NCBI GenBank assembly: GCA_947588655.1 | Contig: CANPYS010000006.1 | Location: 1-61,016, forward strand | DNA length: 61,016 bases | Source: an uncultured Alphaproteobacteria bacterium | Lineage (GTDB): Bacteria; Pseudomonadota; Alphaproteobacteria; RF32; CAG-239 | Direction of reading: 5' to 3' | Shown here: positions 1-61,016 of the stretch, in pieces | Layout of the letters: each line of letters starts with the position of its first letter | Position numbering within the stretch: the stretch's first letter is position 1 | Made by a program: the position numbers and the translations under genes | The notes under the pieces: generated by a model | What the model was told of the DNA's origin: nothing | The model's database searches: none | The model's input: the letters and a program-made list of their open reading frames with translations, nothing else

Positions 1-564
1 GCAAAGAGTAAGATTATCGCAATTGACAATATTGCCGCACCATGAAGATTTAATCGTATCTGTAAAACCTAAATCAGTACAAGAACTGGCCGTTTCACAA
101 CGTTTGAAATTGCTATCAAGCGGGCAGTTTTTATAAGACTTGCAGCCTGGATAGTTTGTATTTTTAGGAATGACATACCCCATATCGGCACAAGTCGGTA
201 CCTTCTGAGCAAAGTCACCGCAAAGATAATAAGTTTTATCATTTTCTATACAAGTTTTTGAGTCTGTGCAACCATCAATAGAGCTTGTTGACGTAAAGCC
301 TAAATCAGCACAAGAGGCTTTATCTTTACCTGGAATACTCAGTGCCTCAAGTTTCACACAACGTGCATAAGAAGAGTCAAAAGGGCAATATAAAGCGTGT
401 TCGCAATCTTTATCGCCACCTTTTTCATAACCCAAAGTTTTGCAGTCACCTGCGGTTGAATGCCCTGGTTCTTGAACGCAAGAATTATCATAATCATTTA
501 AGCACGTTACAGCCAAAGCAGGGTTGGCGATAAGCATCGCCAAAAATAAAATTACTAGTTTCAT
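1..564 (-). CDS. Secreted Cys-rich repeat protein, runs off the window edge (3' end missing)
   Basis: Not in the ORF track. Minus-strand frame from ATG at 564 is open to base 1 (188 codons): MKLVILFLAMLIANPALAVTCLNDYDNSC... with signal peptide, SD AGGAGA, and repeated C-x-[DT]-[LM]-G-[FY]...C...CP.D..Y..C units. Confidence 0.85.
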   Translation of the reverse strand, partial: MKLVILFLAMLIANPALAVTCLNDYDNSCVQEPGHSTAGDCKTLGYEKGGDKDCEHALYCPFDSSYARCVKLEALSIPGKDKASCADLGFTSTSSIDGCTDSKTCIENDKTYYLCGDFAQKVPTCADMGYVIPKNTNYPGCKSYKNCPLDSNFKRCETASSCTDLGFTDTIKSSWCGNIVNCDNLTLC

Positions 565-589
565 CAATAATCTCCTATAAAAAATTGAT

Positions 590-707
590 AATTTAATTGT
601 ACCTTTAAATGATACAATTGTCAAGCTTTTTTATGAGCGTAAAATCAAGCACTTAGATTTTTAAAAATGCCCGAAAAAAATGCACAAAAAAAGGTACGTT
701 TTTTTGA
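590..707 (-). promoter_or_regulatory. Putative invertible promoter module 1, promoter facing the 564 CDS (ON)
   Basis: Minus-strand TTGACA (624-619), 17-nt spacer, TACAAT (601-596). Core bounded by inverted AAAGGTAC/GTACCTTT half-sites at about 599-607 and 688-697. Confidence 0.65.
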
Positions 708-775
708 GATAGTTGATTTTTGCCCATTATTTCTTGATTTTCCTTGATTTTTTGTTGTTTTGGAACCCATAAAAA

Positions 776-1008
776 CGTCATACTGAGGACTTTAGTCCGA
801 AGAGTGACGTAAAATAAAAATCGTCATTCTGAGGCGGTTTACCGCCGAAGAATCCAGATGGAAAAATATAGCTAATTTGTTGTCCTGGACTCTTCGCTGA
901 CGCTCAGAGTGACGACGGGAGAGGTGTTCTGGACTCTTCGGACTAAAGTCCTCAGAGTGACGACGGGAGGGGGTCTGGACTCTTCGCTGACGCTCAGAGT
1001 GACGGTGG
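776..1008. repeat. Cluster of five dispersed palindromic repeats (CGTCACTCTGAG-hairpin-CGAAGAGTCCAG)
   Basis: Copies at about 776-809, 822-860, 881-918 (inverted), 926-967 (inverted), 974-1008 (inverted). Further copies at 20.8 and 60.6 kb. Confidence 0.85.
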
Positions 1009-1030
1009 AAAATAGCTTAGGGCAACAAAA

Positions 1031-1052
1031 AGCGCACCCTCAAGGGTGCGCT
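1031..1052 (-). terminator. Rho-independent terminator downstream of tatA
   Basis: AGCGCACCC-tcaa-GGGTGCGCT 9-bp stem, T-run on minus strand. Confidence 0.8.
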
Positions 1053-1069
1053 CTTATTTGATTGAAAAT

Positions 1070-1261
1070 TTATTTATCTTCTTTGTTCTTTTGCCGGTCA
1101 GCCTTGGCTTTGGCAATTTTTTCCTCAACGGCCTTTTTGCCTTTTTTTAGCGCCTCAACACCCTCATCAGCATATTTTTTGAGCGCGGGCAAACGATCCG
1201 CTGAAAAAATAACCACCACCAAAATAATGACTAAAACCCAACTCCAAAATCCTGAAAACAT
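1070..1261 (-). CDS. tatA: Sec-independent translocase TatA/E family protein
   Basis: 63 aa, N-terminal TM helix then amphipathic Lys/Glu helix (FSADRLPALKKYADEGVEALKKGKK). Confidence 0.7.
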   Translation of the reverse strand: MFSGFWSWVLVIILVVVIFSADRLPALKKYADEGVEALKKGKKAVEEKIAKAKADRQKNKEDK

Positions 1262-2316
1262 TATTTTACTCCTTTTTGCATTTGATTGAGCGTTTCTGTT
1301 GCGTCATAATCAACCTCCACGCTTGCAACCTGTTGAACCATACTATAATATTCTTTTTCATTCAAATCAAGCATATTCGCCGACTTGTTATGCCAAACTT
1401 TTTTGATGTTTTCAAATCGGGATAATCCCTCGTCGCTTAAAGGTCTGCCCTTTTGGCACAAAGATTCCATTTCATCAAACTTTCCCATGCAATAACACAC
1501 CACATCGCATCCGGCATTCCAACACGCCACTGATTTCGTTACAACATCGCCTTTCAAAGCTTTCATATCTATGGCATCTGAAATTAAAAGCCCCTGAAAA
1601 CCAATCTCCTGACGGATAATCTGTTGAATGCCCTTTGATGAGCAACTGATTGGATTTTTATCATCTATCGCTTTAAGCAAAATATGCGCCGTCATACCCG
1701 CCGGACACGCCGAACACACCCGAAAAGGATAAAAATCGCGCTCAAGTTCTATTCTTGAGGCCTCAATGATTGGCAGTCCTAAATGCGGATCTGTTACCGC
1801 GCGCCCATGCCCTGGCAAATGCTTCATACAAGGGCAAATGCCTAATTCTTGATAAGTTTGAATCATTATTTTAGAAAGCGTTGCCACTTGTTTTTCATCG
1901 GCCGAAAAAATACGCCCTTGCAAAACCTTTGATGTTTGGGGTTGTTCCACATCAAGAACCGGCGCAAAATTAAAGTTGACACCGACCGAAAGCATATCAC
2001 GTGCAATAAGCTTGGCATGAAGCTGAACCGCTTTTTCAGGCGCTGACGTCTGCGCTAACGTTTTTTGAAACGCATAGTCCGCAAATCCCGCCGCCTTTAA
2101 CCGATTAACGCGACCACCCTCCGAATCCACAGCAATGATTGTATCTTCGCCGTTAATAACCTCTTTAAGCTCTGTTATGAGCTTTTTAAGCTGTGTTACA
2201 TTTTCTAAATTGCGGTTAAAAAGCGTGACGCCTAAAGGCTTGTCATGCGCAAAAAGCCTTTTTTCGCGATCTGATAAAACTGTTCCTTCAACAGATAAAA
2301 GCGCGGCCAAAGGCAT
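1261..2316 (-). CDS. nagZ: Beta-N-acetylhexosaminidase (GH3)
   Basis: NFAPVLDV, KHLPGHG...DPHLGLP and LISDAIDMKAL motifs. Confidence 0.85.
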   Translation of the reverse strand: MPLAALLSVEGTVLSDREKRLFAHDKPLGVTLFNRNLENVTQLKKLITELKEVINGEDTIIAVDSEGGRVNRLKAAGFADYAFQKTLAQTSAPEKAVQLHAKLIARDMLSVGVNFNFAPVLDVEQPQTSKVLQGRIFSADEKQVATLSKIMIQTYQELGICPCMKHLPGHGRAVTDPHLGLPIIEASRIELERDFYPFRVCSACPAGMTAHILLKAIDDKNPISCSSKGIQQIIRQEIGFQGLLISDAIDMKALKGDVVTKSVACWNAGCDVVCYCMGKFDEMESLCQKGRPLSDEGLSRFENIKKVWHNKSANMLDLNEKEYYSMVQQVASVEVDYDATETLNQMQKGVK

Positions 2317-2325
2317 AAGAATCTC

Positions 2326-3180
2326 CTATTTTTGCTTAACAACGCAACTGCCGCCCGCGTTTTTGATTTGCGCGCACAATGCATCGGCATCGCTTCTGTT
2401 TTCAAAATCGCCGGCTTTTAAGCGGTACATGGTGCTTTTGCCATTTTCAGCCGCCTCAACTTCATGAGGCAAATCTTTTAAGATGGCATACTTTTTAACT
2501 TCTTCATCCCAAGATTTTTCAACAGCGCTTTTGTTTGCCGACGCCACAAGCTGAACCTGCCAATGCCCTTTAGAAACCGCCGCCTTGGGCTCCTCTGTTT
2601 TTGGCTTTTCTTCAACAGGAGCTTGAACCTCTGGCAAAGCCTTTTCTTTTATGACGTTTGATGAAATGTCTTTGGGCTTTTCGGGAATCTTGATTTTTTG
2701 ACCGTCTGTTGCTTCCACCGCCTCAATTTTTTCATCTAAAGGTTTAACGTTAAGCAAATCGGCATTCGCGTTTTTAGACTTTTCAGAAGCGCTGATTTCA
2801 GGCAATTTGGGCGTTTCAGGCTGTGGCAACAAACTCTCAGGCAAAGAATCTTCAACTTTTTTCTCAACTAAATCATAAACCGATTTATCTTGATTAGGGA
2901 TAATCATTCCCCCTGGATCATTGGGTTGAACCTTTACAGGCGTCAGCGGCCGCTTGATTAACGGCAACTCGTTTGACGATTCACTCATCTTTGGCAACAA
3001 AATAAACCAACTGACCACCGCCGCGAGTGCCACACCCGCTAAAGTGCCAATAAAACCGTTGCGCGAACGCTGTAATTGCATGCGCCGATTTTCATATTCC
3101 TCGGCACGTTGCGCCGCAATTTTTTGCTTGAATTCGCTTAAATATTCGTCTTCATGCTCGTTTTGATAAAGTTTAAACAT
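2326..3180 (-). CDS. SPOR-domain membrane protein
   Basis: Single TM helix, Pro/Glu/Lys linker, C-terminal WQVQLVASANKSAVEKSW...YRLKAGDFENRSDADALC SPOR-like domain. Confidence 0.8.
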   Translation of the reverse strand: MFKLYQNEHEDEYLSEFKQKIAAQRAEEYENRRMQLQRSRNGFIGTLAGVALAAVVSWFILLPKMSESSNELPLIKRPLTPVKVQPNDPGGMIIPNQDKSVYDLVEKKVEDSLPESLLPQPETPKLPEISASEKSKNANADLLNVKPLDEKIEAVEATDGQKIKIPEKPKDISSNVIKEKALPEVQAPVEEKPKTEEPKAAVSKGHWQVQLVASANKSAVEKSWDEEVKKYAILKDLPHEVEAAENGKSTMYRLKAGDFENRSDADALCAQIKNAGGSCVVKQK

Positions 3181-3284
3181 CTCTTTTCCCTTATCTTGAT
3201 ATTATTGTGCACAATCTTAAAATCAAAAACTTTAAAATCCTTTAATATCGTGCTTACATAAAAATAAATTTTAGGATAGGCGAA

Positions 3285-4079
3285 ATGAAAATTTCAACAT
3301 TTAACATTAATTCTATTAACGCACGGCTACCGATTTTAACCTCTTGGCTTCAGCAAACCGCGCAAGATGTTGTTTTGCTCCAAGAAATTAAGTGCGAAAG
3401 CGCGGCTTTTCCGTATTTTGATTTAAAAACAATCGGCTATGAAAGCAAAATTTTGGGGCAAAAAAGCTATAACGGCGTGGCGGTTTTAAGTCCGTATAAA
3501 ATGAGCGTTGTTCAAGAAGGTCTGCCCGATTTTGAAGATGAAAACGCTCGTTATTTGGAGGTTTTGGTTGAAACGCCTAGCGCGCCGCTTCATGTGGCAT
3601 CGGTCTATCTGCCAAACGGCAATCCGCCCCAAAACAACCCCGATGATAACTCTAAATTTGAATATAAAATTAGTTTTATGAACGCGCTTTATCAACGCGC
3701 GCAAAAACTTTTGCAATCGGGCGAAAAAATTGTGTTGGGCGGCGATTTTAACGTGATTTTGAACGAACGAGAAGTTTATGACGCGCGTTTGTTTCAAAAT
3801 AACGCCCTTTTTAAGGAAAGCGTCAAGCAACGTTTGGTCGCCTTGCAATATTTGGGGTTTTACGATGCTTTTCGCACCCTTCATCCACATGATATTGGCT
3901 ATACTTTTTGGGATTATAACGCTAATTCGTTTGCCGCCGATTTGGGCATGCGCATTGATTATTTGTTTTTGTCGCCCAATATAACCGATAAACTCCAAAG
4001 CTGTTTTGTTGATAAAGCCCCGCGCAAGCTAGACAAGCCTTCTGATCATACGCCACTTACGGCTGTTTTTGATTTTTAG
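3285..4079 (+). CDS. xthA: Exodeoxyribonuclease III
   Basis: FNINSINARL, LLQEIKCE, VLGGDFNV, DHTPL motifs. Confidence 0.9.
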   Translation: MKISTFNINSINARLPILTSWLQQTAQDVVLLQEIKCESAAFPYFDLKTIGYESKILGQKSYNGVAVLSPYKMSVVQEGLPDFEDENARYLEVLVETPSAPLHVASVYLPNGNPPQNNPDDNSKFEYKISFMNALYQRAQKLLQSGEKIVLGGDFNVILNEREVYDARLFQNNALFKESVKQRLVALQYLGFYDAFRTLHPHDIGYTFWDYNANSFAADLGMRIDYLFLSPNITDKLQSCFVDKAPRKLDKPSDHTPLTAVFDF

Positions 4080-4182
4080 CGATAAAAAAACGCCCCAATG
4101 CAAATTTTTGTTGACAAGCGTTTCAAAAAATGTATATTACGCCTAAATGTTTTGTTTGATAACTTTTTTTTGAGAGTTGAAA

Positions 4183-4350
4183 ATGGCTAAAGCAGTTAAA
4201 TTGAAAATTAAATTGGAAAGCAGCGCCGGTACAGGCACTTTCTATATGGCAGAAAAAAATCCGAGAACTCATCCTGAAAAGCTGGTCTTGAAAAAATTTG
4301 ATAAAAAGTCCAGAAAACACGAAGAGTTTGTTGAAAAGAAATTAAAGTAA
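4183..4350 (+). CDS. rpmG: 50S ribosomal protein L33
   Basis: 55 aa, below the ORF-track cutoff: [55 protein letters not shown]. Confidence 0.9.
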
Positions 4351-4377
4351 TTTCATGTTGGTTTTCTTTTTCCTGAG

Positions 4378-4405
4378 AGGTGCTGTCTTTCGGCACCTTT
4401 TTTTA
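4378..4405 (+). terminator. Terminator after rpmG
   Basis: AGGTGC-tgtctttcg-GCACCT followed by T-run. Confidence 0.75.
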
Positions 4406-5341
4406 ATTTTCCTCTTTAGAAGGCCCAAACGCTTTATTGTATTCTCTTTTAACGGTTTCAAGCGAAACATCGGTATAACGTTCGGTGGTGGCAAGTGAGG
4501 CGTGTCCTAAAAGCATTTGAATGGAGCGTAAATCTGTCCCCTCGGCTAAAAGATGCGTTGCAAAAGAATGCCGCAGGGCATGGGGCGTCAATGTATCAGG
4601 TAGGCCCATCACAGCCCGCAACTTTTGCAGATTTCGCTGAATTATCCGCGGACTTAAGCGCTCGCCGCGCGCGCCCACAAATAGTGCCTCACCTTTTTGA
4701 AGCGTATAAGGCACACTTTCAAGATAAGCCGCCACACACGCACGCACAACAGGCAACATCGGGACAAGGCGCTCTTTGTTGCCTTTGCCTTTAATGCGCA
4801 AAAAATCGGACTCTAAATCTGTTTGACCGAAGTTTAAAGAAAGCGCTTCTGATATGCGCAACCCGCATCCGTACAACAAAGACATTACCGCGCGATCGCG
4901 CAAGCCCTGCCAATCGGATTTTGCAAAATGCACGGATTCTTTTAAAACATCTAAGGCGTCCGAAACATCTAAAGCCTTGGGCAAAACCTTGGCGCGACGC
5001 GGGGTGGCAATCAGCCCGACCGCCGAATTTTGCAAAATTTCGTTCTTACGCAAAAAGCGAAAAAAATTCCGAAACGCCGCAATTTCTCGCGCAAGAGAGC
5101 TTTTTTCTATATTTTTGGCGGCACGCGCGCTGATAAATCCGCGAAAATCGCGTATGTCAAGATTTTTCAAAAAGCTTAAACTAACCGTTGTTTCAAAATA
5201 ATTGATAAAAAGCGCTAAATCGCGCGCATAGGCATCTAATGTATGCGCACTGTAGCGGCGTTCGTCTTTCAAAAACAAAAGCCAACGTTGAATGATGCCC
5301 TGAAGCTCGGCATCGGCATTAAATTGAATCGGTTCTTTCAT
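4403..5341 (-). CDS. xerC: Tyrosine recombinase XerC/XerD family
   Basis: LYGCGLRISEAL, HALRHSFATHLL, LLGHASLATTERYTDV catalytic motifs. Confidence 0.85.
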   Translation of the reverse strand: MKEPIQFNADAELQGIIQRWLLFLKDERRYSAHTLDAYARDLALFINYFETTVSLSFLKNLDIRDFRGFISARAAKNIEKSSLAREIAAFRNFFRFLRKNEILQNSAVGLIATPRRAKVLPKALDVSDALDVLKESVHFAKSDWQGLRDRAVMSLLYGCGLRISEALSLNFGQTDLESDFLRIKGKGNKERLVPMLPVVRACVAAYLESVPYTLQKGEALFVGARGERLSPRIIQRNLQKLRAVMGLPDTLTPHALRHSFATHLLAEGTDLRSIQMLLGHASLATTERYTDVSLETVKREYNKAFGPSKEEN

Positions 5342-5365
5342 AAGTGCTATGATGGCACAAAATTC

Positions 5366-6331
5366 TTAATTTTTTATAACCGTTTTATCTTTGAAAACTG
5401 AAAGCAACATTCCGCCGAATAACAACGCAAACGTTACGCTTAAAGATTGCCACGCCGCAATTTCTATGCCAAAATGCGGCAAGAAAATTTTGGAACCGAT
5501 AAACATTAAGATAATCGCTAACGCCGGCTTTAAATATGCAAATTTGCTCACAATCGCCGCTAACAAGAAATATAGCGCTCGCAAGCCCAAAATTGCAAAA
5601 ATGTTGCTCGTATAAATCAAGAAAACATCTTCCGTCACAAGAAAAATGGCGGGAATGCTATCAAAAGCAAAAATTACGTCCATCGTTTCAATAATAATCA
5701 GCGCAAACAAAAGCGGCGTCATATACCAACGATTATTTTCCTTAATCACAAAATGTTCGCCCTTAAGTTCATGCGTCACATGAAAAATCTGCGACATATA
5801 CTGATAAAGCTTGGTTTCTTTAAAGGGCTTTTCTTCCCCGTCCTTGCTGATGAGCATTTTTAAGCCCGTCCAAATCAGGAAAACCGAGAACAGGTAAAGC
5901 ACACCATGAAAGCGCGAAATCAGCGCCTCGCCCAAAAAAATCATAATCCCGCGCATGACAAGCGCACCCAATATGCCCCAAAACAAAACGCGATGCTGAT
6001 ATTTTGCCGGCACGCCAACGCTTGCAAACACAACCGACATTACAAATATGTTATCTAAAGAAAGACTCTTTTCAAGCAAATAGCCCGTAAAATAAAGCAT
6101 ACCTTGGTCAGCGCCTTCTTCATATATCACAAAGACGCCAAAGATAAGCGCTATGACAATGTAAAAAATACACATCCATAAGGTGTGAAAAAAGCGCGGC
6201 TCTTCATTTTTGCGGTTAAACAAAAACAAATCAAGCACCAGTAAAACCACAACCACTGCCCCAAAAATTGCCCACATCACAGAAGAGGGCAACACTGTAT
6301 GCTCAGTTAAAAGCGTATCTAAATTTTCCAT
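5366..6331 (-). CDS. TerC family integral membrane protein
   Basis: LEKSLSLDNIFVM, ETMDVIFAFDSIPA motifs; internal start MENLDTLL preferred over the longer ORF overlapping galE. Confidence 0.88.
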   Translation of the reverse strand: MENLDTLLTEHTVLPSSVMWAIFGAVVVVLLVLDLFLFNRKNEEPRFFHTLWMCIFYIVIALIFGVFVIYEEGADQGMLYFTGYLLEKSLSLDNIFVMSVVFASVGVPAKYQHRVLFWGILGALVMRGIMIFLGEALISRFHGVLYLFSVFLIWTGLKMLISKDGEEKPFKETKLYQYMSQIFHVTHELKGEHFVIKENNRWYMTPLLFALIIIETMDVIFAFDSIPAIFLVTEDVFLIYTSNIFAILGLRALYFLLAAIVSKFAYLKPALAIILMFIGSKIFLPHFGIEIAAWQSLSVTFALLFGGMLLSVFKDKTVIKN

Positions 6332-6332
6332 T

Positions 6333-7298
6333 TTATATTTCCAAATTCCAAGTTGTTTTGATAATTTCCTCAATGTTGGTATAACGCGGCTTCCAACCAA
6401 GCACTTCTTCAGCGCGTTTCGCATTGGCATAAATTACTGCCGGATCACCCGCGCGTCTTGGCGCATAGTGATGATGAATGCGCCGCCCAACAACATTTTC
6501 AGCCGCGGTTAAAACTTCTTGAACAGAAGTCGGCTTGCCCGTGCCTAAATTTAGCACATACGACTTTTTATCGGCAAGCAATTTCTTAACCGCTAAAACA
6601 TGCGCCGTCGCCAGATCGCTCACATGAATATAATCGCGTCCGCAAGTGCCGTCCGGCGTATCATAGTCCGAGCCAAAAATGGAAAAGCTATCACGCTTGC
6701 CACTCGCTGTTTCCATAATAATTGGCAACAAATTCTGCGGATTTTTTTCACGCCCCGTAATGCTTTTATCAGCGGCATAACCCACCGCGTTAAAATAACG
6801 CAAGGCAATGTAATTAAAATCTTTCAAGGTGGCATACCATGACATATATTCCTCAACCGCAGCTTTGGTATAACCGTAAAAACTAATTGGATTTAAAGGA
6901 TGATTTTCATCAATCGGCAAATATTGTGGCGTGCCGTAAACTGATGCCGATGATGAAAACACCATGTGTTTGACACCATTTGCAAGCATCGCATTTAAAA
7001 TGTTGATAGAACCACAGAGGTTGTTTTGGGCATAAAGCGCCGGATTTTCCATAGACTCGCCAACCGCTTTTTTGCCGGCTAAGTGAATAACCACATCAAT
7101 GTTCTGCGCCATTGCCTTATCTAACGCCGCAGTATCCAAAATATCGGCCCTGATAAAACCCGCCTCGGCAAACAAATTAACTTCCTGCCCAGTGGACATA
7201 TTATCATAAACCACCGTTTCAAAGCCGTTTTCAAGCAACTCTTTCACAACGTGGCTACCAATATAGCCCGCACCGCCAACAACCAAAACTTTTGCCAT
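6333..7298 (-). CDS. galE: UDP-glucose 4-epimerase
   Basis: VGGAGYIGSHVVKELL, SSSASVYG, YGYTK motifs. Confidence 0.92.
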   Translation of the reverse strand: MAKVLVVGGAGYIGSHVVKELLENGFETVVYDNMSTGQEVNLFAEAGFIRADILDTAALDKAMAQNIDVVIHLAGKKAVGESMENPALYAQNNLCGSINILNAMLANGVKHMVFSSSASVYGTPQYLPIDENHPLNPISFYGYTKAAVEEYMSWYATLKDFNYIALRYFNAVGYAADKSITGREKNPQNLLPIIMETASGKRDSFSIFGSDYDTPDGTCGRDYIHVSDLATAHVLAVKKLLADKKSYVLNLGTGKPTSVQEVLTAAENVVGRRIHHHYAPRRAGDPAVIYANAKRAEEVLGWKPRYTNIEEIIKTTWNLEI

Positions 7299-7367
7299 TT
7301 TCCCTCCGTTTTTTTTATGTTATAGCTTAAAGTTTTGAGCAGGTCAAACAAGAAATCAGGTTTTATC

Positions 7368-8708
7368 CTACTCTTCCTTGTTCAAATATATTTTAAAATC
7401 GGCAATTTTTTGGCTTAATTCAGCCGAAGCGTTTTGTTGTTCCGCCTGTTTTAAGTTTTGGCGCGCCGCCTTTTTATTGCCGATGTCAGCATTCCAACGC
7501 GCCGTGGCATAAAACATTGCAGCTTTGTTATCCTGCTCGGCATAAGCCCGCGAAAGATAAAGCCAAGCAATGGGCATGGGGCGTTTGATTTGTATTTGAT
7601 TTAACACATTAATAATTTCTTGCAATTCGGCTTTAGATTTGTTGGTATCAAGCGCGGCGCTTGCCCAGGCAAGTTTTATTTCTGCCGATTGTGGCCGGTA
7701 TTTTAAGGCTTGCTTGTAAGCTGTTACCGCTTTTTGCGCCATACCTCTTTCGGCATAAAATTGACCTTTTAACTCATAAAAAAATGGATTTTGCGGCTCG
7801 GCGGCAATCAGCCGATCAAGTGTTTCAAGCGCCAAAGGCAAGTTATTTTCGCGGTAATACAAAATAGCGTGCGCATATTGCGCCTCTTTTGTTTGATTGC
7901 TTTTCGGATAAAGTTTCCATGCTCTGTCAGTCGGCAACAAAAAGCCCGCCAACTTTGCCTTTACCATTTTAAGCGCATCATCTAACGCTGATTTTTGCGG
8001 CGCGTGCGACTCTTTTGCCGCCTTTTCAAAAAAATTCTGGCGCTCCGAGCTCAAAGGGTGTGTTCTGAAATAAGCATCTTCCTCAATGCCAGTTAAGCGG
8101 TTGTTTTGGCGGATTTTCTTCATAAAATCGCGTAGGCCAGCCGGCGATTGATTCGTTTGACGCAAAATTGCCACCGCGCTTTCATCGGCACTGCGTTCAT
8201 CGGCTAAATGATAATGTAAAATATTGCTCAAAAGGCTAGATTGCGAGCCCATAAGCACCGCCATAGCGGCATCGCCCTGTCCTGCCGCCGCCGCGCCGCC
8301 CGCCGCTAAAAGCGAAACAATCTGAAGCGTGTTTAAATCCTTCATTTTAAGTTGCTGGCGCGCAATGTGCCCTGCTTGAATATGACCTGTTTCATGCGCT
8401 AAAATACCACTGATTTGATTAACATTGTCCGCCGCCAACAATACACCCGTGTTGATAAACATATTGTTGCCCATAGTCACAAAAGCATTAAGCTCCGTAT
8501 CGTCAAGCAGATGTATTTTATCAGGACTAAAAGGAATGTCCGCCGCCTGATAAAGCGGACGAACAATCTGATGTAAAAGGCTTTCCGTTTCATCATCAGA
8601 TATGATGCTTGGTTCTTTTGGAGATGCTTCGGCAGATAGCGTCAGCAACCCAAAAAAACCAAGCACAAACAAAATGATGACAATTATCCGATTAACTTGC
8701 GCCACCAC
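7368..8708 (-). CDS. M48-family metalloprotease with TPR region (BepA-like)
   Basis: Signal peptide, HETGHIQAGH zinc motif, C-terminal TPRs. Confidence 0.85.
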   Translation of the reverse strand: MVAQVNRIIVIILFVLGFFGLLTLSAEASPKEPSIISDDETESLLHQIVRPLYQAADIPFSPDKIHLLDDTELNAFVTMGNNMFINTGVLLAADNVNQISGILAHETGHIQAGHIARQQLKMKDLNTLQIVSLLAAGGAAAAGQGDAAMAVLMGSQSSLLSNILHYHLADERSADESAVAILRQTNQSPAGLRDFMKKIRQNNRLTGIEEDAYFRTHPLSSERQNFFEKAAKESHAPQKSALDDALKMVKAKLAGFLLPTDRAWKLYPKSNQTKEAQYAHAILYYRENNLPLALETLDRLIAAEPQNPFFYELKGQFYAERGMAQKAVTAYKQALKYRPQSAEIKLAWASAALDTNKSKAELQEIINVLNQIQIKRPMPIAWLYLSRAYAEQDNKAAMFYATARWNADIGNKKAARQNLKQAEQQNASAELSQKIADFKIYLNKEE

Positions 8709-10954
8709 GCTGTTTTTCCCTCTTTTTCAGATTCGGTATTATTCGCAATATTTAAGTCTTTATCGCTGGAATACAACAGAACGGGCGACTCTTTATTTTC
8801 AGAATTATAATTGCCTTCAGCATTATAATTGCGCCGATAACCGCGCCCGCGACGAAGAAAGCGTGAGCGGCGTCCACGGTAGCGTCTTTGCGGTTGTTCC
8901 GTCTCAAAGTTTTCTCTTTGAAAATCAGGCTCTTCTACAGACGCCCTTGTTTCAGGCTCGGCATAAGATGTCGGCGCCTGTTTTTCAACCGGTTCGGCTG
9001 TCTTTGCCAATTTGGCGCGCTCAAACCGATAATCGGCAACATTAATGATAGAATTATCCGCCTCAATAGAAATTTCCATTTTGTAACGGTTTTCTAAATC
9101 ATTTAAATTCTGCCGCTTTTGGTTCAAAAGATAAAAAGCGGTATCTGAAGGAACAAACACCTTTAAGCGTGCCGACCGATTTTTTGTTCCCTCTTCTTCA
9201 ATGGCGCGCAAAACAAGCATAGCGCCAGATTCAGTCGTGCGAACAAGCCCTTGTCCATGACAATGCGGACAAGCCTCATAATTGCTTTCAATAAAGGAAG
9301 AGTGCATTCTTTGACGCGAAATTTCAAGCAAGCCAAAGCAACTCATCTTAGCAACCTGAATGCGCGAACGATCGTTCTTTAAAGCTTCTTTCATACGTTT
9401 TTCAACCGCATGATTGTTTTGAGGCTCTTCCATATCAATAAAGTCAACCACAATCAAGCCCGCCAAATTACGCATCCGGAGTTGTTTAGCAATCTCGTCT
9501 GCGGCTTCTAAGTTTGTTTTTAAGGCTGTTTCTTCAATGTCTTTTTCATGCGTCGCGCGTCCAGAGTTAACGTCAATAGCGACAAGCGCCTCTGTCGGAT
9601 TAATAACCAAATAGCCACCGGATTCAAGTTGGACAATCGGGCTATGAAGTTTATCTAACTGTGTTTCAACCTGAAAGCGCTGAAATACAGGCATTTCGCC
9701 CGACTTGCGACATTTGATTTTTTTCAGGTTATGCGGTGATAAAATTTTTACAAAATCACGCGCCGCCTTAAAAGCCTCATTGCCGTCCACAATCACTTCC
9801 GAGATATCTTTAGTGTACATATCGCGCAAAGCCCTTTTGATGAGGTTGCCTTCCTCATAAATCAGCGAAGGAACTTTGTTTTCAAGCGCGTCGTGCCGAA
9901 TATGATTCCATGTTCTGATTAAAAAGTTGTAATCGCGCACAATGTCAGCTTTTGTTTTATCTTCGCCAGCCGTGCGGATAATCATAGACATATCGGTTGT
10001 TAAAGGAAGTTCACGCATAATGTCTTTAAGGCGCTTGCGGTCTACCGCATTGGTAATTTTGCGCGAAACACCGCCGCTTTTAATGCGATTAGGCATTAAA
10101 ACGCAATAACGCCCTGCCAAAGATAAATATGTGGTGCAAGCTGCGCCTTTGTTGCCACGCTCTTCCTTAACAACTTGAATGAGCAATGTTTGCCCCTCGG
10201 AAATAACATCTTGAATGCTACAATAATGATAAAGTTTGCGCGCGCGAATAAGCTTGCGTTGCATTTCAAAATCGCCTTCAAAGTCGGCATCGTCATCATC
10301 AAAAGACGTTTCTTCGGTTTCTTCTTCCTCGGGTTGTTCTTCTTTTTCGTTTTCATAAACCACAGCGTCTTGTGTTTCATCTTCCGCCGCCAAAGTTTTA
10401 GGCTCTTCCTTTTCTTTGGCTTTTTTGGCTCGTGCCGAGGCGCGGCGTGTGTATCTGCCTTTTTTAACCGGTTTTTCTTGAGAATCAGTTTCAGGCGTTT
10501 CCACAACTTGTTCAGCCTCTTGAGGGGCTTGAAGTTCTTCTTGTTGCGCATTTTCAGAAGCGGCGGCCTCCTCTTTCAAACGCGCCTTATATTGCGCTTG
10601 CTTTTCCGCGCGCCAACGCTCGCGTTGTTCTTCACGCTCTTTTATATATTGCTTTTTACGTTCAATAATCTCGTCCGTTTCACGTTCAACAGCTTCTAAA
10701 ACTTCTGGTCGGACATTATAATAATCCGGATGAATTTCCCCAAAAGCCAAAAAACCGTGCCGATTGCCACCGTAATCCACAAACGCCGCTTGCAAAGACG
10801 GCTCAACCCGAATAACTTTGGCGGTGTAAATATTACCTTTTATTTGGCGGCGAAATGTTGATTCAAATTCAACGTCTTCAACTTTGTTGCCATCAACAAT
10901 CACAACCCGCGTTTCTTCAGGCTGTGTGTCATCAATTAACATTCTTTTGGTCAT
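8684..10954 (-). CDS. rne: Ribonuclease E/G
   Basis: MTKRMLIDDTQPEETRVVIVDGNKVEDVEFES, S1 region with acidic insert, LVVIDVNSGR-like motif, CPHCHGQG zinc link. Confidence 0.92.
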   Translation of the reverse strand: MTKRMLIDDTQPEETRVVIVDGNKVEDVEFESTFRRQIKGNIYTAKVIRVEPSLQAAFVDYGGNRHGFLAFGEIHPDYYNVRPEVLEAVERETDEIIERKKQYIKEREEQRERWRAEKQAQYKARLKEEAAASENAQQEELQAPQEAEQVVETPETDSQEKPVKKGRYTRRASARAKKAKEKEEPKTLAAEDETQDAVVYENEKEEQPEEEETEETSFDDDDADFEGDFEMQRKLIRARKLYHYCSIQDVISEGQTLLIQVVKEERGNKGAACTTYLSLAGRYCVLMPNRIKSGGVSRKITNAVDRKRLKDIMRELPLTTDMSMIIRTAGEDKTKADIVRDYNFLIRTWNHIRHDALENKVPSLIYEEGNLIKRALRDMYTKDISEVIVDGNEAFKAARDFVKILSPHNLKKIKCRKSGEMPVFQRFQVETQLDKLHSPIVQLESGGYLVINPTEALVAIDVNSGRATHEKDIEETALKTNLEAADEIAKQLRMRNLAGLIVVDFIDMEEPQNNHAVEKRMKEALKNDRSRIQVAKMSCFGLLEISRQRMHSSFIESNYEACPHCHGQGLVRTTESGAMLVLRAIEEEGTKNRSARLKVFVPSDTAFYLLNQKRQNLNDLENRYKMEISIEADNSIINVADYRFERAKLAKTAEPVEKQAPTSYAEPETRASVEEPDFQRENFETEQPQRRYRGRRSRFLRRGRGYRRNYNAEGNYNSENKESPVLLYSSDKDLNIANNTESEKEGKTAWWRKLIG

Positions 10955-11330
10955 TTTTCCCTCTTTAAAAAAGCATCGCTTTATTTTACCAACCAAGGGA
11001 ATCTCAAATACAACAAACGGCGCTTTCAAGCGCACCATAAGCTTTATTGCTCTCAGGCGCTTTATATTTGAACAGCGCCCTATTTAAAAAACCCTTGCAT
11101 CTACATCAAACCGGCGGCTCATTATATCGCATTGATATAACAGCGGCACCTCAGACAGGGCAAAAATTTTCTACGCTCAACACCCTATAATCAGTGCATA
11201 AAATTTCCGATTTGCTTTTACAATACAGAATTTCTTTTAAAATACAATACTAAATTTAAGTTTAAGCAAAATATTTCTTAACACATTGGTAAGGAGTTCT
11301 TGTTAAAATAAGGGAATACGTGGAGAAAAA

Positions 11331-12575
11331 ATGAAAAAAGCCCTTCAAAAATTTTTTGCTTTCTTGAAAAACGCCCCACTTTTGGCTTTGGTGTTCGGGT
11401 GCTTAACGGCTTATATGCCTCAGGCTAACGCCGCGCAAATTACAAGTATGCGAATCGGGCAACAAGTTGGTAGTGTGCGTATTGTGCTAGAATCGGATAA
11501 GGCGTTTGATTATCAGGCTTTTTTGTTAAACAACCCTAATCGTTTGGTTGTTGATGCTTATAATGTGGATATTCAAACCACTTTGCAAGCAGATCCAACG
11601 AATTTGGTTTCTAAGACGCGAATCGGCGTTTTGCAAGGCTCTGACAAGCGCATTGTGTTTGATTTGAAAAAACCGGCGCTGATTAAAAAAGCTTTTGTTC
11701 TTGCGCCACAAAGCAATATGAAATGGCGTTTTGTGATTGACGTTGCCCTTTGCTCTCAAGCCGATTTTATGGCAAATATCGGCACAAAGCATGCGTTTTC
11801 AAACACCAAAAAAGCCCCGACAACAACCGCGCAAGCAAACAAATGGGTTCCTCAAGAAGTTGCAAAGCCTAAAAAGCCGCGGCAAAAAATTATTGTTTTA
11901 GATCCGGGGCATGGCGGCAAAGATCCGGGCGCTATTGGCGCTTATGGCAAAACGTATGAGAAAAATATTACGCTTGCGATGGGCAAAGAACTGAAAGCTA
12001 TTTTGGAAAAGAAAGGCTATACGGTTTATTTAACACGCAGTACCGATATTTTTATTCCGTTGCGGCAACGCGTTAAAATTGCCCAAAAGCACAAGGCTGA
12101 CTTGTTTATGTCTATCCATGCTGATAGTGCCGTTAATCGCAATGCCAAGGGGCTGTCGGTTTATACGCTTTCAGAAACGGCGTCCGACAAAGAGGCCGCC
12201 GCTTTGGCTGAGCGTGAAAATAAGGTGGATATTATCGGCGGGGTAGATTTTTCGGAAAACTCGCGCGAGATAAACGATATTTTAATTTCGCTTTCTCAAA
12301 CAGACAGCCGAAACAAATCAAGCAAGTTTGCCTCGTACATTGTTAGTGAAATGAGTAAATCTGTTAAGCTGATTAACGATACACACCGCTTTGCCGGCTT
12401 TGCGGTTTTAAAAGCGCCGGATATTCCGTCCGCACTTTTGGAAATGGGTTACCTTTCTAACCGCAATGAAGAAAGTTTGTTAAAGCAAAAAAGCTACCGC
12501 GCTAAGCTTGCAACATCGGTTAGCCAAGCAATTGACAAGTATTTTAACGATCCGGAAATTGCCGCGTTATATTAA
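11331..12575 (+). CDS. amiC: N-acetylmuramoyl-L-alanine amidase (AMIN + amidase_3)
   Basis: LDPGHGGKDPGAIG, SIHADS, LLEMGYLSN motifs. Confidence 0.9.
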   Translation: MKKALQKFFAFLKNAPLLALVFGCLTAYMPQANAAQITSMRIGQQVGSVRIVLESDKAFDYQAFLLNNPNRLVVDAYNVDIQTTLQADPTNLVSKTRIGVLQGSDKRIVFDLKKPALIKKAFVLAPQSNMKWRFVIDVALCSQADFMANIGTKHAFSNTKKAPTTTAQANKWVPQEVAKPKKPRQKIIVLDPGHGGKDPGAIGAYGKTYEKNITLAMGKELKAILEKKGYTVYLTRSTDIFIPLRQRVKIAQKHKADLFMSIHADSAVNRNAKGLSVYTLSETASDKEAAALAERENKVDIIGGVDFSENSREINDILISLSQTDSRNKSSKFASYIVSEMSKSVKLINDTHRFAGFAVLKAPDIPSALLEMGYLSNRNEESLLKQKSYRAKLATSVSQAIDKYFNDPEIAALY

Positions 12576-12645
12576 TTGAAAAATTGATTGCATTTTTATT
12601 TAAATGTTATAAAGTAGGCGCAACTTCAAAACAGTATCGGGTTTT

Positions 12646-15057
12646 ATGATGTTTAAAATTTTTTCATCTCTGGTTAGTACCGGCTTTTTCTTTGCTATTT
12701 TAGGGCTTGTGATTATTATTGCCCTTTTGGGGAAGTTTAGCCTTGATATACCTGATTATCATCAACTTGAAAAATATGAACCGCCCGTTACAACACGCCT
12801 TTATGCCGGCGATGGTCAGCTTTTAATGGAATATGCCGCTGAAAAACGCGTCTTTGTGCCAATTGATAAAATTCCAGATATTGTCAAACAAGCCTTTATT
12901 GCCGCCGAGGACAAACATTTTTATGAACACTCCGGCATTGATTATTTTGGCATTATCCGCGCGATGTTTAACAATCTTAAAAATATCGGCACAGGTCGCC
13001 GACCGGCTGGCGCATCAACCATTACGCAACAGGTTGCAAAAAACTTTTTATTAAATTCTGAAGTTTCTTATATTCGTAAAATTAAAGAGGCTATTTTGGC
13101 AAACCGCATGAACAAAGCCTTTACCAAAGATCATATTTTAGAGCTTTATCTTAATGAAATTTATTTGGGTAATCGGGCATACGGTGTTGCCGCGGCGGCT
13201 TTGAACTATTTTGACAAGCCCTTAAGCGAGCTTGCGCCGCACGAGGCGGCTTATTTGGCCGCTCTGCCAAAAGGTCCGAACAATTATCATCCTATTCGCA
13301 AGCATGACGCCGCTGTGGCGCGCCGTAACTGGGTTTTGGATCGTATGGCTGAAGACGGCTACATCAGCGCTGAAACCGCCGAAAAAGAAAAAGCTTTGCC
13401 TTTGGAAGTGGTTGAAAAACAACATGGCTTTTTACAAAATGCCGAATATTTTAGTGAAGAAGTCCGCCGCACCATCAGCAATAATTTGGGCGATGAAGCT
13501 CTTTATGAAGGCGGTCTAATTGTTCGTACAACGCTTGATCCTTATTTGCAAACCTTGGCGACAGAGGCTTTTCGGCAAGGGCTGATTGATTATGACCGCC
13601 GTCACGGTTGGCGCGGGGCTGAACAAAATATTTCGCTTGAGGGCGATTATCGGCAAACACTTCAAAAAACAGAGCTGACGAAAGGCGCAAACCCAACTTG
13701 GCAAAAAGCTGTGGTCTTGAAAACGGAAAAAGACGTGGCTGAGATTGAAACGCAAGACGCTCAAGCAGGCAAAATTTATCTTTCTGATTTGTCTTGGGCA
13801 AAACCGGCGCTTAAAAATAAATATGTTGGCGATGTGCCGCACGATGTGCGCAAGGTTTTGAAAGAAGGCGATGTGATTTATGTTGAAAAAATTGAAAAAA
13901 GCAAAAATCCGGACGCTTATGCGCTTCGCCAAATTCCTGATGCCGAAGGTGGCATGGCCGTTATTGATCCACACACGGGCAAAGTTTTGGCTCTTGTGGG
14001 CGGTTTTTCGTTTGAAAAATCGCAGTTCAACCGCGCCACGCAAGCTTATCGTCAAACGGGTTCTTCTTTTAAGCCCTTTGTTTATCTGACGGCTTTAGAG
14101 CTTGGCTATTCGCCTAACGATTTAATTTTGGACGCGCCTTTTGTTTTGGATCAGGGCATTGGATTGCCGAAGTGGAAACCTGTTAATTATAGCAAAAATT
14201 TTGGCGGCTTGATGACTTTGCGCCAAGGCGTGGAGCAGTCCAAAAACCTGATGACAGTGCGCTTGGCACAAGATATTGGCATGGATAAAATTGCCGCGAT
14301 GACAAAGCGCGTGGGCATTAATGATCATTTGCCTGAATTTTTATCTTCCGCTTTAGGAGCGGCTGACGCCCGTGTTTTAGATTTAACAAGCGCTTACGCT
14401 ATTATTGTCAACGGCGGCAAAAAAGTGACGCCTTATTTGATTGAACGTATTCAAGATCGCCAAGGGCGCACCATTTATAAGCACGATTCTTTTGATTGCG
14501 CGGCTTGTTATGCCTCAAAATGGGAAAATCAGACACCGCCTGAACACCCCGATTTGCGCGAACAAATTGTTGATCCGCTCACGGCTTATCAAATGACATC
14601 TATTCTAGAAGGCGTTGCCGTTCGCGGCACTGGCGCAAAGCTCCGCAGTATTGGGAAACATTTAGCCGGCAAAACAGGCACGACAAATGATAACAGAGAT
14701 GCTTGGTTTGTTGGATTTTCGCCCGATTTGGTCGCCGGTGTTTATGTGGGTTATGACGAGCCCGTGAGCCTTGGGCGTGTGGAAACAGGCGCTGCCGCCG
14801 CTTTGCCGATTTTTTATACCTTTATGAAAAACGCGCTCCAAGATGTGCCTGATACACCCTTTAGAATACCGCAAGGCATTAAATTGGTGCGTATTAACCC
14901 CAAAACTGGTCGCCTTTCTGAGCCTGGCGATGAAACTGTGATTACGGAAGCTATTAAGCCTGATTATGATTTTGATACGTCCAAGCAACGCGTTATCGGC
15001 GATGAATTGCAGATTGAAACGAGCGATGATTCTTTGCAAATTGGGCAAGAATACTAA
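12646..15057 (+). CDS. mrcA: Penicillin-binding protein 1A
   Basis: Transglycosylase AAEDKHFYEHSGID; transpeptidase TGSSFKPFVY and KTGTTND. Confidence 0.92.
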   Translation: MMFKIFSSLVSTGFFFAILGLVIIIALLGKFSLDIPDYHQLEKYEPPVTTRLYAGDGQLLMEYAAEKRVFVPIDKIPDIVKQAFIAAEDKHFYEHSGIDYFGIIRAMFNNLKNIGTGRRPAGASTITQQVAKNFLLNSEVSYIRKIKEAILANRMNKAFTKDHILELYLNEIYLGNRAYGVAAAALNYFDKPLSELAPHEAAYLAALPKGPNNYHPIRKHDAAVARRNWVLDRMAEDGYISAETAEKEKALPLEVVEKQHGFLQNAEYFSEEVRRTISNNLGDEALYEGGLIVRTTLDPYLQTLATEAFRQGLIDYDRRHGWRGAEQNISLEGDYRQTLQKTELTKGANPTWQKAVVLKTEKDVAEIETQDAQAGKIYLSDLSWAKPALKNKYVGDVPHDVRKVLKEGDVIYVEKIEKSKNPDAYALRQIPDAEGGMAVIDPHTGKVLALVGGFSFEKSQFNRATQAYRQTGSSFKPFVYLTALELGYSPNDLILDAPFVLDQGIGLPKWKPVNYSKNFGGLMTLRQGVEQSKNLMTVRLAQDIGMDKIAAMTKRVGINDHLPEFLSSALGAADARVLDLTSAYAIIVNGGKKVTPYLIERIQDRQGRTIYKHDSFDCAACYASKWENQTPPEHPDLREQIVDPLTAYQMTSILEGVAVRGTGAKLRSIGKHLAGKTGTTNDNRDAWFVGFSPDLVAGVYVGYDEPVSLGRVETGAAAALPIFYTFMKNALQDVPDTPFRIPQGIKLVRINPKTGRLSEPGDETVITEAIKPDYDFDTSKQRVIGDELQIETSDDSLQIGQEY

Positions 15058-15072
15058 TTTTGAGGAAAAATA

Positions 15073-16180
15073 ATGAGAGCAGATTTATTTAATTTAATTC
15101 ATGACACCGAGCAGTCTTTAAGCCTGCTAAGGAGGTCTCTTTGATTATGACAACGCTTCTCTTAGGCTGGAAGAACTAGAAACGCTTACGCAAAATCCTG
15201 ATTTGTGGCAAAATCCTGAATCTGCCCAAAAGCTGATGACTGAAAAAAATACGCTGGAAGCCGCTTTAACAAATTATCGTGCGTTGGAAAAAGCCCTTGC
15301 TGATGACAAAGAAATGGCGGAACTTGCCGATGATGATGAAAATTTGCAAAACGAAATTTTGGCGCATTTAGAAAATTTATATCAAGAAGCACGCCGTGGC
15401 GAACTAGAGGCTTTGCTTTCGGGCGAGGCTGACGCTAATGATGCTTATTTAGAAATTCATGCTGGCAGTGGTGGCACAGAAGCGCAAGATTGGGCGGAAA
15501 TGCTCTTGCGTATGTATACGCGTTGGGCTGAAAAACATTCTTATAAGGTGGAATATCAAGAAGAAACCGAAGGCGATGTTGCCGGCGTTAAATCTGTTAC
15601 GCTCAAAATTAGCGGACACAACGCTTATGGCTGGCTTAAATCTGAAAATGGCGTGCATCGGTTGGTGCGTATTTCGCCTTTTGATAGCGCGGCGCGCCGA
15701 CATACCAGTTTTGCCTCGGTTACCGTTTTTCCTGTTATTGATGATTCCATTCATATAGAAATCAATGAGGCGGATTGTCGCATTGATACTTATCGGTCGT
15801 CAGGCGCTGGCGGGCAACATATTAATAAGACCGACTCCGCCGTGCGTATCACGCACTTGCCAACCGGTATTGTGGTGCAAAGCCAAAGTCAACGTTCTCA
15901 ATTCCAAAACCGCGAAAATGCTTGGAATATGCTCAAAGCCCGCCTTTATGAACGCGAAATGCAAAAACGCGCGGACGCGGCGTCTGAGCAACGCGATGCT
16001 CAAGGCGATAATGGTTGGGGCTATCAAATACGCTCGTATGTTTTGCAACCTTATCGCTTGGTCAAAGACTTAAGAACAGATGCCGAAACATCAGATTGTC
16101 AGGCAGTTTTGGATGGCGAGATTGATTTGTTTTTAGCAGCCGCTTTGGCGGCAAAGGTAGGGGAAAATGCGACTTCTTAA
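15073..16180 (+). CDS. prfB: Peptide chain release factor 2, programmed +1 frameshift
   Basis: ORF1 ATG at 15073 ends ...AGG AGG TCT CTT TGA (15130-15144). +1 frame continues GAT TAT GAC AAC GCT... into the RF2 body with GGQH motif. Confidence 0.93.
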
Positions 16181-17018
16181 ATATGTTTTAATTTTATTGG
16201 TAACGCTTTATGTTTTGCTGTGCGCGGCAGTTTATTTTATGCCGGAAAAGTTTTTCTTTTTGCCGTTTAACTTTCAAGCTGATTTAGAAAAAGTGCGCGC
16301 TGATGGCTTTGATGCTCAAGAAGTGCTTTATCATATTTATCCTGATGGGCAAGAAGTGAAAGGCTGGCTAGCGCTTAATAAAACGGCAGAGAACAATGGT
16401 CAAATCGTGCTGTTTTTACATGGCAACGCTTTTAACTTAGGGCGTTATTATCATAAGGTTGTACCGCTTTTTGAAGCTGGTTATTCGGTCTTTTTGCCTG
16501 AACACCGTGGCTTTGGCGGTCAAGGGCGCAAAATTTATCAGTCTTATTTGGAAGAAGATAGTCTGAAGGCGCTTTCCTTCTTGCATCAGTTGGGATTTGA
16601 AAACAAAGATATTGTTGTTTACGGCATGTCTTTAGGCACGCACCAAGCGCTTTATGCCGCTGTTCATAGTGAAGATGAAGGGCTTTTTGAAGGCGTTGTT
16701 TTGGAAGTGCCCTTCACAAGCTTTTCAGATACCATTCAAAGCAGGCTTGGCTGGGGATATTTGCCGCCTATTCCGTTGCCTCTTGATTTTTTAATCAGAG
16801 ACGCTTATGATAACACTGAACTTATGAAACGGCTTCAATCGCGAGTATTGGTCATGATGACAGAAGTTGATCAGCTTGTGCCGCCGCAACAAGCCAAAGA
16901 TTTATATGCCCTCGCCAAAGCACCCAAAACGCTTGTGAGCTACCAAAGCGGCATACATGAAAATCTTTATTATCTGCGCAATTATAAAGAGATTTTGGCA
17001 TGGCTCAAGACAAAATAA
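16167..17018 (+). CDS. Alpha/beta hydrolase
   Basis: FLHGNAFNLGRY, YGMSLG nucleophile elbow. Confidence 0.8.
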   Translation: MRLLKYVLILLVTLYVLLCAAVYFMPEKFFFLPFNFQADLEKVRADGFDAQEVLYHIYPDGQEVKGWLALNKTAENNGQIVLFLHGNAFNLGRYYHKVVPLFEAGYSVFLPEHRGFGGQGRKIYQSYLEEDSLKALSFLHQLGFENKDIVVYGMSLGTHQALYAAVHSEDEGLFEGVVLEVPFTSFSDTIQSRLGWGYLPPIPLPLDFLIRDAYDNTELMKRLQSRVLVMMTEVDQLVPPQQAKDLYALAKAPKTLVSYQSGIHENLYYLRNYKEILAWLKTK

Positions 17019-20000
17019 AGAAAAAAGGGCGTTTTTATTACGCGCGCAAAACGTTTGATTATTTCGGCGTTATTTTGCTTTTGTGCCTGCTTTATGGTCT
17101 GTGGGTTTTGTATCGGGGCCCGCTTTCCGTGCCGTTTTTAAAGCCTTATATTATGCAAGCGCTAAACTCTGAAAACACACAATATACGATGAATATCGGC
17201 GATGTTAATCTTGAGCTTGTCCGCTCCATTCAGCCCGTTAAAATTATTGCTAAAGACGTTAATTTTAGAAAAAATGACGATACTTTTGCCGTTTATACGC
17301 CTAACTTATCGCTTTCGTTTAGCGTGCGCGCGCTCTTAAACGGCGTGATTGCACCAAGTAGCATGACGGCGTATCAGCCACACGTTTCTATTTTTACGAC
17401 TTATGGCTTGGAAGAAGGCAAATCTAATGAGCTGAACAAGAAAAAATTTGAGCTTTATGTGAATTGGTTTGAGCGCTTTTTGGAGCGTTTTAACGCCGAT
17501 GAAAAAATTTATCCGGAAAGCTATGTCAATGAGATTAAAATTCAAGACGCAAGTGTGGAATTTCATGAAGTGGATTTGGCGCGCGTTTGGCATTTCAAAG
17601 ATGTCAACTTTGGGTTTGAGCGGCATTTGATGAATTTGGAATTAAGCGCGGGTGGTGTTCTTGACTTAGAGGATCGGTTGGCGTCACTGAACTTAAAAGG
17701 GCTTTACAAACCATTTCGCAACACGTTAGAAGTGCAAACATCGTTTGAAGATTTTCTTTCTTCTGATCTTTTAAATTTGAATTTTAACAAGGCTTTTCAA
17801 ACCGATATTCCTATGGACGGCAAAATAAGTCTGTTGCTAGATTTTAATGAGATTTTGGCACATCGTGACAACTTGTTTGAAGGGCTTGATGCCTCTCTTA
17901 AAGATATTTTTATTCATCTTGAAGGTGGCGCAGGCGCCATTATGTTTGATCAGCTACCTCAAAATAATTATGCTCTTGATTCTTTTGTTTTGGACGGTCA
18001 TGCTCAAAGTGGCTTAGATCATATTCAGATTCAAAACGCCACCTTTGAAACCGGCGAGCAAAAAACCGTTTTAAGCCTTGATGTTACGGGATACCAAAAG
18101 TTATTATTTGAAAACTCCATTGAAGATTTAAAAATCAAATTTACATCTGAAATTGATTCTTTTCCGATAGACGATTTATCTAAGTTTTGGCCGCGTTATT
18201 TGGCTGAACCTGCTTGGCAGTGGTGCAAAGATAATTTATCTGTCGGCGAGGCCAAAAACGGCAAATTTACGTTTGAATTTGGCTATGATTCTAAGCTTAA
18301 GGCTTTTGTTTTCCAAAAGCTTGAGGGCGAAGCCGATATTGTGGACGCCAATATATCTTATTTGGAAGATATGCCTGTTGTTAAGAAAGCATACGGCAAA
18401 GCGCGGTTTTCAAAATCAGAGATAGACATTAATGTTCATCAAGGCTTGTCAGACGGCGTTAAGCTTCAAAAAGGTCGTGTGCGCATTTATGATTTAGATC
18501 AAAATCAAAGCGCGATAGATATTCAGCTTAAAGGATCTTCTTCCATTGAAGACGCCTTGAATTTTATTAATCATCAGCCACTCGGTTTTGCTGATGAATT
18601 GGGGCTTGATACCAAAACAATTAAGGGCGATGTGGATATTGATTTGGGGCTTAATTTTGAATTGCGTCAAGACCTCAAACCCGAAGATGTTCATGTTTCG
18701 GTTAAGGCTGATTTGAAAAATGTTGCCTTTGCTCCGCAAAAGCCAACGCACAAATTTTCAGCCAAAAACTTGTCTTTAGAAGTCAATAATCAGGGCTTTT
18801 TGGTGTTTGGCGATGCTTTGTTTGATGATATTCCCGTTAATTTGAGCGTTAACGATACTTTTGCCAACCGTTCTTACAAGGCTAAAGCCAATGTTAAATT
18901 TAAGTTTAATGATGATGTCAAACAAAAGCTTGGCTTCAAAACGTCGCTTTTAAGCGCGCCGCAAATTACAGGGTATGCCGATGTTGAGGCCGACGTGACG
19001 GTTCTTAAAGATGACAGCGCCGAGGTTGATGTCACGGCTGATTTGTTGCACAGCGCGATAGATTATCGGTTTTTGGGGTTTGTTAAACCTTTGCAAACCG
19101 AAGGGCAAATTAAGACAAAGGTCAAAATTCGCAACGATAAAATATCACAAGTGCCTTATTTTGCTTTAGAAAAGCCCGATTTTAAGCTCAATGGCAAAAT
19201 TTTGTTTGAGAAATCGGGAGAAATTCAAACCATTGATATTGAAAAAATTGAAGGCCCTAAGACTTCCGCCTCGGCTCAAATTGTGCTTCGGGATAAAAAA
19301 GACGCGTCTTTACCTATACAAGTTAAGGTTCATGGTTCGGCTTATGACTTAACGCCTTTCTTTGAAGAAAAACCCTTAACGCCTGATGAAAAAGACTCTG
19401 TCTCCGAATCCGATAGCGATTTAAAAACCGCGCCAGATACTGATATTATGATTACGGTCGGTAAGCTTTGGACCAACGATAAAACCTCTATCCGCAATGT
19501 TACCGCCAACGCCTCTGTGCGCAACGGCATTGGGCTTGATGAGCTTCATGTCTTTGGTAACTTCGGCAAGGATAAATCTATTACCTTAAAGCTTGATTAC
19601 GCGCCGCGTCCTGAAGGCGAACATGTTTTTGTTTTGGATAGCAATAATGCCGGTAGCACGTTGCGTGTGTTGCGTTTATATGAAAATATGAGCGGTGGCA
19701 TTCTTAAAATTGAGGGCAAAACAGATGCCGAAAATAACTTTATTGGGCACGCGCGCATTCGTGATTTCAGTATTCACGAAACGCCTGTTTTGACAAAGAT
19801 TTTAACCTTGGCTTCTTTAAGCGGTATGGTGGATTTGCTTACTGGCGAGGGGTTGTCTTTTTCGCACTTTGACGCGCCTTTTGAATATAAGAACAAAGTT
19901 TTTTACATCAACAACGCCAATATGTTTGGCAATGTGTTGGGTTTGAGCGGTACGGGTACAATAGAGCGGCAAAATAAAAAAATTAATTTGCAGGGGATTG

Positions 20001-20200
20001 TTTCGCCGGCATACGGGCTTAATCAGATTATTGGCAGTATCCCGATTTTTGGCACAATTTTAACCGGTAAAGACGGCAAAGTTTTTGCGATTAATTATTC
20101 CGTGAGCGGCAATTTAGAGAATCCGAAAATTGAAATTAATCCGGTTGCAGGCGTTTCGCCAAACAATTTACCAAACGTGTTTCCAAAGCAAGGGCAGTAA
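17000..20200 (+). CDS. AsmA/YhdP-like large envelope protein (DUF3971-type)
   Basis: N-terminal TM, long beta-rich body, C-terminal GTGTIERQNKKINLQGIVSPAYGLN region. Confidence 0.75.
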   Translation: MAQDKIKKKGRFYYARKTFDYFGVILLLCLLYGLWVLYRGPLSVPFLKPYIMQALNSENTQYTMNIGDVNLELVRSIQPVKIIAKDVNFRKNDDTFAVYTPNLSLSFSVRALLNGVIAPSSMTAYQPHVSIFTTYGLEEGKSNELNKKKFELYVNWFERFLERFNADEKIYPESYVNEIKIQDASVEFHEVDLARVWHFKDVNFGFERHLMNLELSAGGVLDLEDRLASLNLKGLYKPFRNTLEVQTSFEDFLSSDLLNLNFNKAFQTDIPMDGKISLLLDFNEILAHRDNLFEGLDASLKDIFIHLEGGAGAIMFDQLPQNNYALDSFVLDGHAQSGLDHIQIQNATFETGEQKTVLSLDVTGYQKLLFENSIEDLKIKFTSEIDSFPIDDLSKFWPRYLAEPAWQWCKDNLSVGEAKNGKFTFEFGYDSKLKAFVFQKLEGEADIVDANISYLEDMPVVKKAYGKARFSKSEIDINVHQGLSDGVKLQKGRVRIYDLDQNQSAIDIQLKGSSSIEDALNFINHQPLGFADELGLDTKTIKGDVDIDLGLNFELRQDLKPEDVHVSVKADLKNVAFAPQKPTHKFSAKNLSLEVNNQGFLVFGDALFDDIPVNLSVNDTFANRSYKAKANVKFKFNDDVKQKLGFKTSLLSAPQITGYADVEADVTVLKDDSAEVDVTADLLHSAIDYRFLGFVKPLQTEGQIKTKVKIRNDKISQVPYFALEKPDFKLNGKILFEKSGEIQTIDIEKIEGPKTSASAQIVLRDKKDASLPIQVKVHGSAYDLTPFFEEKPLTPDEKDSVSESDSDLKTAPDTDIMITVGKLWTNDKTSIRNVTANASVRNGIGLDELHVFGNFGKDKSITLKLDYAPRPEGEHVFVLDSNNAGSTLRVLRLYENMSGGILKIEGKTDAENNFIGHARIRDFSIHETPVLTKILTLASLSGMVDLLTGEGLSFSHFDAPFEYKNKVFYINNANMFGNVLGLSGTGTIERQNKKINLQGIVSPAYGLNQIIGSIPIFGTILTGKDGKVFAINYSVSGNLENPKIEINPVAGVSPNNLPNVFPKQGQ

Positions 20201-20201
20201 A

Positions 20202-20696
20202 ATGAGCGTCAAATTCAAAATCGGGGTTGATTATCATGGTGTGATTACCGCTAACCCCTCGTTTTTTAAAGATTTTAACCGCTTGGCTTTGGAACACGGC
20301 GGTGGTATTTTTGTTTTGACTGGTGGTAAAAAGCAAGATGTTGTACGTTTTTTGAAAGCGCATCAAATTTTGTATTCTGATGTGTGGTCTATATTAGATT
20401 TTTATGATGTTCAACATTTAGTTACTTATTTTGATGACGGCTCTTTTAAGGTTGATGACAATCTGTGGAACACCGCCAAAGCGGCTTATTGCCTTGAAAA
20501 CAAGATAGATTTTCATATTGATGATTCGCCTTTATATGCTAAGGCTTTTCAAACGCCTTTTTGCCTTTATGATATTGGCGCTAAAATATGCCAAGTGCAA
20601 GATTCCAACGGTTTAAAAATAGACTTTAAACAAGCCCCAGAGAAGGTTTTAGGCGATATTTTGGAACATATCGGACTTCAAAAACCAAAATTTTAA
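20202..20696 (+). CDS. HAD-like hypothetical protein
   Basis: KIGVDYHGVITANP, HIDDSPLYAKAF. Confidence 0.6.
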   Translation: MSVKFKIGVDYHGVITANPSFFKDFNRLALEHGGGIFVLTGGKKQDVVRFLKAHQILYSDVWSILDFYDVQHLVTYFDDGSFKVDDNLWNTAKAAYCLENKIDFHIDDSPLYAKAFQTPFCLYDIGAKICQVQDSNGLKIDFKQAPEKVLGDILEHIGLQKPKF

Positions 20697-20808
20697 GCAT
20701 TTCCCTTCATTTGATTTTTGATTTGAAATTAACTTGCCCTCAAACTTAGAGCCATAAAAAACACCAAAAGTAATTGGTGTTTGGAAGGCGAGATAACATT
20801 CCCCACAA

Positions 20809-20893
20809 CGTCACTCTGACGACCGTAGGGAGGAAGAGTCCAGGACACCCCTCTCATCGTCACTCTGAGCGTCAGCGAAGAGTTTAGGACAAT
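20809..20893 (+). repeat. Two dispersed palindromic repeat copies
   Basis: cgtcactctgacgaccgtagggaggaagagtccaggaca and cgtcactctgagcgtcagcgaagagtttaggaca; same family as 776-1008. Confidence 0.85.
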
Positions 20894-20990
20894 AATTTAG
20901 CTAATTATCCCCAAAAAAAGTTTTTATACACTTCGCAATTTTCATAAATTAAAAAGCATCAAATGCCTTGAGACAGTTGACTTTTCGGGG

Positions 20991-21114
20991 TTTAAAAAAC
21001 ATTGAAAAAAAACGAACGTTAAATTTCAATGTTTTTAAATAAAGGATATTGACATTTTTAGAGCTTTCAGATAGATTGATTTCAGACGTTCGTTTTTTGA
21101 CAATGTTTTTTAAA
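20991..21114 (+). promoter_or_regulatory. Putative invertible promoter module 3, promoter facing the OMP gene (ON)
   Basis: 28-bp near-perfect inverted repeat 20992-21019 / 21086-21113 enclosing TTGACA (21049-21054), 17-nt spacer, TAGATT (21072-21077). Confidence 0.65.
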
Positions 21115-21157
21115 AAAAGAACGCTCTAAATGTTCTAACTTTATAAAGGAAACTGAT

Positions 21158-21886
21158 ATGAACAAAACATTATTGTTAGCAAGCGTCGCAACAGCTCTGT
21201 TCGCTATTAGCGCCAACGCAACAGATTTTAACCCTTATGTTTCAGCCAAAGCCGCTTATGGCTTTATGAGAAACAGTGTCAACTTGGGTATGCACTATGA
21301 TAGTGCTAAAGATCGTGATTACAACTACGAAAAAACACACAAAGATAACGTTTGGGGCTTACGTTTGGCCGCTGGTGCGTCAACACCTGTCACACACGGT
21401 AAATTGAGAGCTGAACTGGAATTTGGTTGGAATGACAAAGGTAAAGATTCCAAAGGTGAGTTTGTGTCAACACACGACAACAAGCCTTTACCTTACGACC
21501 TTGATAGCAAGGTAACTGTTTTTTCTAGCATGATTAATGTTTATTATGACATTGATACAGGCACGAAGTTCACACCGTATGTTGGTGCCGGTTTAGGTAT
21601 GGCTCATTTGAAGAACAAGGCGACAGTTTCAGCTTCTTTAGGTGGTCCTCTTTCTTTAAATGATACAGAGGAAGAAAATCATTTGGCATGGAACATTGGC
21701 TTTGGTATGAACTATGCTTTAACCGACAATCTTTCACTTGATTTAGGTTACAGATATAGTGATTATGGTCGTATCAAGAAAGCAATAAGTTATACCTTTG
21801 CTACTCCAAGAGGCACAATGTTTGCCGCGGCTAAAGTTAAAGTGACTGCGCACGAGGCTTTGCTTGGTGTTCGTTACGCTTTCTAA
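21158..21886 (+). CDS. Outer-membrane beta-barrel protein
   Basis: Signal peptide, YYDIDTGTKFTPYVGAGLGMAHL, NLSLDLGYRYSDYG, terminal LLGVRYAF. Confidence 0.85.
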   Translation: MNKTLLLASVATALFAISANATDFNPYVSAKAAYGFMRNSVNLGMHYDSAKDRDYNYEKTHKDNVWGLRLAAGASTPVTHGKLRAELEFGWNDKGKDSKGEFVSTHDNKPLPYDLDSKVTVFSSMINVYYDIDTGTKFTPYVGAGLGMAHLKNKATVSASLGGPLSLNDTEEENHLAWNIGFGMNYALTDNLSLDLGYRYSDYGRIKKAISYTFATPRGTMFAAAKVKVTAHEALLGVRYAF

Positions 21887-21923
21887 GCCTAATTAATTAT
21901 TAATAAAAGTTTTTTTCATGGAG

Positions 21924-21953
21924 AGGGTGCATAAGTAATTATGCACCCTTTTT
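21924..21953 (+). terminator. Terminator after OMP gene
   Basis: AGGGTGCATAA-gtaa-TTATGCACCCT then T-run. Confidence 0.85.
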
Positions 21954-22015
21954 TGTATCCGTCAAATTGAACGATGCATAAAAAAGCCCCGCGTCAAACG
22001 CGGGGTTCTTGCTAC

Positions 22016-22047
22016 AAAAAGCCCCGAAGTTTTTAACTTCGGGGCTT
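22016..22047 (-). terminator. Terminator after the 22052 CDS; a second GC hairpin lies at 21985-22007
   Basis: AAAGCCCCGAAGTT..AACTTCGGGGCTTT stem. Confidence 0.75.
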
Positions 22048-22051
22048 TAGA

Positions 22052-24247
22052 TTACTTGCGATCTTTAACCGCTAGGGCTTCAGGCGCTTTTGGCTTTGCT
22101 GTGATGATTTTTTCCGTCACAGGCTTTGCCACAACGGCTTTCTCCCACGGACTTCTCTTTTCATAGAGTTTTTCGCAGATTGAAAGCCCAACACTTCTTA
22201 AAGCCGTTTCTGTCGGCAAGAACAAATCTTTGCCGCCCTCGGTCTTTTCGCCAGTGTGCGCAATACCGTAAATTGTGCCGTGTTCATCAATCAGCACGCC
22301 ACCAATGGTCATATTCTGAACATCGGTGTCAAGCATAATTTCAGAACCTTTGTCTTCCGAATAACGGAAACCGGTCACTTTGCCGTTGGTGCTGATATAA
22401 TTTTCACCGTCTTGGAAGTTGTTCACATCAAGCATACCCAAAACCATCAAGTTACCTTGACCAACTTGTGGCAAATCCAAGTTCAACGACAACGGCATAT
22501 ATTCGGTTGGCGTATCAAGCTTAACCAGCGCCACATTCTTGCCTGTGTTTACACGCACAACGCGACCTGTAAAGGTTTTGCCGTTGATGGTACGCAGTGA
22601 AATCACATCGCTTTCGCCACCGACCAAGTTAGCTGAGGTCAAGACAAAAGTTTCGCTAATAATCAGCCCTGCGCCTTTTTTGCCTTGCGCACCGTTGATT
22701 TCAACCACTGAGGCACGCAATTTATAAAGATTTTCAGGCGTTAAGGTTTCATAAGGCGGACGATCAATAATGCACATGGCGTCAATAATCTGCGTTTCAG
22801 CATAGACATCATCCACCACAACGCATTGTTGTTGAACAGGTTTGCATTGCTCAAAATCAGGCTTATAGTGGCATTTAACCGGATCAAGCGCGACTTCTTC
22901 ATCAATCAAAGCCTGACGCGCGGCTGTTAATTCTGCCGCTGTTAAACGCACCGCCAACTGGTCTTCAAAGCCAGGCATTGCACGCAAAGTGCTGATAGCA
23001 TCGGCAAAGGCATCTTCAACAAGCTTAATTTCGCCGTTTTCAGTGGCTTCGTTCAAATCAGAATAACCATTCGTGTCGCCTTCCCATAAAACTGTGTCTT
23101 TGGTCAGGTTTGTTAAGCGCCAATGCACCAACATATCGGCAGAACCCGAACGAACATTGCCACTTTTAGCCTCGTCCCAATTGTACGCATCGCAAACATC
23201 TAAATTCAGGCTCTTGATTTCAGCCGTTAAGATATATTCCGGCAAAGGTGTCGGCGTTGTTTGGAGGCACAAGTCATCAGGAACATTGATAATTTTGTAA
23301 CAATCGCTCGTGGCTTTTTCAAAAACTTTTATAAAGTTCATATCTTTTTCCATAAGGCGACCCTTGTTTAAAACCGCATCATGCTCATAGCGGCGGCATC
23401 CAAAAATCCGGAAACGATAATTGCCGACTTTGGTTTGCTCTTTTGTCTCGGACAAGTTAAAATCAACATGCGCGAGCTGAATAGGCGCTAAATCGCAACA
23501 ATTTGTTTCAGGTAAAGGTAAAGGCGCGGCCAAAGGCAAAGGTTCAGGCATGTCGCAACTGCAACCGCCGGCATTTAAGACTGTTCCGGCACACGGACAA
23601 GAATCTGCTACCAAAACAGGCTCTCTGTTGCAATTTTCGCAAGGTTCATCGCTCACCAACGGACCACTCCTGTTGCACGAATCGCACGATTCGCTTTCCA
23701 AAAGTGTCCCTGAACGGTTACAACTGACGCAATCGCCTCCAGGGAAAAGGCTACCGTCTTTATCAACATAGGATTCATAATAAACAACTTCTTCAACCGG
23801 CTCTTGAACAAAAACAGGGCTATACGCCATAGGCAACGGCTGTGCCAAAGGCTCAGACTGTTGTGGCGGCAAAGGCGCTGGCGTTTGTTCTAAGATTGGC
23901 TCTGGCTGAGGCGGCAAAACGGGGATTATATTTTGCGCCTGCATGGGCGTTCTATTAGAAACAACGCAACTGCCTTGCTTGCCCATAACGGGTGTTCGCG
24001 AGCAACGCATTTTAGGCTGTTGCAAGGTTTGAGGCATATCTTTGTGCCTATTGACCGTTATTTTCTGCACTTTTAGATCTTCAATTTGGCGCAAAGGCAC
24101 ATCATTGCGGCGACGATTCATTAAATCGCGCACAGCGAAGTTCCTTTCAACGTCAGGCTTATTCGGTACACTCCACGCCGCGCTTGAAAACGCAAACATA
24201 GCGACCATAAAACAAAGTATCAATTTATAAGGTTTGTTGTTTATCAT
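22052..24247 (-). CDS. Secreted trypsin-like serine protease with Pro-rich and Cys-repeat N-terminus
   Basis: Signal peptide, CVSCNRSGTLLESESCDSCNRSGPLVSDEPCENCNR repeats, C-terminal S1-like domain (FVLTSANLV, MTIGGVLIDEHGTIYGIAH). Confidence 0.65.
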   Translation of the reverse strand: MINNKPYKLILCFMVAMFAFSSAAWSVPNKPDVERNFAVRDLMNRRRNDVPLRQIEDLKVQKITVNRHKDMPQTLQQPKMRCSRTPVMGKQGSCVVSNRTPMQAQNIIPVLPPQPEPILEQTPAPLPPQQSEPLAQPLPMAYSPVFVQEPVEEVVYYESYVDKDGSLFPGGDCVSCNRSGTLLESESCDSCNRSGPLVSDEPCENCNREPVLVADSCPCAGTVLNAGGCSCDMPEPLPLAAPLPLPETNCCDLAPIQLAHVDFNLSETKEQTKVGNYRFRIFGCRRYEHDAVLNKGRLMEKDMNFIKVFEKATSDCYKIINVPDDLCLQTTPTPLPEYILTAEIKSLNLDVCDAYNWDEAKSGNVRSGSADMLVHWRLTNLTKDTVLWEGDTNGYSDLNEATENGEIKLVEDAFADAISTLRAMPGFEDQLAVRLTAAELTAARQALIDEEVALDPVKCHYKPDFEQCKPVQQQCVVVDDVYAETQIIDAMCIIDRPPYETLTPENLYKLRASVVEINGAQGKKGAGLIISETFVLTSANLVGGESDVISLRTINGKTFTGRVVRVNTGKNVALVKLDTPTEYMPLSLNLDLPQVGQGNLMVLGMLDVNNFQDGENYISTNGKVTGFRYSEDKGSEIMLDTDVQNMTIGGVLIDEHGTIYGIAHTGEKTEGGKDLFLPTETALRSVGLSICEKLYEKRSPWEKAVVAKPVTEKIITAKPKAPEALAVKDRK

Positions 24248-24262
24248 TCAAATTCCCCTTTT

Positions 24263-25789
24263 TTAAGCTGCCGGCTTTATACGGCGATAGTTGAGCGCTT
24301 CGGCAATATGTATTTTAAGCACTTTTGATTCATTTTGCAAGTCCGCAATTGTTCTTGCTAACCGTAAAGTACGATGATATCCTCTTGCCGAAAGCTTAAA
24401 TTTCTCTGCTGATTTTATTAACATATTTTTTGCATCGTTGTCAAGCATTACTGCATTTTCTAATAAATTTGGCTTGATTTGGGCGTTTGTGGACAATTCC
24501 GGAAAGCCAAGGCGTTCAAAGCGCTCTTTTTGGATTTTCCTTGCCGCCACCACGCGTTTAAGCACGGTTGCGGAGCTTTCGCCCTTTTCTTTTTCAAAAA
24601 TATCCCATGGATTAACCGGCGGCACATATACATGAATGTCTATTCTATCCAAAAGCGGTCCGGAAAGCTTGGATTGATATTCTGCCGCGCATCTTGGCGC
24701 TTTGGGGCATTCCATAGACGGAATGCCTAAATTGCCACAACGGCAAGGGTTCATCGCCGCAATCAGTTGAAAACGCGCCGGATAGGTGTGATGATATTCC
24801 GCGCGTGAAATGGTTATACAACCGTTTTCAAGCGGTTGACGCAAAGCCTCAAGCGTGCTTCGGTTAAATTCGGGCAGTTCGTCTAAAAACAAAACGCCGT
24901 TATGCGCCAACGAAATTTCGCCAGGCATCGCCTTTTTGCCGCCACCAACCAACGAAGGCGTTGAGGCATTGTGATGCGGATTGCGATACGGGCGACTCAA
25001 ACTTACCGCGCCATCTTTAAGCATGCCTGAAATGGAGTGAATAATGCTTGTTTCAAGCGCCTCTTCGGGCGTTAAAGGCGGTAAAATAGAAATCAGCCGT
25101 TGCGCCAACATAGATTTGCCTGCGCCAGGTGGTCCTATCATCAGCATATTATGCCCGCCGGCCGCCGCAATCTCAAGCGCGCGTTTGGCGGCTTCCTGAC
25201 CTTTCACATCAGCTAAATCCAAACCTGTTTCAGGACTTTTGACTTGTTTTGCTGTTGGAAAGGGCAGCGTTTGCACGCCTTTTAAGTGATTGATGAGCGA
25301 TAACAAATCAGGCGCGGCAATCACGCTTTTCAAACCGCCCCAAACAGCCTCGCCACCTTGCGATTTGGCGCATATTAACCCCTTTTGAAGCCGATTAGCA
25401 TGAATAGACGCCGGCAAAACGCCATTGACCGGCAAAATGGAGGCATCAAGACCAAGCTCGCCCATAACGACATAATCCGAAAGTTCTTCTTGCGGCAAAA
25501 TGCCCATCGCGCACAAAAGCGCCAAAGCAATCGGCAAATCAAAGTGCGAGCCTTCTTTTAATAAATCAGCCGGCGCTAAATTAATGATAATGCGTTTTGC
25601 CGGCACATTAATGTTAATAGCAGATAACGCCGCGCGAACACGCTCTTTGCTTTCGGCAATTGTTTTATCAGGCAGACCAACAATCGTAAAAGCCGGCATG
25701 CCCGAGGTGACTTGTACCTGTAAATCAATATCTACAACGTCTAAACCTTGAAAAGCAACTGTGTTTATCCGCGCTTGCATTTTTACCAC
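24263..25789 (-). CDS. comM: YifB/ComM family Mg chelatase-like AAA ATPase
   Basis: GPPGAGKSMLAQRL, FLDELPEF, MNPCRCG motifs. Confidence 0.93.
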   Translation of the reverse strand: MVKMQARINTVAFQGLDVVDIDLQVQVTSGMPAFTIVGLPDKTIAESKERVRAALSAININVPAKRIIINLAPADLLKEGSHFDLPIALALLCAMGILPQEELSDYVVMGELGLDASILPVNGVLPASIHANRLQKGLICAKSQGGEAVWGGLKSVIAAPDLLSLINHLKGVQTLPFPTAKQVKSPETGLDLADVKGQEAAKRALEIAAAGGHNMLMIGPPGAGKSMLAQRLISILPPLTPEEALETSIIHSISGMLKDGAVSLSRPYRNPHHNASTPSLVGGGKKAMPGEISLAHNGVLFLDELPEFNRSTLEALRQPLENGCITISRAEYHHTYPARFQLIAAMNPCRCGNLGIPSMECPKAPRCAAEYQSKLSGPLLDRIDIHVYVPPVNPWDIFEKEKGESSATVLKRVVAARKIQKERFERLGFPELSTNAQIKPNLLENAVMLDNDAKNMLIKSAEKFKLSARGYHRTLRLARTIADLQNESKVLKIHIAEALNYRRIKPAA

Positions 25790-26109
25790 CTTGGAACGCG
25801 CTCATCTTTGCGCCAACGCCTTGTGGGATAAGTGTCGGCTTTCAAAAAATCTTTATCTGCGGGAAGTTTTGGAATGTCTGTTAAGCGAACATAACCTTGT
25901 TGTTCATAGTGTTTGGCGCATTCTTCAGCGCTTGTTTCGTTTGTGGCATTGCAATAAACCAACACACGAGATTTGAGGTTTTGAAGCACAATCGTATCGC
26001 GCTCGGGCGGTAAAACAAAGACCAAAGTTTCTTTGGGTTCTGGCTTTTGAGCGCACGCTACCAAAAAGCACAAGCCTAAAAGTCCGCTGATTTTTTGGAT
26101 TTGAAGCAT
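25783..26109 (-). CDS. Small putative lipoprotein
   Basis: Lipobox-like LGLCFLVAC. Confidence 0.55.
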   Translation of the reverse strand: MLQIQKISGLLGLCFLVACAQKPEPKETLVFVLPPERDTIVLQNLKSRVLVYCNATNETSAEECAKHYEQQGYVRLTDIPKLPADKDFLKADTYPTRRWRKDERVPRW

Positions 26110-26221
26110 TTTTCTTCCCCTTTACAATGTTGCTACGCATAATATAATAAAATTATTAAAATAATCTTTATAAAAAATGCTTGCATTTAGAAAGTTTTTG
26201 TGTATAGTGGCATCGTTCCTT

Positions 26222-26269
26222 GCCGCGTTTTAAGGCGCGGCTATACATTAACCAAGGCGTTTAACGCCT
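26222..26269 (+). promoter_or_regulatory. Possible rpsF leader structure
   Basis: GCCGCG-ttttaagg-CGCGGC and AAGGCG..CGCC hairpins in the leader just upstream of rpsF. Confidence 0.35.
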
Positions 26270-26299
26270 ATTTGTTGAGAATCCATAAGGAGTTTTTAT

Positions 26300-26644
26300 A
26301 TGGCTAACTATGAAAGTGTGCTGATTGCACGTCAAGACCTCGGCGCTTCGCAAGTCAACGACATTGTTTCTAATTTGAGCAATGTGTTGCAAAAAGAAGG
26401 CGGCGAAGTTGTTAAAATTGATAACTGGGGGCTTAAAAACCTCGCTTATCGTATTAAGAAAAACCGCAAAGGGCACTATGTTTTGTTAAACATTACCGCT
26501 CCTGCCAAAGCAATTTTTGAATATGAACGTTTGGTGCGCTTAAACGAAGATATTATTCGTTATATGACCATCAAAGTTGATGAATTTAACAACGAGATGA
26601 CTTCAGATGAAGACATTGCCGCTGTTGAAGAAGAAACCGCTTAG
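26300..26644 (+). CDS. rpsF: 30S ribosomal protein S6
   Basis: [14 protein letters not shown]..., [16 protein letters not shown]. Confidence 0.95.
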
Positions 26645-26651
26645 GAGAAAA

Positions 26652-26879
26652 ATGATGGCAAAACAAACTTTTTTCAAAAGAAAATCTTGTCCTTTTTCCG
26701 GTGAAAACGCTTTGCGTATTGATTATAAAGATGTGAAGTTGCTTTCACGCTTTATTTCTGAAAAAGGTAAAATTATTCCAAGCCGGATTACTTCGGTTTC
26801 GGCCAAAAAACAACGTGAATTGGCTCGCGCCATTAAGCGTGCGCGTTACATCGGCTTGTTGCCGTATGTGGCACAGTAA
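26652..26879 (+). CDS. rpsR: 30S ribosomal protein S18
   Basis: [50 protein letters not shown]. Confidence 0.95.
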
Positions 26880-26893
26880 AGGGAGGACGAAAT

Positions 26894-27379
26894 ATGGAAG
26901 TCATTTTGCTTGAACATATTGATAAACTTGGTAAAATGGGCGATAAGGTCAAAGTTAAAAACGGCTTTGCCCGCAACTATCTTTTGCCCCAAGGCAAGGC
27001 TTTGCGCGTTACAGAAGCCAATTTAGCTTATTTTGAAAAACAAAAGGCTGAATTGGAAGCGCACAACAAAGCTTTGTTTGAAACAGCGTCACAAAAGGCT
27101 GAGGCTTTGCAAGGCTTTAAGGCTGTTCTTATCCGTCAGGCGGCTGAAACAGGTCAGCTTTACGGGTCGGTCACCATCCGCGACATTGCCGCCGCAATTA
27201 AAGAGGCTGGCTTTGATGTGGAACGCCGTTTTATTTCCTTGGAAAAGCCCATTAAAGATTTGGGCGTTTATCAGGTAAAGCTCAACCTGCATCCTGAAGT
27301 TTCGCAAACGATTCTGATTAATGTTGCCAGAACCGCTGATGAAGCCGGCAAACAGGAAAAAGCTTTCACGCAAGAATAA
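26894..27379 (+). CDS. rplI: 50S ribosomal protein L9
   Basis: MEVILLEHIDKLGKMGDKVKVKNGFARNYLLPQGKAL. Confidence 0.95.
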   Translation: MEVILLEHIDKLGKMGDKVKVKNGFARNYLLPQGKALRVTEANLAYFEKQKAELEAHNKALFETASQKAEALQGFKAVLIRQAAETGQLYGSVTIRDIAAAIKEAGFDVERRFISLEKPIKDLGVYQVKLNLHPEVSQTILINVARTADEAGKQEKAFTQE

Positions 27380-27393
27380 ACCAAGCTTGCCTT

Positions 27394-27425
27394 AAAAAAT
27401 CCCTGCTTTAAGCGGGGATTTTTTG
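27394..27425 (+). terminator. Terminator after rplI
   Basis: AAATCCC-tgctttaagc-GGGGATTTTTT. Confidence 0.8.
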
Positions 27426-27440
27426 TAAGTGATAAAAAAA

Positions 27441-27466
27441 AACAAGGTGCCTTTCGGCACCTTGTT
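27441..27466 (-). terminator. Terminator after the minus-strand OMP gene
   Basis: AACAAGGTGC-ctttcg-GCACCTTGTT 10-bp stem, T-run on minus strand. Confidence 0.8.
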
Positions 27467-27494
27467 TATATAAAATTACGCTCTTGTTAAAAAC

Positions 27495-28160
27495 TTAAAA
27501 CGTGTATCTCACACCCAATGAAAGTTCGTGTGATTTGGCTTCATACTTATTAATAGAACTTGCATCTCTGTAGCTCACATGACCTTCGTCAATGTAACGA
27601 TAACCAAAATCAACATTGAAATTATTATTCAAGGCATAAGACACGCCGGCACCAATTTGCCAAGCAAAAGTATTGCGGCTATCGCTTGCGATTGCCGGTC
27701 TCTTGCTACCATCCTTTTCTACATAAAACCCTTCTTCTTGGGCTTCCAAGTGTGCAATACCAATACCTGCGCCAATATAAGGTGTAAATTTAGTGTCTGT
27801 GTTAATGTCATAATAAGCATTAATCATCGCAAATTTGTTTTCCACAGATAATTCTGCGGTGCTATATGGAGAACGAAAATCTTTTTTAGCATCTTTTTTT
27901 AAGTTTAATTCAAGTTCTGTTCGCACAGGACCCGCCTTGATACCATAAGCCAAACTGCCGCCCCAGACGTTATCAGAAAATTTGACACTACCTTTAGAAT
28001 TGTTATCCCAAAGTTTGGTATATCTCATATCATGTGAGGCAAAGCTATAGTTGACTTTTGCCGAAACATATTGCTTATAATCAAAATGATAATCAAACGC
28101 ATTGGCGTTGGCAGAAAAAATAAATGTCGCAACACCAGCAAGTAATAAAGTTTTTTTCAT
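27495..28160 (-). CDS. Outer-membrane beta-barrel protein, paralogue of 21158
   Basis: MKKTLLLAGVATFIFSANANAF, YYDINTDTKFTPYIGAGIGIAHL, LSLGVRYTF. Confidence 0.85.
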   Translation of the reverse strand: MKKTLLLAGVATFIFSANANAFDYHFDYKQYVSAKVNYSFASHDMRYTKLWDNNSKGSVKFSDNVWGGSLAYGIKAGPVRTELELNLKKDAKKDFRSPYSTAELSVENKFAMINAYYDINTDTKFTPYIGAGIGIAHLEAQEEGFYVEKDGSKRPAIASDSRNTFAWQIGAGVSYALNNNFNVDFGYRYIDEGHVSYRDASSINKYEAKSHELSLGVRYTF

Positions 28161-28200
28161 GTGGAATTCCTTTATAAAAATTTAAGCCCATCCTGAAGGG

Positions 28201-28330
28201 TGGTCGGAGAGTTCGTAAATCAAATCTACTCAGATGATTCTTTTAGCCTTTCAAAGCACATTCTTTCAGAGATTGAATATGTTTCTTGGACATTCGCTAA
28301 AAGCTCCCCGACCAAAAGATGATCGGGGAT
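28201..28330 (-). ncRNA. Candidate structured leader RNA upstream of the 28160 OMP gene
   Basis: Stems 28201-28211/28304-28314 and 28240-28247/28296-28303; competing stem 28306-28311/28323-28328. Confidence 0.4.
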
Positions 28331-28552
28331 ATATTTATTATCAGCCGCTTTTGGGCAGCAGATAATTTGACGATGTTATACCCTAACACCGAAGTAGATT
28401 TGAGCTTACGACAGCTCTTTTGCACCGAACAGGCACTCAGTTGCCAAAGAACCTCCAGCAACGACTTTATTTTAGCGATAAAATTTCAAAATGCAATAAA
28501 AAAATAATTGGTGTTTTGAAAGCGCGATAACATTCCAAAAAGCTAAAAAAGC

Positions 28553-28710
28553 AAGGAAAATCAAGGGATAACGACAAAAATCAACTATCTCAAAAAAACG
28601 TACCTTTAAATGATACAATTGTCAAGTTTTTTTATTGTCGTAAAATCAAGCACTTAGGTTTTTAAAAATGCCCCAAAAAAATGCACATTTAAACGTACGT
28701 TAAAATTAGA
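28553..28710. promoter_or_regulatory. Putative invertible promoter module 2, core inverted relative to module 1
   Basis: Flank matches the reverse complement of about 691-745; core matches 599-686 in the same plus-strand orientation. Half-sites AAACGTACCTTTAAA and TTTAAACGTACGTTAAA. Confidence 0.65.
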
Positions 28711-28753
28711 TACCTGAATGTATCAGGTTAACTTAACAAAAAGGAGAAAAACA

Positions 28754-29518
28754 ATGAGTACTAAAGAAGACTTTAATTCCGATATAAAAGATAGCTATGC
28801 TCTGACAGCTGAATTCCGATCTAAGGGTAATCTTGTAAAGACTGATCCGCAAAGTGCGGCGGAAGTGATGAATGAGGTAGAAGATCTGATGAAATCAGAT
28901 CAAAACAACGAATATTCATACAGAGCTGCCTTTGACACTTTGGCTGAGATTATCAAAGTTGATTCAAAATTTGGACAGAAAGCACTTAAATTAACGGCTA
29001 AGGTCATAGAAAAACCACTTTTATCTAAAACAGAAGGTTTTAGATTTGTACCATCTAAAACAGAGGGTTTTAGATTTTTAGGTAAGCTTGTTCAAATTAG
29101 TCCAGAACTTGCACCGGAAGCTTTAAAGCTTATAGAAGGAAACGCCACATCTGGGGGAATCAGTATATCTTCATGTGAAGCGGCTTCTGACGCTTTAAGA
29201 ACTATTGCAGAAATTCGTCCTGATTTGAAAGACAAAGCTTCTCAAACTCTGAAAATAACGGAGCAAGTACAAGACAAAATAACGCCCATTGAGCAGGTAG
29301 AAATTATTCACGGGATTTCACAAAAAGTGTATAGAAATAAAGAAACAGGAAAAGTACGAGCCAGAATTAAAATAAACCCTGATAAACAAGATTTGATTGA
29401 TTCGGCTAAAGACCGAATTGCTGCGAAAACTGCTAAGACCGCAGAAGAACCGGAAAAGCCAACGCCAAGCAACGGTGGCAATGTTCCTCCGATTAATAAT
29501 GGCAACGACGGTCGTTAA
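28754..29518 (+). CDS. Hypothetical alpha-helical protein
   Basis: SD aaaggag, MSTKEDFNSDIKDSYALTAEF...; HEAT-like helical composition. Confidence 0.7.
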   Translation: MSTKEDFNSDIKDSYALTAEFRSKGNLVKTDPQSAAEVMNEVEDLMKSDQNNEYSYRAAFDTLAEIIKVDSKFGQKALKLTAKVIEKPLLSKTEGFRFVPSKTEGFRFLGKLVQISPELAPEALKLIEGNATSGGISISSCEAASDALRTIAEIRPDLKDKASQTLKITEQVQDKITPIEQVEIIHGISQKVYRNKETGKVRARIKINPDKQDLIDSAKDRIAAKTAKTAEEPEKPTPSNGGNVPPINNGNDGR

Positions 29519-29533
29519 TGACAGCTCACAACA

Positions 29534-29561
29534 AAAAGCGCGCCCTCCAAGGCGCGCTTTT
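29534..29561 (+). terminator. Terminator
   Basis: AAAAGCGCGCC-ctccaa-GGCGCGCTTTT. Confidence 0.85.
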
Positions 29562-29567
29562 CTATAG

Positions 29568-30062
29568 TTAACAACAGGTCTTCGCGAAGTTAATGACTTC
29601 GTTGTTGCCATGTTCAACAATCATCTTGAACTGGCTTTCAGTTATCGGTTTCCCGATTTCTTTTTTGTGCTTTAAGCACTTTAGAATCTCGGACGTGTAG
29701 CCGCGTTTGATTAGAATACCAAACCCGTTGACACCTAAATCGTGCAATGAAACATAGCACAAAATCTCTTCCCTATTGCCGCGTTTCATCAGCTCTACTT
29801 CGGCATCTTGGCACAGCCACTTTGCCTCAATGTACGACATTATCGCCTGATGCGCACCTTGGCGGATGAAATACGGCTCGGCGGTATCCGAAAAGCAGAA
29901 ATTTTTAATATATGACATCAGCTCCTGCCGGTGTCCACGCTTAATAAAGCTAATTTCCGCATTCGGGTTGCGAAAATAATTTTCAGCTATAAAAGCTGAA
30001 ATTTTCTGCGGATCGCCCCCTGTAACAAGGGACAATTCCTGATTTTTGGTCAATTTTTCCAT
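29568..30062 (-). CDS. Short helical-repeat protein
   Basis: Repeats AEISFIKRGHRQELMSYI / AEPYFIRQGAHQAIMSYI / AEVELMKRGNREEILCYV / FGILIKRGYTSEILKCL. Confidence 0.7.
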   Translation of the reverse strand: MEKLTKNQELSLVTGGDPQKISAFIAENYFRNPNAEISFIKRGHRQELMSYIKNFCFSDTAEPYFIRQGAHQAIMSYIEAKWLCQDAEVELMKRGNREEILCYVSLHDLGVNGFGILIKRGYTSEILKCLKHKKEIGKPITESQFKMIVEHGNNEVINFAKTCC

Positions 30063-30144
30063 AATAAAATAATATATATAAATTTGACATAAATATAACT
30101 TTGCATCCTTGATATAAGCACTTTTTAACACTTTTGTCAACAAA

Positions 30145-30173
30145 AAAATCCTCTGCTAAAAGCAGAGGATTTT
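30145..30173 (-). terminator. Terminator after fabG
   Basis: AAAATCCTCTGC-taaaa-GCAGAGGATTTT; T-run on minus strand. Confidence 0.7.
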
Positions 30174-30190
30174 CAAAGCTCTTTTAAAGC

Positions 30191-30928
30191 TTAAATCATC
30201 GCCATGCCACCGTTGACATGCAACGTCTGACCTGTGATGTATTGCGCCTCGTCTGATGCTAAAAACGCCACCGCATTGGCAATATCTTGCGCCTCGCCAA
30301 GCTTTGCCTCAGGGATACGGCTCAACAAATTCGCCTTAACATCGTCAGGCAAAACATCGGTCATGGGCGTCCGAATAAAGCCCGGAGCAACCGAATTAAC
30401 CGTCACACCACGCGAACCAACTTCTTGCGCCAAACATTTGTTCATGGCAATCATACCCGCTTTAGAAGCTGAATAGTTGGCTTGTCCGGCATTGCCCATA
30501 ACACCAACAACGGAAGCAATGCCAATAATGCGACCATAACGGCGCTTCATCATACCGCGCACCGCCGCTTTTGCAAGCTTAAAGCCCGCCGTCAAGTTCA
30601 CGTTTAAGACAAGCTGCCAATCTTCCTCAGGCATACGAATAAATAAATTATCACGCGTTAAACCAGCGTTGTTGATTAAAATATCAATCTGGCCAAATTT
30701 TTCCTCAACGTTTTTAATCAAACTGTTAATAGCTTCAGAATCGGAAAGATCCGCAACAAAGCATTCCACTTGATCGCCAAGATCCTTTTTCAAGGCTTCC
30801 ATTTTCTCAGGCGCTCTGTCTGTTAAGGCAAGCGTTGCACCCTGCGCATGCAATGTGCGCGCGATTTTGTCGCCTAAACCACCGGAAGCACCCGTAATTA
30901 AAGCCACTTTTCCATCTAATCTAAACAT
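30191..30928 (-). CDS. fabG: 3-oxoacyl-ACP reductase
   Basis: ALITGASGGLGDKIA, NNAG, YSASKAGM. Confidence 0.93.
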   Translation of the reverse strand: MFRLDGKVALITGASGGLGDKIARTLHAQGATLALTDRAPEKMEALKKDLGDQVECFVADLSDSEAINSLIKNVEEKFGQIDILINNAGLTRDNLFIRMPEEDWQLVLNVNLTAGFKLAKAAVRGMMKRRYGRIIGIASVVGVMGNAGQANYSASKAGMIAMNKCLAQEVGSRGVTVNSVAPGFIRTPMTDVLPDDVKANLLSRIPEAKLGEAQDIANAVAFLASDEAQYITGQTLHVNGGMAMI

Positions 30929-30947
30929 ATTTTTTCCTTTCGTAAGA

Positions 30948-31892
30948 TTATAAATTTTTTGCCAACTCTTCAACCTCGGCAACATTGCCTACCGATACGG
31001 CGTTAAATGTACTCGCGCCGCGTTTGGCTAAGTTTGAAAGAACTTTCCCTGCGCCAAGCTCAATAATATCGGTCACATTCTGCTCTTTCATAAATTCAAC
31101 GGTTTCCCGCCATCTCACTGTGCCGGTAACTTGTTTAACTAAGTTTTCAATGATTTCTTTATGATTTGTTATCGGTTCAGCTAAAACGTTTGCAATCAGC
31201 GGAATTTCCGCATCATGACTTTCAACCTCGGACAAGGCTTTTTGCATAACATCTGCCGCAGGCGACATCAGCGGACTATGAAAAGGCGCGCTTACCGGAA
31301 GTTTTACACATCTTTTGGCACCAAACTCCGTGGCAATTTCAAGCGCGCGCTCTATCGCGCCTATATGCCCCGACAAAACCACCTGCCCGTCCGAATTATC
31401 GTTGGCGGCAACGCAAATGTCTTTTCCTTCGTTGCAGGCCTCAACCAACGCATCAATATCCTTAAACGAAACGCCCAAAACCGCCGCCATACCGCCAACG
31501 CCAACCGGCACTGCTTTTTGCATTGCTAAACCGCGCGTGCGCAAAAGCTTTGCCGTATCCGCAAGCGAAAAAACTTTTGCCGTTGCCGCCGCAGAATATT
31601 CTCCCAACGAATGCCCCGCCACAAAAGCCGCTTTATCTTTGAGCTTTATCCGAAATTCTTTTTCCAAAACCGCCACAACCGCTAAAGAATGCGCCATTAA
31701 CGCCGGTTGCGCGTTGGCTGTTAACATTAAATCAGCCTCTGGACCTTCCGTCATCAGTTGATATAAATTTTGCCCTAAAGCCTCGTTGACTTGTTCAAAA
31801 ACGTCACGCGCAGAGGCAAAATTTTCATACAAATCGCGCCCCATACCAACATATTGCGAACCTTGTCCCGGAAAAACAAAAGCATATTTCAT
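30948..31892 (-). CDS. fabD: Malonyl-CoA:ACP transacylase
   Basis: FVFPGQGSQYVGMG, GHSLGEYSA. Confidence 0.94.
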   Translation of the reverse strand: MKYAFVFPGQGSQYVGMGRDLYENFASARDVFEQVNEALGQNLYQLMTEGPEADLMLTANAQPALMAHSLAVVAVLEKEFRIKLKDKAAFVAGHSLGEYSAAATAKVFSLADTAKLLRTRGLAMQKAVPVGVGGMAAVLGVSFKDIDALVEACNEGKDICVAANDNSDGQVVLSGHIGAIERALEIATEFGAKRCVKLPVSAPFHSPLMSPAADVMQKALSEVESHDAEIPLIANVLAEPITNHKEIIENLVKQVTGTVRWRETVEFMKEQNVTDIIELGAGKVLSNLAKRGASTFNAVSVGNVAEVEELAKNL

Positions 31893-31991
31893 GCCAATAA
31901 AAAACCTCGTTTTATTAATCTTTTATTCGGAATTTAGGTGTAGTTTGTTTTAAAGTCAAGTTTTTCAAACAAAGGGGTTGAATAAGTTTTT

Positions 31992-32834
31992 ATGAATCCG
32001 ACAATCGCACCTAAAATTAGCGTTATCAGCATTACAAATAATCATGCGCACGTTTTGGAAACCGCCCTTAAATCTGTGGCTTATCAAGATTTCCAAAATT
32101 GGGAGTGGCTGATTTTTGATAACGCTTCCACCGATGAAACACCCCAAATTTTAAGCCGCTTTGAACATATTGAACCGCGCGCAAAAGTCTTTTTGTTATC
32201 AAAACCACAAAACCTAACTGAAATTTATAATCAGGCGTTTGAAATGGCAACGGGACAATATATCGCCTTTTTAGAGCCTGAAAATGTTTGGGTTAAAAAT
32301 AAGCTTAATGACCAGCTGAGTTTTATGAGCCGTTATCGGCCTGAAATGTGCCACACAAGCTATGCTTTTATTGACGCACAATGCCACGTTTTGCCTGTCG
32401 GGTGCAGTCATGCCGAGCCTTTGATTAATATGGTTAATTTTGACAAAGGTCCTTATTTGCAACTCTCAAGCCTGATGCTCAAAACAGCTAAACTTAAAAA
32501 AGTTTTCCCTCTGCCGGCGTTTAAAAACACATCAGATGACTTTTTGGGCGCTCTGATGAATAAAGGCGCGGCGTCTGTGGGCATTAACGAGGTTTTAAGC
32601 CTGTGTCGCCTGCGTTATGCGCCGCCAACCAAGCCCGATTATGATGATCGGCTTCAAAAATTATCTCAAGCTCTTGCCGCAGAAGGCAAAAAATTGCCCA
32701 ATGCCGTCCGTTATGACGCTTTTAAGGCTGATAACGTGGCGCGCATTGACCTTAAACCTTCGCACTATATTTTAAATGATGTTTACATCAGTATGGACGA
32801 ACTCTTAAACTTTAACTTGAATGGAATTTCATAA
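31992..32834 (+). CDS. Family 2 glycosyltransferase
   Basis: ISVISITNNHAHVLETALKSVAYQDFQNWEWLIFDNASTDET. Confidence 0.8.
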   Translation: MNPTIAPKISVISITNNHAHVLETALKSVAYQDFQNWEWLIFDNASTDETPQILSRFEHIEPRAKVFLLSKPQNLTEIYNQAFEMATGQYIAFLEPENVWVKNKLNDQLSFMSRYRPEMCHTSYAFIDAQCHVLPVGCSHAEPLINMVNFDKGPYLQLSSLMLKTAKLKKVFPLPAFKNTSDDFLGALMNKGAASVGINEVLSLCRLRYAPPTKPDYDDRLQKLSQALAAEGKKLPNAVRYDAFKADNVARIDLKPSHYILNDVYISMDELLNFNLNGIS

Positions 32835-35107
32835 TGCCTAAAAAAAGCAAAAAACAACATACCGGCGTTTGCCGCCGCTTTTTACCAAGACTGATGGGGC
32901 TGTTGCTGATTGTTATCGCTTTGAGCGTGTTTTTGGCGCTCCTTACCTTTCATCCTTCAGATTCAGCGATGAATCTGCGCAATGACAATGTGCCACAAAA
33001 TCTGCTCGGCTCATTTGGCGCGGCTCTTGATGACCTTGTTTTATCTTCGTTTGGGTTGATTCTGCCTTTGTTTTTGCTTGGCTTTTTTGTATGGGGCGTA
33101 CAACTTTTGCGCCACAATGCGCTTGTGTTTTGGAAAATCAGAACAGCGGCGCTGATTTTGGGCGCTTTTGCCGCCGGCTTGTTTGTCAACCTCATTGTCC
33201 CTTCCAAAATGCCCTTTTTATCGCACCAACATTGGGGCGGCGAATTGCCTTGGTGGGTTTTGCAATCTGTCTCGCTCCAAAAACTGCCGCTATATGCCTT
33301 AATTTCCTTTAAAGTCGTGTTGTTTATCTTCGCGTTTTTGGCTTGGAATTTGGTCTTGGGCATTACCTATCAAGATTGGGTGAAATGTATAAAATATGCC
33401 GCTAAAAGTTTTAAGTTGTTCTTTGTGTTTATCGGACGCATTTTCAGCCGTTGCTTCAAAGTCTTGCGTCGGCTTAAGAAAAAGGAAAATGTCGCTGCGC
33501 GCGAAAAACCTGTCGTTGAGGCAAAATCTAAAGTTCAAAAATCAGCCGAGGAAAAGTCCAAAGCCACTGCCCAAAAAGCTCATCCTTTGCCCAAAGCCGA
33601 GACTTCTGCCGAAGGTTATGTTTATCCGGACATTAATCTGCTTTCACGCCCAAAAGATAAAGGCGGCAATGAAGTTAGCGAAAAAGAGCTTGATGAAATT
33701 GCGCGGCATTTGGAAACTGTTTTACAAGAATTTAGCGTGAACGGCAAAATTGTGCGTATTCGCCCAGGACCTGTTGTCACGCTCTATGAGCTTGAGCCTG
33801 CTCCCGGTACAAAAACCGCGCGCGTTATTGGCTTAGCTGATGATATTGCGCGCTCTATGTCGGCTGTTTCTGTTCGTATTGCGGTTGTTCCGGGATCTAA
33901 CACCATCGGCATTGAACTGCCAAACCTCAAGCGCGAAACCGTGTGGCTCAAAGATTTGCTTGAAGATCCTTGTTTTAGAGAAACGAAAAATACGCTCAAT
34001 ATTGTGCTTGGCAAAGATATTGGCGGCAAAAATACGTATGCGGATTTGGCTAAAATGCCGCACCTTTTGGTCGCCGGTACAACGGGTTCAGGTAAATCAG
34101 TTGGCGTGAACTCTATGATTTTATCACTTTTGTTCCGCTTAAGCCCCGAGGAATGCAAACTGATTATGATTGATCCGAAAATGCTTGAATTTTCTATGTA
34201 TAACGGCATCCCGCACCTTTTAACGCCTGTGATAACAGATCCCGCCAAAGCTGTTGTGGGGCTTAAATGGGCGGTGCGCGAAATGGAAGATCGTTATCGG
34301 AAAATGGCGCAACTGAATGTGCGCAACATTGCTGGTTATAATCAAAAACTTAAAGAGCTTCGTGAAAGCGGCGAAAATGTGACGCGTACCATTCAGGTGG
34401 GCTTTGACCCTGAAACCGGCAAGCCTTTGTATGAAGAACAACCTATTGACACCACGCCTTTGCCCTATATCGTGATTGTGGTTGATGAAATGGCGGATCT
34501 TATGCTTGTTGCCGGCAAAGAGGTTGAAGCGGCAATTCAGCGCTTGGCGCAAATGGCGCGCGCCGCCGGTCTGCACCTGATTATGTCCACACAACGCCCG
34601 TCTGTTGATGTGATTACCGGCACCATTAAAGCCAACTTCCCAAGCCGTATCAGCTTTCAGGTCACTTCTAAAATTGATAGCCGCACCATTTTAGGCGAGC
34701 AAGGCGCCGAGCAGCTTTTAGGCATGGGCGATATGCTTTATATGCCCGCTGGTTTGCGTCCGTTGCGCGTTCACGGTAGTTTTGTTAAAGATAGCGAAGT
34801 TGAAGCCGTGGTTGAGTTTTTGAAAGCGCATGGCTCGCCACATTATATTGAAGAAGTTACCGCCGGCGAACTCTCAAATGGCAAAGATTCCGGCGCTTTG
34901 TTTGATAATACGGCAATGGGTGGCGAAGAAGATCTTTACGCGCAGGCGGTGGCAATTGTGCGTAACGATAAAAAAGCCTCCACAAGCTATATTCAGCGCC
35001 GGTTGCGCCTTGGTTATAATCGCGCCGCCGCCCTGATTGACCGCATGGAAGAAGAAGGCATTGTTTCTGCCGCCGACCATGTCGGTCGTCGCGAGGTTAT
35101 AGGCTAA
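32834..35107 (+). CDS. ftsK: DNA translocase FtsK
   Basis: GTTGSGKSVGVN, DEMADLM, C-terminal gamma winged helix. Confidence 0.95.
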   Translation: MPKKSKKQHTGVCRRFLPRLMGLLLIVIALSVFLALLTFHPSDSAMNLRNDNVPQNLLGSFGAALDDLVLSSFGLILPLFLLGFFVWGVQLLRHNALVFWKIRTAALILGAFAAGLFVNLIVPSKMPFLSHQHWGGELPWWVLQSVSLQKLPLYALISFKVVLFIFAFLAWNLVLGITYQDWVKCIKYAAKSFKLFFVFIGRIFSRCFKVLRRLKKKENVAAREKPVVEAKSKVQKSAEEKSKATAQKAHPLPKAETSAEGYVYPDINLLSRPKDKGGNEVSEKELDEIARHLETVLQEFSVNGKIVRIRPGPVVTLYELEPAPGTKTARVIGLADDIARSMSAVSVRIAVVPGSNTIGIELPNLKRETVWLKDLLEDPCFRETKNTLNIVLGKDIGGKNTYADLAKMPHLLVAGTTGSGKSVGVNSMILSLLFRLSPEECKLIMIDPKMLEFSMYNGIPHLLTPVITDPAKAVVGLKWAVREMEDRYRKMAQLNVRNIAGYNQKLKELRESGENVTRTIQVGFDPETGKPLYEEQPIDTTPLPYIVIVVDEMADLMLVAGKEVEAAIQRLAQMARAAGLHLIMSTQRPSVDVITGTIKANFPSRISFQVTSKIDSRTILGEQGAEQLLGMGDMLYMPAGLRPLRVHGSFVKDSEVEAVVEFLKAHGSPHYIEEVTAGELSNGKDSGALFDNTAMGGEEDLYAQAVAIVRNDKKASTSYIQRRLRLGYNRAAALIDRMEEEGIVSAADHVGRREVIG

Positions 35108-35172
35108 AATAGAGCTTGCCTTGTCAGAAAAAAAGGATATAATAAATGTAATGCTTTTGGAAAGGATTTAAA

Positions 35173-35508
35173 ATGAAAAAACGCTCATTATCATTTGTTT
35201 TAGCACTTAGTCTTTGCTTAACTGCCGGCGTGGCTTTTGCCGGCGTTCGGCTTATCTCTGATGTTGAAGGCGCCGTTGGGGGTGGTTCATCATCTTCACA
35301 AGCGACACCTGCTCAAAAATGTATGGCAGAGGGCTATCGTCTGTCTTCTTGTAACGGTAATTTGCAGCCTGTAAACCCCTGCCCTTATGATAGCACTTAT
35401 TTTGAAAGTTGCTGCTCGGAAGAATATGCCTTTACTGTGGAAGAATGCACACAAGCCGGTTACAGTGCTAGTCGCGCCACATGCGGCGGTTTACATAAGT
35501 GCATGTAA
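35173..35508 (+). CDS. Small secreted Cys-rich protein, related in motif to the 1-564 CDS
   Basis: Signal peptide; CMAEGYRLSSCNGNLQPVNPCPYDSTYFESCC. Confidence 0.75.
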   Translation: MKKRSLSFVLALSLCLTAGVAFAGVRLISDVEGAVGGGSSSSQATPAQKCMAEGYRLSSCNGNLQPVNPCPYDSTYFESCCSEEYAFTVEECTQAGYSASRATCGGLHKCM

Positions 35509-35513
35509 GTTTA

Positions 35514-36611
35514 ATGTTACCTAAACTTGCTATTTATATCCATTGGCCTTGGTGCAAAAGCAAGTGCCCTTATTGTGACTTTTTTAAAAAAGTTGAAAAA
35601 AATGTTGACCAACAGGCCGTTGTTCAAACATATCTTGAGGCTTTGAAAAATTATCATCAACTGTTGCCCGAGCGCAAAATTAGCTCTGTCTTTTTCGGGG
35701 GCGGCACGCCGTCGTTGATTGAGCCTCAATATGTGGCGCTGATTTTAGAAACAATCGGCAATCTTTGGGGCTATGCGCAAAACCCCGAAATGAGCTTGGA
35801 GGCCAACCCAAACACCGAATATCCCAATATGTTTTCAGCCCTTCATAACGCGGGTATCAATAGGCTTTCATTAGGCGTGCAAGCCCTAAATGATGCCGAT
35901 TTACGCGCACTCGGACGGACACACACTTTGAAACAAGCCCTGCATGCGATTGAAAATGTTCTAAAAACTTTTGATAATCACTCCATGGACTTAATTTACG
36001 CGCGCCCAAATCAAACGCCCGCATCTTGGGCGCAAGAGCTTGAACAAGCCGTTCAGCTTGGGTTTAAGCATTTATCGCTTTATCAGCTAACCATTGAGGA
36101 AAACACACCTTTTGCCAAGCGCAATCTTCCCCTCCCCGATGATAAAACGGCCGCCCTGATGTATCAGGCGACAAACGCCCTGACCGAAAGCTTTGGTTAC
36201 CCCTTTTACGAGGTTTCAAACTATGCGCCAGTAGCATACGAATCGGCACATAATAAGGTTTATTGGCAAGGTGGCGATTATATCGGGATTGGGCAATCAG
36301 CGCATGGGCGCTTAAAACATCAGGGGCGGTTTTATGCGCTTCAATACGGGTTTGATCCCGAAGAACTCTCCGCCTTTGAGCGCGCGGAAGAACTTGTTAT
36401 AACGGGCTTAAGGCTCCGTCAAGGTCTTGATAAAAATTTGTTTTTGGACATCACGGGCTTAAAACTTGAAGAAGTGCTTGATTTAAACAGGCTTAAAAGC
36501 TTGAAAAACGAAGGCTTTTTAGAGGAAATGCCGACTGCTTTACGCGCCACAAGCAAAGGCTTTTTGGTCTTGAATTATTTAACAAAAGAGCTTGTTCGTT
36601 CAAATTTGTGA
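35514..36611 (+). CDS. hemW: HemW-like radical SAM protein
   Basis: YIHWPWCKSKCPYCDF, FFGGGTPSL. Confidence 0.9.
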   Translation: MLPKLAIYIHWPWCKSKCPYCDFFKKVEKNVDQQAVVQTYLEALKNYHQLLPERKISSVFFGGGTPSLIEPQYVALILETIGNLWGYAQNPEMSLEANPNTEYPNMFSALHNAGINRLSLGVQALNDADLRALGRTHTLKQALHAIENVLKTFDNHSMDLIYARPNQTPASWAQELEQAVQLGFKHLSLYQLTIEENTPFAKRNLPLPDDKTAALMYQATNALTESFGYPFYEVSNYAPVAYESAHNKVYWQGGDYIGIGQSAHGRLKHQGRFYALQYGFDPEELSAFERAEELVITGLRLRQGLDKNLFLDITGLKLEEVLDLNRLKSLKNEGFLEEMPTALRATSKGFLVLNYLTKELVRSNL

Positions 36612-36780
36612 AAAAAGGTGTTGCAATTTTGAAAAAGGTGTGGTACAAACGCGCCACAAAAGTGATTTTTATACATGAAAGCCTATGGTCTAGAAGCACT
36701 TCTGCCTTGGCTTTTGTGGTAAAAATCTTGGTTTTACCCGTCTTGACAATCAAGACATTTGAGAAAGAAAGGAATACACC

Positions 36781-37296
36781 ATGAAACACGGCGATCAACA
36801 TAGACGCTTTAATATGCCCAAAAGCCAACGCAGAGCATTGTTTTCTAATTTGACCAACGCTTTGCTGATGCACGAGCAAATCAGCACGACTTTAACACGC
36901 GCAAAAGAACTTCGCACTTTTGCTGATGGGATGATTACTTATGCCAAAAAAGGCGATTTGAACAGCCGCCGCTTGGCGCTTGCCTTTTTGCGCGACAATG
37001 AAGTTGTTGCCAAACTTTTCTCTACTTTGGCTGAACGCTATAAAAACCGCAACGGCGGTTATACACGCGTTTTGAAAGCCGGCTTTCGGTATGGCGATTG
37101 CGCCCCGATGGCTATCATTGAACTTGTTGACCGTGATGTGAACGCTAAAGGCGCTAAAGATTTGGCTCGCGTTGCCGCTGAAAAGGCCGCTATCGCTGCC
37201 GCTGAAGCCGCCGCGGAAGCACCGGTTGAAGAAGAAAAGAAAGCTGAAAAAAAGTCTTCTAAAAAAGAAAAAGCTGAAACTCAAGAAGAAAAATAA
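36781..37296 (+). CDS. rplQ: 50S ribosomal protein L17 with Ala/Lys/Glu-rich tail
   Basis: MKHGDQHRRFNMPKSQRRALFSNLTNALLMHEQI. Confidence 0.94.
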   Translation: MKHGDQHRRFNMPKSQRRALFSNLTNALLMHEQISTTLTRAKELRTFADGMITYAKKGDLNSRRLALAFLRDNEVVAKLFSTLAERYKNRNGGYTRVLKAGFRYGDCAPMAIIELVDRDVNAKGAKDLARVAAEKAAIAAAEAAAEAPVEEEKKAEKKSSKKEKAETQEEK

Positions 37297-37485
37297 GTTT
37301 TTTTCTTTTTCCTTGAAAACGCCAATGTCCTTTGACTTTGGCGTTTTTTTCGCACTCTTCTTAAAATTTCAATCTTGTTTGAAAAATACAAAAAATATTG
37401 CCTTTGTCGCGCTATAAAAAAACTTGTTGCCAAACGCTTAAAATGTTCTTACATTGTTATGGAAGGTATCTTTAAGGAGCGTATC

Positions 37486-38046
37486 ATGTTTAAATTTTCT
37501 CTGATGACTTTTGCTTTTTTCTTTCTTTGCGCCTTTTCTGAAATGGGCAACCAAAGCTTTGAATTTAATGTTGAAACAAAATCTACGACTTGGGTTGTTG
37601 AAATGCGCGGTTCATCTTCTGTGCGCGCTTTTCATGAACCAAGCGGCACGGAACTCTTTTTTAATTTTAGCGATTTAATGCCTAACTCGCCACAATGCCT
37701 TTCTAATAAACGCATTAAAGATATTAAATTTACACTCAATATTTATAAAAAAATTCAAAAAGGCGACTATGATTTTGCAAAATCTTTTGAGCAAACGCGA
37801 ATCCGCTTTTCAGGCAACGGAAAATCTGAAGAACGCAAGCCCTATGGCTCTAATCTGGTGAAAAATAACCTGCGCTTTTCTGAAGGCGAAACCGTTAATA
37901 TTGGAACTTTACAATTTCTTTCGCCCATAACTTGCAACGACTTTATGAATATGCAACTCTATATTAGCGATATGAAAGCCGGCGGACGCTCTATGCTCCC
38001 GACATTGGATTTAAAAATTATCCCTGCCGATGATAACAATTTTTAA
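37486..38046 (+). CDS. Hypothetical exported protein
   Basis: SD ggagc, signal-like N-terminus MFKFSLMTFAFFFLCAFS. Confidence 0.6.
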   Translation: MFKFSLMTFAFFFLCAFSEMGNQSFEFNVETKSTTWVVEMRGSSSVRAFHEPSGTELFFNFSDLMPNSPQCLSNKRIKDIKFTLNIYKKIQKGDYDFAKSFEQTRIRFSGNGKSEERKPYGSNLVKNNLRFSEGETVNIGTLQFLSPITCNDFMNMQLYISDMKAGGRSMLPTLDLKIIPADDNNF

Positions 38047-38089
38047 ACCAATTTATGCTACATTATTCCAAAATTGAAAGGAATTTACC

Positions 38090-39091
38090 ATGACAAAAAT
38101 TGCCGTTGTTGGCGCAATGGATCAAATCGGCCGCGAGATTTTAAGCTTTTTAAATGAAGGCGGCTATCAGGCTTCAGATGTTTTTGCCCTTGAACCGCAC
38201 AGTCCTTTGGGAAATATGGTTTCTTATGGCGAAGATGATGAACTTGATGTTTATAACCCCGATGAATTTGACTTTTCTAAAGCCGACTATGTGATTTTTG
38301 CAACAGACAAGCAGACTGCCAAGCATTATCTTGCCAAAGCTTGCGCCCATGCAAAAGTTATTGACTGCTCCAGCGCAACTTTTGAAGACACAAATGTCCC
38401 GATGCTTATTGCCGGCTTAAACGACCATGCTTTGGGCGATAAAAGCGTTCGGGTTGTGAGTGTGCCTTCAGCGCTTACAACGCAAATTTTGTTGCCCCTT
38501 ACCAAAGTGAATGAAGAATTTCCTATTGCGCGGCTTGTAACCTCGGCTTATGTTTCAACTTCTGTTTACGGCAAAGCCGCTATGGATGAACTTTTTAATC
38601 AAACACGCAAGATTTTTATGAACGCGACACTTGCCGACGATGAACAAGTTTTTCAAAAACAAATTGCTTTTAATGTTTTGCCACAAGTTGGCTCGTTTAT
38701 TGGCGATGAAACGCAGTTTGAATGGGCTGTGAATGCCGAAATTAAAAAAGTTTTGGGTGGCAAAATCAAGGTGCATGCCAATGCCGCTTTTGTGCCGGCC
38801 TTTATTGGCGCGGGCGCTTTTGTCAATGTGGAATGCGCCGTTGATGTTGACGCCGAATCCGTCAGAAAATTGATGCAATCTACCGAAAATGTAGTGGTAT
38901 TTGATAAACAATTGGATGGCGGCTATGTGAGCCTGAATGATGTTCAGGGCGAAGATATGATTTATGTGAGCCGTATCAGGCAAGATGTTTCGGTCACAAA
39001 CGGATTTAGCTTTTGGTGTGTTGCCGATAATCTGCGCGCCTCAACGGCACAAAATGCTTTTCAGGTTTTGAAACTTTGGCTTAATTCTTAA
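38090..39091 (+). CDS. Aspartate-semialdehyde dehydrogenase family, USG-1-like pseudoenzyme
   Basis: Full-length ASADH-like fold (VVGAMDQIGREIL, YGKAAMDELFNQT, IAFNVLPQ, FWCVADNLR), but VPSALTTQ replaces PNCSTIQ. Confidence 0.8.
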   Translation: MTKIAVVGAMDQIGREILSFLNEGGYQASDVFALEPHSPLGNMVSYGEDDELDVYNPDEFDFSKADYVIFATDKQTAKHYLAKACAHAKVIDCSSATFEDTNVPMLIAGLNDHALGDKSVRVVSVPSALTTQILLPLTKVNEEFPIARLVTSAYVSTSVYGKAAMDELFNQTRKIFMNATLADDEQVFQKQIAFNVLPQVGSFIGDETQFEWAVNAEIKKVLGGKIKVHANAAFVPAFIGAGAFVNVECAVDVDAESVRKLMQSTENVVVFDKQLDGGYVSLNDVQGEDMIYVSRIRQDVSVTNGFSFWCVADNLRASTAQNAFQVLKLWLNS

Positions 39092-39100
39092 GGATACAAT

Positions 39101-41512
39101 ATGCAACGAACGTTTTTACTCTTTGCTTTTTTGATTGCACTTTTCCCCGCTTTGAGTCGCGCTGAAAATGTGATTGATTTTGTTAATATCTCTAAAAATC
39201 TAGATGCCGTTGAAAGCAAGCTTCAAGGCGAAAATCTAACGCCGGCAGATATTAAAAATGAGGCTCTTTATTTGAGCAACCTCTCGGCAAGCCTTGCTGA
39301 AATTAAAAATGAAAGCGAGCGCCAAATCAACAGTTTGCAAAAACAACTTAGCGCTTTGGGCGAAGCACCTACCGATGGGAGCAAGGAACTTGATGTTGTT
39401 TCTAAAAAACGCCAAGAATTGGTCAATGATCTTTCTATTGTCCGAAGCCGAATCGCCGAGGCTGATATTTTGCAAGTTAAGATTGAGGAGCTTAGCATTA
39501 AAGCTCTAAACGCTCAAAGCCAACATATTTTGGGCAATTTGTTTGAAAAAACCGAATCGTTTGTTCAGCCCAAGCACTTTCTAGACGGCGTTTACGCGCT
39601 TGTTTCGTTTTTCTTTGATATTGTGAAATCGCCCTTAAATTGGTTTGACGGACTTGATGAGCAAAATAAGGCGCATGTCTTAAATTATCTAATTCCAGCA
39701 CTCTTTTTACTTGTGGCGACATTTGGCATTGGGTTTATGCTCCGCCGGCTGATTATGCGCTTGTTTGGTTATCGCGCTGAAATTGATAACCCTCGTTATG
39801 GGCAGAAAATTAGCGCCGCTATTGCTGTGGCTATCGGTTACGGACTTATTCCTTCCGTCATTATCGGCGTGTTTTTGGTTTGGATTATCGGTCTGCAAAT
39901 TTTTAACGACACTTTCTTTGGCGTGATTGTGACAAGCACGTTATTTTACTTGCTGTATGTGTTTTTAGCCAAAGCAATTGCTCGCGTGACGTTTGCGCCT
40001 TATAACGAAAAATGGCGTTTGATTAATGTCAAAACACCTAAAGCCCTTGATATTGTTCGCGCTCTTTATATCGCTATTATCTTTATTGGCGCTATCTCGC
40101 TTTTAGAACACATTGCCTTAACGCAAAATTATCCCGCGACATTAATTGAATTTTTAACACTTATTGCTTGCGCGGTTAAAGCCTCGTCCATTATTTTGCT
40201 GGTATGCCGTATTTTTGAAGAGGAGGACGAACCGCAACCAACAACCGCTGTGGCTGAAAACACGGCTCTTGCCGAAGAAGATTTAGACGATGGTTCTATT
40301 AGCACCTCGCTTAAAATTATCTTTTTAACCGTTTCTGCCGCCGTGATTACCTTCGGCGTGGCGGTATCCGGTTATTTGGAATTGGCCTCGTTTATCTTTA
40401 ATCGCTTTATCGCCAGTGTGATTTTGCTTGTCTTAACCATTATTATCCAAAAGCTTGCTACCGAGATTTTAAAGCATATCCTTTTGCTCGGTTTTTGGAG
40501 CAAAACTTTTAAGCTTCGGCGCAAGCTTTTGCGGAAAATCAATTTTGGTTTAAGCTTGTTTTTAACGCCGCTGATTGGTTTGTTCTTTATTTTTGCGCTT
40601 CTTAATATTTGGGGACTTTCCGGCACGTTTATTCTGCACATTGCGCGCAAGCTTTTGTTTGGTTTTAAGGTTGGCGGCGTGACAATTTCGCTCTTGGCAA
40701 TCGTGCTTGGTATTATTGTCTTTTTTGCCTCGCTTGCATTTGTGAAATATATTAAAAATCGTCTAACAAACAATTTGTTTTCGCAATTAGATATTGATGA
40801 CGGCATCAGGCATTCACTTTCATCAGGGGTGAGCTTTGTCGGATTTATTTTATCATCGCTTTTGGCGATTGTGGTGATGGGCGGCGACTTAACAAGCTTT
40901 GCCGTTATTGCTGGTGCGCTCTCCGTTGGTATCGGTTTTGGTTTGCAAAACATTATTAATAACTTTGTTTCAGGCATTATCATTTTGTTTGAGCGGCCGT
41001 TTAAAATTGGCGATTGGGTCATCTTAAACGGCGAAGAGGGGCAAATTAAACAAATCAACATTCGCTCCACTGAACTTGAAACTTTTTCAAAAACAAGTGT
41101 GATTATTCCGAACGCCACATTGATTGCCTCGTCCATGACAAACTTGACGCACGGCAACAACTGGACGCGTCAATCCGTGAAGGTGGGCGTGGCTTATGGG
41201 ACAGACGTCAACAAAGTGACGGAAATTTTGCTTGAATGCGCGCGCAACAACAAAAAGGTTTTGAAAGTGCCTGCACCTTATGTTTTGTTCCAAGATTTTG
41301 GCGCAAGCTCGCTTGATTTTGAATTACGGTGTTATTCCAACAACATTTGGTCGGGCTGGGTTTTGCCAAGCGAATTGCGCTATGACATCAATCGCCGCTT
41401 TAAAGAAGAAGGCATTGAAATTCCGTTCCCGCAAATGGTTTTGCATAAGGGCGATGAGCCTGAAAAACAGTCTGATGCTGAGAAAAAGCCCAAAAAAGCT
41501 AAGACAAAATAA
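39101..41512 (+). CDS. MscS-family mechanosensitive channel (large, multi-TM)
   Basis: GALSVGIGFGLQNIINNFVSGIIILFERPFKIGDWV. Confidence 0.9.
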   Translation: MQRTFLLFAFLIALFPALSRAENVIDFVNISKNLDAVESKLQGENLTPADIKNEALYLSNLSASLAEIKNESERQINSLQKQLSALGEAPTDGSKELDVVSKKRQELVNDLSIVRSRIAEADILQVKIEELSIKALNAQSQHILGNLFEKTESFVQPKHFLDGVYALVSFFFDIVKSPLNWFDGLDEQNKAHVLNYLIPALFLLVATFGIGFMLRRLIMRLFGYRAEIDNPRYGQKISAAIAVAIGYGLIPSVIIGVFLVWIIGLQIFNDTFFGVIVTSTLFYLLYVFLAKAIARVTFAPYNEKWRLINVKTPKALDIVRALYIAIIFIGAISLLEHIALTQNYPATLIEFLTLIACAVKASSIILLVCRIFEEEDEPQPTTAVAENTALAEEDLDDGSISTSLKIIFLTVSAAVITFGVAVSGYLELASFIFNRFIASVILLVLTIIIQKLATEILKHILLLGFWSKTFKLRRKLLRKINFGLSLFLTPLIGLFFIFALLNIWGLSGTFILHIARKLLFGFKVGGVTISLLAIVLGIIVFFASLAFVKYIKNRLTNNLFSQLDIDDGIRHSLSSGVSFVGFILSSLLAIVVMGGDLTSFAVIAGALSVGIGFGLQNIINNFVSGIIILFERPFKIGDWVILNGEEGQIKQINIRSTELETFSKTSVIIPNATLIASSMTNLTHGNNWTRQSVKVGVAYGTDVNKVTEILLECARNNKKVLKVPAPYVLFQDFGASSLDFELRCYSNNIWSGWVLPSELRYDINRRFKEEGIEIPFPQMVLHKGDEPEKQSDAEKKPKKAKTK

Positions 41513-42794
41513 CTTTGCTTTGGTGTTTTTTAGAGCCAATCGTGATTAATTTTTGCAAGCTTTTTGCCGCGGTTGCAAATTGTTCTTCAGTTTGCGCATG
41601 AACATAAGCCAAAGGCGTTTGATTATCCACCTTATCGCCAATTTGTATAACCGATGTTAAGCCCGTGGCATAATCAAGCTTTTGGTCGGGATGCGTGCGA
41701 CCGCCCTTGAGCCCAACAAGCAAAAGCCCAACGCCGCGAACATCCATTTTTTCCACATAGCCTTCAGAGGGCGCAAAAACCGGACGAATAATTTTGGCGC
41801 GCGGTAAATATTTTTCGGGCTTGTCCGTGAAGTCTGACGCACCGCCCAAAGCATGAACCATCTGCCCGAATTTTTCAAGCGCCGCGCCGGAAGCAAGAGC
41901 TTGTTTGATTTTGCTTTCCGCCTCTTTTTTTGTTTGGCATAAATGCGCGCTCAAAAGCAGATTTTCAGCCAAAGCGAAAGTCACTTCATCAAGTCGCGGA
42001 TTAGGCTTTTCTCCTTTTAAATACAAAAGCGCCTCACTGACTTCTAGGGCATTACCAACCGTGGTGCCTAAAACCTCATTCATATCCGTGATGATTGCCG
42101 TGGTTTTTGTGCCGGCATCGTTGGCTGTTTCCATAATTGTTTTTGCTAATTGGCGCGCATTTTTTAAATCTGGCATAAAAGCGCCCGCGCCGCATTTGAG
42201 ATCCATGACTAAATATTCAAGCCCCGCGGCTAATTTTTTAGATAAAATAGAAGCGGTAATGAGCGGAATGGACTCCACCGTGCCACACACATCGCGCAGG
42301 GCATAAAGCTTTTTATCGGCAGGGGCTAAATCCGCCGTTTGACCGATAATCGCGCAACCAACCTCTTTGACCACTTTTTGAAAACGATCAATCGCGGTGG
42401 CGGTTTGGTAACCCTTGATAGAATCTAGCTTATCAATCGTGCCGCCGGTATGCCCTAGCCCTTTGCCGGCAATCATGGGGACATAACCACCGCAACAAGC
42501 CAAAATCGGGGCTAACATCAGGCTGACCTTATCACCTACACCGCCGGTGGAGTGCTTGTCTATAACCGGGCCGTTGACGTGCCACTTCAAAACTTTGCCC
42601 GAATCGCGCATAGCCAACGTTAAGGCAACCGTTTCGGCTTTGTTCAGTCCGTTTAAAAAAGCCGCCATTGTTAGGGCCGAAGCCTGACAATCCGCAATGC
42701 TGTTATCGGTTATGCCCTTGATGAAAAAACTAATCTCATCCGCGCTTAAAACACCTTTATCGCGTTTTTTACGAATAATCTCCTGCGGAAACAT
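41499..42794 (-). CDS. deoA: Thymidine phosphorylase
   Basis: DKHSTGGVGDKVSLMLAPI, KGLGHTGGTIDKL. Confidence 0.93.
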   Translation of the reverse strand: MFPQEIIRKKRDKGVLSADEISFFIKGITDNSIADCQASALTMAAFLNGLNKAETVALTLAMRDSGKVLKWHVNGPVIDKHSTGGVGDKVSLMLAPILACCGGYVPMIAGKGLGHTGGTIDKLDSIKGYQTATAIDRFQKVVKEVGCAIIGQTADLAPADKKLYALRDVCGTVESIPLITASILSKKLAAGLEYLVMDLKCGAGAFMPDLKNARQLAKTIMETANDAGTKTTAIITDMNEVLGTTVGNALEVSEALLYLKGEKPNPRLDEVTFALAENLLLSAHLCQTKKEAESKIKQALASGAALEKFGQMVHALGGASDFTDKPEKYLPRAKIIRPVFAPSEGYVEKMDVRGVGLLLVGLKGGRTHPDQKLDYATGLTSVIQIGDKVDNQTPLAYVHAQTEEQFATAAKSLQKLITIGSKKHQSKVILS

Positions 42795-42795
42795 C

Positions 42796-43602
42796 TTACA
42801 TATTCTCCTCTAAATAAGCCCGTATCAGCACCGATAATTTTTCAGATGCTTTTTGCGCCGTTTCAAGCGTTTCGGCATGCGAAAGCTCTTTTTTCTGCAA
42901 GCCGGAAGCCATATTCGTTATGACCGAAAGCCCCAAAACCGGCAATGATAAATATGCCGCCGCAATGGATTCCGTGACGGTTGACATCCCAATGATGTCC
43001 GCGCCCAAGCGTCTGAAAGCCTTAACTTCCGCCGGCGTTTCAAAGTTCGGGCCTAAAACCATCATGTAAACACCTTCTTTGATGTTTATGTGATGACGTT
43101 TGGCTATTTTTTTAAGCTTTTTGCGCTCTGATAAAGCATAAACATTTTCCATGCTCGGAAAGCGCGGGCCAAGCGAATCGTCATTTGCGCCAACAAGCGG
43201 ATTTTGCCCCGAAAGATTGATGTGATCCTTAATCAAAACCACGCTTCCGGCTTTGATTTTGGGGTTTAAAGAACCGGCGGCATTCGTCACAATCAGCCGC
43301 TTAATGCCACAATTTGCAAAAGCGCTTAACATATCTCTGATTAGCTGTGGCTGATGCCCTTCATAAAGGTGGTAGCGCCCTTGCATCAGCAAAACATCTT
43401 TTTGACCGATTTTGCCAAGCGTCAACTGCCCCGAGTGACCTTGAACATTAATTTCAGGCAGTCCTAACGCCTTATAGGCAATTGTTTTTGGCTCAAGCAC
43501 ATTTTCTGCTAAAGCGCCAAGCCCCGAGCCTAAAATAACCAAAGTGTCTGGCGCACGGTCTTTTAAATATTTTTTTAAGTTTTTGACATACGTTTCAATC
43601 AT
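42796..43602 (-). CDS. punA: Purine nucleoside phosphorylase
   Basis: ILGSGLGALAE, GQLTLGKIGQKDVLLMQGRYHLYEG, VTNAAGSL. Confidence 0.92.
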   Translation of the reverse strand: MIETYVKNLKKYLKDRAPDTLVILGSGLGALAENVLEPKTIAYKALGLPEINVQGHSGQLTLGKIGQKDVLLMQGRYHLYEGHQPQLIRDMLSAFANCGIKRLIVTNAAGSLNPKIKAGSVVLIKDHINLSGQNPLVGANDDSLGPRFPSMENVYALSERKKLKKIAKRHHINIKEGVYMMVLGPNFETPAEVKAFRRLGADIIGMSTVTESIAAAYLSLPVLGLSVITNMASGLQKKELSHAETLETAQKASEKLSVLIRAYLEENM

Positions 43603-44000
43603 TTCCGGAGATCCTTTTCATCAAAAGCCAAAGGCAAAAGCTCTGAAAACCGCGCCGTTTTTTGAACACCTGCCAAGTTTGCTAAATGAACAAGCGTGTC
43701 AGGCTCAGCAAATTCGGCAATGCGTTGCAAGCATGCGCCGCAGGGCGTGATTAAATTTTTGGAATCGGCGACAATTAAAATTTGAGATATTTTGCGACAA
43801 CCGCCTGACACTAAAGCGGCAATAGCGCCGGCTTCCGCGCAAGTGCCACATGGAAATGACACATTTTCAACATTGCAACCCGCATAAATTTTGGCATCAG
43901 CCCCCAACACCGCCGCGCCAACCGCAAATTTTGAATACGGCACGTAGGCTTGAAGCCGCGCCTTTAAGGCCGCTTTGAAAAGTTGTTCAAGGTCTGACAT
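43599..44000 (-). CDS. cdd: Cytidine deaminase
   Basis: CNVENVSFPCGTCAE; TPCGACLQ. Confidence 0.93.
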   Translation of the reverse strand: MSDLEQLFKAALKARLQAYVPYSKFAVGAAVLGADAKIYAGCNVENVSFPCGTCAEAGAIAALVSGGCRKISQILIVADSKNLITPCGACLQRIAEFAEPDTLVHLANLAGVQKTARFSELLPLAFDEKDLRK

Positions 44001-44103
44001 TTTAACTTCCTTTCAAAAATTTGTTGATTTATACTTTGAATATTATACATTAATCTTATCTTTGGCAAAGATTTTTTGCGTTTGATACAGGAGATTTATC
44101 GCG

Positions 44104-47100
44104 GTGTTTAAAAAACTGTTTATTGGCTTTGTTCTGCTTGTGATTGTGGCAGCCGCCGGCGTATCATATTATGTTTCAACCATTGACTGGAATCTGCACA
44201 AAGATAAAATTGCTTTGCAGTTTGAGCAGATTACTGGTAAGCATATTGTTTTTAACGGCCCTGTTAGTTTAAGCTTTTTGCCCAAGCCTTATTTAACCGT
44301 TAAAGATATTGCTGTTTATAATTCTAAAACGCCCAATCAACAACCCCTTGCCACTATTGCCGAACTTGTAAGCGATTTGAGTGTTTGGTCACTTTTGAAA
44401 GGCACGTTTGAAGTGGATAATATGTCACTTTTGAACGCGAAAATTCAAATAGAATTTTCTCCTGACGGAAAACTGAACTGGCAAATAGATAAAGCCGCCG
44501 GTCAAGACGACTTTGCGCCTGCCTTTGATGTTGCCTTTAATAGCGTGATGCTTGAAAACGCCACCGTTCATATTGTTCATTCCAAAATGGATTTAGATGT
44601 GACAATGGAAAAAGTGAACGCCGAAGTTTCTGCTCAAAGTTTGTCAGGTCCGTACCGCATTGACGGTAATTTTATCAAAGACAACAATCCCGCTGGTTTT
44701 GCTCTTAATATCGGCAATATTTCCGAAAGCTTTGCCACCTCGGTAAACTTGGTTTTAACGCACCCTATCAGCGATTCATACGCTCGTTTTGACGGTTCTG
44801 TTTTGCCTAACGGCGAAGAGATTAAAGGTAACTTTACGATGGAATCGCAGAAACCGTCTGACTTTATTAATAGTCTGACCAATCAAGTTATTTTGCCTGT
44901 TAAATATAACTATCCGGTTGCCGGCTCGGTTGAATTAAGTTTAAGCAATCAGCTTTTAAACCTTTCTAGCTTTATTATTAAATATGGCGATAATACGGCT
45001 GGTTCGGGCAGCGTGCGCATTCCGCTCGGTATGCCTTTGGACGAGCGCCCGACAATTGATTTGCAGTTTGAAATGACCAATTTGGATTTAGATCCTATTG
45101 GCGCGGTTATTGCTGAATATTTGAAGCAATATGACGCTGGTAAACCTTATCGCCCTTATTATGACTATGATTTAAATGCTAACATTCAAGCCGTTAAAGC
45201 GCGCTACAGGGGCGAGAATTTAAGAAACTTAAGTTTTAATGCCACTTTCCAAAACGACATTTTGCAAATTTCAGAGCTTTCGGCTCTGTTGCCCGGCGAT
45301 ACAGATACTTCCATCCAAGGCGAAATTTTTGATACGGACGAAGTTCTTTCATATCGGTTTGATGTTTCTACCCAAAGCCAAGATTTGCTCAAACTTTTGG
45401 AATGGATCGGCTTAAAACCTGAAACATACGCGCAAGCAACTTATCGGAACGCGTCAAGCCGGTTTAATCTTTCAGGCAACTTAAATCAAATTGCTATTTC
45501 GCCTTATGAGGTTACTTTTGATAAATCTGCCGCACGCGGTATTATCGGCATTGTGCGTAAACCTTCAGCGCGTTATTTCATTACGGCCGAAAGCGAATCT
45601 ATTAATTTTGATAATTATCTGCCACCCTTGACAGATGAAGAAAAAGAGATGTCGCTTACTCAAAAAATTTCTCATTTGTTTGATAAGCTTTCAGCCCATA
45701 AAAACTTGGATTTGCATCTTGATGCCTCTTTAGGGCAAGGCATTTATAATAAGACATCGTTTGAAAATGTTACGCTTAAACTTGATGCTAAAGACGGTAA
45801 TATTCAGCTTTCGGATTTAAGTGTTGGGAACATTTTAGATTCAAAGCTTGCCTTGAGCGGCGCAATAGAAGGCATCGCGCCTACCGCAAGGTTTAAAGAT
45901 TTGAAATTTAATGCCGAAACGACAAATTTGAACAACTTAAAGCAACAGATTGGGCTTGTGTTGCCCGCGTGGCCTTTGTTTGCGCAAAACGAATCCGCCA
46001 CTTTTGAAGGTGTTTATAACGGTTCATTGCAAGGCGGGCAAATTGAGGCAAAGGGTAAAATAAACGCTTTAGAAGCTTCTTACAATGGTCGTTTAGCCCA
46101 AAGCAATGATCGCATCGGCTTTGAGGGCAAAATCAACTTCAAAACGCCTGACTTTACGCAATTTACAAAATGGGTCAACATTGATTATGCGCCGCAAACC
46201 TTAACAAACAATATCTTTACTTTTGAAGGAAATATCGCTGGTTATCCGCAACATTGGGTTGCTAAAAATTTGACAGCTTTTATCGGTTCAAGCCGCTTTA
46301 CCGGTCAACTTGATGTTACCTTCAAAGACACAAAACCGCTTATTAAGGCTGATTTAACAACAAATAATTTTGAATTTAACCGCTTTATTTACCAAAACAA
46401 ACCCGCCTCGGGGGTTGTCTTAAAACGCGGCACGGCGCGCGACCTTTTCTTGGAAAAACCCTTGTATCAGACAACGCCTGTTTCATTTGACGCGTTCCAA
46501 AAATTTGATTTAGACGGTACTTTCAAAGCTGAAGCCTTGAACTTTAACACCGCTTTTATGGAAAATGCCACCGCTAAAGTTCAAGTCCAAGACGGACTTA
46601 TTCGGGTGACCGATTTTACAGCAACTTATCAAAAAGCACCGGTTGATTTGTCCTTTGAACTTAATACCAAAGAAACACCTGTTATTAAAGGCGAAGGCTC
46701 ATTAAAAAATCTGGACATAGATAATTTGGGCGGCAGTCGTTACGGCATATCAGGCGCTCTTAACCTGAATGGCGAATTTGAAGGCACGCTAACTTCGGAA
46801 TTTGCCTTTTATAATTCTTTGAAAGGTTTTGCTTTGCTTTCATTAGAAAATCCGCTATTAAAAGGTTTTGATTTAGACGCTATTTATACCGATTTGCAAA
46901 AGCGCGAATACTCAGACAATTTGTTTGAGATGTTGCGCGATAATTTGCAACGCGGACAAACGCGCTTTGAACACATCGGCGGACGCTTAAACTTTGAAAA
47001 CGGCGATTATACGTTTGAAAACTTTCAAATGAATAACGCCAACGCTTTGGTTGATGTTTCTGGTTCAGGCAGTTTAAGAACATGGGATATAAACACTCTG

Positions 47101-48378
47101 TTCAAGCTTTCTTATTCTTCTTTGCAAGATAAAATTGTACCTATAGACTTTAAATGGACAGGCACGCTTTCTAACCCAAATTTGGTCATAGAAGCTCAAG
47201 CCTTAAAAGAAAAGTATGATTCTTATTGGCAACGTTTGGCAGATGAAAAAGCCGCCGCTGAAAAAGCTCGGCAAGATCAACTGGAAGCCGACATGAATGC
47301 CGCGCAAGCGCGCGTGAAGGCTTTTCAAGAAAGGCTTTTAACGCAATTAATGCCCTCGTTAAAGAATTTTAAGCAAAAGACAGATATTGCCGATTCAATT
47401 AATCAGTACAACGCGCAGGAAGTGCTTTTGGTTGATGCTAAAAATCGGTTGGAAATGCTTGCCAACAAACAAAATCAGGAGTTTGGCGATACCGAAATTA
47501 TTGAAATTAATGCTGATTTAGAAAATTTTGAACCCCTGTTCCAAGATGTTGAGGCAAAACTGCAACAAATTTATATTTCTGATCTCAAAAAGCATGTGGC
47601 TCAAGATTATAGTCAAATTGCTCAAAAGCAAGCGCATGTCCAGAAAAAGGCTGTGAATTATAAATCTACTTTGAATGCGTACGTTATTCGCTTAAATCAA
47701 TTAGAATCCAAGGTTGATTTGAAAAAAGATCCTCTTGCGGTTAATTTTGTTCAGCAAATTGAAGATGATGTTTCTTTGATTAAAAGTGACGCTGTCGCCG
47801 CTCAGGAGATTAGAAACATTGCCAAAGAAAGCACCGATGTCCCTACACTTGAGCAAAAGAAGGAACAAATAAACACTTTGTTAAAGCACACTTTAACAAC
47901 TTTTGACGCCTTAAACGAATCGTTAAAAGGTTTGTTTGATTATGTTCAAAAGTTGGTTTATGTGGAAGAATACGGCGAAGTTCCGTCCGATAAAGACTTG
48001 CCTAAATGGACGCAACGAATCCAAATTATTGAAGAAGATTCTTCAGTTGAAAATCCGTTGCCCGAAGCACCCGTTGAGGAACAATCCGTAGAGCCAGAAT
48101 CTGAGGTAACGCCTACGGAAGAACTTCAAGAAGAAAATATACCCGCTGACGAATCGCCCGCCCCTCAAGAAAAAACGCCCGCCCCCGCGCCTGAGGTTAA
48201 AAAGCTTCAAGAAATTATTGAATATGCCTCACCTGTGGCAACAAGTGGCTCTGTTTCTAAAAAGACAAAAGATTCAAATGCTGAAAAAGCCACGCCTAAA
48301 GATGAAAACACCAAACGGCTGTTGCGTCCGACATCGCGGAAATCGCTTATTTCAGGCGGCGTTATTAAAAAGAAATAA
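44104..48378 (+). CDS. AsmA family protein with C-terminal coiled-coil and Pro/Glu-rich tail
   Basis: N-terminal TM, ITGKHIVFNGPVSLSFLPKPYLTVKDIAVYN. Confidence 0.85.
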   Translation: MFKKLFIGFVLLVIVAAAGVSYYVSTIDWNLHKDKIALQFEQITGKHIVFNGPVSLSFLPKPYLTVKDIAVYNSKTPNQQPLATIAELVSDLSVWSLLKGTFEVDNMSLLNAKIQIEFSPDGKLNWQIDKAAGQDDFAPAFDVAFNSVMLENATVHIVHSKMDLDVTMEKVNAEVSAQSLSGPYRIDGNFIKDNNPAGFALNIGNISESFATSVNLVLTHPISDSYARFDGSVLPNGEEIKGNFTMESQKPSDFINSLTNQVILPVKYNYPVAGSVELSLSNQLLNLSSFIIKYGDNTAGSGSVRIPLGMPLDERPTIDLQFEMTNLDLDPIGAVIAEYLKQYDAGKPYRPYYDYDLNANIQAVKARYRGENLRNLSFNATFQNDILQISELSALLPGDTDTSIQGEIFDTDEVLSYRFDVSTQSQDLLKLLEWIGLKPETYAQATYRNASSRFNLSGNLNQIAISPYEVTFDKSAARGIIGIVRKPSARYFITAESESINFDNYLPPLTDEEKEMSLTQKISHLFDKLSAHKNLDLHLDASLGQGIYNKTSFENVTLKLDAKDGNIQLSDLSVGNILDSKLALSGAIEGIAPTARFKDLKFNAETTNLNNLKQQIGLVLPAWPLFAQNESATFEGVYNGSLQGGQIEAKGKINALEASYNGRLAQSNDRIGFEGKINFKTPDFTQFTKWVNIDYAPQTLTNNIFTFEGNIAGYPQHWVAKNLTAFIGSSRFTGQLDVTFKDTKPLIKADLTTNNFEFNRFIYQNKPASGVVLKRGTARDLFLEKPLYQTTPVSFDAFQKFDLDGTFKAEALNFNTAFMENATAKVQVQDGLIRVTDFTATYQKAPVDLSFELNTKETPVIKGEGSLKNLDIDNLGGSRYGISGALNLNGEFEGTLTSEFAFYNSLKGFALLSLENPLLKGFDLDAIYTDLQKREYSDNLFEMLRDNLQRGQTRFEHIGGRLNFENGDYTFENFQMNNANALVDVSGSGSLRTWDINTLFKLSYSSLQDKIVPIDFKWTGTLSNPNLVIEAQALKEKYDSYWQRLADEKAAAEKARQDQLEADMNAAQARVKAFQERLLTQLMPSLKNFKQKTDIADSINQYNAQEVLLVDAKNRLEMLANKQNQEFGDTEIIEINADLENFEPLFQDVEAKLQQIYISDLKKHVAQDYSQIAQKQAHVQKKAVNYKSTLNAYVIRLNQLESKVDLKKDPLAVNFVQQIEDDVSLIKSDAVAAQEIRNIAKESTDVPTLEQKKEQINTLLKHTLTTFDALNESLKGLFDYVQKLVYVEEYGEVPSDKDLPKWTQRIQIIEEDSSVENPLPEAPVEEQSVEPESEVTPTEELQEENIPADESPAPQEKTPAPAPEVKKLQEIIEYASPVATSGSVSKKTKDSNAEKATPKDENTKRLLRPTSRKSLISGGVIKKK

Positions 48379-48490
48379 GCCACAATATGTTATTTAAAAA
48401 ATTCTGATTAAATAAAAACCGGCTGTTGCTTTGTTTTAAAAACTGGATATATTGAAAGCATAATGTATCAATATTATTGGGAGTCTTCTT

Positions 48491-49381
48491 ATGTTTTTCA
48501 AACCAGAAGTTTGTATTTTGCCTGTTGCCGGTCTTTCTACGCGTAATTTGCCGGCGACAAAGGTTCTGCACAAAGGGTTTTTAACCTTAAATAATCTGCC
48601 GATTATTCAATACGCTATTAATTGCTGTCGCGAGATTGGCGTTAAGGAAGTGATTTTTATTTATAGCGACCAATCATGCAAGCATCTGTTTGAAAAATAT
48701 TTTGCGCCTTATCCGTGGTTGGAAGAACACTTGGAAAGCAAGGGCAAGCTTGATCTTTTGAAAGCGATGAAAGATATTATTCCGCAAGGTATGAAGTTTT
48801 CTTTTGCTGAGCAAAAAGAGCCTTTGGGCAACGGGCATGCTATTTTGATGGCCAAAGAGATTGTCGGTAAGCGCGATTTTATTGTGATGTGGCCCGATGA
48901 TGTTTACATCAATTTTCATGGCGACGGCATCTTGAAGCAACTGTGCGACGTGTATCAACAAACTGGCGGTATGGTTGAAAATATTATGGAATTTCCGCGC
49001 GAACAAATGGTGCGTTACGGCGCACTGGTGGGCGCGGCGCGTGATGGGCGCAATGTGCGCGCTACTGGTCTTGTTGAAAAACCTAAGCTTGAAGAAGTGC
49101 CGTCTAATTATGCCAGCATGGGCCCTTATATTCTGCCAAACGTTATTATGGATATTTTGCCCGAGGTTAAAAAAGGCTCTAATGGCGAAATTAATCTGAC
49201 TGATGCGATGAATTTGGCCACTCAACGCGGCGTTCCTTTGACCGGTGTTTTGTGCGATGCCGTGCGTTTGGATTGCGGCACAAATGATGAACTTGCCAAA
49301 GCAAACCTCAAGCTCTCGCTGATGATGAATCCTGATTTGCGCGCTTATGCCAAAAACATTTTAGACCACATGTTGGTTTAA
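48491..49381 (+). CDS. galU: UTP-glucose-1-phosphate uridylyltransferase
   Basis: ILPVAGLSTRNLPATKVLHKGFL, EQKEPLGNGHAIL. Confidence 0.85.
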   Translation: MFFKPEVCILPVAGLSTRNLPATKVLHKGFLTLNNLPIIQYAINCCREIGVKEVIFIYSDQSCKHLFEKYFAPYPWLEEHLESKGKLDLLKAMKDIIPQGMKFSFAEQKEPLGNGHAILMAKEIVGKRDFIVMWPDDVYINFHGDGILKQLCDVYQQTGGMVENIMEFPREQMVRYGALVGAARDGRNVRATGLVEKPKLEEVPSNYASMGPYILPNVIMDILPEVKKGSNGEINLTDAMNLATQRGVPLTGVLCDAVRLDCGTNDELAKANLKLSLMMNPDLRAYAKNILDHMLV

Positions 49382-49382
49382 A

Positions 49383-50537
49383 TTAGCGTCTTAAAATGTT
49401 TTGAATCATTTGCGGCATATTTTTCTTTTGCTCGTTGATTAAAAAGTCTGCCACTTGTTGTTCTTCAGCCGTGGGCGGCGTGTTAATGCGCAGTTCATCA
49501 TAAAAATCTCGCGCCGCACGATAATATTCCAGTGCCTTTGAAAGCGCGTTATGCCGATAAGCGTTCAAAGACATATTTTTGTAAGCGTTTGCCTTTTGAT
49601 AAGCATAATTTGGGTTATCGGTTTGAATAATCTCCTGATATCTTTTTAATGCCTCTTCTTCATAAAAAGCCCTAAAATAAATATCCGCCGCCAAGTTTTC
49701 AGCCACCATATTTTGAGGATCTAGCTTGAGCGCTAATTCATAAGCTTTAAGCGCGGTTTTTTCGTTGTTTTGTTGCGCCAAAACACCAAAAACACACGCC
49801 TGATGCGAGGCTTCAGATAAATAAGATTCCCGTTCTTTTCCAGGGGCAAATTTTTCAGCATTTTCTATGTTTTGCTTCATGATTGTTTGCAACAGATTTA
49901 AGCAAATACGCGGATTACCGTCCGCCAATTCCGCAAGTGCGTCTTCTACTGGCGGCAATTGTTTTGCCACAATCAGCGCCTTTAAGGTATCTTCTTTTGC
50001 CAAGCTTAAAAAATCTGAAACCGCACTGACTAAATTTAAAACCTCATCTTCAGATTTATCTTGCCCAAACTTAAATTTAAGAATCTGCGCCACTTTAATT
50101 TGAGGAATACCGCGTGAAAAAAGATTAAGCACCAAGCCATACATATCTGACTTTTGACCACGCTTGGCATCAAACGCAAAGCCCTCAATTTCACCAACCG
50201 ATTTTTCAAGCTCTTCTATGGTTGTCACGCGTTTTTCATTAATTTTATCAAGCTTTTTTTCTTGGCGACGTTTTTCATCTTCGCGGCGGCGTTTTTGAAA
50301 CGCCTCCAATTCGCGCATTAAAGCGGCCTCAAGCTCAGCATCGTCACGTTCTTGTTGTAGAAGATTGTCATCATCTTCTTCCGTTTCTTCCTCAACATGT
50401 TGATGAAGTGTTTTTTGAGGAAAAATCATTGTAAAAATTATAAAAAAGATAAAAGGCATCAGCATACATGTCGCCAAAAGTATGTGCAAATGCTCTTTGG
50501 CAAGCATAAAGTCTTTAAAAGCGTCAAGCCACAACAT
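49383..50537 (-). CDS. Membrane-anchored TPR protein
   Basis: N-terminal TM, charged coiled coil, TPR-like C-terminus. Confidence 0.65.
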   Translation of the reverse strand: MLWLDAFKDFMLAKEHLHILLATCMLMPFIFFIIFTMIFPQKTLHQHVEEETEEDDDNLLQQERDDAELEAALMRELEAFQKRRREDEKRRQEKKLDKINEKRVTTIEELEKSVGEIEGFAFDAKRGQKSDMYGLVLNLFSRGIPQIKVAQILKFKFGQDKSEDEVLNLVSAVSDFLSLAKEDTLKALIVAKQLPPVEDALAELADGNPRICLNLLQTIMKQNIENAEKFAPGKERESYLSEASHQACVFGVLAQQNNEKTALKAYELALKLDPQNMVAENLAADIYFRAFYEEEALKRYQEIIQTDNPNYAYQKANAYKNMSLNAYRHNALSKALEYYRAARDFYDELRINTPPTAEEQQVADFLINEQKKNMPQMIQNILRR

Positions 50538-50587
50538 CTTTTATCCTTTCGGTATTAATTTAATCCAAACAAATTAAAAAACCGTTA

Positions 50588-51574
50588 TTAACTTTTTTTA
50601 CCCCGCTTTTTAAGAGAAATCTTGGCGTGTTTTTTTGCAAAGCGCGACGCCTCGGCATAAAGCGGACGGCAACCTGCTTTTTGCGCCAATTCGCATGCCT
50701 TTTTTGCAAATTTCAAGCTCAAATTTTTATCATTATGCTCATGTAAAACCGCCCTCAAAAGATAAACGCGTGCCTCAAGCAAAGGCATTTTTTCAAGCCG
50801 CGCTTTTTTTAAGGCTTCTTGAAAGCAAGTTTCGGCTTGAGCCTGTTGTTGACGCGTCATATACAACACGCCCTTATATGCCGCAATTTTTGCCGCGCCC
50901 TTTTTATTTTGATTTTTTTGATAAATTTGTTCGGCATGCGCTAAAAAAAACTGTGCAACATCTAAATAACCAGCGGTCTTATAAGACTCAAAAAGCAAAA
51001 TATCAGCTTCCGCCTCTTCTTCATCACATTGATGTTTATGAAACCAAGTCGCGCATTTTTGTGCTTTTTGGGCCGAATTTTTTAAATCGGTTTTTGAAAG
51101 TGCCTGATAAGCCTCAAACAAAAGGCGCAATTTTTTTTCAAACGGCGACAATTTTTTTTCAGGCAGGCGCGGAAAAATTTTCAAAAACCGATGAATATCT
51201 CCGTTAATATAACTTTCCCAAGCCGCCAAAAACAGTGTGGATTTATCCGAATTTTGCGGCAAGCGAATCGGCTTTTCCTTGTTTTGAAAAATATTTAAGA
51301 AAGGTTTCTTTTCCTTTAGGTAAGTCCATGCTTTTTCGGCGTTTTTTTCAAAAATATCTTGCAAAAGCTCTTTGCGTGTTGAAGGCGGCGCTTTCAAGAT
51401 TATATCTGCCCATTGCAAAAAAGCATATTTTGAAATAAGCTCTTTGTTCTTTTTTTGCAAAGCCGCGTTTAAGGCGTTTAAAAGCCTTGCCTTAAGTATT
51501 CTATAAAACACATAAAGCATCAAAACGCTTAAGGCTATTGCCGCCAAAAAGAAAAAAATGATAAAATATGCCAT
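50588..51574 (-). CDS. Membrane-anchored TPR-like protein
   Basis: N-terminal TM, helical repeats. Confidence 0.6.
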   Translation of the reverse strand: MAYFIIFFFLAAIALSVLMLYVFYRILKARLLNALNAALQKKNKELISKYAFLQWADIILKAPPSTRKELLQDIFEKNAEKAWTYLKEKKPFLNIFQNKEKPIRLPQNSDKSTLFLAAWESYINGDIHRFLKIFPRLPEKKLSPFEKKLRLLFEAYQALSKTDLKNSAQKAQKCATWFHKHQCDEEEAEADILLFESYKTAGYLDVAQFFLAHAEQIYQKNQNKKGAAKIAAYKGVLYMTRQQQAQAETCFQEALKKARLEKMPLLEARVYLLRAVLHEHNDKNLSLKFAKKACELAQKAGCRPLYAEASRFAKKHAKISLKKRGKKS

Positions 51575-51645
51575 GACATTTACACTAAATTTATTTTTTA
51601 GAAATTATAATGTCAAAAAATAAAAAAATGCAAAGGAATTTTACA

Positions 51646-54081
51646 ATGTCTATTACAAAATTGAAGCCCGAACAACTTTATCGCAAATGCGATCCGTCCA
51701 AATTTGACTTTAACTCTACGGCAGACTTGGAAGAAAGGCTCTCCGCTTTGGGGCAAGACAGAGCCATCAGCGCGGTGGAGCTTGGGATTAACATTAAGTC
51801 AAAGGGGTATAATCTGTTTTGTTTTGGACCTGAAGGCACGGGCAAAATGAGCCTTGTTAAGCGCATATTGGAAAAAGAATCCAAACAGCGCCCTACGCCT
51901 GACGATTGGGCTTATGTTTATAACTTTGAGGAAAATCACAAGCCAATTGCGTTACATTTTCCCGCTGGTCAGGCCTCTGATTTTGCAAAAGACGTTGATG
52001 ATCTTATTGAAACACTTAAAGATACGCTTCCTTCTTTGACAGAAAGTGAAGAATATAAAACAACCGTTCAGATTATTCATCAAAAATACAAGGCGAAAAA
52101 AGACGATTACATCAAAATTTTACAAAAAAAAGCCAAAGGGAAAAGCGTTTCGCTCCTGCACATGCCGGTAGGTTTGGTTGTCGCGCCGATTAAAGACGGC
52201 GAAGTTTTAAGTCCGGAGGCCTTTGATCAACTAAGCCCTCAGGAAAAGCAAAAAATTAGCGAAGATCTTAACGTGATGCAAGCCGAAATTGAAAACACTT
52301 CGCAAAATATGCCCCGTTGGGAAGAAAAACAAAAAGAAGAAATTGAGGCGCTTAAAGAAAAAATGGCGCGCCTTTTGATTGCCGCGCCCATTGATGAGTT
52401 GCGCAAAAAATATAAAGCTTTTAAATGCGCGTGTGATTTTTTGAGATCACTTCAAAAAAATATTTTGGACTCTCTTGACGAGTTTTTACCCGCGCCAGAC
52501 CAAACCCCCAACACCAATGAAGAAGACCCTTTAAGCCTGCTTTTAAGCCGTATGAACAAAAACGAAGAAGATAAATGGGCTAAGTTTAAGGTGAATGTGA
52601 TTGTTAAAAATCAGCCTGATGCCGGCGCGCCAATTGTTTTGCTTGATCACCCAACTCAGGGGAATTTGGTTGGCAAAGTGGAGCGCATTCAGCAATACGG
52701 CGCTTTGGTCACTGACTTTACGCTTATTAAGGCCGGCGCTCTTCATCAGGCGAACGGCGGATTTTTGCTCATTGACGCGCGCAAACTTTTGGTTCAGCCT
52801 TTTGCTTGGGATTCGTTAAAACGCGCTTTGGCTTCAAAATCTATTAAGATTGAAACCCCCGGCGATGAAACCTCCTTTACAACTATTTCGCTTGATCCAG
52901 AGCCTATTCCGTTAGATGTCAAAGTTATTTTAACCGGCGATGAAGAGCTTTACGAGCTCTTATCAGAGCGTGATCCTGATTTTTCTGATTATTTTAAGGT
53001 TGAGGCCGATTTTGGCATGGTTATGGATCGCACTGAAGAAAATGAAATTGAATACGCCAAGCTTATTGGTTCGCTTTCCAAGAAAAAGAACATCCGTTCC
53101 TTAAACAAGCAGGCTGTCGCTAAAATTATTGAGCATGCCTCGCGTTTGGCAGATGATTCTGAAAAACTAACCGCGCACATTACCTCTATTGGCGATTTAT
53201 TGCGCGAGGCAGATTATTGGGCGAGCAAGTCTAATGCCAAGCAAATTGGCAAAAATCACGTCATTCAGGCGATTGAAGCTCAAATTTATCGTTCAGATCG
53301 CATTAACAAAGCTATGCTGGAACAAATTGACAAAGGCACGATTTTAATGGACGTGAAAGGCGAGCGCGTGGGGCAAATTAACGGTTTGGTCGTTTATAAC
53401 TTTTCGCGCAATTCTTTCGGCAAGCCGGCGCGCATTACAACGCAGGTTCGCATGGGTAGCGGCGAGTTTGTGGACATTGAGCGCGAAATTGAAATGAGCG
53501 GCCCGATCCACACCAAAGGCGTTTTGATTTTGCAATCGCTTCTTTCTAACCGTTTTGCTAAGCGCAAACCCTTATCGCTTTCGGCTTCCATTGTGTTTGA
53601 ACAATCTTATGGCGGCGTTGACGGCGACAGTGCGTCTTCTACCGAATATTATTGCTTGCTTTCAGCTATTTCAGGACTTCCTATCAAGCAAAGCATTGCC
53701 GTCACAGGTTCTATTAATCAGTTTGGCGAAGTTCAGCCGATTGGCGGTGTCAATGAAAAGATTGAGGGCTTTTTTGAAGTTTGCAAATATAACGGTTTAA
53801 CCGGCGAGCAAGGCGTTGTTATTCCGCGGACAAACGTTTCAAACCTGATGCTTAAGGAAGAAATTGTGGAGGCTGTCCAAAACAATATGTTCCATATTTG
53901 GGCGGTAGATACCGTTGATGACGGTATTGAGATTTTGACAGGTGTGAAAGCTGGCAAGCTTGATAAAAACGGCAAATATCCCAAAGGCTCGGTCAACGAT
54001 TTGGTTCAAAAGAGCTTGGACGATTATTACCGCTGTTATGTTCACTTTGTTCAAGAAACGCACGGCGTGGTGCAATCATAA
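51646..54081 (+). CDS. Lon-family AAA protease (LonB-like)
   Basis: GPEGTGKMSLV, C-terminal GDSASSTEYYCLLSAISGLPIKQSIAVTGSINQFGEVQPIGGVNEKIEGFF. Confidence 0.9.
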   Translation: MSITKLKPEQLYRKCDPSKFDFNSTADLEERLSALGQDRAISAVELGINIKSKGYNLFCFGPEGTGKMSLVKRILEKESKQRPTPDDWAYVYNFEENHKPIALHFPAGQASDFAKDVDDLIETLKDTLPSLTESEEYKTTVQIIHQKYKAKKDDYIKILQKKAKGKSVSLLHMPVGLVVAPIKDGEVLSPEAFDQLSPQEKQKISEDLNVMQAEIENTSQNMPRWEEKQKEEIEALKEKMARLLIAAPIDELRKKYKAFKCACDFLRSLQKNILDSLDEFLPAPDQTPNTNEEDPLSLLLSRMNKNEEDKWAKFKVNVIVKNQPDAGAPIVLLDHPTQGNLVGKVERIQQYGALVTDFTLIKAGALHQANGGFLLIDARKLLVQPFAWDSLKRALASKSIKIETPGDETSFTTISLDPEPIPLDVKVILTGDEELYELLSERDPDFSDYFKVEADFGMVMDRTEENEIEYAKLIGSLSKKKNIRSLNKQAVAKIIEHASRLADDSEKLTAHITSIGDLLREADYWASKSNAKQIGKNHVIQAIEAQIYRSDRINKAMLEQIDKGTILMDVKGERVGQINGLVVYNFSRNSFGKPARITTQVRMGSGEFVDIEREIEMSGPIHTKGVLILQSLLSNRFAKRKPLSLSASIVFEQSYGGVDGDSASSTEYYCLLSAISGLPIKQSIAVTGSINQFGEVQPIGGVNEKIEGFFEVCKYNGLTGEQGVVIPRTNVSNLMLKEEIVEAVQNNMFHIWAVDTVDDGIEILTGVKAGKLDKNGKYPKGSVNDLVQKSLDDYYRCYVHFVQETHGVVQS

Positions 54082-54537
54082 TCAGTCGCCCAAAAAATTA
54101 TTAATCCGCTCGGTTAAGTATTGTTCATAATCTTCGGAGGCTTCTATCAAATTTTGCGGATTAGCAATTTTTTGATAACCCAAGCTTTGCCCGTCCTGCA
54201 CCTTAACCAGCACCACCGAAAGCGGCGCGCTTAAATTATAAGCGTTGATGAAGTCGTATTCTTCATCGTTTTGATAATCTATCACAAAAAGACTGTATTT
54301 GCCCGCGTAATACTGATTATAAATTTGTTCTGTCAGCGCAATTGTTTCAGGGCATTGATAGCACTGATTTCCATTATAAAAAATGTAAATGATTGATTTG
54401 TTTTTGTTGCCGTCTTGAGCCGCAAAATACTCGTTTAACGGCTGATTAGGCGCAAAATTGCCCTCAAAAGCCGGTTGCGCCCATACTGAAACATAAACCA
54501 ATGCCACCAAAACAAATGCCAAAAAAAGTTGCTTCAT
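54082..54537 (-). CDS. Exported thioredoxin-fold-like protein with CYQC
   Basis: Signal peptide; IIYIFYNGNQCYQCPE...LSAPLSVVLVK. Confidence 0.55.
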   Translation of the reverse strand: MKQLFLAFVLVALVYVSVWAQPAFEGNFAPNQPLNEYFAAQDGNKNKSIIYIFYNGNQCYQCPETIALTEQIYNQYYAGKYSLFVIDYQNDEEYDFINAYNLSAPLSVVLVKVQDGQSLGYQKIANPQNLIEASEDYEQYLTERINNFLGD

Positions 54538-54550
54538 TTTCCCTCCGCTT

Positions 54551-56230
54551 TTAGATAAGCGGGGAGCAGGCAGCTTTCAACCATTCGGCTTCATTTTTAT
54601 CCATATAAGGGGCTAAACAACGCCATACATTTTGATGATAATTGTTCAGCCATTCCCGTTCCCCGTCACTCAAGAGGTATGGATTGACGAGCTTTTTATC
54701 AATAGGAATTAAGGTTAGGTTCTCAAACTTTAAAAAGCCCTTCTGCTTGGCGGTCACGCTATAAACCAAATTTTCAAGACGGATGCCGTATTTATTTTCC
54801 AGATAATACCCCGGCTCTATGGATGTGACGTAATTTGCATTCATGTGTGAGGTGGTATTGAGATTCATGTTAAAGGGACCTTCATGCACATTTAAAAAAT
54901 ACCCTACGCCGTGCCCCGTGCCGTGGCTATAATCTTTGCCCTCTTGCCACATAACCGATCGTGCCAAAACATCAAGCGACCGCCCTGACGCATTTTCAGG
55001 GAAAACCGCCGTGGCAAGCCGAATATGCGCTTTTAAAACCAACGTGAAATCGTTTATCATCTGTTTTGAGGGCTTACCAATAGCAATTGTACGCGTCACA
55101 TCTGTTGTGCCGTTTAAGTATTGTCCGCCGCTATCTAAAAGCAACACAGAATTTTTTTCCAACGGTTCATTTGTTTTTTTAGAGGGCTGATAATGCACAA
55201 TCGCGGCATGCGCCCCTGTCGCGGCAATGGTGGCAAAGCTTTCAGACACAAACAAAGGTCTTTTCGCGCGAAATTCATGCAGTTTTTCAACCACGTCAAG
55301 TTCTGTGAGCTTATTTCTCTTTTGTTGATGAAGCCAATACAAAAACTTTGTCACAGCAATACCGTCTTGCAAATGCGCCTCTTGATAACCTTTCAGCTCC
55401 GTTTTGTTTTTGGTGGCTTTCATATTTAAAAGCGGATTAAAAAACAATCTTCTAAAGTTTATACCTTTGACCATGTCAAGCATTTTTTGGGGTGTGGTGT
55501 CAGGGTTATACAAAATGGTTTTGCCTTTGTATCGTTCTAAAACTTTTTTAAGCGCTTTCATCGGTAATATTATGCCAAACCCTTGAACATCATCGGCAAA
55601 AAGCTGAACGCCGCCTTGGCGGTTTAACAAGGCATAAGCTCTTAAAACCGGTGTATAAGGGAGCAAAACTGAGCGCAAATTGCATAGCCACGAAACATCA
55701 TCAGCCGCTGAGATAAGCAAAGCATCAGCCCCTTGGAGCAAAGATTTTGCAACGCTCTCACATTTTTCTTGAGCGCTTAGTTTTGTATATTTTAAGTCGT
55801 GCTGATAAACCTTTGACGGTGGCACAGGCACTGAGGGCAAAACTTCTTCAGCCGGTTTAAGCCCGATTTTACCAGCATAAAACGACACGTCTGATGCCGA
55901 AACACACCATGGATTATAGCAAAGTGTTTTGATTTTGTTATTGGCGCAAAGCGTGACAACATCTACCGTAAAGCTTTGGCTGTCTACGACCGTTATTTTT
56001 TTGCGCTTTGTTTCAAGACGCGCCTGAATAGCATAACGTCCGTCAACCAAAAGCCACGCTTTGGAAGGCGTCACAAGAAGCACGCCCGCCGAGCCTGTAA
56101 AGCCAGTAAGTTCTAAAATTTTGTTTTCAGAATCTAAAATATCTTGATTGAGGAACATATTATCATGCGTTACCAAAAAGGCCTGTAACCCTCTTTGTCT
56201 TAATTTAAGTTGAAATTCCGCTAATTTCAT
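54551..56230 (-). CDS. pepP: Aminopeptidase P family (M24)
   Basis: LLDSGGQYLNGTTDVTRT, GTGHGVGYFLNVHEGP. Confidence 0.92.
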   Translation of the reverse strand: MKLAEFQLKLRQRGLQAFLVTHDNMFLNQDILDSENKILELTGFTGSAGVLLVTPSKAWLLVDGRYAIQARLETKRKKITVVDSQSFTVDVVTLCANNKIKTLCYNPWCVSASDVSFYAGKIGLKPAEEVLPSVPVPPSKVYQHDLKYTKLSAQEKCESVAKSLLQGADALLISAADDVSWLCNLRSVLLPYTPVLRAYALLNRQGGVQLFADDVQGFGIILPMKALKKVLERYKGKTILYNPDTTPQKMLDMVKGINFRRLFFNPLLNMKATKNKTELKGYQEAHLQDGIAVTKFLYWLHQQKRNKLTELDVVEKLHEFRAKRPLFVSESFATIAATGAHAAIVHYQPSKKTNEPLEKNSVLLLDSGGQYLNGTTDVTRTIAIGKPSKQMINDFTLVLKAHIRLATAVFPENASGRSLDVLARSVMWQEGKDYSHGTGHGVGYFLNVHEGPFNMNLNTTSHMNANYVTSIEPGYYLENKYGIRLENLVYSVTAKQKGFLKFENLTLIPIDKKLVNPYLLSDGEREWLNNYHQNVWRCLAPYMDKNEAEWLKAACSPLI

Positions 56231-57105
56231 TTTTTCCTCTCAATCAAAAGGGCATGCCAATGATCTAGGTGCCACTTTTTTTGAACACGCAAGCCTTGCT
56301 CTTTATAAGCGTCTGCCACCCAATCTTCCTGTCCGTCAATAAAGCCTGACAACACGGCATGACCGCCAACTGACAGGCTGTCTTTAAGGGCTTGCGACAT
56401 ATCTATTAAAGGGCGCGCCAAAATATTTGCTAAAATAATGTCATAAGGTTTGTTTTGAAGGACCTCAGGCGTATTAAAACCATCGCCGCAAGCGGTTTGG
56501 ATGTTTTTTGAAACGCGGTTTAACGTGGCGTTTTTAGTTGTGACGCGCACGGCCTCGGGGTCAATATCCGCCGCCATAATTTTTGGTTTATCCGCACGCC
56601 ATATTTTTGCCGCCGCCACTGATAAAATGCCCGTACCTGTGCCCATATCCAAAATTTGCGCGTGCTTTGCCCCTAAATCAAACAAATAACTTAAAGCATT
56701 AAGGCACAAGCAAGTTGTTTGATGATTAGAGCCAAAAGCTGTTGCCGCATTAATCTTAAGCACAATGTTTGTGGTATCTTCCGGCTTTTCATCGGCGCTA
56801 CAAACATAAAACCGGCCTGTTTCAAAGCTATCAAAAGAGGCAACCGCGTTATTGAGCCAATCTTCCTCACGTAAAACTTTAATTTGATAGCTTGGCAACT
56901 CAATATGTTGTTTAAGAGCGGCACTCTCCAGCTTTTTTGGCGAAAAGCCTGTTAAAGCATAGCCAACCCATTGAGATTTGCCCTTCGCAACATAGTTACA
57001 CACCACCACATCAAAAAAATTTTCCAAAAACAATTTTACCTTGATGGGCAATCGGTATGAAGGGTTAAACTCTACTAAAATGCAATCTGATGTCTTATTT
57101 TCCAT
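56227..57105 (-). CDS. prmA: Ribosomal protein L11 methyltransferase
   Basis: ILDMGTGTGILSVAAAK, DIILANILARPL. Confidence 0.9.
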   Translation of the reverse strand: MENKTSDCILVEFNPSYRLPIKVKLFLENFFDVVVCNYVAKGKSQWVGYALTGFSPKKLESAALKQHIELPSYQIKVLREEDWLNNAVASFDSFETGRFYVCSADEKPEDTTNIVLKINAATAFGSNHQTTCLCLNALSYLFDLGAKHAQILDMGTGTGILSVAAAKIWRADKPKIMAADIDPEAVRVTTKNATLNRVSKNIQTACGDGFNTPEVLQNKPYDIILANILARPLIDMSQALKDSLSVGGHAVLSGFIDGQEDWVADAYKEQGLRVQKKWHLDHWHALLIERKK

Positions 57106-57185
57106 TTTCGTTATCTTTTTGTTTACCAAATTAGTTTATAACATACTTAAATTGAAGTTTAAACCTTATTTAAGAGATTATGCCA

Positions 57186-57944
57186 ATGAAAAAATTGATT
57201 ACCGTTGCGACTCTTTGTTTTTTAACCGCTTGTGTTTATGCCGGCGATGTTAATTTTATGCCGTCTAGAAATAAAGTCTTTTCTTTTTGGAACACCACGA
57301 AAATCCGCTTTTATGATAAAGATACGGAACGTTCGCTGGCTTCTGTTCAGGAAGTTACGGAAGAAAACGTTGAACATGGCGTTGTTCAAACCGTGCAAAC
57401 AGGTGGTTTAATGGCATCAGCTCAGACAAACCGCACCAGCACTTATGAATTTGAAGTGCTTAAAGCCAACAAAAAAGCTGTTTTGAACTCCACATATTCG
57501 CCTTTCTTTATTGAAAAAGACAAGTTTTATAGACCCTTCGGCGAAGTCAAAATTAACGATGAGGCTTATATGCTGGTTAAGCAGAAAAACAACGGCGATA
57601 TTTTAATTGTTGCCGGCGATGGGCAAATTTATAATCATATCGGGCGCATGGTTGATGGTCGTTTGGCGATTTTGAGATCAGATATTTTTATAGAGCCTGA
57701 AGATGTCCGTTTATCGCCTGCGGTTGAAACCGTAACCGATGTTGAAAACAATGTCGGCGGATTTGAGCTTTATTATGCTGGTCTTGAAGATGATGAAATG
57801 ACTTTCTCTTATTCCACACTCGGACCGGACGGTGAAACGGAAACTTATAGCTTTCCGGTTGATGAGCGCTTTGTTGAAATTGAAGACTTAGCCTTTGAAG
57901 TTTTAGAAGTTGATTATAACAACATCACTTTTGTCTTGAATTAA
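57186..57944 (+). CDS. Hypothetical exported protein
   Basis: MKKLITVATLCFLTACVYA signal/lipobox. Confidence 0.65.
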   Translation: MKKLITVATLCFLTACVYAGDVNFMPSRNKVFSFWNTTKIRFYDKDTERSLASVQEVTEENVEHGVVQTVQTGGLMASAQTNRTSTYEFEVLKANKKAVLNSTYSPFFIEKDKFYRPFGEVKINDEAYMLVKQKNNGDILIVAGDGQIYNHIGRMVDGRLAILRSDIFIEPEDVRLSPAVETVTDVENNVGGFELYYAGLEDDEMTFSYSTLGPDGETETYSFPVDERFVEIEDLAFEVLEVDYNNITFVLN

Positions 57945-57958
57945 AAATTTTCACACAA

Positions 57959-57993
57959 AAAAACAGCGTTCCCGTAAGGGAGCGCTGTTTTAT
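57959..57993 (+). terminator. Terminator after the 57186 CDS
   Basis: AACAGCG-ttcccgtaaggga-GCGCTGTTTTATT stem; A/T tails on both sides, may be bidirectional. Confidence 0.75.
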
Positions 57994-58011
57994 TCATAGT
58001 AATAGTTTGGC

Positions 58012-58830
58012 TCAGAGCCGCCCTTTGTAGGCGGCCTTTTTGTTGGGCGAAGTCCAATGGCCTCGTTTGAGACCAAAAACCCAACCCACGGTAACGTCTG
58101 CAAAGACGTTACTCTTCGTCACGTTCCAGAACGCGTCTGGAATAACTTTGACGCCGGCGCGCACCACGAAGGCGTGCGGCTTGGCAAAGTTATTGTGACG
58201 ATACTCAAGCCCGCCTCCAAAGGCGAGTCCTGAGCCTTTATGGTCAACGTACCTCACGTACTGTTGACCATCGCCGTCGGTTACATTATCAACCAGCTGT
58301 TTATGCTGGTCAAAAATGTAGCCTACCTCCCCGAAGAGGGAGAGGCAGTGCCGCCACGGCTTGGGATAAATTACATTCACGTGCAGGGCCGCATTGGCCA
58401 TGTACGTGAAGAATTTATCCCCGGAGTCTATGGACTCCTTATTCAGGAGCCTATAGGATACTCCGGTTGACACCCGATACGACAGGTGTTTCCCGTCGTA
58501 TCGGAAGCCAACGAAGGCTTCCGGCGAGAAGTGATCCTCGCGGGAGATGTAATTCCCGCCGAGATCAACTTCTATGCCGATACCGGTGACCTTGGATATT
58601 TCCAAGATCTCGCCGTTATCGGCGAACCGAACAACCTGGAAATATTCCTTGTTGTTCAGTTTCTTTGCGTAATCCACCACCGTGGGGTGGTAGGTTACGC
58701 TGTCTTTTACGGCCACCGTGTCCGCGACGGCAGCTGTGAGGCTGTCGGTGGTGGAAACGGTGGCATTAGCCGGAACTATAGCCGCGGAAAAAAGGGCGGC
58801 AGCAAATAAGAAAAGACTATTCTTTCTCAT
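58012..58830 (-). CDS. Bacteroidota-like outer-membrane/exported protein, palindrome-saturated gene
   Basis: Signal peptide MRKNSLFLFAAALFSAAIVPANA; beta-rich body; overlapped end to end by hairpins. Confidence 0.8.
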   Translation of the reverse strand: MRKNSLFLFAAALFSAAIVPANATVSTTDSLTAAVADTVAVKDSVTYHPTVVDYAKKLNNKEYFQVVRFADNGEILEISKVTGIGIEVDLGGNYISREDHFSPEAFVGFRYDGKHLSYRVSTGVSYRLLNKESIDSGDKFFTYMANAALHVNVIYPKPWRHCLSLFGEVGYIFDQHKQLVDNVTDGDGQQYVRYVDHKGSGLAFGGGLEYRHNNFAKPHAFVVRAGVKVIPDAFWNVTKSNVFADVTVGWVFGLKRGHWTSPNKKAAYKGRL

Positions 58831-58873
58831 ATCTGTGTTTTTTTTATTTTTTTATTTATTCCCGATTATTGTT

Positions 58874-60361
58874 TTACTTCAAGCACACCGTCGGGTTCCC
58901 GTTGTGTTGAATAATAAGTTCACCGCTTTCGCCAAAGCTGTAGCTATAGTCGTTCATATAAACGCTATAGTTACCACCTCTCCAGCCCCAGATCTTAAGA
59001 TCAAAGGACGGGACGATGGCTTTCTTACTACCATTTTCATAGTAGTAAGCGCCCTTTGCTTCGTCGCGAGCGACAGCCGGACGCCAGCAGTTGCCATTCC
59101 ACCAAGCACTGTTGTACTCTGTGGAATAGTTGCCGGTTACGAAATTTCCCGAGAGGATAACCTCAAGGGTTATTTCATCGTTTAAACCGACAACGCCACA
59201 CACTGCGCCGTTTGATGTCGTCAGACACCATGCTTTAACAGCATAATGTCCACCGACATTATCGGCGGGAGCAGCGGATACGGCAAACCCCTTAATTTCA
59301 CCCCATTCAGCCGGCGTGTTCTTTTCAAACACTTTCGGCTGCTCTTCCTCCTGTTCAGAAGGAGTGGGATTAACCTGTTCCGGATCTTTCTCCGGTTCTA
59401 CAGGCGTAACGTCAACGACGGGGTCGTCGTTGTCGTTATCTTTATCGGAGTCGTCGCCAGTGGCGGGTTCGTCGCCAGCGGGGTCGTCGTCAGACGGCTC
59501 GTCAGCGGGGTCGTCGTCGCCAGTGGCGGGTTCGTCGCCAGCGGGTTCGTCAGACGGCTCGTCAGCGGGGTCGTCGTCGGAATCGTCGGGATTGAGGTCA
59601 GGCACATCCGGTGTTACCACCGTGGTGTCTTTCGGCTCGGGTTGAACCGAGTCGTTTCTTTCCACGAGAAGAACTCGTGAGAAAGAAATTTCTACCTCTT
59701 TTTCTTTGGTTTCTAACTCTATACCGTTTTCACGGTAAACGTTGATAATAACATTCAAATTTACATGAATGTTATTCACCAAAGAATCTTCTGTTTCATC
59801 CTCAGAGCAATCCATGCCCAAGAATGAAACTTCGGAAATCTCGGCGTATCCGAGGGTGTCCTCACCAAGGATACCCTTTTCATTTTTTACAGACACCTTA
59901 ATGGTATCTGCGTCAAACGAAAAAGCATATTCCCGGTTGGATTTCCTCAACTCCAGTCCGCCCTCTTTAACAGAGGTGGTATCCAGAGCCGAGGCGCTCT
60001 CCTCGGTTTCAACGACTCCCAACTCCTCGCGGTTGGATACATACCGAGTTGCCGGTACGTTCCAACTCATGACAGAGTTGGTGGCCACCCGACGCTCAGT
60101 CGCGTCGGCGGAGGAGGAACTCAACTCCACAACGTTGAGTTGCTCAACGTTGAGAGTGGAGTCTTCTATTTCAACTCCATACGAGAAGCTCGTACGGAGA
60201 AGAATAGAATTCTCCTCTACCACCGTGTCGCGTTGTGCAGGCACAGCGATGGTTTCCAATTGTCCTCCCAACCCCTCCGAATCCACGCAAGAGGTCATTC
60301 CAAAAGCCGCAATAAAAAGGCTGGCGGCTGCGATTAAGTAACTTTTTGCTACTTTTTTCAT
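58874..60361 (-). CDS. Bacteroidota-like lipoprotein with Asp/Glu/Pro-rich linker, palindrome-rich gene
   Basis: MKKVAKSYLIAAASLFIAAFGMTSC lipobox; DDPADEPSDEPAGDEPATGDD repeats; AT-rich upstream region. Confidence 0.8.
   Translation of the reverse strand: MKKVAKSYLIAAASLFIAAFGMTSCVDSEGLGGQLETIAVPAQRDTVVEENSILLRTSFSYGVEIEDSTLNVEQLNVVELSSSSADATERRVATNSVMSWNVPATRYVSNREELGVVETEESASALDTTSVKEGGLELRKSNREYAFSFDADTIKVSVKNEKGILGEDTLGYAEISEVSFLGMDCSEDETEDSLVNNIHVNLNVIINVYRENGIELETKEKEVEISFSRVLLVERNDSVQPEPKDTTVVTPDVPDLNPDDSDDDPADEPSDEPAGDEPATGDDDPADEPSDDDPAGDEPATGDDSDKDNDNDDPVVDVTPVEPEKDPEQVNPTPSEQEEEQPKVFEKNTPAEWGEIKGFAVSAAPADNVGGHYAVKAWCLTTSNGAVCGVVGLNDEITLEVILSGNFVTGNYSTEYNSAWWNGNCWRPAVARDEAKGAYYYENGSKKAIVPSFDLKIWGWRGGNYSVYMNDYSYSFGESGELIIQHNGNPTVCLK
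59440..59585 (-). repeat. In-frame repeat encoding the D/E/P-rich linker
   Basis: Two near-identical blocks of gtcgtcgccagtggcgggttcgtcgccagcgg...gacggctcgtcagcgggg. Confidence 0.85.
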
Positions 60362-60597
60362 AACTTTTGTTTTTATTTATTTTTTATTTTTTTTATTTTA
60401 AAAAAACACCGCATATGAAAAATCTTTTCATTCTTGATAATAATAAGAATAAAAGCATACATAATAAGATGTTTACATTTTTAATGTACCATATTTTAAG
60501 CTCCCTTGCAACAAAAAAATGCATTCCAAATGCATTTTGTCGTATTTTTTGGCAAAAAGTCATAAAAATGCCTTTTTGCTTAGCGTTCTTCTCCCAA

Positions 60598-60745
60598 CGT
60601 TATCCTGAGCTTTGACGCGATAGCGTCATTCGCGAGGAATCCAGGAAAAAAGTAGCTAATTTATTGTCCTGGACTCTTCGGACTAAAGTCCTCAGAGTGA
60701 CGATGAGAGGGGTGTCCTGGACTCTTCGGACTTTCCTGCTCCTAA
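60598..60745. repeat. Dispersed palindromic repeats, third cluster (one copy truncated)
   Basis: Copies about 60598-60643, 60665-60702, 60713-60733; shares tagctaattt-ttgtcctggactcttcg with 870-895 and 20.88 kb. Confidence 0.8.
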
Positions 60746-60906
60746 GTTTTGCGCTTAACACAAAGCCTACGGAAAAGAACGTTTCGGGATCTCATAAAGA
60801 GATGCTGAAACAAGTTCAGCATGACAATTTGATTTGTTTTTCGTGGATGTTTTGCCTTTTTGCTTAGCGCTCCCTTTCGGGTTCAAGTCCCACTGTTTAC
60901 CAATTT

Positions 60907-60940
60907 TTTAACCCCCTATCTATGCAGATAGGGGGTTAAA
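60907..60940. repeat. Long perfect inverted repeat
   Basis: TTTAACCCCCTATC-tatgca-GATAGGGGGTTAAA, 14-bp arms. Confidence 0.85.
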
Positions 60941-61016
60941 TGGTGTCTTGCTCCTAAGCTTTGCGTTAATATCGCAAAGCTAACTCGCTTCGGTCACCGC
61001 TCTGTAACGCTTGCAT

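Follow-up and report, generated by a model that had tools for sequence, protein, structure and literature searches.

A candidate Mpi-like genome-wide promoter-inversion system in an uncultured alphaproteobacterium

Does the promoter that faces a gene for a predicted secreted, cysteine-rich protein at the start of this contig lie in a segment of DNA that inverts, and does it stand alone or belong to a larger set of such switches? The window analysed here is the whole stretch of 61,016 nucleotides, which is contig C6 of a 1.55-Mb, 55-contig genome (positions on other contigs are given as contig:position). This genome, small and reduced, belongs to an uncultured alphaproteobacterium with relatives among gut bacteria. 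The original prediction read positions 590-707 as an invertible promoter module, with a promoter on the minus strand enclosed by inverted half-sites and pointing at a secreted Cys-rich protein. The features concerned are as follows, the site boundaries at the left being breakpoints obtained by comparison with the paralogous loci C16:70 and C46:7697.

1-564, minus strand: target gene, its 3' end cut by the contig start; 188 codons readable; predicted secreted Cys-rich product beginning MKLVILFLAMLIANPALAVTC...
564-562, minus strand: start codon ATG
571-576, minus strand: ribosome-binding site AGGAGA (Shine-Dalgarno)
593-606: left, gene-side recombination site, GTAC centre at 599-602
599-606: left half-site, GTACCTTT
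596-601, minus strand: -10 box TACAAT (ATTGTA on the plus strand), straddling the predicted crossover, the CAAT part fixed on the gene side
602-618: spacer of 17 nt between the -35 and -10 boxes
619-624, minus strand: -35 box TTGACA (TGTCAA on the plus strand), within the putative invertible core
601-695: putative invertible core, 95 bp, cut between T and A of each GTAC
687-704: right, far-side recombination site AAAAAAAGGTACGTTTTTTT, GTAC centre at 694-697
690-697: right half-site, AAAGGTAC

The element at 599-697 and its paralogues

The element consists of inverted repeats around a promoter, upstream of a gene, which is the arrangement that defines an inverton. The boxes TTGACA (624-619) and TACAAT (601-596) with their 17-nt spacer are present to the base, the AGGAGA and the ATG (564) follow the leader as proposed, both enclosing half-sites lie at their places, and the target has a signal-peptide-like start and many cysteines in its readable codons. 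The claim that the -10 box overlaps the half-site and that inversion would detach the -35 box was also correct, and the overlap proved to be a conserved design.

It is very probable that the element is a phase-variation switch, its 95-bp core being turned round by a site-specific invertase at the two GTAC-centred sites. In the ON state, defined as the -35 box facing the gene, the TTGACA of the core would stand 17 nt from TACAAT and the Cys-rich gene (564->1) would be transcribed; the crossover of the left site is placed at its central TA (600-601), so that TACAAT would take its TA from the crossover and its CAAT from the fixed gene-side flank. A flip would bring the core end that has no -35 box next to the gene (OFF) and direct TTGACA at the far flank. 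Promoter activity, the identity of the acting invertase and phase variation of the protein are all read from sequence, and the step from orientation to expression follows the presence or absence of a -35 box next to the gene. The 82-95 bp found between sites are very short for an invertase synapse, which counts against the model.

Support comes from paralogous loci. Between C6:599 and C16:70, the gene-side flank is 96.7% identical, and the core is 98.9% identical (94/95) only when inverted, against 59.4% in direct orientation; between C6:599 and C46:7697, the flanks are 98.4 and 91.7% identical and the core 94.7% (90/95), again inverted. When the window core was inverted in silico between the two TA steps, whole-region identity rose from 83.8 to 96.5% for C16 and from 84.1 to 96.1% for C46. 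Both core orientations between the same flanks were thus found among the paralogous loci and in the assembly of C21 and C27; the window copy was assembled in one orientation only, and it presumably inverts as its paralogues appear to have done.

Meanwhile, the assembly itself carries footprints of inversion. Its contig ends share exact 77-mers, so the assembly was probably built with k=77, and if both orientations occur in the reads, the flank at a break is predicted to equal 77 minus the length common to the two core ends. Predicted and observed flank lengths were 69 and 69 for C16 (partner C45), 65 and 65 for C33 (partner C3), and 73 and 73 for C21 (partner C27). In the last case, C21:1-77 equals C27:88-164 reversed, one far flank being joined to opposite ends of one core, and the C21 and C27 cores differ very slightly in sequence. 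The three breaks support two orientations coexisting in the reads, as footprints in the assembly rather than as reads. The end of C2 was also considered as an orientation footprint; it departs from the prediction, and a repeat that C2 has in common with C25 accounts for it.

Alternatively, the loci could derive from a MITE- or REP-like dispersed repeat that multiplied along with the gene family, its orientations arising from independent insertion or slow homologous recombination. The high copy number and the cores held in common speak for such a repeat, as do the many contig ends that fall in repeats around genes, with the breaks of C2 and C27 explained in this way. Since both flanks are homologous around an inverted core, however, independent insertion is excluded; at three loci, the breaks are those expected if two orientations coexist; and TTGACA keeps its exact distance of 17 nt from the site in 61/64 elements despite indels in the core, and does so in two other species as well. 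A dispersed repeat is therefore considered very unlikely. Short repeats of the form 'GTCATxCTGAGG...CCGAAGAATCC' adjoin the element at window positions 780-1020, and they also adjoin many other elements, e.g., at C9:53200-53700.

The genome-wide set and its proposed split promoter

The paired-site pattern GTACSTTTN{66,88}AAASGTAC has two matches in the window, at 599-697 and 28600-28698, while 100 dinucleotide shuffles of the window gave a mean of 0.00 and a maximum of 0. The promoter pattern TTGACA-N17-TACNNT likewise has two matches in the window, both at the paired-site elements (mean of 0.09 in shuffles). The second element was cited in the original prediction as an opposite-orientation copy at 28.6 kb, and it is indeed reversed relative to its own downstream gene:

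28600-28698: second element, GTAC sites at 28600-28603 and 28695-28698, core 28602-28696, OFF
28620-28625, minus strand: -35 box TTGACA, directed away from the gene
28754-29518, plus strand: downstream gene, 254 aa, without family match

Genome-wide, 51 exact matches to the paired-site pattern were found, against 0 for a reversed-pattern control. The genome holds at least 66 elements, namely 64 measured in stretches around pattern matches and 2 further ones. The GTAC-to-GTAC distance is 82-84 in 55 elements and 92-95 in 9, with none between (n=64). A perfect TTGACA is present in 62/64 elements and in 61/64 ends exactly 17 nt before the TA of GTAC, while the opposite end of the core usually carries a poorer hexamer at the same position (TTGATG, TTGATA or TTGACG). 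This 17-nt distance is kept while core length varies between 82 and 95, and because of it the -10 hexamer straddles the predicted crossover. The -10 box would accordingly take its TA from the crossover and its remaining four bases from the fixed flank outside, the recombination site splitting the promoter. In the 82-84-bp class, the -10 box is TACGTT or TACCTT, which is poor; promoter strength in this class is uncertain, and this counts against the model.

The same distances can be read in another way, in which a repressor forms a loop between the GTAC palindromes as paired operators, set about 8 or 9 helical turns apart, and controls ordinary fixed promoters that do not invert. The sites are near-palindromic, and spacings of 82-84 and 92-95 with none between lie near integral helical turns. 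Against looping, the spacing in another genus is 85-86, and identical flanks around an exactly inverted core, contig breaks at the base where the orientations become indistinguishable and one locus assembled both ways are left unexplained, so that this reading is regarded as highly improbable.

Inversion, the preferred reading, was followed into relatives. In the sister genome G001, at least 39 matches to the Cys-rich protein family were found, together with 11 elements upstream of family genes; these are GGTACC-centred pairs 83-85 bp apart, and in 11/11 TTGACA lies 17 nt from the TA and faces away from the gene. An apparent absence of sites from this genome under the strict GTAC pattern was an artefact of the pattern, the sites there being GGTACC with TTAAAA flanks. 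In G004, from another genus of the same family, there are 8 elements with different cores and a spacing of 85-86, and a search of this genome gave no match to the Cys-rich family. On one side, the G004 elements carry TACAAT (7/8) or TACGAT, and wherever the flanks read include a start codon, it falls on that side; on the other, 7/8 carry TACCTA. TTGACA or TTGACT stands at 17 nt in 7/8. As an independent case, these elements give the best sign that a -10 box completed across the crossover on the gene side is the working design.

It can be seen above that the reading by promoter inversion gained support from paralogues with both core orientations, three assembly breaks and one locus assembled both ways. 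As far as could be followed, neither a single fixed orientation nor a lack of half-sites in homologous loci, the two outcomes named as speaking against it, was found: GTAC-centred pairs occur in the sister species, and in the second genus too, at other loci. Three features go beyond what had been predicted, namely the number of elements (at least 66) and, as described below, the presence of Mpi-type invertases and a strong bias towards OFF.

Some elements lie close together in pairs (C1:32703 and C1:34258; C22:226 and 482; C23:12003 and 12259; C17:37941 and 38201); if the sites of two neighbours recombined, whole genes could be deleted or inverted. Viral contigs were also searched with the junction patterns, which gave one chance 21-base match within a phage gene and nothing else.

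Target genes and their ON/OFF state

Paralogues of one family coding for secreted Cys-rich proteins make up most of the targets; glycan genes account for some. The window gene has paralogues at C16:203-1624 and on C46, and its protein has no match in Pfam or NCBIfam; in the larger Cys-rich family, a C-terminal stretch is weakly like Lcl_C (27 bits, cut-off 34.9). The element C22:5422 precedes a glycosyltransferase-like gene, and C35:5228 and C18:8048 adjoin other glycan-type genes, these functions being read from sequence.

Among the loci discussed, C6:599 in the window, C7:6476 (related to C6:28600) and C21:74 are ON, and C16:70, C46:7697 and C6:28600 are OFF. In the main Cys-rich family (MKYVLF...), 27 of the 36 scored members have a measured element within 900 bp, most of the remaining 9 lying at contig ends or having been read later; a single one of these 27 elements is ON (C22:7710) and 26 are OFF. 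In the subfamily of the window gene, 1/3 is ON. The excess of OFF, as seen in one assembly, may reflect a switching bias, selection or near-exclusive expression. The near-total OFF state counts against the model, as switching could be rare or selected against.

At C19:5049-5147 (L070:3050-3148), the gene-side site and a TTGACA-17-TACATT promoter facing the gene are kept and the far inverted site is gone; this gene, C19:4442-5035 (minus strand), is a paralogue of the window gene. The C19 promoter looks locked ON.

A tentative extension of the model, which we consider doubtful, is that the recombinase cuts within the -10 box and that the more than 60 split promoters together give near single-gene expression of the secreted Cys-rich family of about 40 members. 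If true, this single-gene expression would be antigenic variation by promoter assembly, new in Alphaproteobacteria.

Candidate recombinases and known systems

Three genes for Mpi-type serine invertases are present in the genome, on C16, C13 and C18. The C16 and C13 enzymes score 298.6 and 279.9 bits, both above the cut-off of 272 bits, a curated equivalog threshold, of NCBIfam NF009949 ('master DNA invertase Mpi family'); the C18 gene (C18:8808-9389, L041) has an in-frame TAA. The GTAC element C18:8048 lies about 670 bp upstream of the C18 invertase gene. In the sister species, the C16 enzyme has a close orthologue (84%) whose surroundings are conserved, with 77-78% nucleotide identity between the invertase regions of C16 and G001; of the three enzymes of this genome, it is the sole one for which this holds. 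For this reason, the intact C16 enzyme is the best candidate for the acting invertase. In the invertase tree, the enzymes of this genome are not joined to those of G004, which has the same sites, and the assignment therefore rests on one sister species. The genome has at least 66 sites of the same class, with no invertase adjoining most of them, and because one site class is used so often, a single invertase acting in trans probably serves all.

Mpi-family invertases over the cut-off were found in 42/108 relatives, all listed ones in the same family as this bacterium and often several per genome. In the sister genome, an Mpi-type invertase gene with an adjacent inverted repeat AACGTTAGATTCTTATA is found at L118 and L189; the repeat, at L189:841-955 with a spacing of about 98 bp, is of a different site class. 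Different invertase paralogues may serve different sites.

Inversion could also be real and due to another recombinase, i.e., XerC/XerD, the phage integrase on C3 or a large serine recombinase. Such enzymes are at hand: the tyrosine recombinases found are XerC (window 4403-5341), XerD and the one phage integrase (C3), and the genome has two large serine recombinases. Nearly all bacteria have XerC and XerD for housekeeping, whereas only few genomes have these sites; the genome encodes intact Mpi-family enzymes that score above the curated threshold, and the C16 enzyme alone of the three has a clear orthologue in the site-sharing sister species. Another recombinase is thus unlikely, although less so than the two readings without site-specific inversion.

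In fimS of Escherichia coli (type 1 fimbriae), a single 314-bp segment is inverted by tyrosine recombinases. As in fimS, promoter orientation would set the ON/OFF state of a surface or secreted product; unlike in fimS, the segments here are far shorter and multi-copy, and a dedicated fim-type recombinase was not found, the tyrosine recombinases being those named above. To our knowledge, Bacteroides is essentially the only group in which promoters are known to be inverted globally through one class of sites. It has been reported that Mpi, the master serine invertase of Bacteroides fragilis, inverts 13 regions including 7 capsule promoters (PMC4747536). The likeness to the Mpi system lies in one class of short inverted sites scattered genome-wide, in putative invertible promoters before surface or secreted genes, and in the Mpi-family serine invertases encoded. 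The differences are that the host is an alphaproteobacterium, that there are at least 66 elements against 13, with segments of 82-95 bp, and that most targets belong to one Cys-rich family with no invertase beside most elements; unlike the TAnnTTTG promoters of Bacteroides, those here are of the TTGACA type with the -10 box straddling the crossover. We have the impression that a split -10 box has been described in no other inverton.

Gut invertons were reportedly surveyed by Jiang et al. in 2019. The elements resemble the gut invertons of PhaseFinder-type surveys (PMC11892184) in being intergenic promoter segments with short inverted repeats near surface genes; the gut inverton reports consulted concern mainly Bacteroidota and other isolates, whereas the present host is an alphaproteobacterium. 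In a genome-wide survey of published sequencing data, inversion signatures were found in 0/4 Alphaproteobacteria (PMC5903667), and among the papers searched, none dealt with invertons together with Azospirillum or gut Alphaproteobacteria. The elements are judged to form an Mpi-like genome-wide promoter-inversion system in Alphaproteobacteria; the kind is known, and the system would be a new variant because host lineage, copy number and the split -10 box differ.

In this uncultured alphaproteobacterium, a reduced genome would thus hold a higher copy number of such switches than Bacteroides, and Mpi-type invertases are widespread in its own family. Because the layout is split, with the -35 box flipping and the -10 box straddling the crossover, a single switch is very compact (82-95 bp), and the fixed geometry of the layout lends itself to direct searches of other genomes and of reads. 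This would allow a read-level test of phase variation in a large secreted protein family of an uncultured lineage.

Follow-up and report, generated by a model that had tools for sequence, protein, structure and literature searches.

In the Hin/Gin systems, known from Salmonella flagellar phase variation, a serine recombinase of about 200 aa inverts a promoter, and a two-base central overlap is expected. Hin is encoded within the segment that it inverts, it switches a single target, and it depends on Fis and an enhancer. In Bacteroides fragilis, one serine recombinase, Mpi, inverts 13 regions that include seven capsule promoters (Coyne et al. 2003, as cited in PMC4747536), and the Mpi consensus is ARACGTTCGT (Coyne et al. 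2003, via PMC8375218). The capsule promoters of B. intestinalis are associated with short GTTCGTTTAA inverted repeats that overlap the Mpi motif, and transcription start has been mapped inside the proximal repeat (PMC8375218). A partial search of the literature found no report of such a system in Alphaproteobacteria, and inverton surveys (PhaseFinder, PhaVa; PMC11868660) may include such loci uncommented.

Here we describe a locus from an alphaproteobacterium that, as judged from its sequence, belongs to a multi-promoter inversion system of the Mpi kind by enzyme family, recombination site, multiplicity and surface targets. The likeness to B. fragilis Mpi lies in the use of one small serine recombinase for many dispersed surface-gene promoters (presumably six here), in a recombinase of the same NCBIfam family and in the site core ARACGTTCGT, which is common to both. 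Whereas the B. fragilis system belongs to the Bacteroidota and switches capsule operons, the targets in this alphaproteobacterium are eight-stranded outer membrane proteins (OMPs), of which six were found, and one of the switches faces the gene of the invertase. The B. intestinalis capsule promoters start transcription in the proximal repeat, where the −10 hexamer lies here, but they serve capsule loci in another phylum and have a longer invertible segment (183–186 bp, compared with only 74 bp here). The resemblance to Hin/Gin consists of a recombinase of around 200 aa, promoter inversion and the expected two-base central overlap; in contrast to Hin, the invertase gene is outside the segments and many loci have a common site. 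What sets this case apart is that the targets are OMPs, that the segment is short and that the invertase may control itself.

The stretch of DNA analysed (the window, 61,016 nucleotides) is contig C6 of a 1.55-Mb genome assembled in 55 contigs. The genome contains an alphaproteobacterial-type tmRNA (RF01849), by which it is assigned to Alphaproteobacteria, and its small size together with the many MAG-like relatives suggests a host-associated lineage. The initial annotation had reported inverted 28-bp arms at 20992–21019 and 21086–21113, and these differ, as it stated, at exactly 2 positions in 28. The arms constitute the longest inverted repeat of the window among pairs within 5 kb. Under +1/−2 scoring the repeat reaches a score of 23 with 29-bp arms; when the window was shuffled 200 times under a first-order Markov model, the top-scoring inverted repeat of each shuffle averaged 12.7, and the highest reached 18. 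The promoter proposed for the 66-bp interior, TTGACA and TAGATT separated by 17 bp and facing the OMP gene at 21158, is also present, as a match to the sigma-70-like consensus only. An Rfam search of the window returned no RNA family. The features of the locus, in window coordinates, are as follows.

20991–21114, no strand assigned: the entire invertible promoter element (124 bp), present at six genome loci (own-genome DNA search and alignment)
21000–21031, + strand: left recombination site, CATTGAAAAAAAACGA/ACGTTAAATTTCAATG, two 16-bp half-sites with the junction between GA and AC (half-site table over six elements, pattern search)
21016–21089, no strand assigned: segment predicted to invert, 74 bp, centre to centre (from the site centres)
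21049–21054, + strand: −35 hexamer TTGACA, directed towards the OMP in the ON orientation
21072–21077, + strand: −10 hexamer TAGATT, which shares bases with the inner half-site of the right site
21074–21105, − strand: right recombination site, CATTGTCAAAAAACGA/ACGTCTGAAATCAATC on the reverse strand (half-site table and pattern search)
21145–21150, + strand: AAAGGA, the probable ribosome-binding site for the OMP gene (from the sequence)
21158–21886, + strand: outer-membrane beta-barrel gene, 242 aa including a signal peptide, product predicted to be phase-variable (Pfam OMP_b-brl, 2.7e-17; eight-strand model; paralogues with variable outer loops)

Each arm of the inverted repeat contains half of a 32-bp recombination site, so that the inner ends belong to these sites, with which the −10 hexamer overlaps. 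As this hexamer extends into the inner half-site, transcription should start within the right site, at a predicted position of about 21084. The site itself is a pseudo-palindrome, ATTG-N9-GAAC-N9-CAAT, and a table over the six elements gives half-sites that begin with NATTG, the outer ones ending in SGA and the inner ones in ACGT. This pattern has exactly 12 matches in the genome, all of them within the six elements, and its reversed control has none; with a shorter site pattern, 12 of the 13 genome matches are sites of the six elements. Read on the other strand, the site core of the right arm, AGACGTTCGT, matches ARACGTTCGT exactly and the core of the left arm, TAACGTTCGT, is one position off, with ACGTTCC found on one side at the other element loci. 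The point at which ON and OFF copies diverge, taken with the general mechanism of serine recombinases, points to a crossover at the central AA. When we scanned a wider collection of genome contigs for paired sites, a collection that possibly excludes the organism's own genome, only four matches were obtained, in unrelated taxa and chance-like; viral contigs gave no match in the same kind of scan.

Searching the organism's own genome with positions 20900–21160 revealed five further copies of the 124-bp element, on contigs C8, C40, C15, C5 and C13. The five are 89–96% identical to the window copy and lie the other way round with respect to the gene downstream; the sequence around them aligns directly. 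The 66-bp interior of the window copy (21020–21085) is identical to that of C40 at 66 of 66 positions when inverted and 39% identical when compared directly. The corresponding values for C8 are 98% and 41%, and the 66-bp outer flanks of the window and C8 copies are 94% and 98% identical in direct orientation. The site-to-site length is 78 bp in all six elements. In the assembly the window copy is ON, with its promoter directed towards the OMP gene, and the other five of the six are OFF, facing away from theirs. Both orientations of the segment are thus present, seen between paralogous loci; among 91 genomes, near relatives lack an orthologous element at these loci. Because the interior is reversed in the paralogues while the flanks stay direct, the alignments indicate that the segment has inverted. 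Together with the Mpi-type invertase gene that adjoins one of the five copies, this arrangement bears out the earlier proposal of a phase-variable invertible promoter upstream of the OMP.

The adjoining gene is found at the C13 element, which sits between an OMP gene and a divergent gene for a serine recombinase of 200 aa (C13:46534–47133). The protein scores 279.9 bits against the NCBIfam model PRK13413, "master DNA invertase Mpi family" (cut-off 272). Its start codon is 53 bp from the end of the element, whose promoter now faces the invertase gene, and between the two TTTTCA-17-TATAAT was noted by eye as a possible fixed promoter. None of the invertible segments contains the invertase gene. 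Homologues occur in 44 of 51 sampled genomes of the organism's family, the strict Mpi cut-off is passed in 7 of 290 genomes of the class, and named plasmid relatives, at 49–55% identity, are annotated Mpi-family invertases in Desulforapulum, Prevotella, Parabacteroides and others. In two relatives, G033 and G012, proteins 67–75% identical to the C13 enzyme adjoin elements of the same site type. The order OMP, element, invertase recurs in these two and in G050, and in all three assemblies the promoter, read by eye, always faces the invertase. The long site pattern identifies four sites in G033, which make up the only two elements found there, each beside an Mpi-type invertase gene, and three scattered single matches. 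It is plausible that a local switch between OMP and invertase spread to five further OMP genes in the present genome.

A second Mpi-like gene (C16:21454–22038) is intact and, at 297.7 bits, also exceeds the Mpi cut-off. A third (G000:C18:8808–9389) contains two in-frame TAA codons and is probably a pseudogene. The genome-wide pattern search placed no site of the ATTG-N9-GAAC-N9-CAAT type near either of them. With two other Mpi-like genes in the same genome, the assignment of the C13 invertase as the acting enzyme is inferred from its adjacency to an element. In some relatives (loci L110, L116, L119 and L123) an Mpi-like invertase gene is divergent from a gene for a second small serine recombinase, 26–28% identical, and an inverted-repeat element with an interior of about 105–130 bp lies between the two.

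The initial annotation had also suggested that the repeat shares a recognition family with another repeat of the window, termed module 2. A partial resemblance exists, but the centre of module 2 is GTAC rather than GAAC and the site pattern does not match it; given these different central bases a shared family is not supported, and module 2 probably represents a different one. Inverted repeats with a GTAC centre (AAACGTACC / GGTACGTTT) form a second family, with members at window positions 28597–28704, at 2026–2135 of L014 (G000:C4) and at about 305–490 of L018 (G001:C98), and one such element adjoins an OMP gene at window positions 27498–28160. A different invertase, possibly the one encoded on C16, probably acts on these elements. 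Separately, a 30-bp inverted repeat, CGTCATACTGAGGACTTTAGTCCGAAGAGT, occurs at window positions 776–805 and 933–962; it resembles an interspersed intergenic repeat that partly recurs upstream of the element, at about 20808–20890.

Assembly breakpoints provided a further view of the sites. A k-mer assembler stops at a point from which the sequence continues in two ways, and the presence of both orientations would create such a point. In G033, contig C19 starts at GTTCGG, in the site core, and has exactly 77 bp in common with the end of contig C36, which carries the invertase gene and runs through the site in one orientation. Contig C2 of G017 starts at GTTCC, in the site core upstream of its invertase gene, and the end of C40 in the present genome is a 77-mer that starts at ACGTTC. 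We found no partner contig in the respective bins for the C40 end or for the start of G017 C2. The breaks in the two relatives and in C40 are in register with the crossover, which suggests, indirectly, that the reads contained mixed orientations.

We consider it highly probable (about 0.9) that the window element is a phase-variation promoter switch inverted by the Mpi-family recombinase encoded on C13, with 74 bp reversed between the centres of two 32-bp sites. In this mechanism the small serine recombinase would recognise the two inverted sites with their GA/AC centres and flip the DNA between those centres. The promoter would face the OMP gene at 21158 in the ON state and away from it once flipped, giving the OFF state, with transcription presumably following orientation. 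The same enzyme would act in trans on all six elements, so that about six beta-barrel surface proteins could be displayed in varying combinations. The C13 promoter would face either the OMP gene or the invertase gene; production of the invertase is probably tied to this one switch.

Alternatively, a dimeric protein that regulates the OMP promoter might bind the inverted repeat as its operator, with no inversion taking place. The sites are pseudo-palindromic and overlap the −10 hexamer, as operators often do, and the invertase itself might repress the promoter there. However, an operator leaves unexplained both the reversed 66-bp interior within direct flanks in five paralogous copies and the adjacent Mpi-family invertase. 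We regard it as highly improbable, and the opposite orientations among the paralogous copies lead us to reject the operator-only alternative, which the initial annotation had named as a finding that would count against it. We also considered whether the element could be a cis-regulatory RNA or the hairpin of a transcription terminator, but neither explains the reversed interior in the paralogues.

Two further explanations accept that the element has inverted. One assigns the inversion to the C16 Mpi-like recombinase or to another enzyme; in its favour are the C16 gene, intact and above the Mpi cut-off, and the Mpi-like C18 gene, although the latter bears stop codons. Yet an element of the window family adjoins only the C13 gene, no such site is near C16 or C18, and the C13-like proteins of G033 and G012 adjoin elements of the same type, so that an enzyme other than that of C13 is unlikely. 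The other explanation is that the copies spread long ago in both orientations and are now fixed, a frozen state with which one ON and five OFF copies are compatible. Against this, all six copies have kept their sites almost unchanged, the invertase gene is intact and contig ends in three genomes are in register with the crossover point. Moreover, the complete identity of the ON copy with the inverse of an OFF copy implies a recent flip. A fossil inversion thus seems quite improbable, and we infer that inversion is ongoing.

Returning to a switch operated by the C13 enzyme, the position of its own element raises the tentative idea of a self-locking circuit. If the C13 promoter drives either the invertase or the OMP, one orientation would keep the six switches moving and the other would turn off the invertase and freeze the surface repertoire; such a circuit, under the same speculative joint reading, would be conserved in related genera. 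The weak fixed promoter beside the element may sustain basal expression of the invertase and so soften the lock.

Complete paralogous OMP genes, encoding 208–250 aa, lie downstream of five of the six elements. At the sixth, C40, the contig ends at about the OMP start codon, and a partial OMP copy at the end of C30 may be the missing gene. The OMP family occupies 14 places in the genome. The structure model of the OMP at 21158, with a mean pLDDT of 77, shows eight predicted strands in addition to a signal helix. Across 11 paralogues the mean pairwise identity is 67% near the periplasmic turns and 15% at the outer loops, a distribution as expected for an outer face under diversifying pressure. 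Among the solved structures closest to it in fold are NspA, OmpA and Ail, and the NCBIfam model for Rickettsia Adr matches below its cut-off. The OMP resembles these proteins in its small size, its eight predicted barrel strands and its variable outer loops, although its sequence identity to NspA, OmpA and Ail is 20% or less.

Other members of the OMP family have different upstream features. Homopolymers in the promoter spacer are present upstream of two paralogues (L168, G000:C3:9946–10578; L171, G000:C28:6140–6778), as G10 between TTGACA and TAGACT and as C8 just before TATAAT. A homopolymer in a promoter spacer is a mark of slipped-strand phase variation, and two mechanisms of OMP variation seem to operate in this genome. 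Four paralogues (L164, L165, L166 and L169) appear to have a long conserved 5′ leader, GGTTGATNACC...GAGG...CTTCCNGTCGCCTCTCATCAAGGCG, about 230 nt upstream of their start codons. The leader has no Rfam match in L165, L166 and L169, and in L164 it lies beside an alphaproteobacterial tmRNA match at 2501–3116; it is possibly an unknown cis-regulatory RNA.

In summary, a complete multi-promoter inversion system is recognisable from one draft genome of an alphaproteobacterium with a small genome, and its target sites match those of Bacteroides Mpi. The exact 32-bp site and the named enzyme are now testable. The system leads one to expect that these organisms have a set of phase-variable surface barrels and, if the self-locking arrangement is true, offers a circuit in which an invertase may control itself through its own switch.

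Follow-up and report, generated by a model that had tools for sequence, protein, structure and literature searches.

Dense local hairpins in the translated region of a surface-protein operon from an uncultured alphaproteobacterial family, very probably selected at the RNA level

Background

Dense local pairing in translated RNA is familiar from the genomes of RNA viruses and RNA phages, where hairpins run throughout the coding sequence and where it is their density, and not the exact hairpins, that is conserved. Palindromes in bacterial chromosomes are known in another form, as palindromic repeat families such as the Rickettsia palindromic elements and the REP sequences, which place many palindromes within or near genes. 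The operon described here, found in a 61,016-nt stretch of an uncultured member of the Alphaproteobacteria (the window, CANPYS010000006.1), shares its dense hairpins with the RNA viruses and phages but is part of a bacterial chromosome and not of an RNA genome. Unlike the copies of a Rickettsia element or a REP sequence, which share one sequence, its palindromes all differ from one another and form no repeat family, so the operon does not belong to that class. We found no precedent in the literature for bacterial coding genes saturated with palindromes.

For bacterial coding regions in general, a survey based on codon shuffling, as it is cited in PMC6544989, puts about 2.5% of ORFs among those affected by selection on structure, with homologous genes of different species uncorrelated in their structuredness. 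In E. coli, abundant transcripts have the more structured coding regions (Del Campo et al. 2015, PMC4619774), and ORF-wide structure is anticorrelated with translation efficiency, with a rho of about -0.75 (Burkhardt et al. 2017, PMC5318159).

Results

The operon and its products

The two genes of the operon (Table 1) encode a lipoprotein and an outer-membrane beta-barrel protein, both with signal peptides. In the lipoprotein the lipobox is followed by an Asp-rich repeat linker and by a C-terminal domain (aa 342-495) that is restricted to the family and for which AlphaFold2 gives a confident fold (pLDDT 92.5); no PDB fold matched this domain below E 0.1, and it belongs to no Pfam family. In other genera, surface proteins of very large size also end in this type of domain. 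The AlphaFold2 model of the second protein is a barrel (pTM 0.62) whose Foldseek matches are OprF, NspA, OmpA and Ail (E ~1e-5), and the match to Pfam PF13505 is weak and below the cut-off. The model thus identifies it as a predicted small outer-membrane barrel with the shape of OmpA, OprF and Ail, of the OmpA/OmpX type. A sigma70-like promoter (60483-60511) probably serves the operon, and the regions upstream of homologous operons resemble its -35/-10 region. Neither an Rfam match at gathering score nor a tRNA feature was found in the window. The candidate of a conserved antisense gene was rejected, as antisense ORFs such as the one listed in Table 1 are not kept in the second allele.

This second allele, L007, lies on contig CANRKV010000022.1 of a rabbit-gut metagenome bin labelled Jeotgalicoccus, which is evidently mis-binned: we assign the allele to the species of the window because the gene flanking the operon is 98% identical. 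The copy number of the Asp/Pro/Glu-rich repeats of the linker (DDPADEPSDE) differs between the window and L007. In L007 three genes lie upstream of the operon, two resembling serine recombinases and one predicted to be of ATPase type, and the contig end of the window has a sequence resembling a tRNA 3' end, together with a terminator; an integration site adjoining the operon is possible.

Table 1. Coordinates of the operon, its signals and neighbouring features (positions refer to the window unless a locus is named)
Feature	Position	Strand	Remarks and basis
Lipoprotein gene (P0001)	58874..60361	-	hairpin-saturated; 495 aa; lipobox LFIAAFGMTSC
C-terminal domain of P0001	58877-59338	-	AlphaFold2 model
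Repeat linker of P0001	59440-59600	-	Asp/Pro/Glu-rich
Outer-membrane beta-barrel gene (P0002)	58012..58830	-	hairpin-saturated; 272 aa; largest structure excess found
Intercistronic gap	58831..58873	-	A-rich, 43 nt; read from sequence
Putative -35 box TTGCAA, operon promoter	60506..60511	-	17-nt spacer to -10 box; read from sequence
Putative -10 box TACATT	60483..60488	-	extended (TATGG upstream); read from sequence
Leader motif TGAAAAGATTTTTCATA, 5' untranslated region	60414..60430	-	exact matches before homologous operons
Leader motif, exact site in L126	16202-16218		
Leader motif, exact site in L143	98-114		
Leader motif, near-match in L006	1420		
Leader motif, near-match in L140	14536		
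Leader before lipoprotein start	60362..60402	-	A-rich, no Shine-Dalgarno sequence; unstructured by 40-nt MFE
Terminator-like hairpin AACAGCGTTCCC-gtaa-GGGAGCGCTGTT with T runs, operon end	57957..57994	-	inverted repeat
Antisense ORF (example)	59769-60341		not kept in L007
tRNA-3'-end-like sequence and terminator	60880-60915		at contig end
Recombinase-like and ATPase-type genes, L007	906-5874		upstream of operon
Operon, window	58012-60361		
Operon, L007	6361-8819		
Remnant of window-type C-terminus, L007	about 7906-7955		just after lipoprotein stop
RNase E gene (PF10150)	8684-11038	-	
ORF resembling a short repeat protein	29571-30143	-	moderate structure excess, -3.35 kcal/mol per 60 nt
ORF	54085-54537	-	moderate structure excess, -2.8 kcal/mol per 60 nt

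Size and specificity of the hairpin excess

A preliminary description of the lipoprotein gene had listed 24 palindromic intervals between 58884 and 60253, and all 24 hold self-complementary arms at the places given. They mostly have 6-12 paired positions and together cover 556 of the 1488 bases of the gene, the weak ones including 59309-59340, 60222-60253 and 60042-60057. We compared both genes of the operon with synonymous-codon shuffles that preserve the protein and the codon counts, and so preserve GC exactly. Perfect arms (at least 7 bp, loops of 3-20 nt) amount to 111 nt per kb in the lipoprotein gene and 118 nt per kb in the barrel gene, against 19.6-19.7 in the shuffles (z 6.4 and 5.3), i.e. 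about five to six times the shuffle level. The local folding energy on the mRNA strand, taken as the MFE of 60-nt stretches, departs from the shuffles by z -10.3 in the lipoprotein gene and -11.1 in the barrel gene, being lower than expected by 4.7 and 7.4 kcal/mol per 60 nt, respectively; for 21 other genes of the window, z ranges from 0 to -3.4. Tested gene by gene, the hairpin density therefore exceeds that of matched controls, as the preliminary description had anticipated, and chance or composition was rejected as a source by synonymous and by dinucleotide shuffles.

The excess is also specific to this operon. Across 586 ORFs from six related genomes the mean was -0.59 +/- 0.80 kcal/mol per 60 nt, and the only four ORFs below -4 were all members of the lipoprotein/barrel operon type, while 26 E. 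coli control genes, ompA and ompF included, averaged -0.52, none of them below -2.4. EF-Tu (+0.3 to -0.4) and GroEL (+0.2 to -1.5) of the family show no structure excess, which rules out high expression in general as the cause. Three other candidates were rejected: barrel genes in general, as the mean for about 35 other PF13505 loci is near -0.5; the C-terminal domain as carrier, as stand-alone large proteins with this domain and no barrel partner mostly range from -0.02 to -1.8; and the absence of a Shine-Dalgarno sequence, as 116 survey genes in which none was detectable average -0.67. The structure excess thus belongs to the lipoprotein/barrel operon and not to abundance, the barrel fold or the domain. 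Two further ORFs of the window show a moderate excess (Table 1).

RNA or DNA level

As synonymous shuffles lose the structure, its cause lies at the nucleic-acid level and not in the protein sequence, which bears out what had been proposed from the sequence. The argument then given, that recurrence in an unrelated protein points the same way, does not count as independent evidence, since both genes belong to a single operon, whose pairing is repeated across the family. The original wording, a DNA- or RNA-level cause, can be narrowed to RNA of the sense strand by four tests. One of them, compensatory change between alleles, is described below; the other three use 30 structured genes, which include relatives and are therefore not 30 independent cases. 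In extended stems, located with an energy-free stem finder that was also used for the loops, G.U pairs outnumber A.C pairs by 239 to 133 (p 4e-8), where the shuffles give 110 and 109; taken separately, the barrel gene of the window has 11 against 4 and the lipoprotein gene equal numbers, 10 and 10. Among 4-nt loops on perfect stems, GNRA occurs 27 times and its reverse complement 9 times, and UNCG 11 times against 3, so that the two loop types pooled stand at 38 against 12. Finally, in 27 of the 30 genes the sense strand has the greater structure excess of the two strands (p 3e-7), compared with 35 of 80 controls. Since a displaced DNA strand reads the same as the mRNA, the G.U asymmetry and the sense excess taken alone are also compatible with such a strand, and the tetraloop preference is the more RNA-specific test. 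Thus, the palindromes very probably have their cause in coding-strand RNA, through selection acting on the mRNA.

Anatomy of the folded message

The coding region holds about 24-29 hairpins per kb, small and recurring at near-regular density, with a median stem of 8-11 bp, loops mainly of 3-6 nt and gaps of a few nucleotides. Stems are mostly 5-13 bp long and the longest helix has 16 bp, which is shorter than RNase III uses well. Beyond stable tetraloops of the GAAA type, the hairpins have no loop or stem sequence in common. The leader and start are open, with a 40-nt MFE of 0 to -3 kcal/mol from -60 to -20, and the coding region is closed, at -10 to -18 kcal/mol in most of its length. Long single-stranded runs are few: 98 unpaired runs of at least 10 nt were observed, against 173 in the shuffles. 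RNWUU, the consensus of RNase E, occurs at 645 sites (620 expected), of which 131 are accessible (130 expected). With neither depletion nor preferential hiding of these sites, protection aimed at the RNase E motif is unsupported. A gene for RNase E lies in the same window (Table 1), and the genome also encodes an RNase E/G paralogue (contig C11) and an RNase J family relative that falls below the curated cut-off.

Alleles and compensatory change

In L007 the excess has z -12.2 for the lipoprotein gene and -11.2 for the barrel gene. Comparing the two alleles, 28 pairs, and 21 when the comparison is reversed, are altered on both sides and still paired, where slid partners give 0-7, and compensatory changes are likewise seen in the close pair L016b and L021. 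GroEL pairs have no such excess, and it fades in more distant pairs of alleles. Many hairpins are replaced and not kept, with positions that are unconserved between species, which suggests that the density of pairing is selected more than the individual hairpins. The operon is a hypervariable, fast-diverging locus, since its proteins are only about 79% identical in amino acid sequence between the window and L007, as against 98% for the flanking gene. The C-terminus of the lipoprotein differs in L007, where a remnant of the window type follows just after the stop codon.

Taken together, the energies relative to shuffles, the sense-strand signal and, in close pairs, the compensatory changes mark both genes as coding sequence very probably selected for local RNA structure.

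Homologous operons and origin

The family, probably a lineage of gut bacteria, carries the C-terminal domain in 43 of 128 genomes. Homologous operons in several genera show an excess of -2.2 to about -6 kcal/mol per 60 nt, generally weaker than in the window: -5.3 to -6.2 in L134 and L137, -4.3 in L139, -3.9 in L126 and L140, and about -2.2 to -3.9 in the others. The leader motif is found exactly in only 3 of the 128 genomes, from three genera, and always in front of this operon; near-matches occur in two further loci (Table 1), and in genus g3 the structured genes are not preceded by it. The motif is possibly a regulatory RNA or a protein site. A search of 385 genomes of the class returned the domain only in two members of this family. 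The spread of operon and domain across the family indicates that they are resident there and not a recent import, and the foreign donor lineage that had been assumed for the operon finds no support, with both the domain and the leader motif confined to the family in these searches. An origin from a phage, plasmid or virus was likewise rejected, no homologue having been found in the viral contigs, phages and plasmids searched.

Discussion

The mRNA of this single surface-protein operon has very probably been under long-standing and strong selection that filled its translated region with short local hairpins, the ribosome-loading leader being kept open. What is selected appears to be the density of pairing and not particular hairpins, so that hairpins turn over as alleles diverge. 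The benefit may be a compact, long-lived message, poorly accessible to enzymes that need a single-stranded stretch of at least about 10 nt, i.e. endonucleases, 3' or 5' exonucleases and possibly Rho, with stems too short to make good substrates for RNase III. A small number of transcripts would then be enough for the cell to sustain production of an abundant surface coat. We hold this explanation as a whole tentatively, at somewhat less than an even chance; if selection at the RNA level is granted, protection from decay would come close to an even chance as the function. Abundant E. coli transcripts, with their more structured coding regions (PMC4619774), speak for this explanation. The unstructured messages of EF-Tu and GroEL, normally very abundant, count against it, and the codon usage of the operon genes, at the 47th-67th percentile, is not like that of GroEL and so lends no independent support to high expression.

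The main rival to decay protection is translation pacing or tuning, in which the hairpins slow the ribosomes to match secretion and barrel assembly, or lower the yield per message. The RNA-level evidence agrees equally well with this reading and with decay protection, each of the two proteins has a signal peptide, and in E. coli the inverse relation of ORF structure to translation efficiency (PMC5318159, rho about -0.75) would favour a tuning role. However, other barrel genes of the same genomes and E. coli ompA and ompF are unstructured, and the leader is kept open, as it would be for high initiation, and so we consider pacing unlikely. A co-transcriptional role, in which structure in the nascent RNA or displaced strand keeps Rho from loading, prevents R-loops or protects single-stranded DNA against mutation, would account for the reduced long unpaired runs; the displaced DNA strand, which carries the mRNA sense, could yield part of the G.U (in DNA, G.T) asymmetry, and a DNA-level proposal of this kind is among the work cited in PMC6544989. 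Yet the preference for GNRA and UNCG argues for RNA, the presumably heavily transcribed EF-Tu and GroEL genes are without structure, and the sense strands do not have the C-richness of Rho sites, which makes this role improbable. We judge it slightly less probable still that the message is a dedicated RNA substrate, its hairpins, or leader motif and hairpins, being recognised by a protein for storage, localisation or regulated decay. The near-regular density of small hairpins and the constant position of the leader motif before the operon in its 3 of 128 genomes are in keeping with such a substrate, but a shared loop or stem sequence is lacking beyond stable tetraloops, hairpin positions differ between species, and the structured genes of genus g3 have no such motif before them.

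Two further explanations would do without any benefit at the RNA level. Template-switch copying of one arm onto the other could make and repair palindromes; many arms are perfectly Watson-Crick, arm copying could mimic compensatory changes, and the locus diverges fast (~79% amino acid identity against 98% for the flanking gene). DNA copying is nevertheless strand-symmetric and Watson-Crick, whereas we observe more G.U than A.C, more GNRA than its complement and an antisense strand with less structure than the sense strand, and other genes of the genome would not be spared. A mutational origin is thus already disfavoured and seems to us very improbable. An artefact of composition, codon usage or a foreign donor, with palindromes following the composition of GC-richer imports, might be suspected from a GC3 of 0.54-0.64 against a background of 0.40 +/- 0.08 and from the A-rich leaders without Shine-Dalgarno sequences; it is refuted by the loss of structure in shuffles with exact codon counts and GC, and homologues in many genera of the family, together with a domain and leader motif found only there, speak against a donor.

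In its broadest form, the explanation by selection for a decay-resistant message would mean that the family keeps "armoured" messages, consisting of a surface-coat operon, a private leader element, an almost completely folded translated region and a dedicated mode of decay evasion or translation, in which RNA shape would override neutral codon evolution across several genera as the exact hairpins turn over; this we regard as possible but doubtful. Synonymous sites in such genes are far from neutral, and the operon offers a clean natural system for the role of structure in translated mRNA, be it in stability, translation rate or co-transcriptional protection.

The closest known counterpart is the selection on coding-region structure described in 2019 (PMC6544989) and, as cited there, in the bacterial codon-shuffling survey, where folding is likewise stronger than in synonymous controls and is achieved through codon arrangement. 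Compared with that survey as cited there, the effect in the operon is much larger (z -10 to -12 and as much as 7.4 kcal/mol per 60 nt), confined to one operon and kept within a family. The ORF-wide structure units of E. coli (PMC5318159, PMC4619774) also involve whole ORFs and affect translation efficiency or abundance, but they are graded and transcriptome-wide, and the E. coli controls used here stay above -2.4. As far as these tools reach, the operon is an extreme, operon-specific variant of known selection on coding-region structure, in which the family-wide, eye-visible and RNA-specific signatures are new: a selection that is usually a faint trend, uncorrelated between homologues, is here visible by eye, concentrated in one operon and repeated in related genera.
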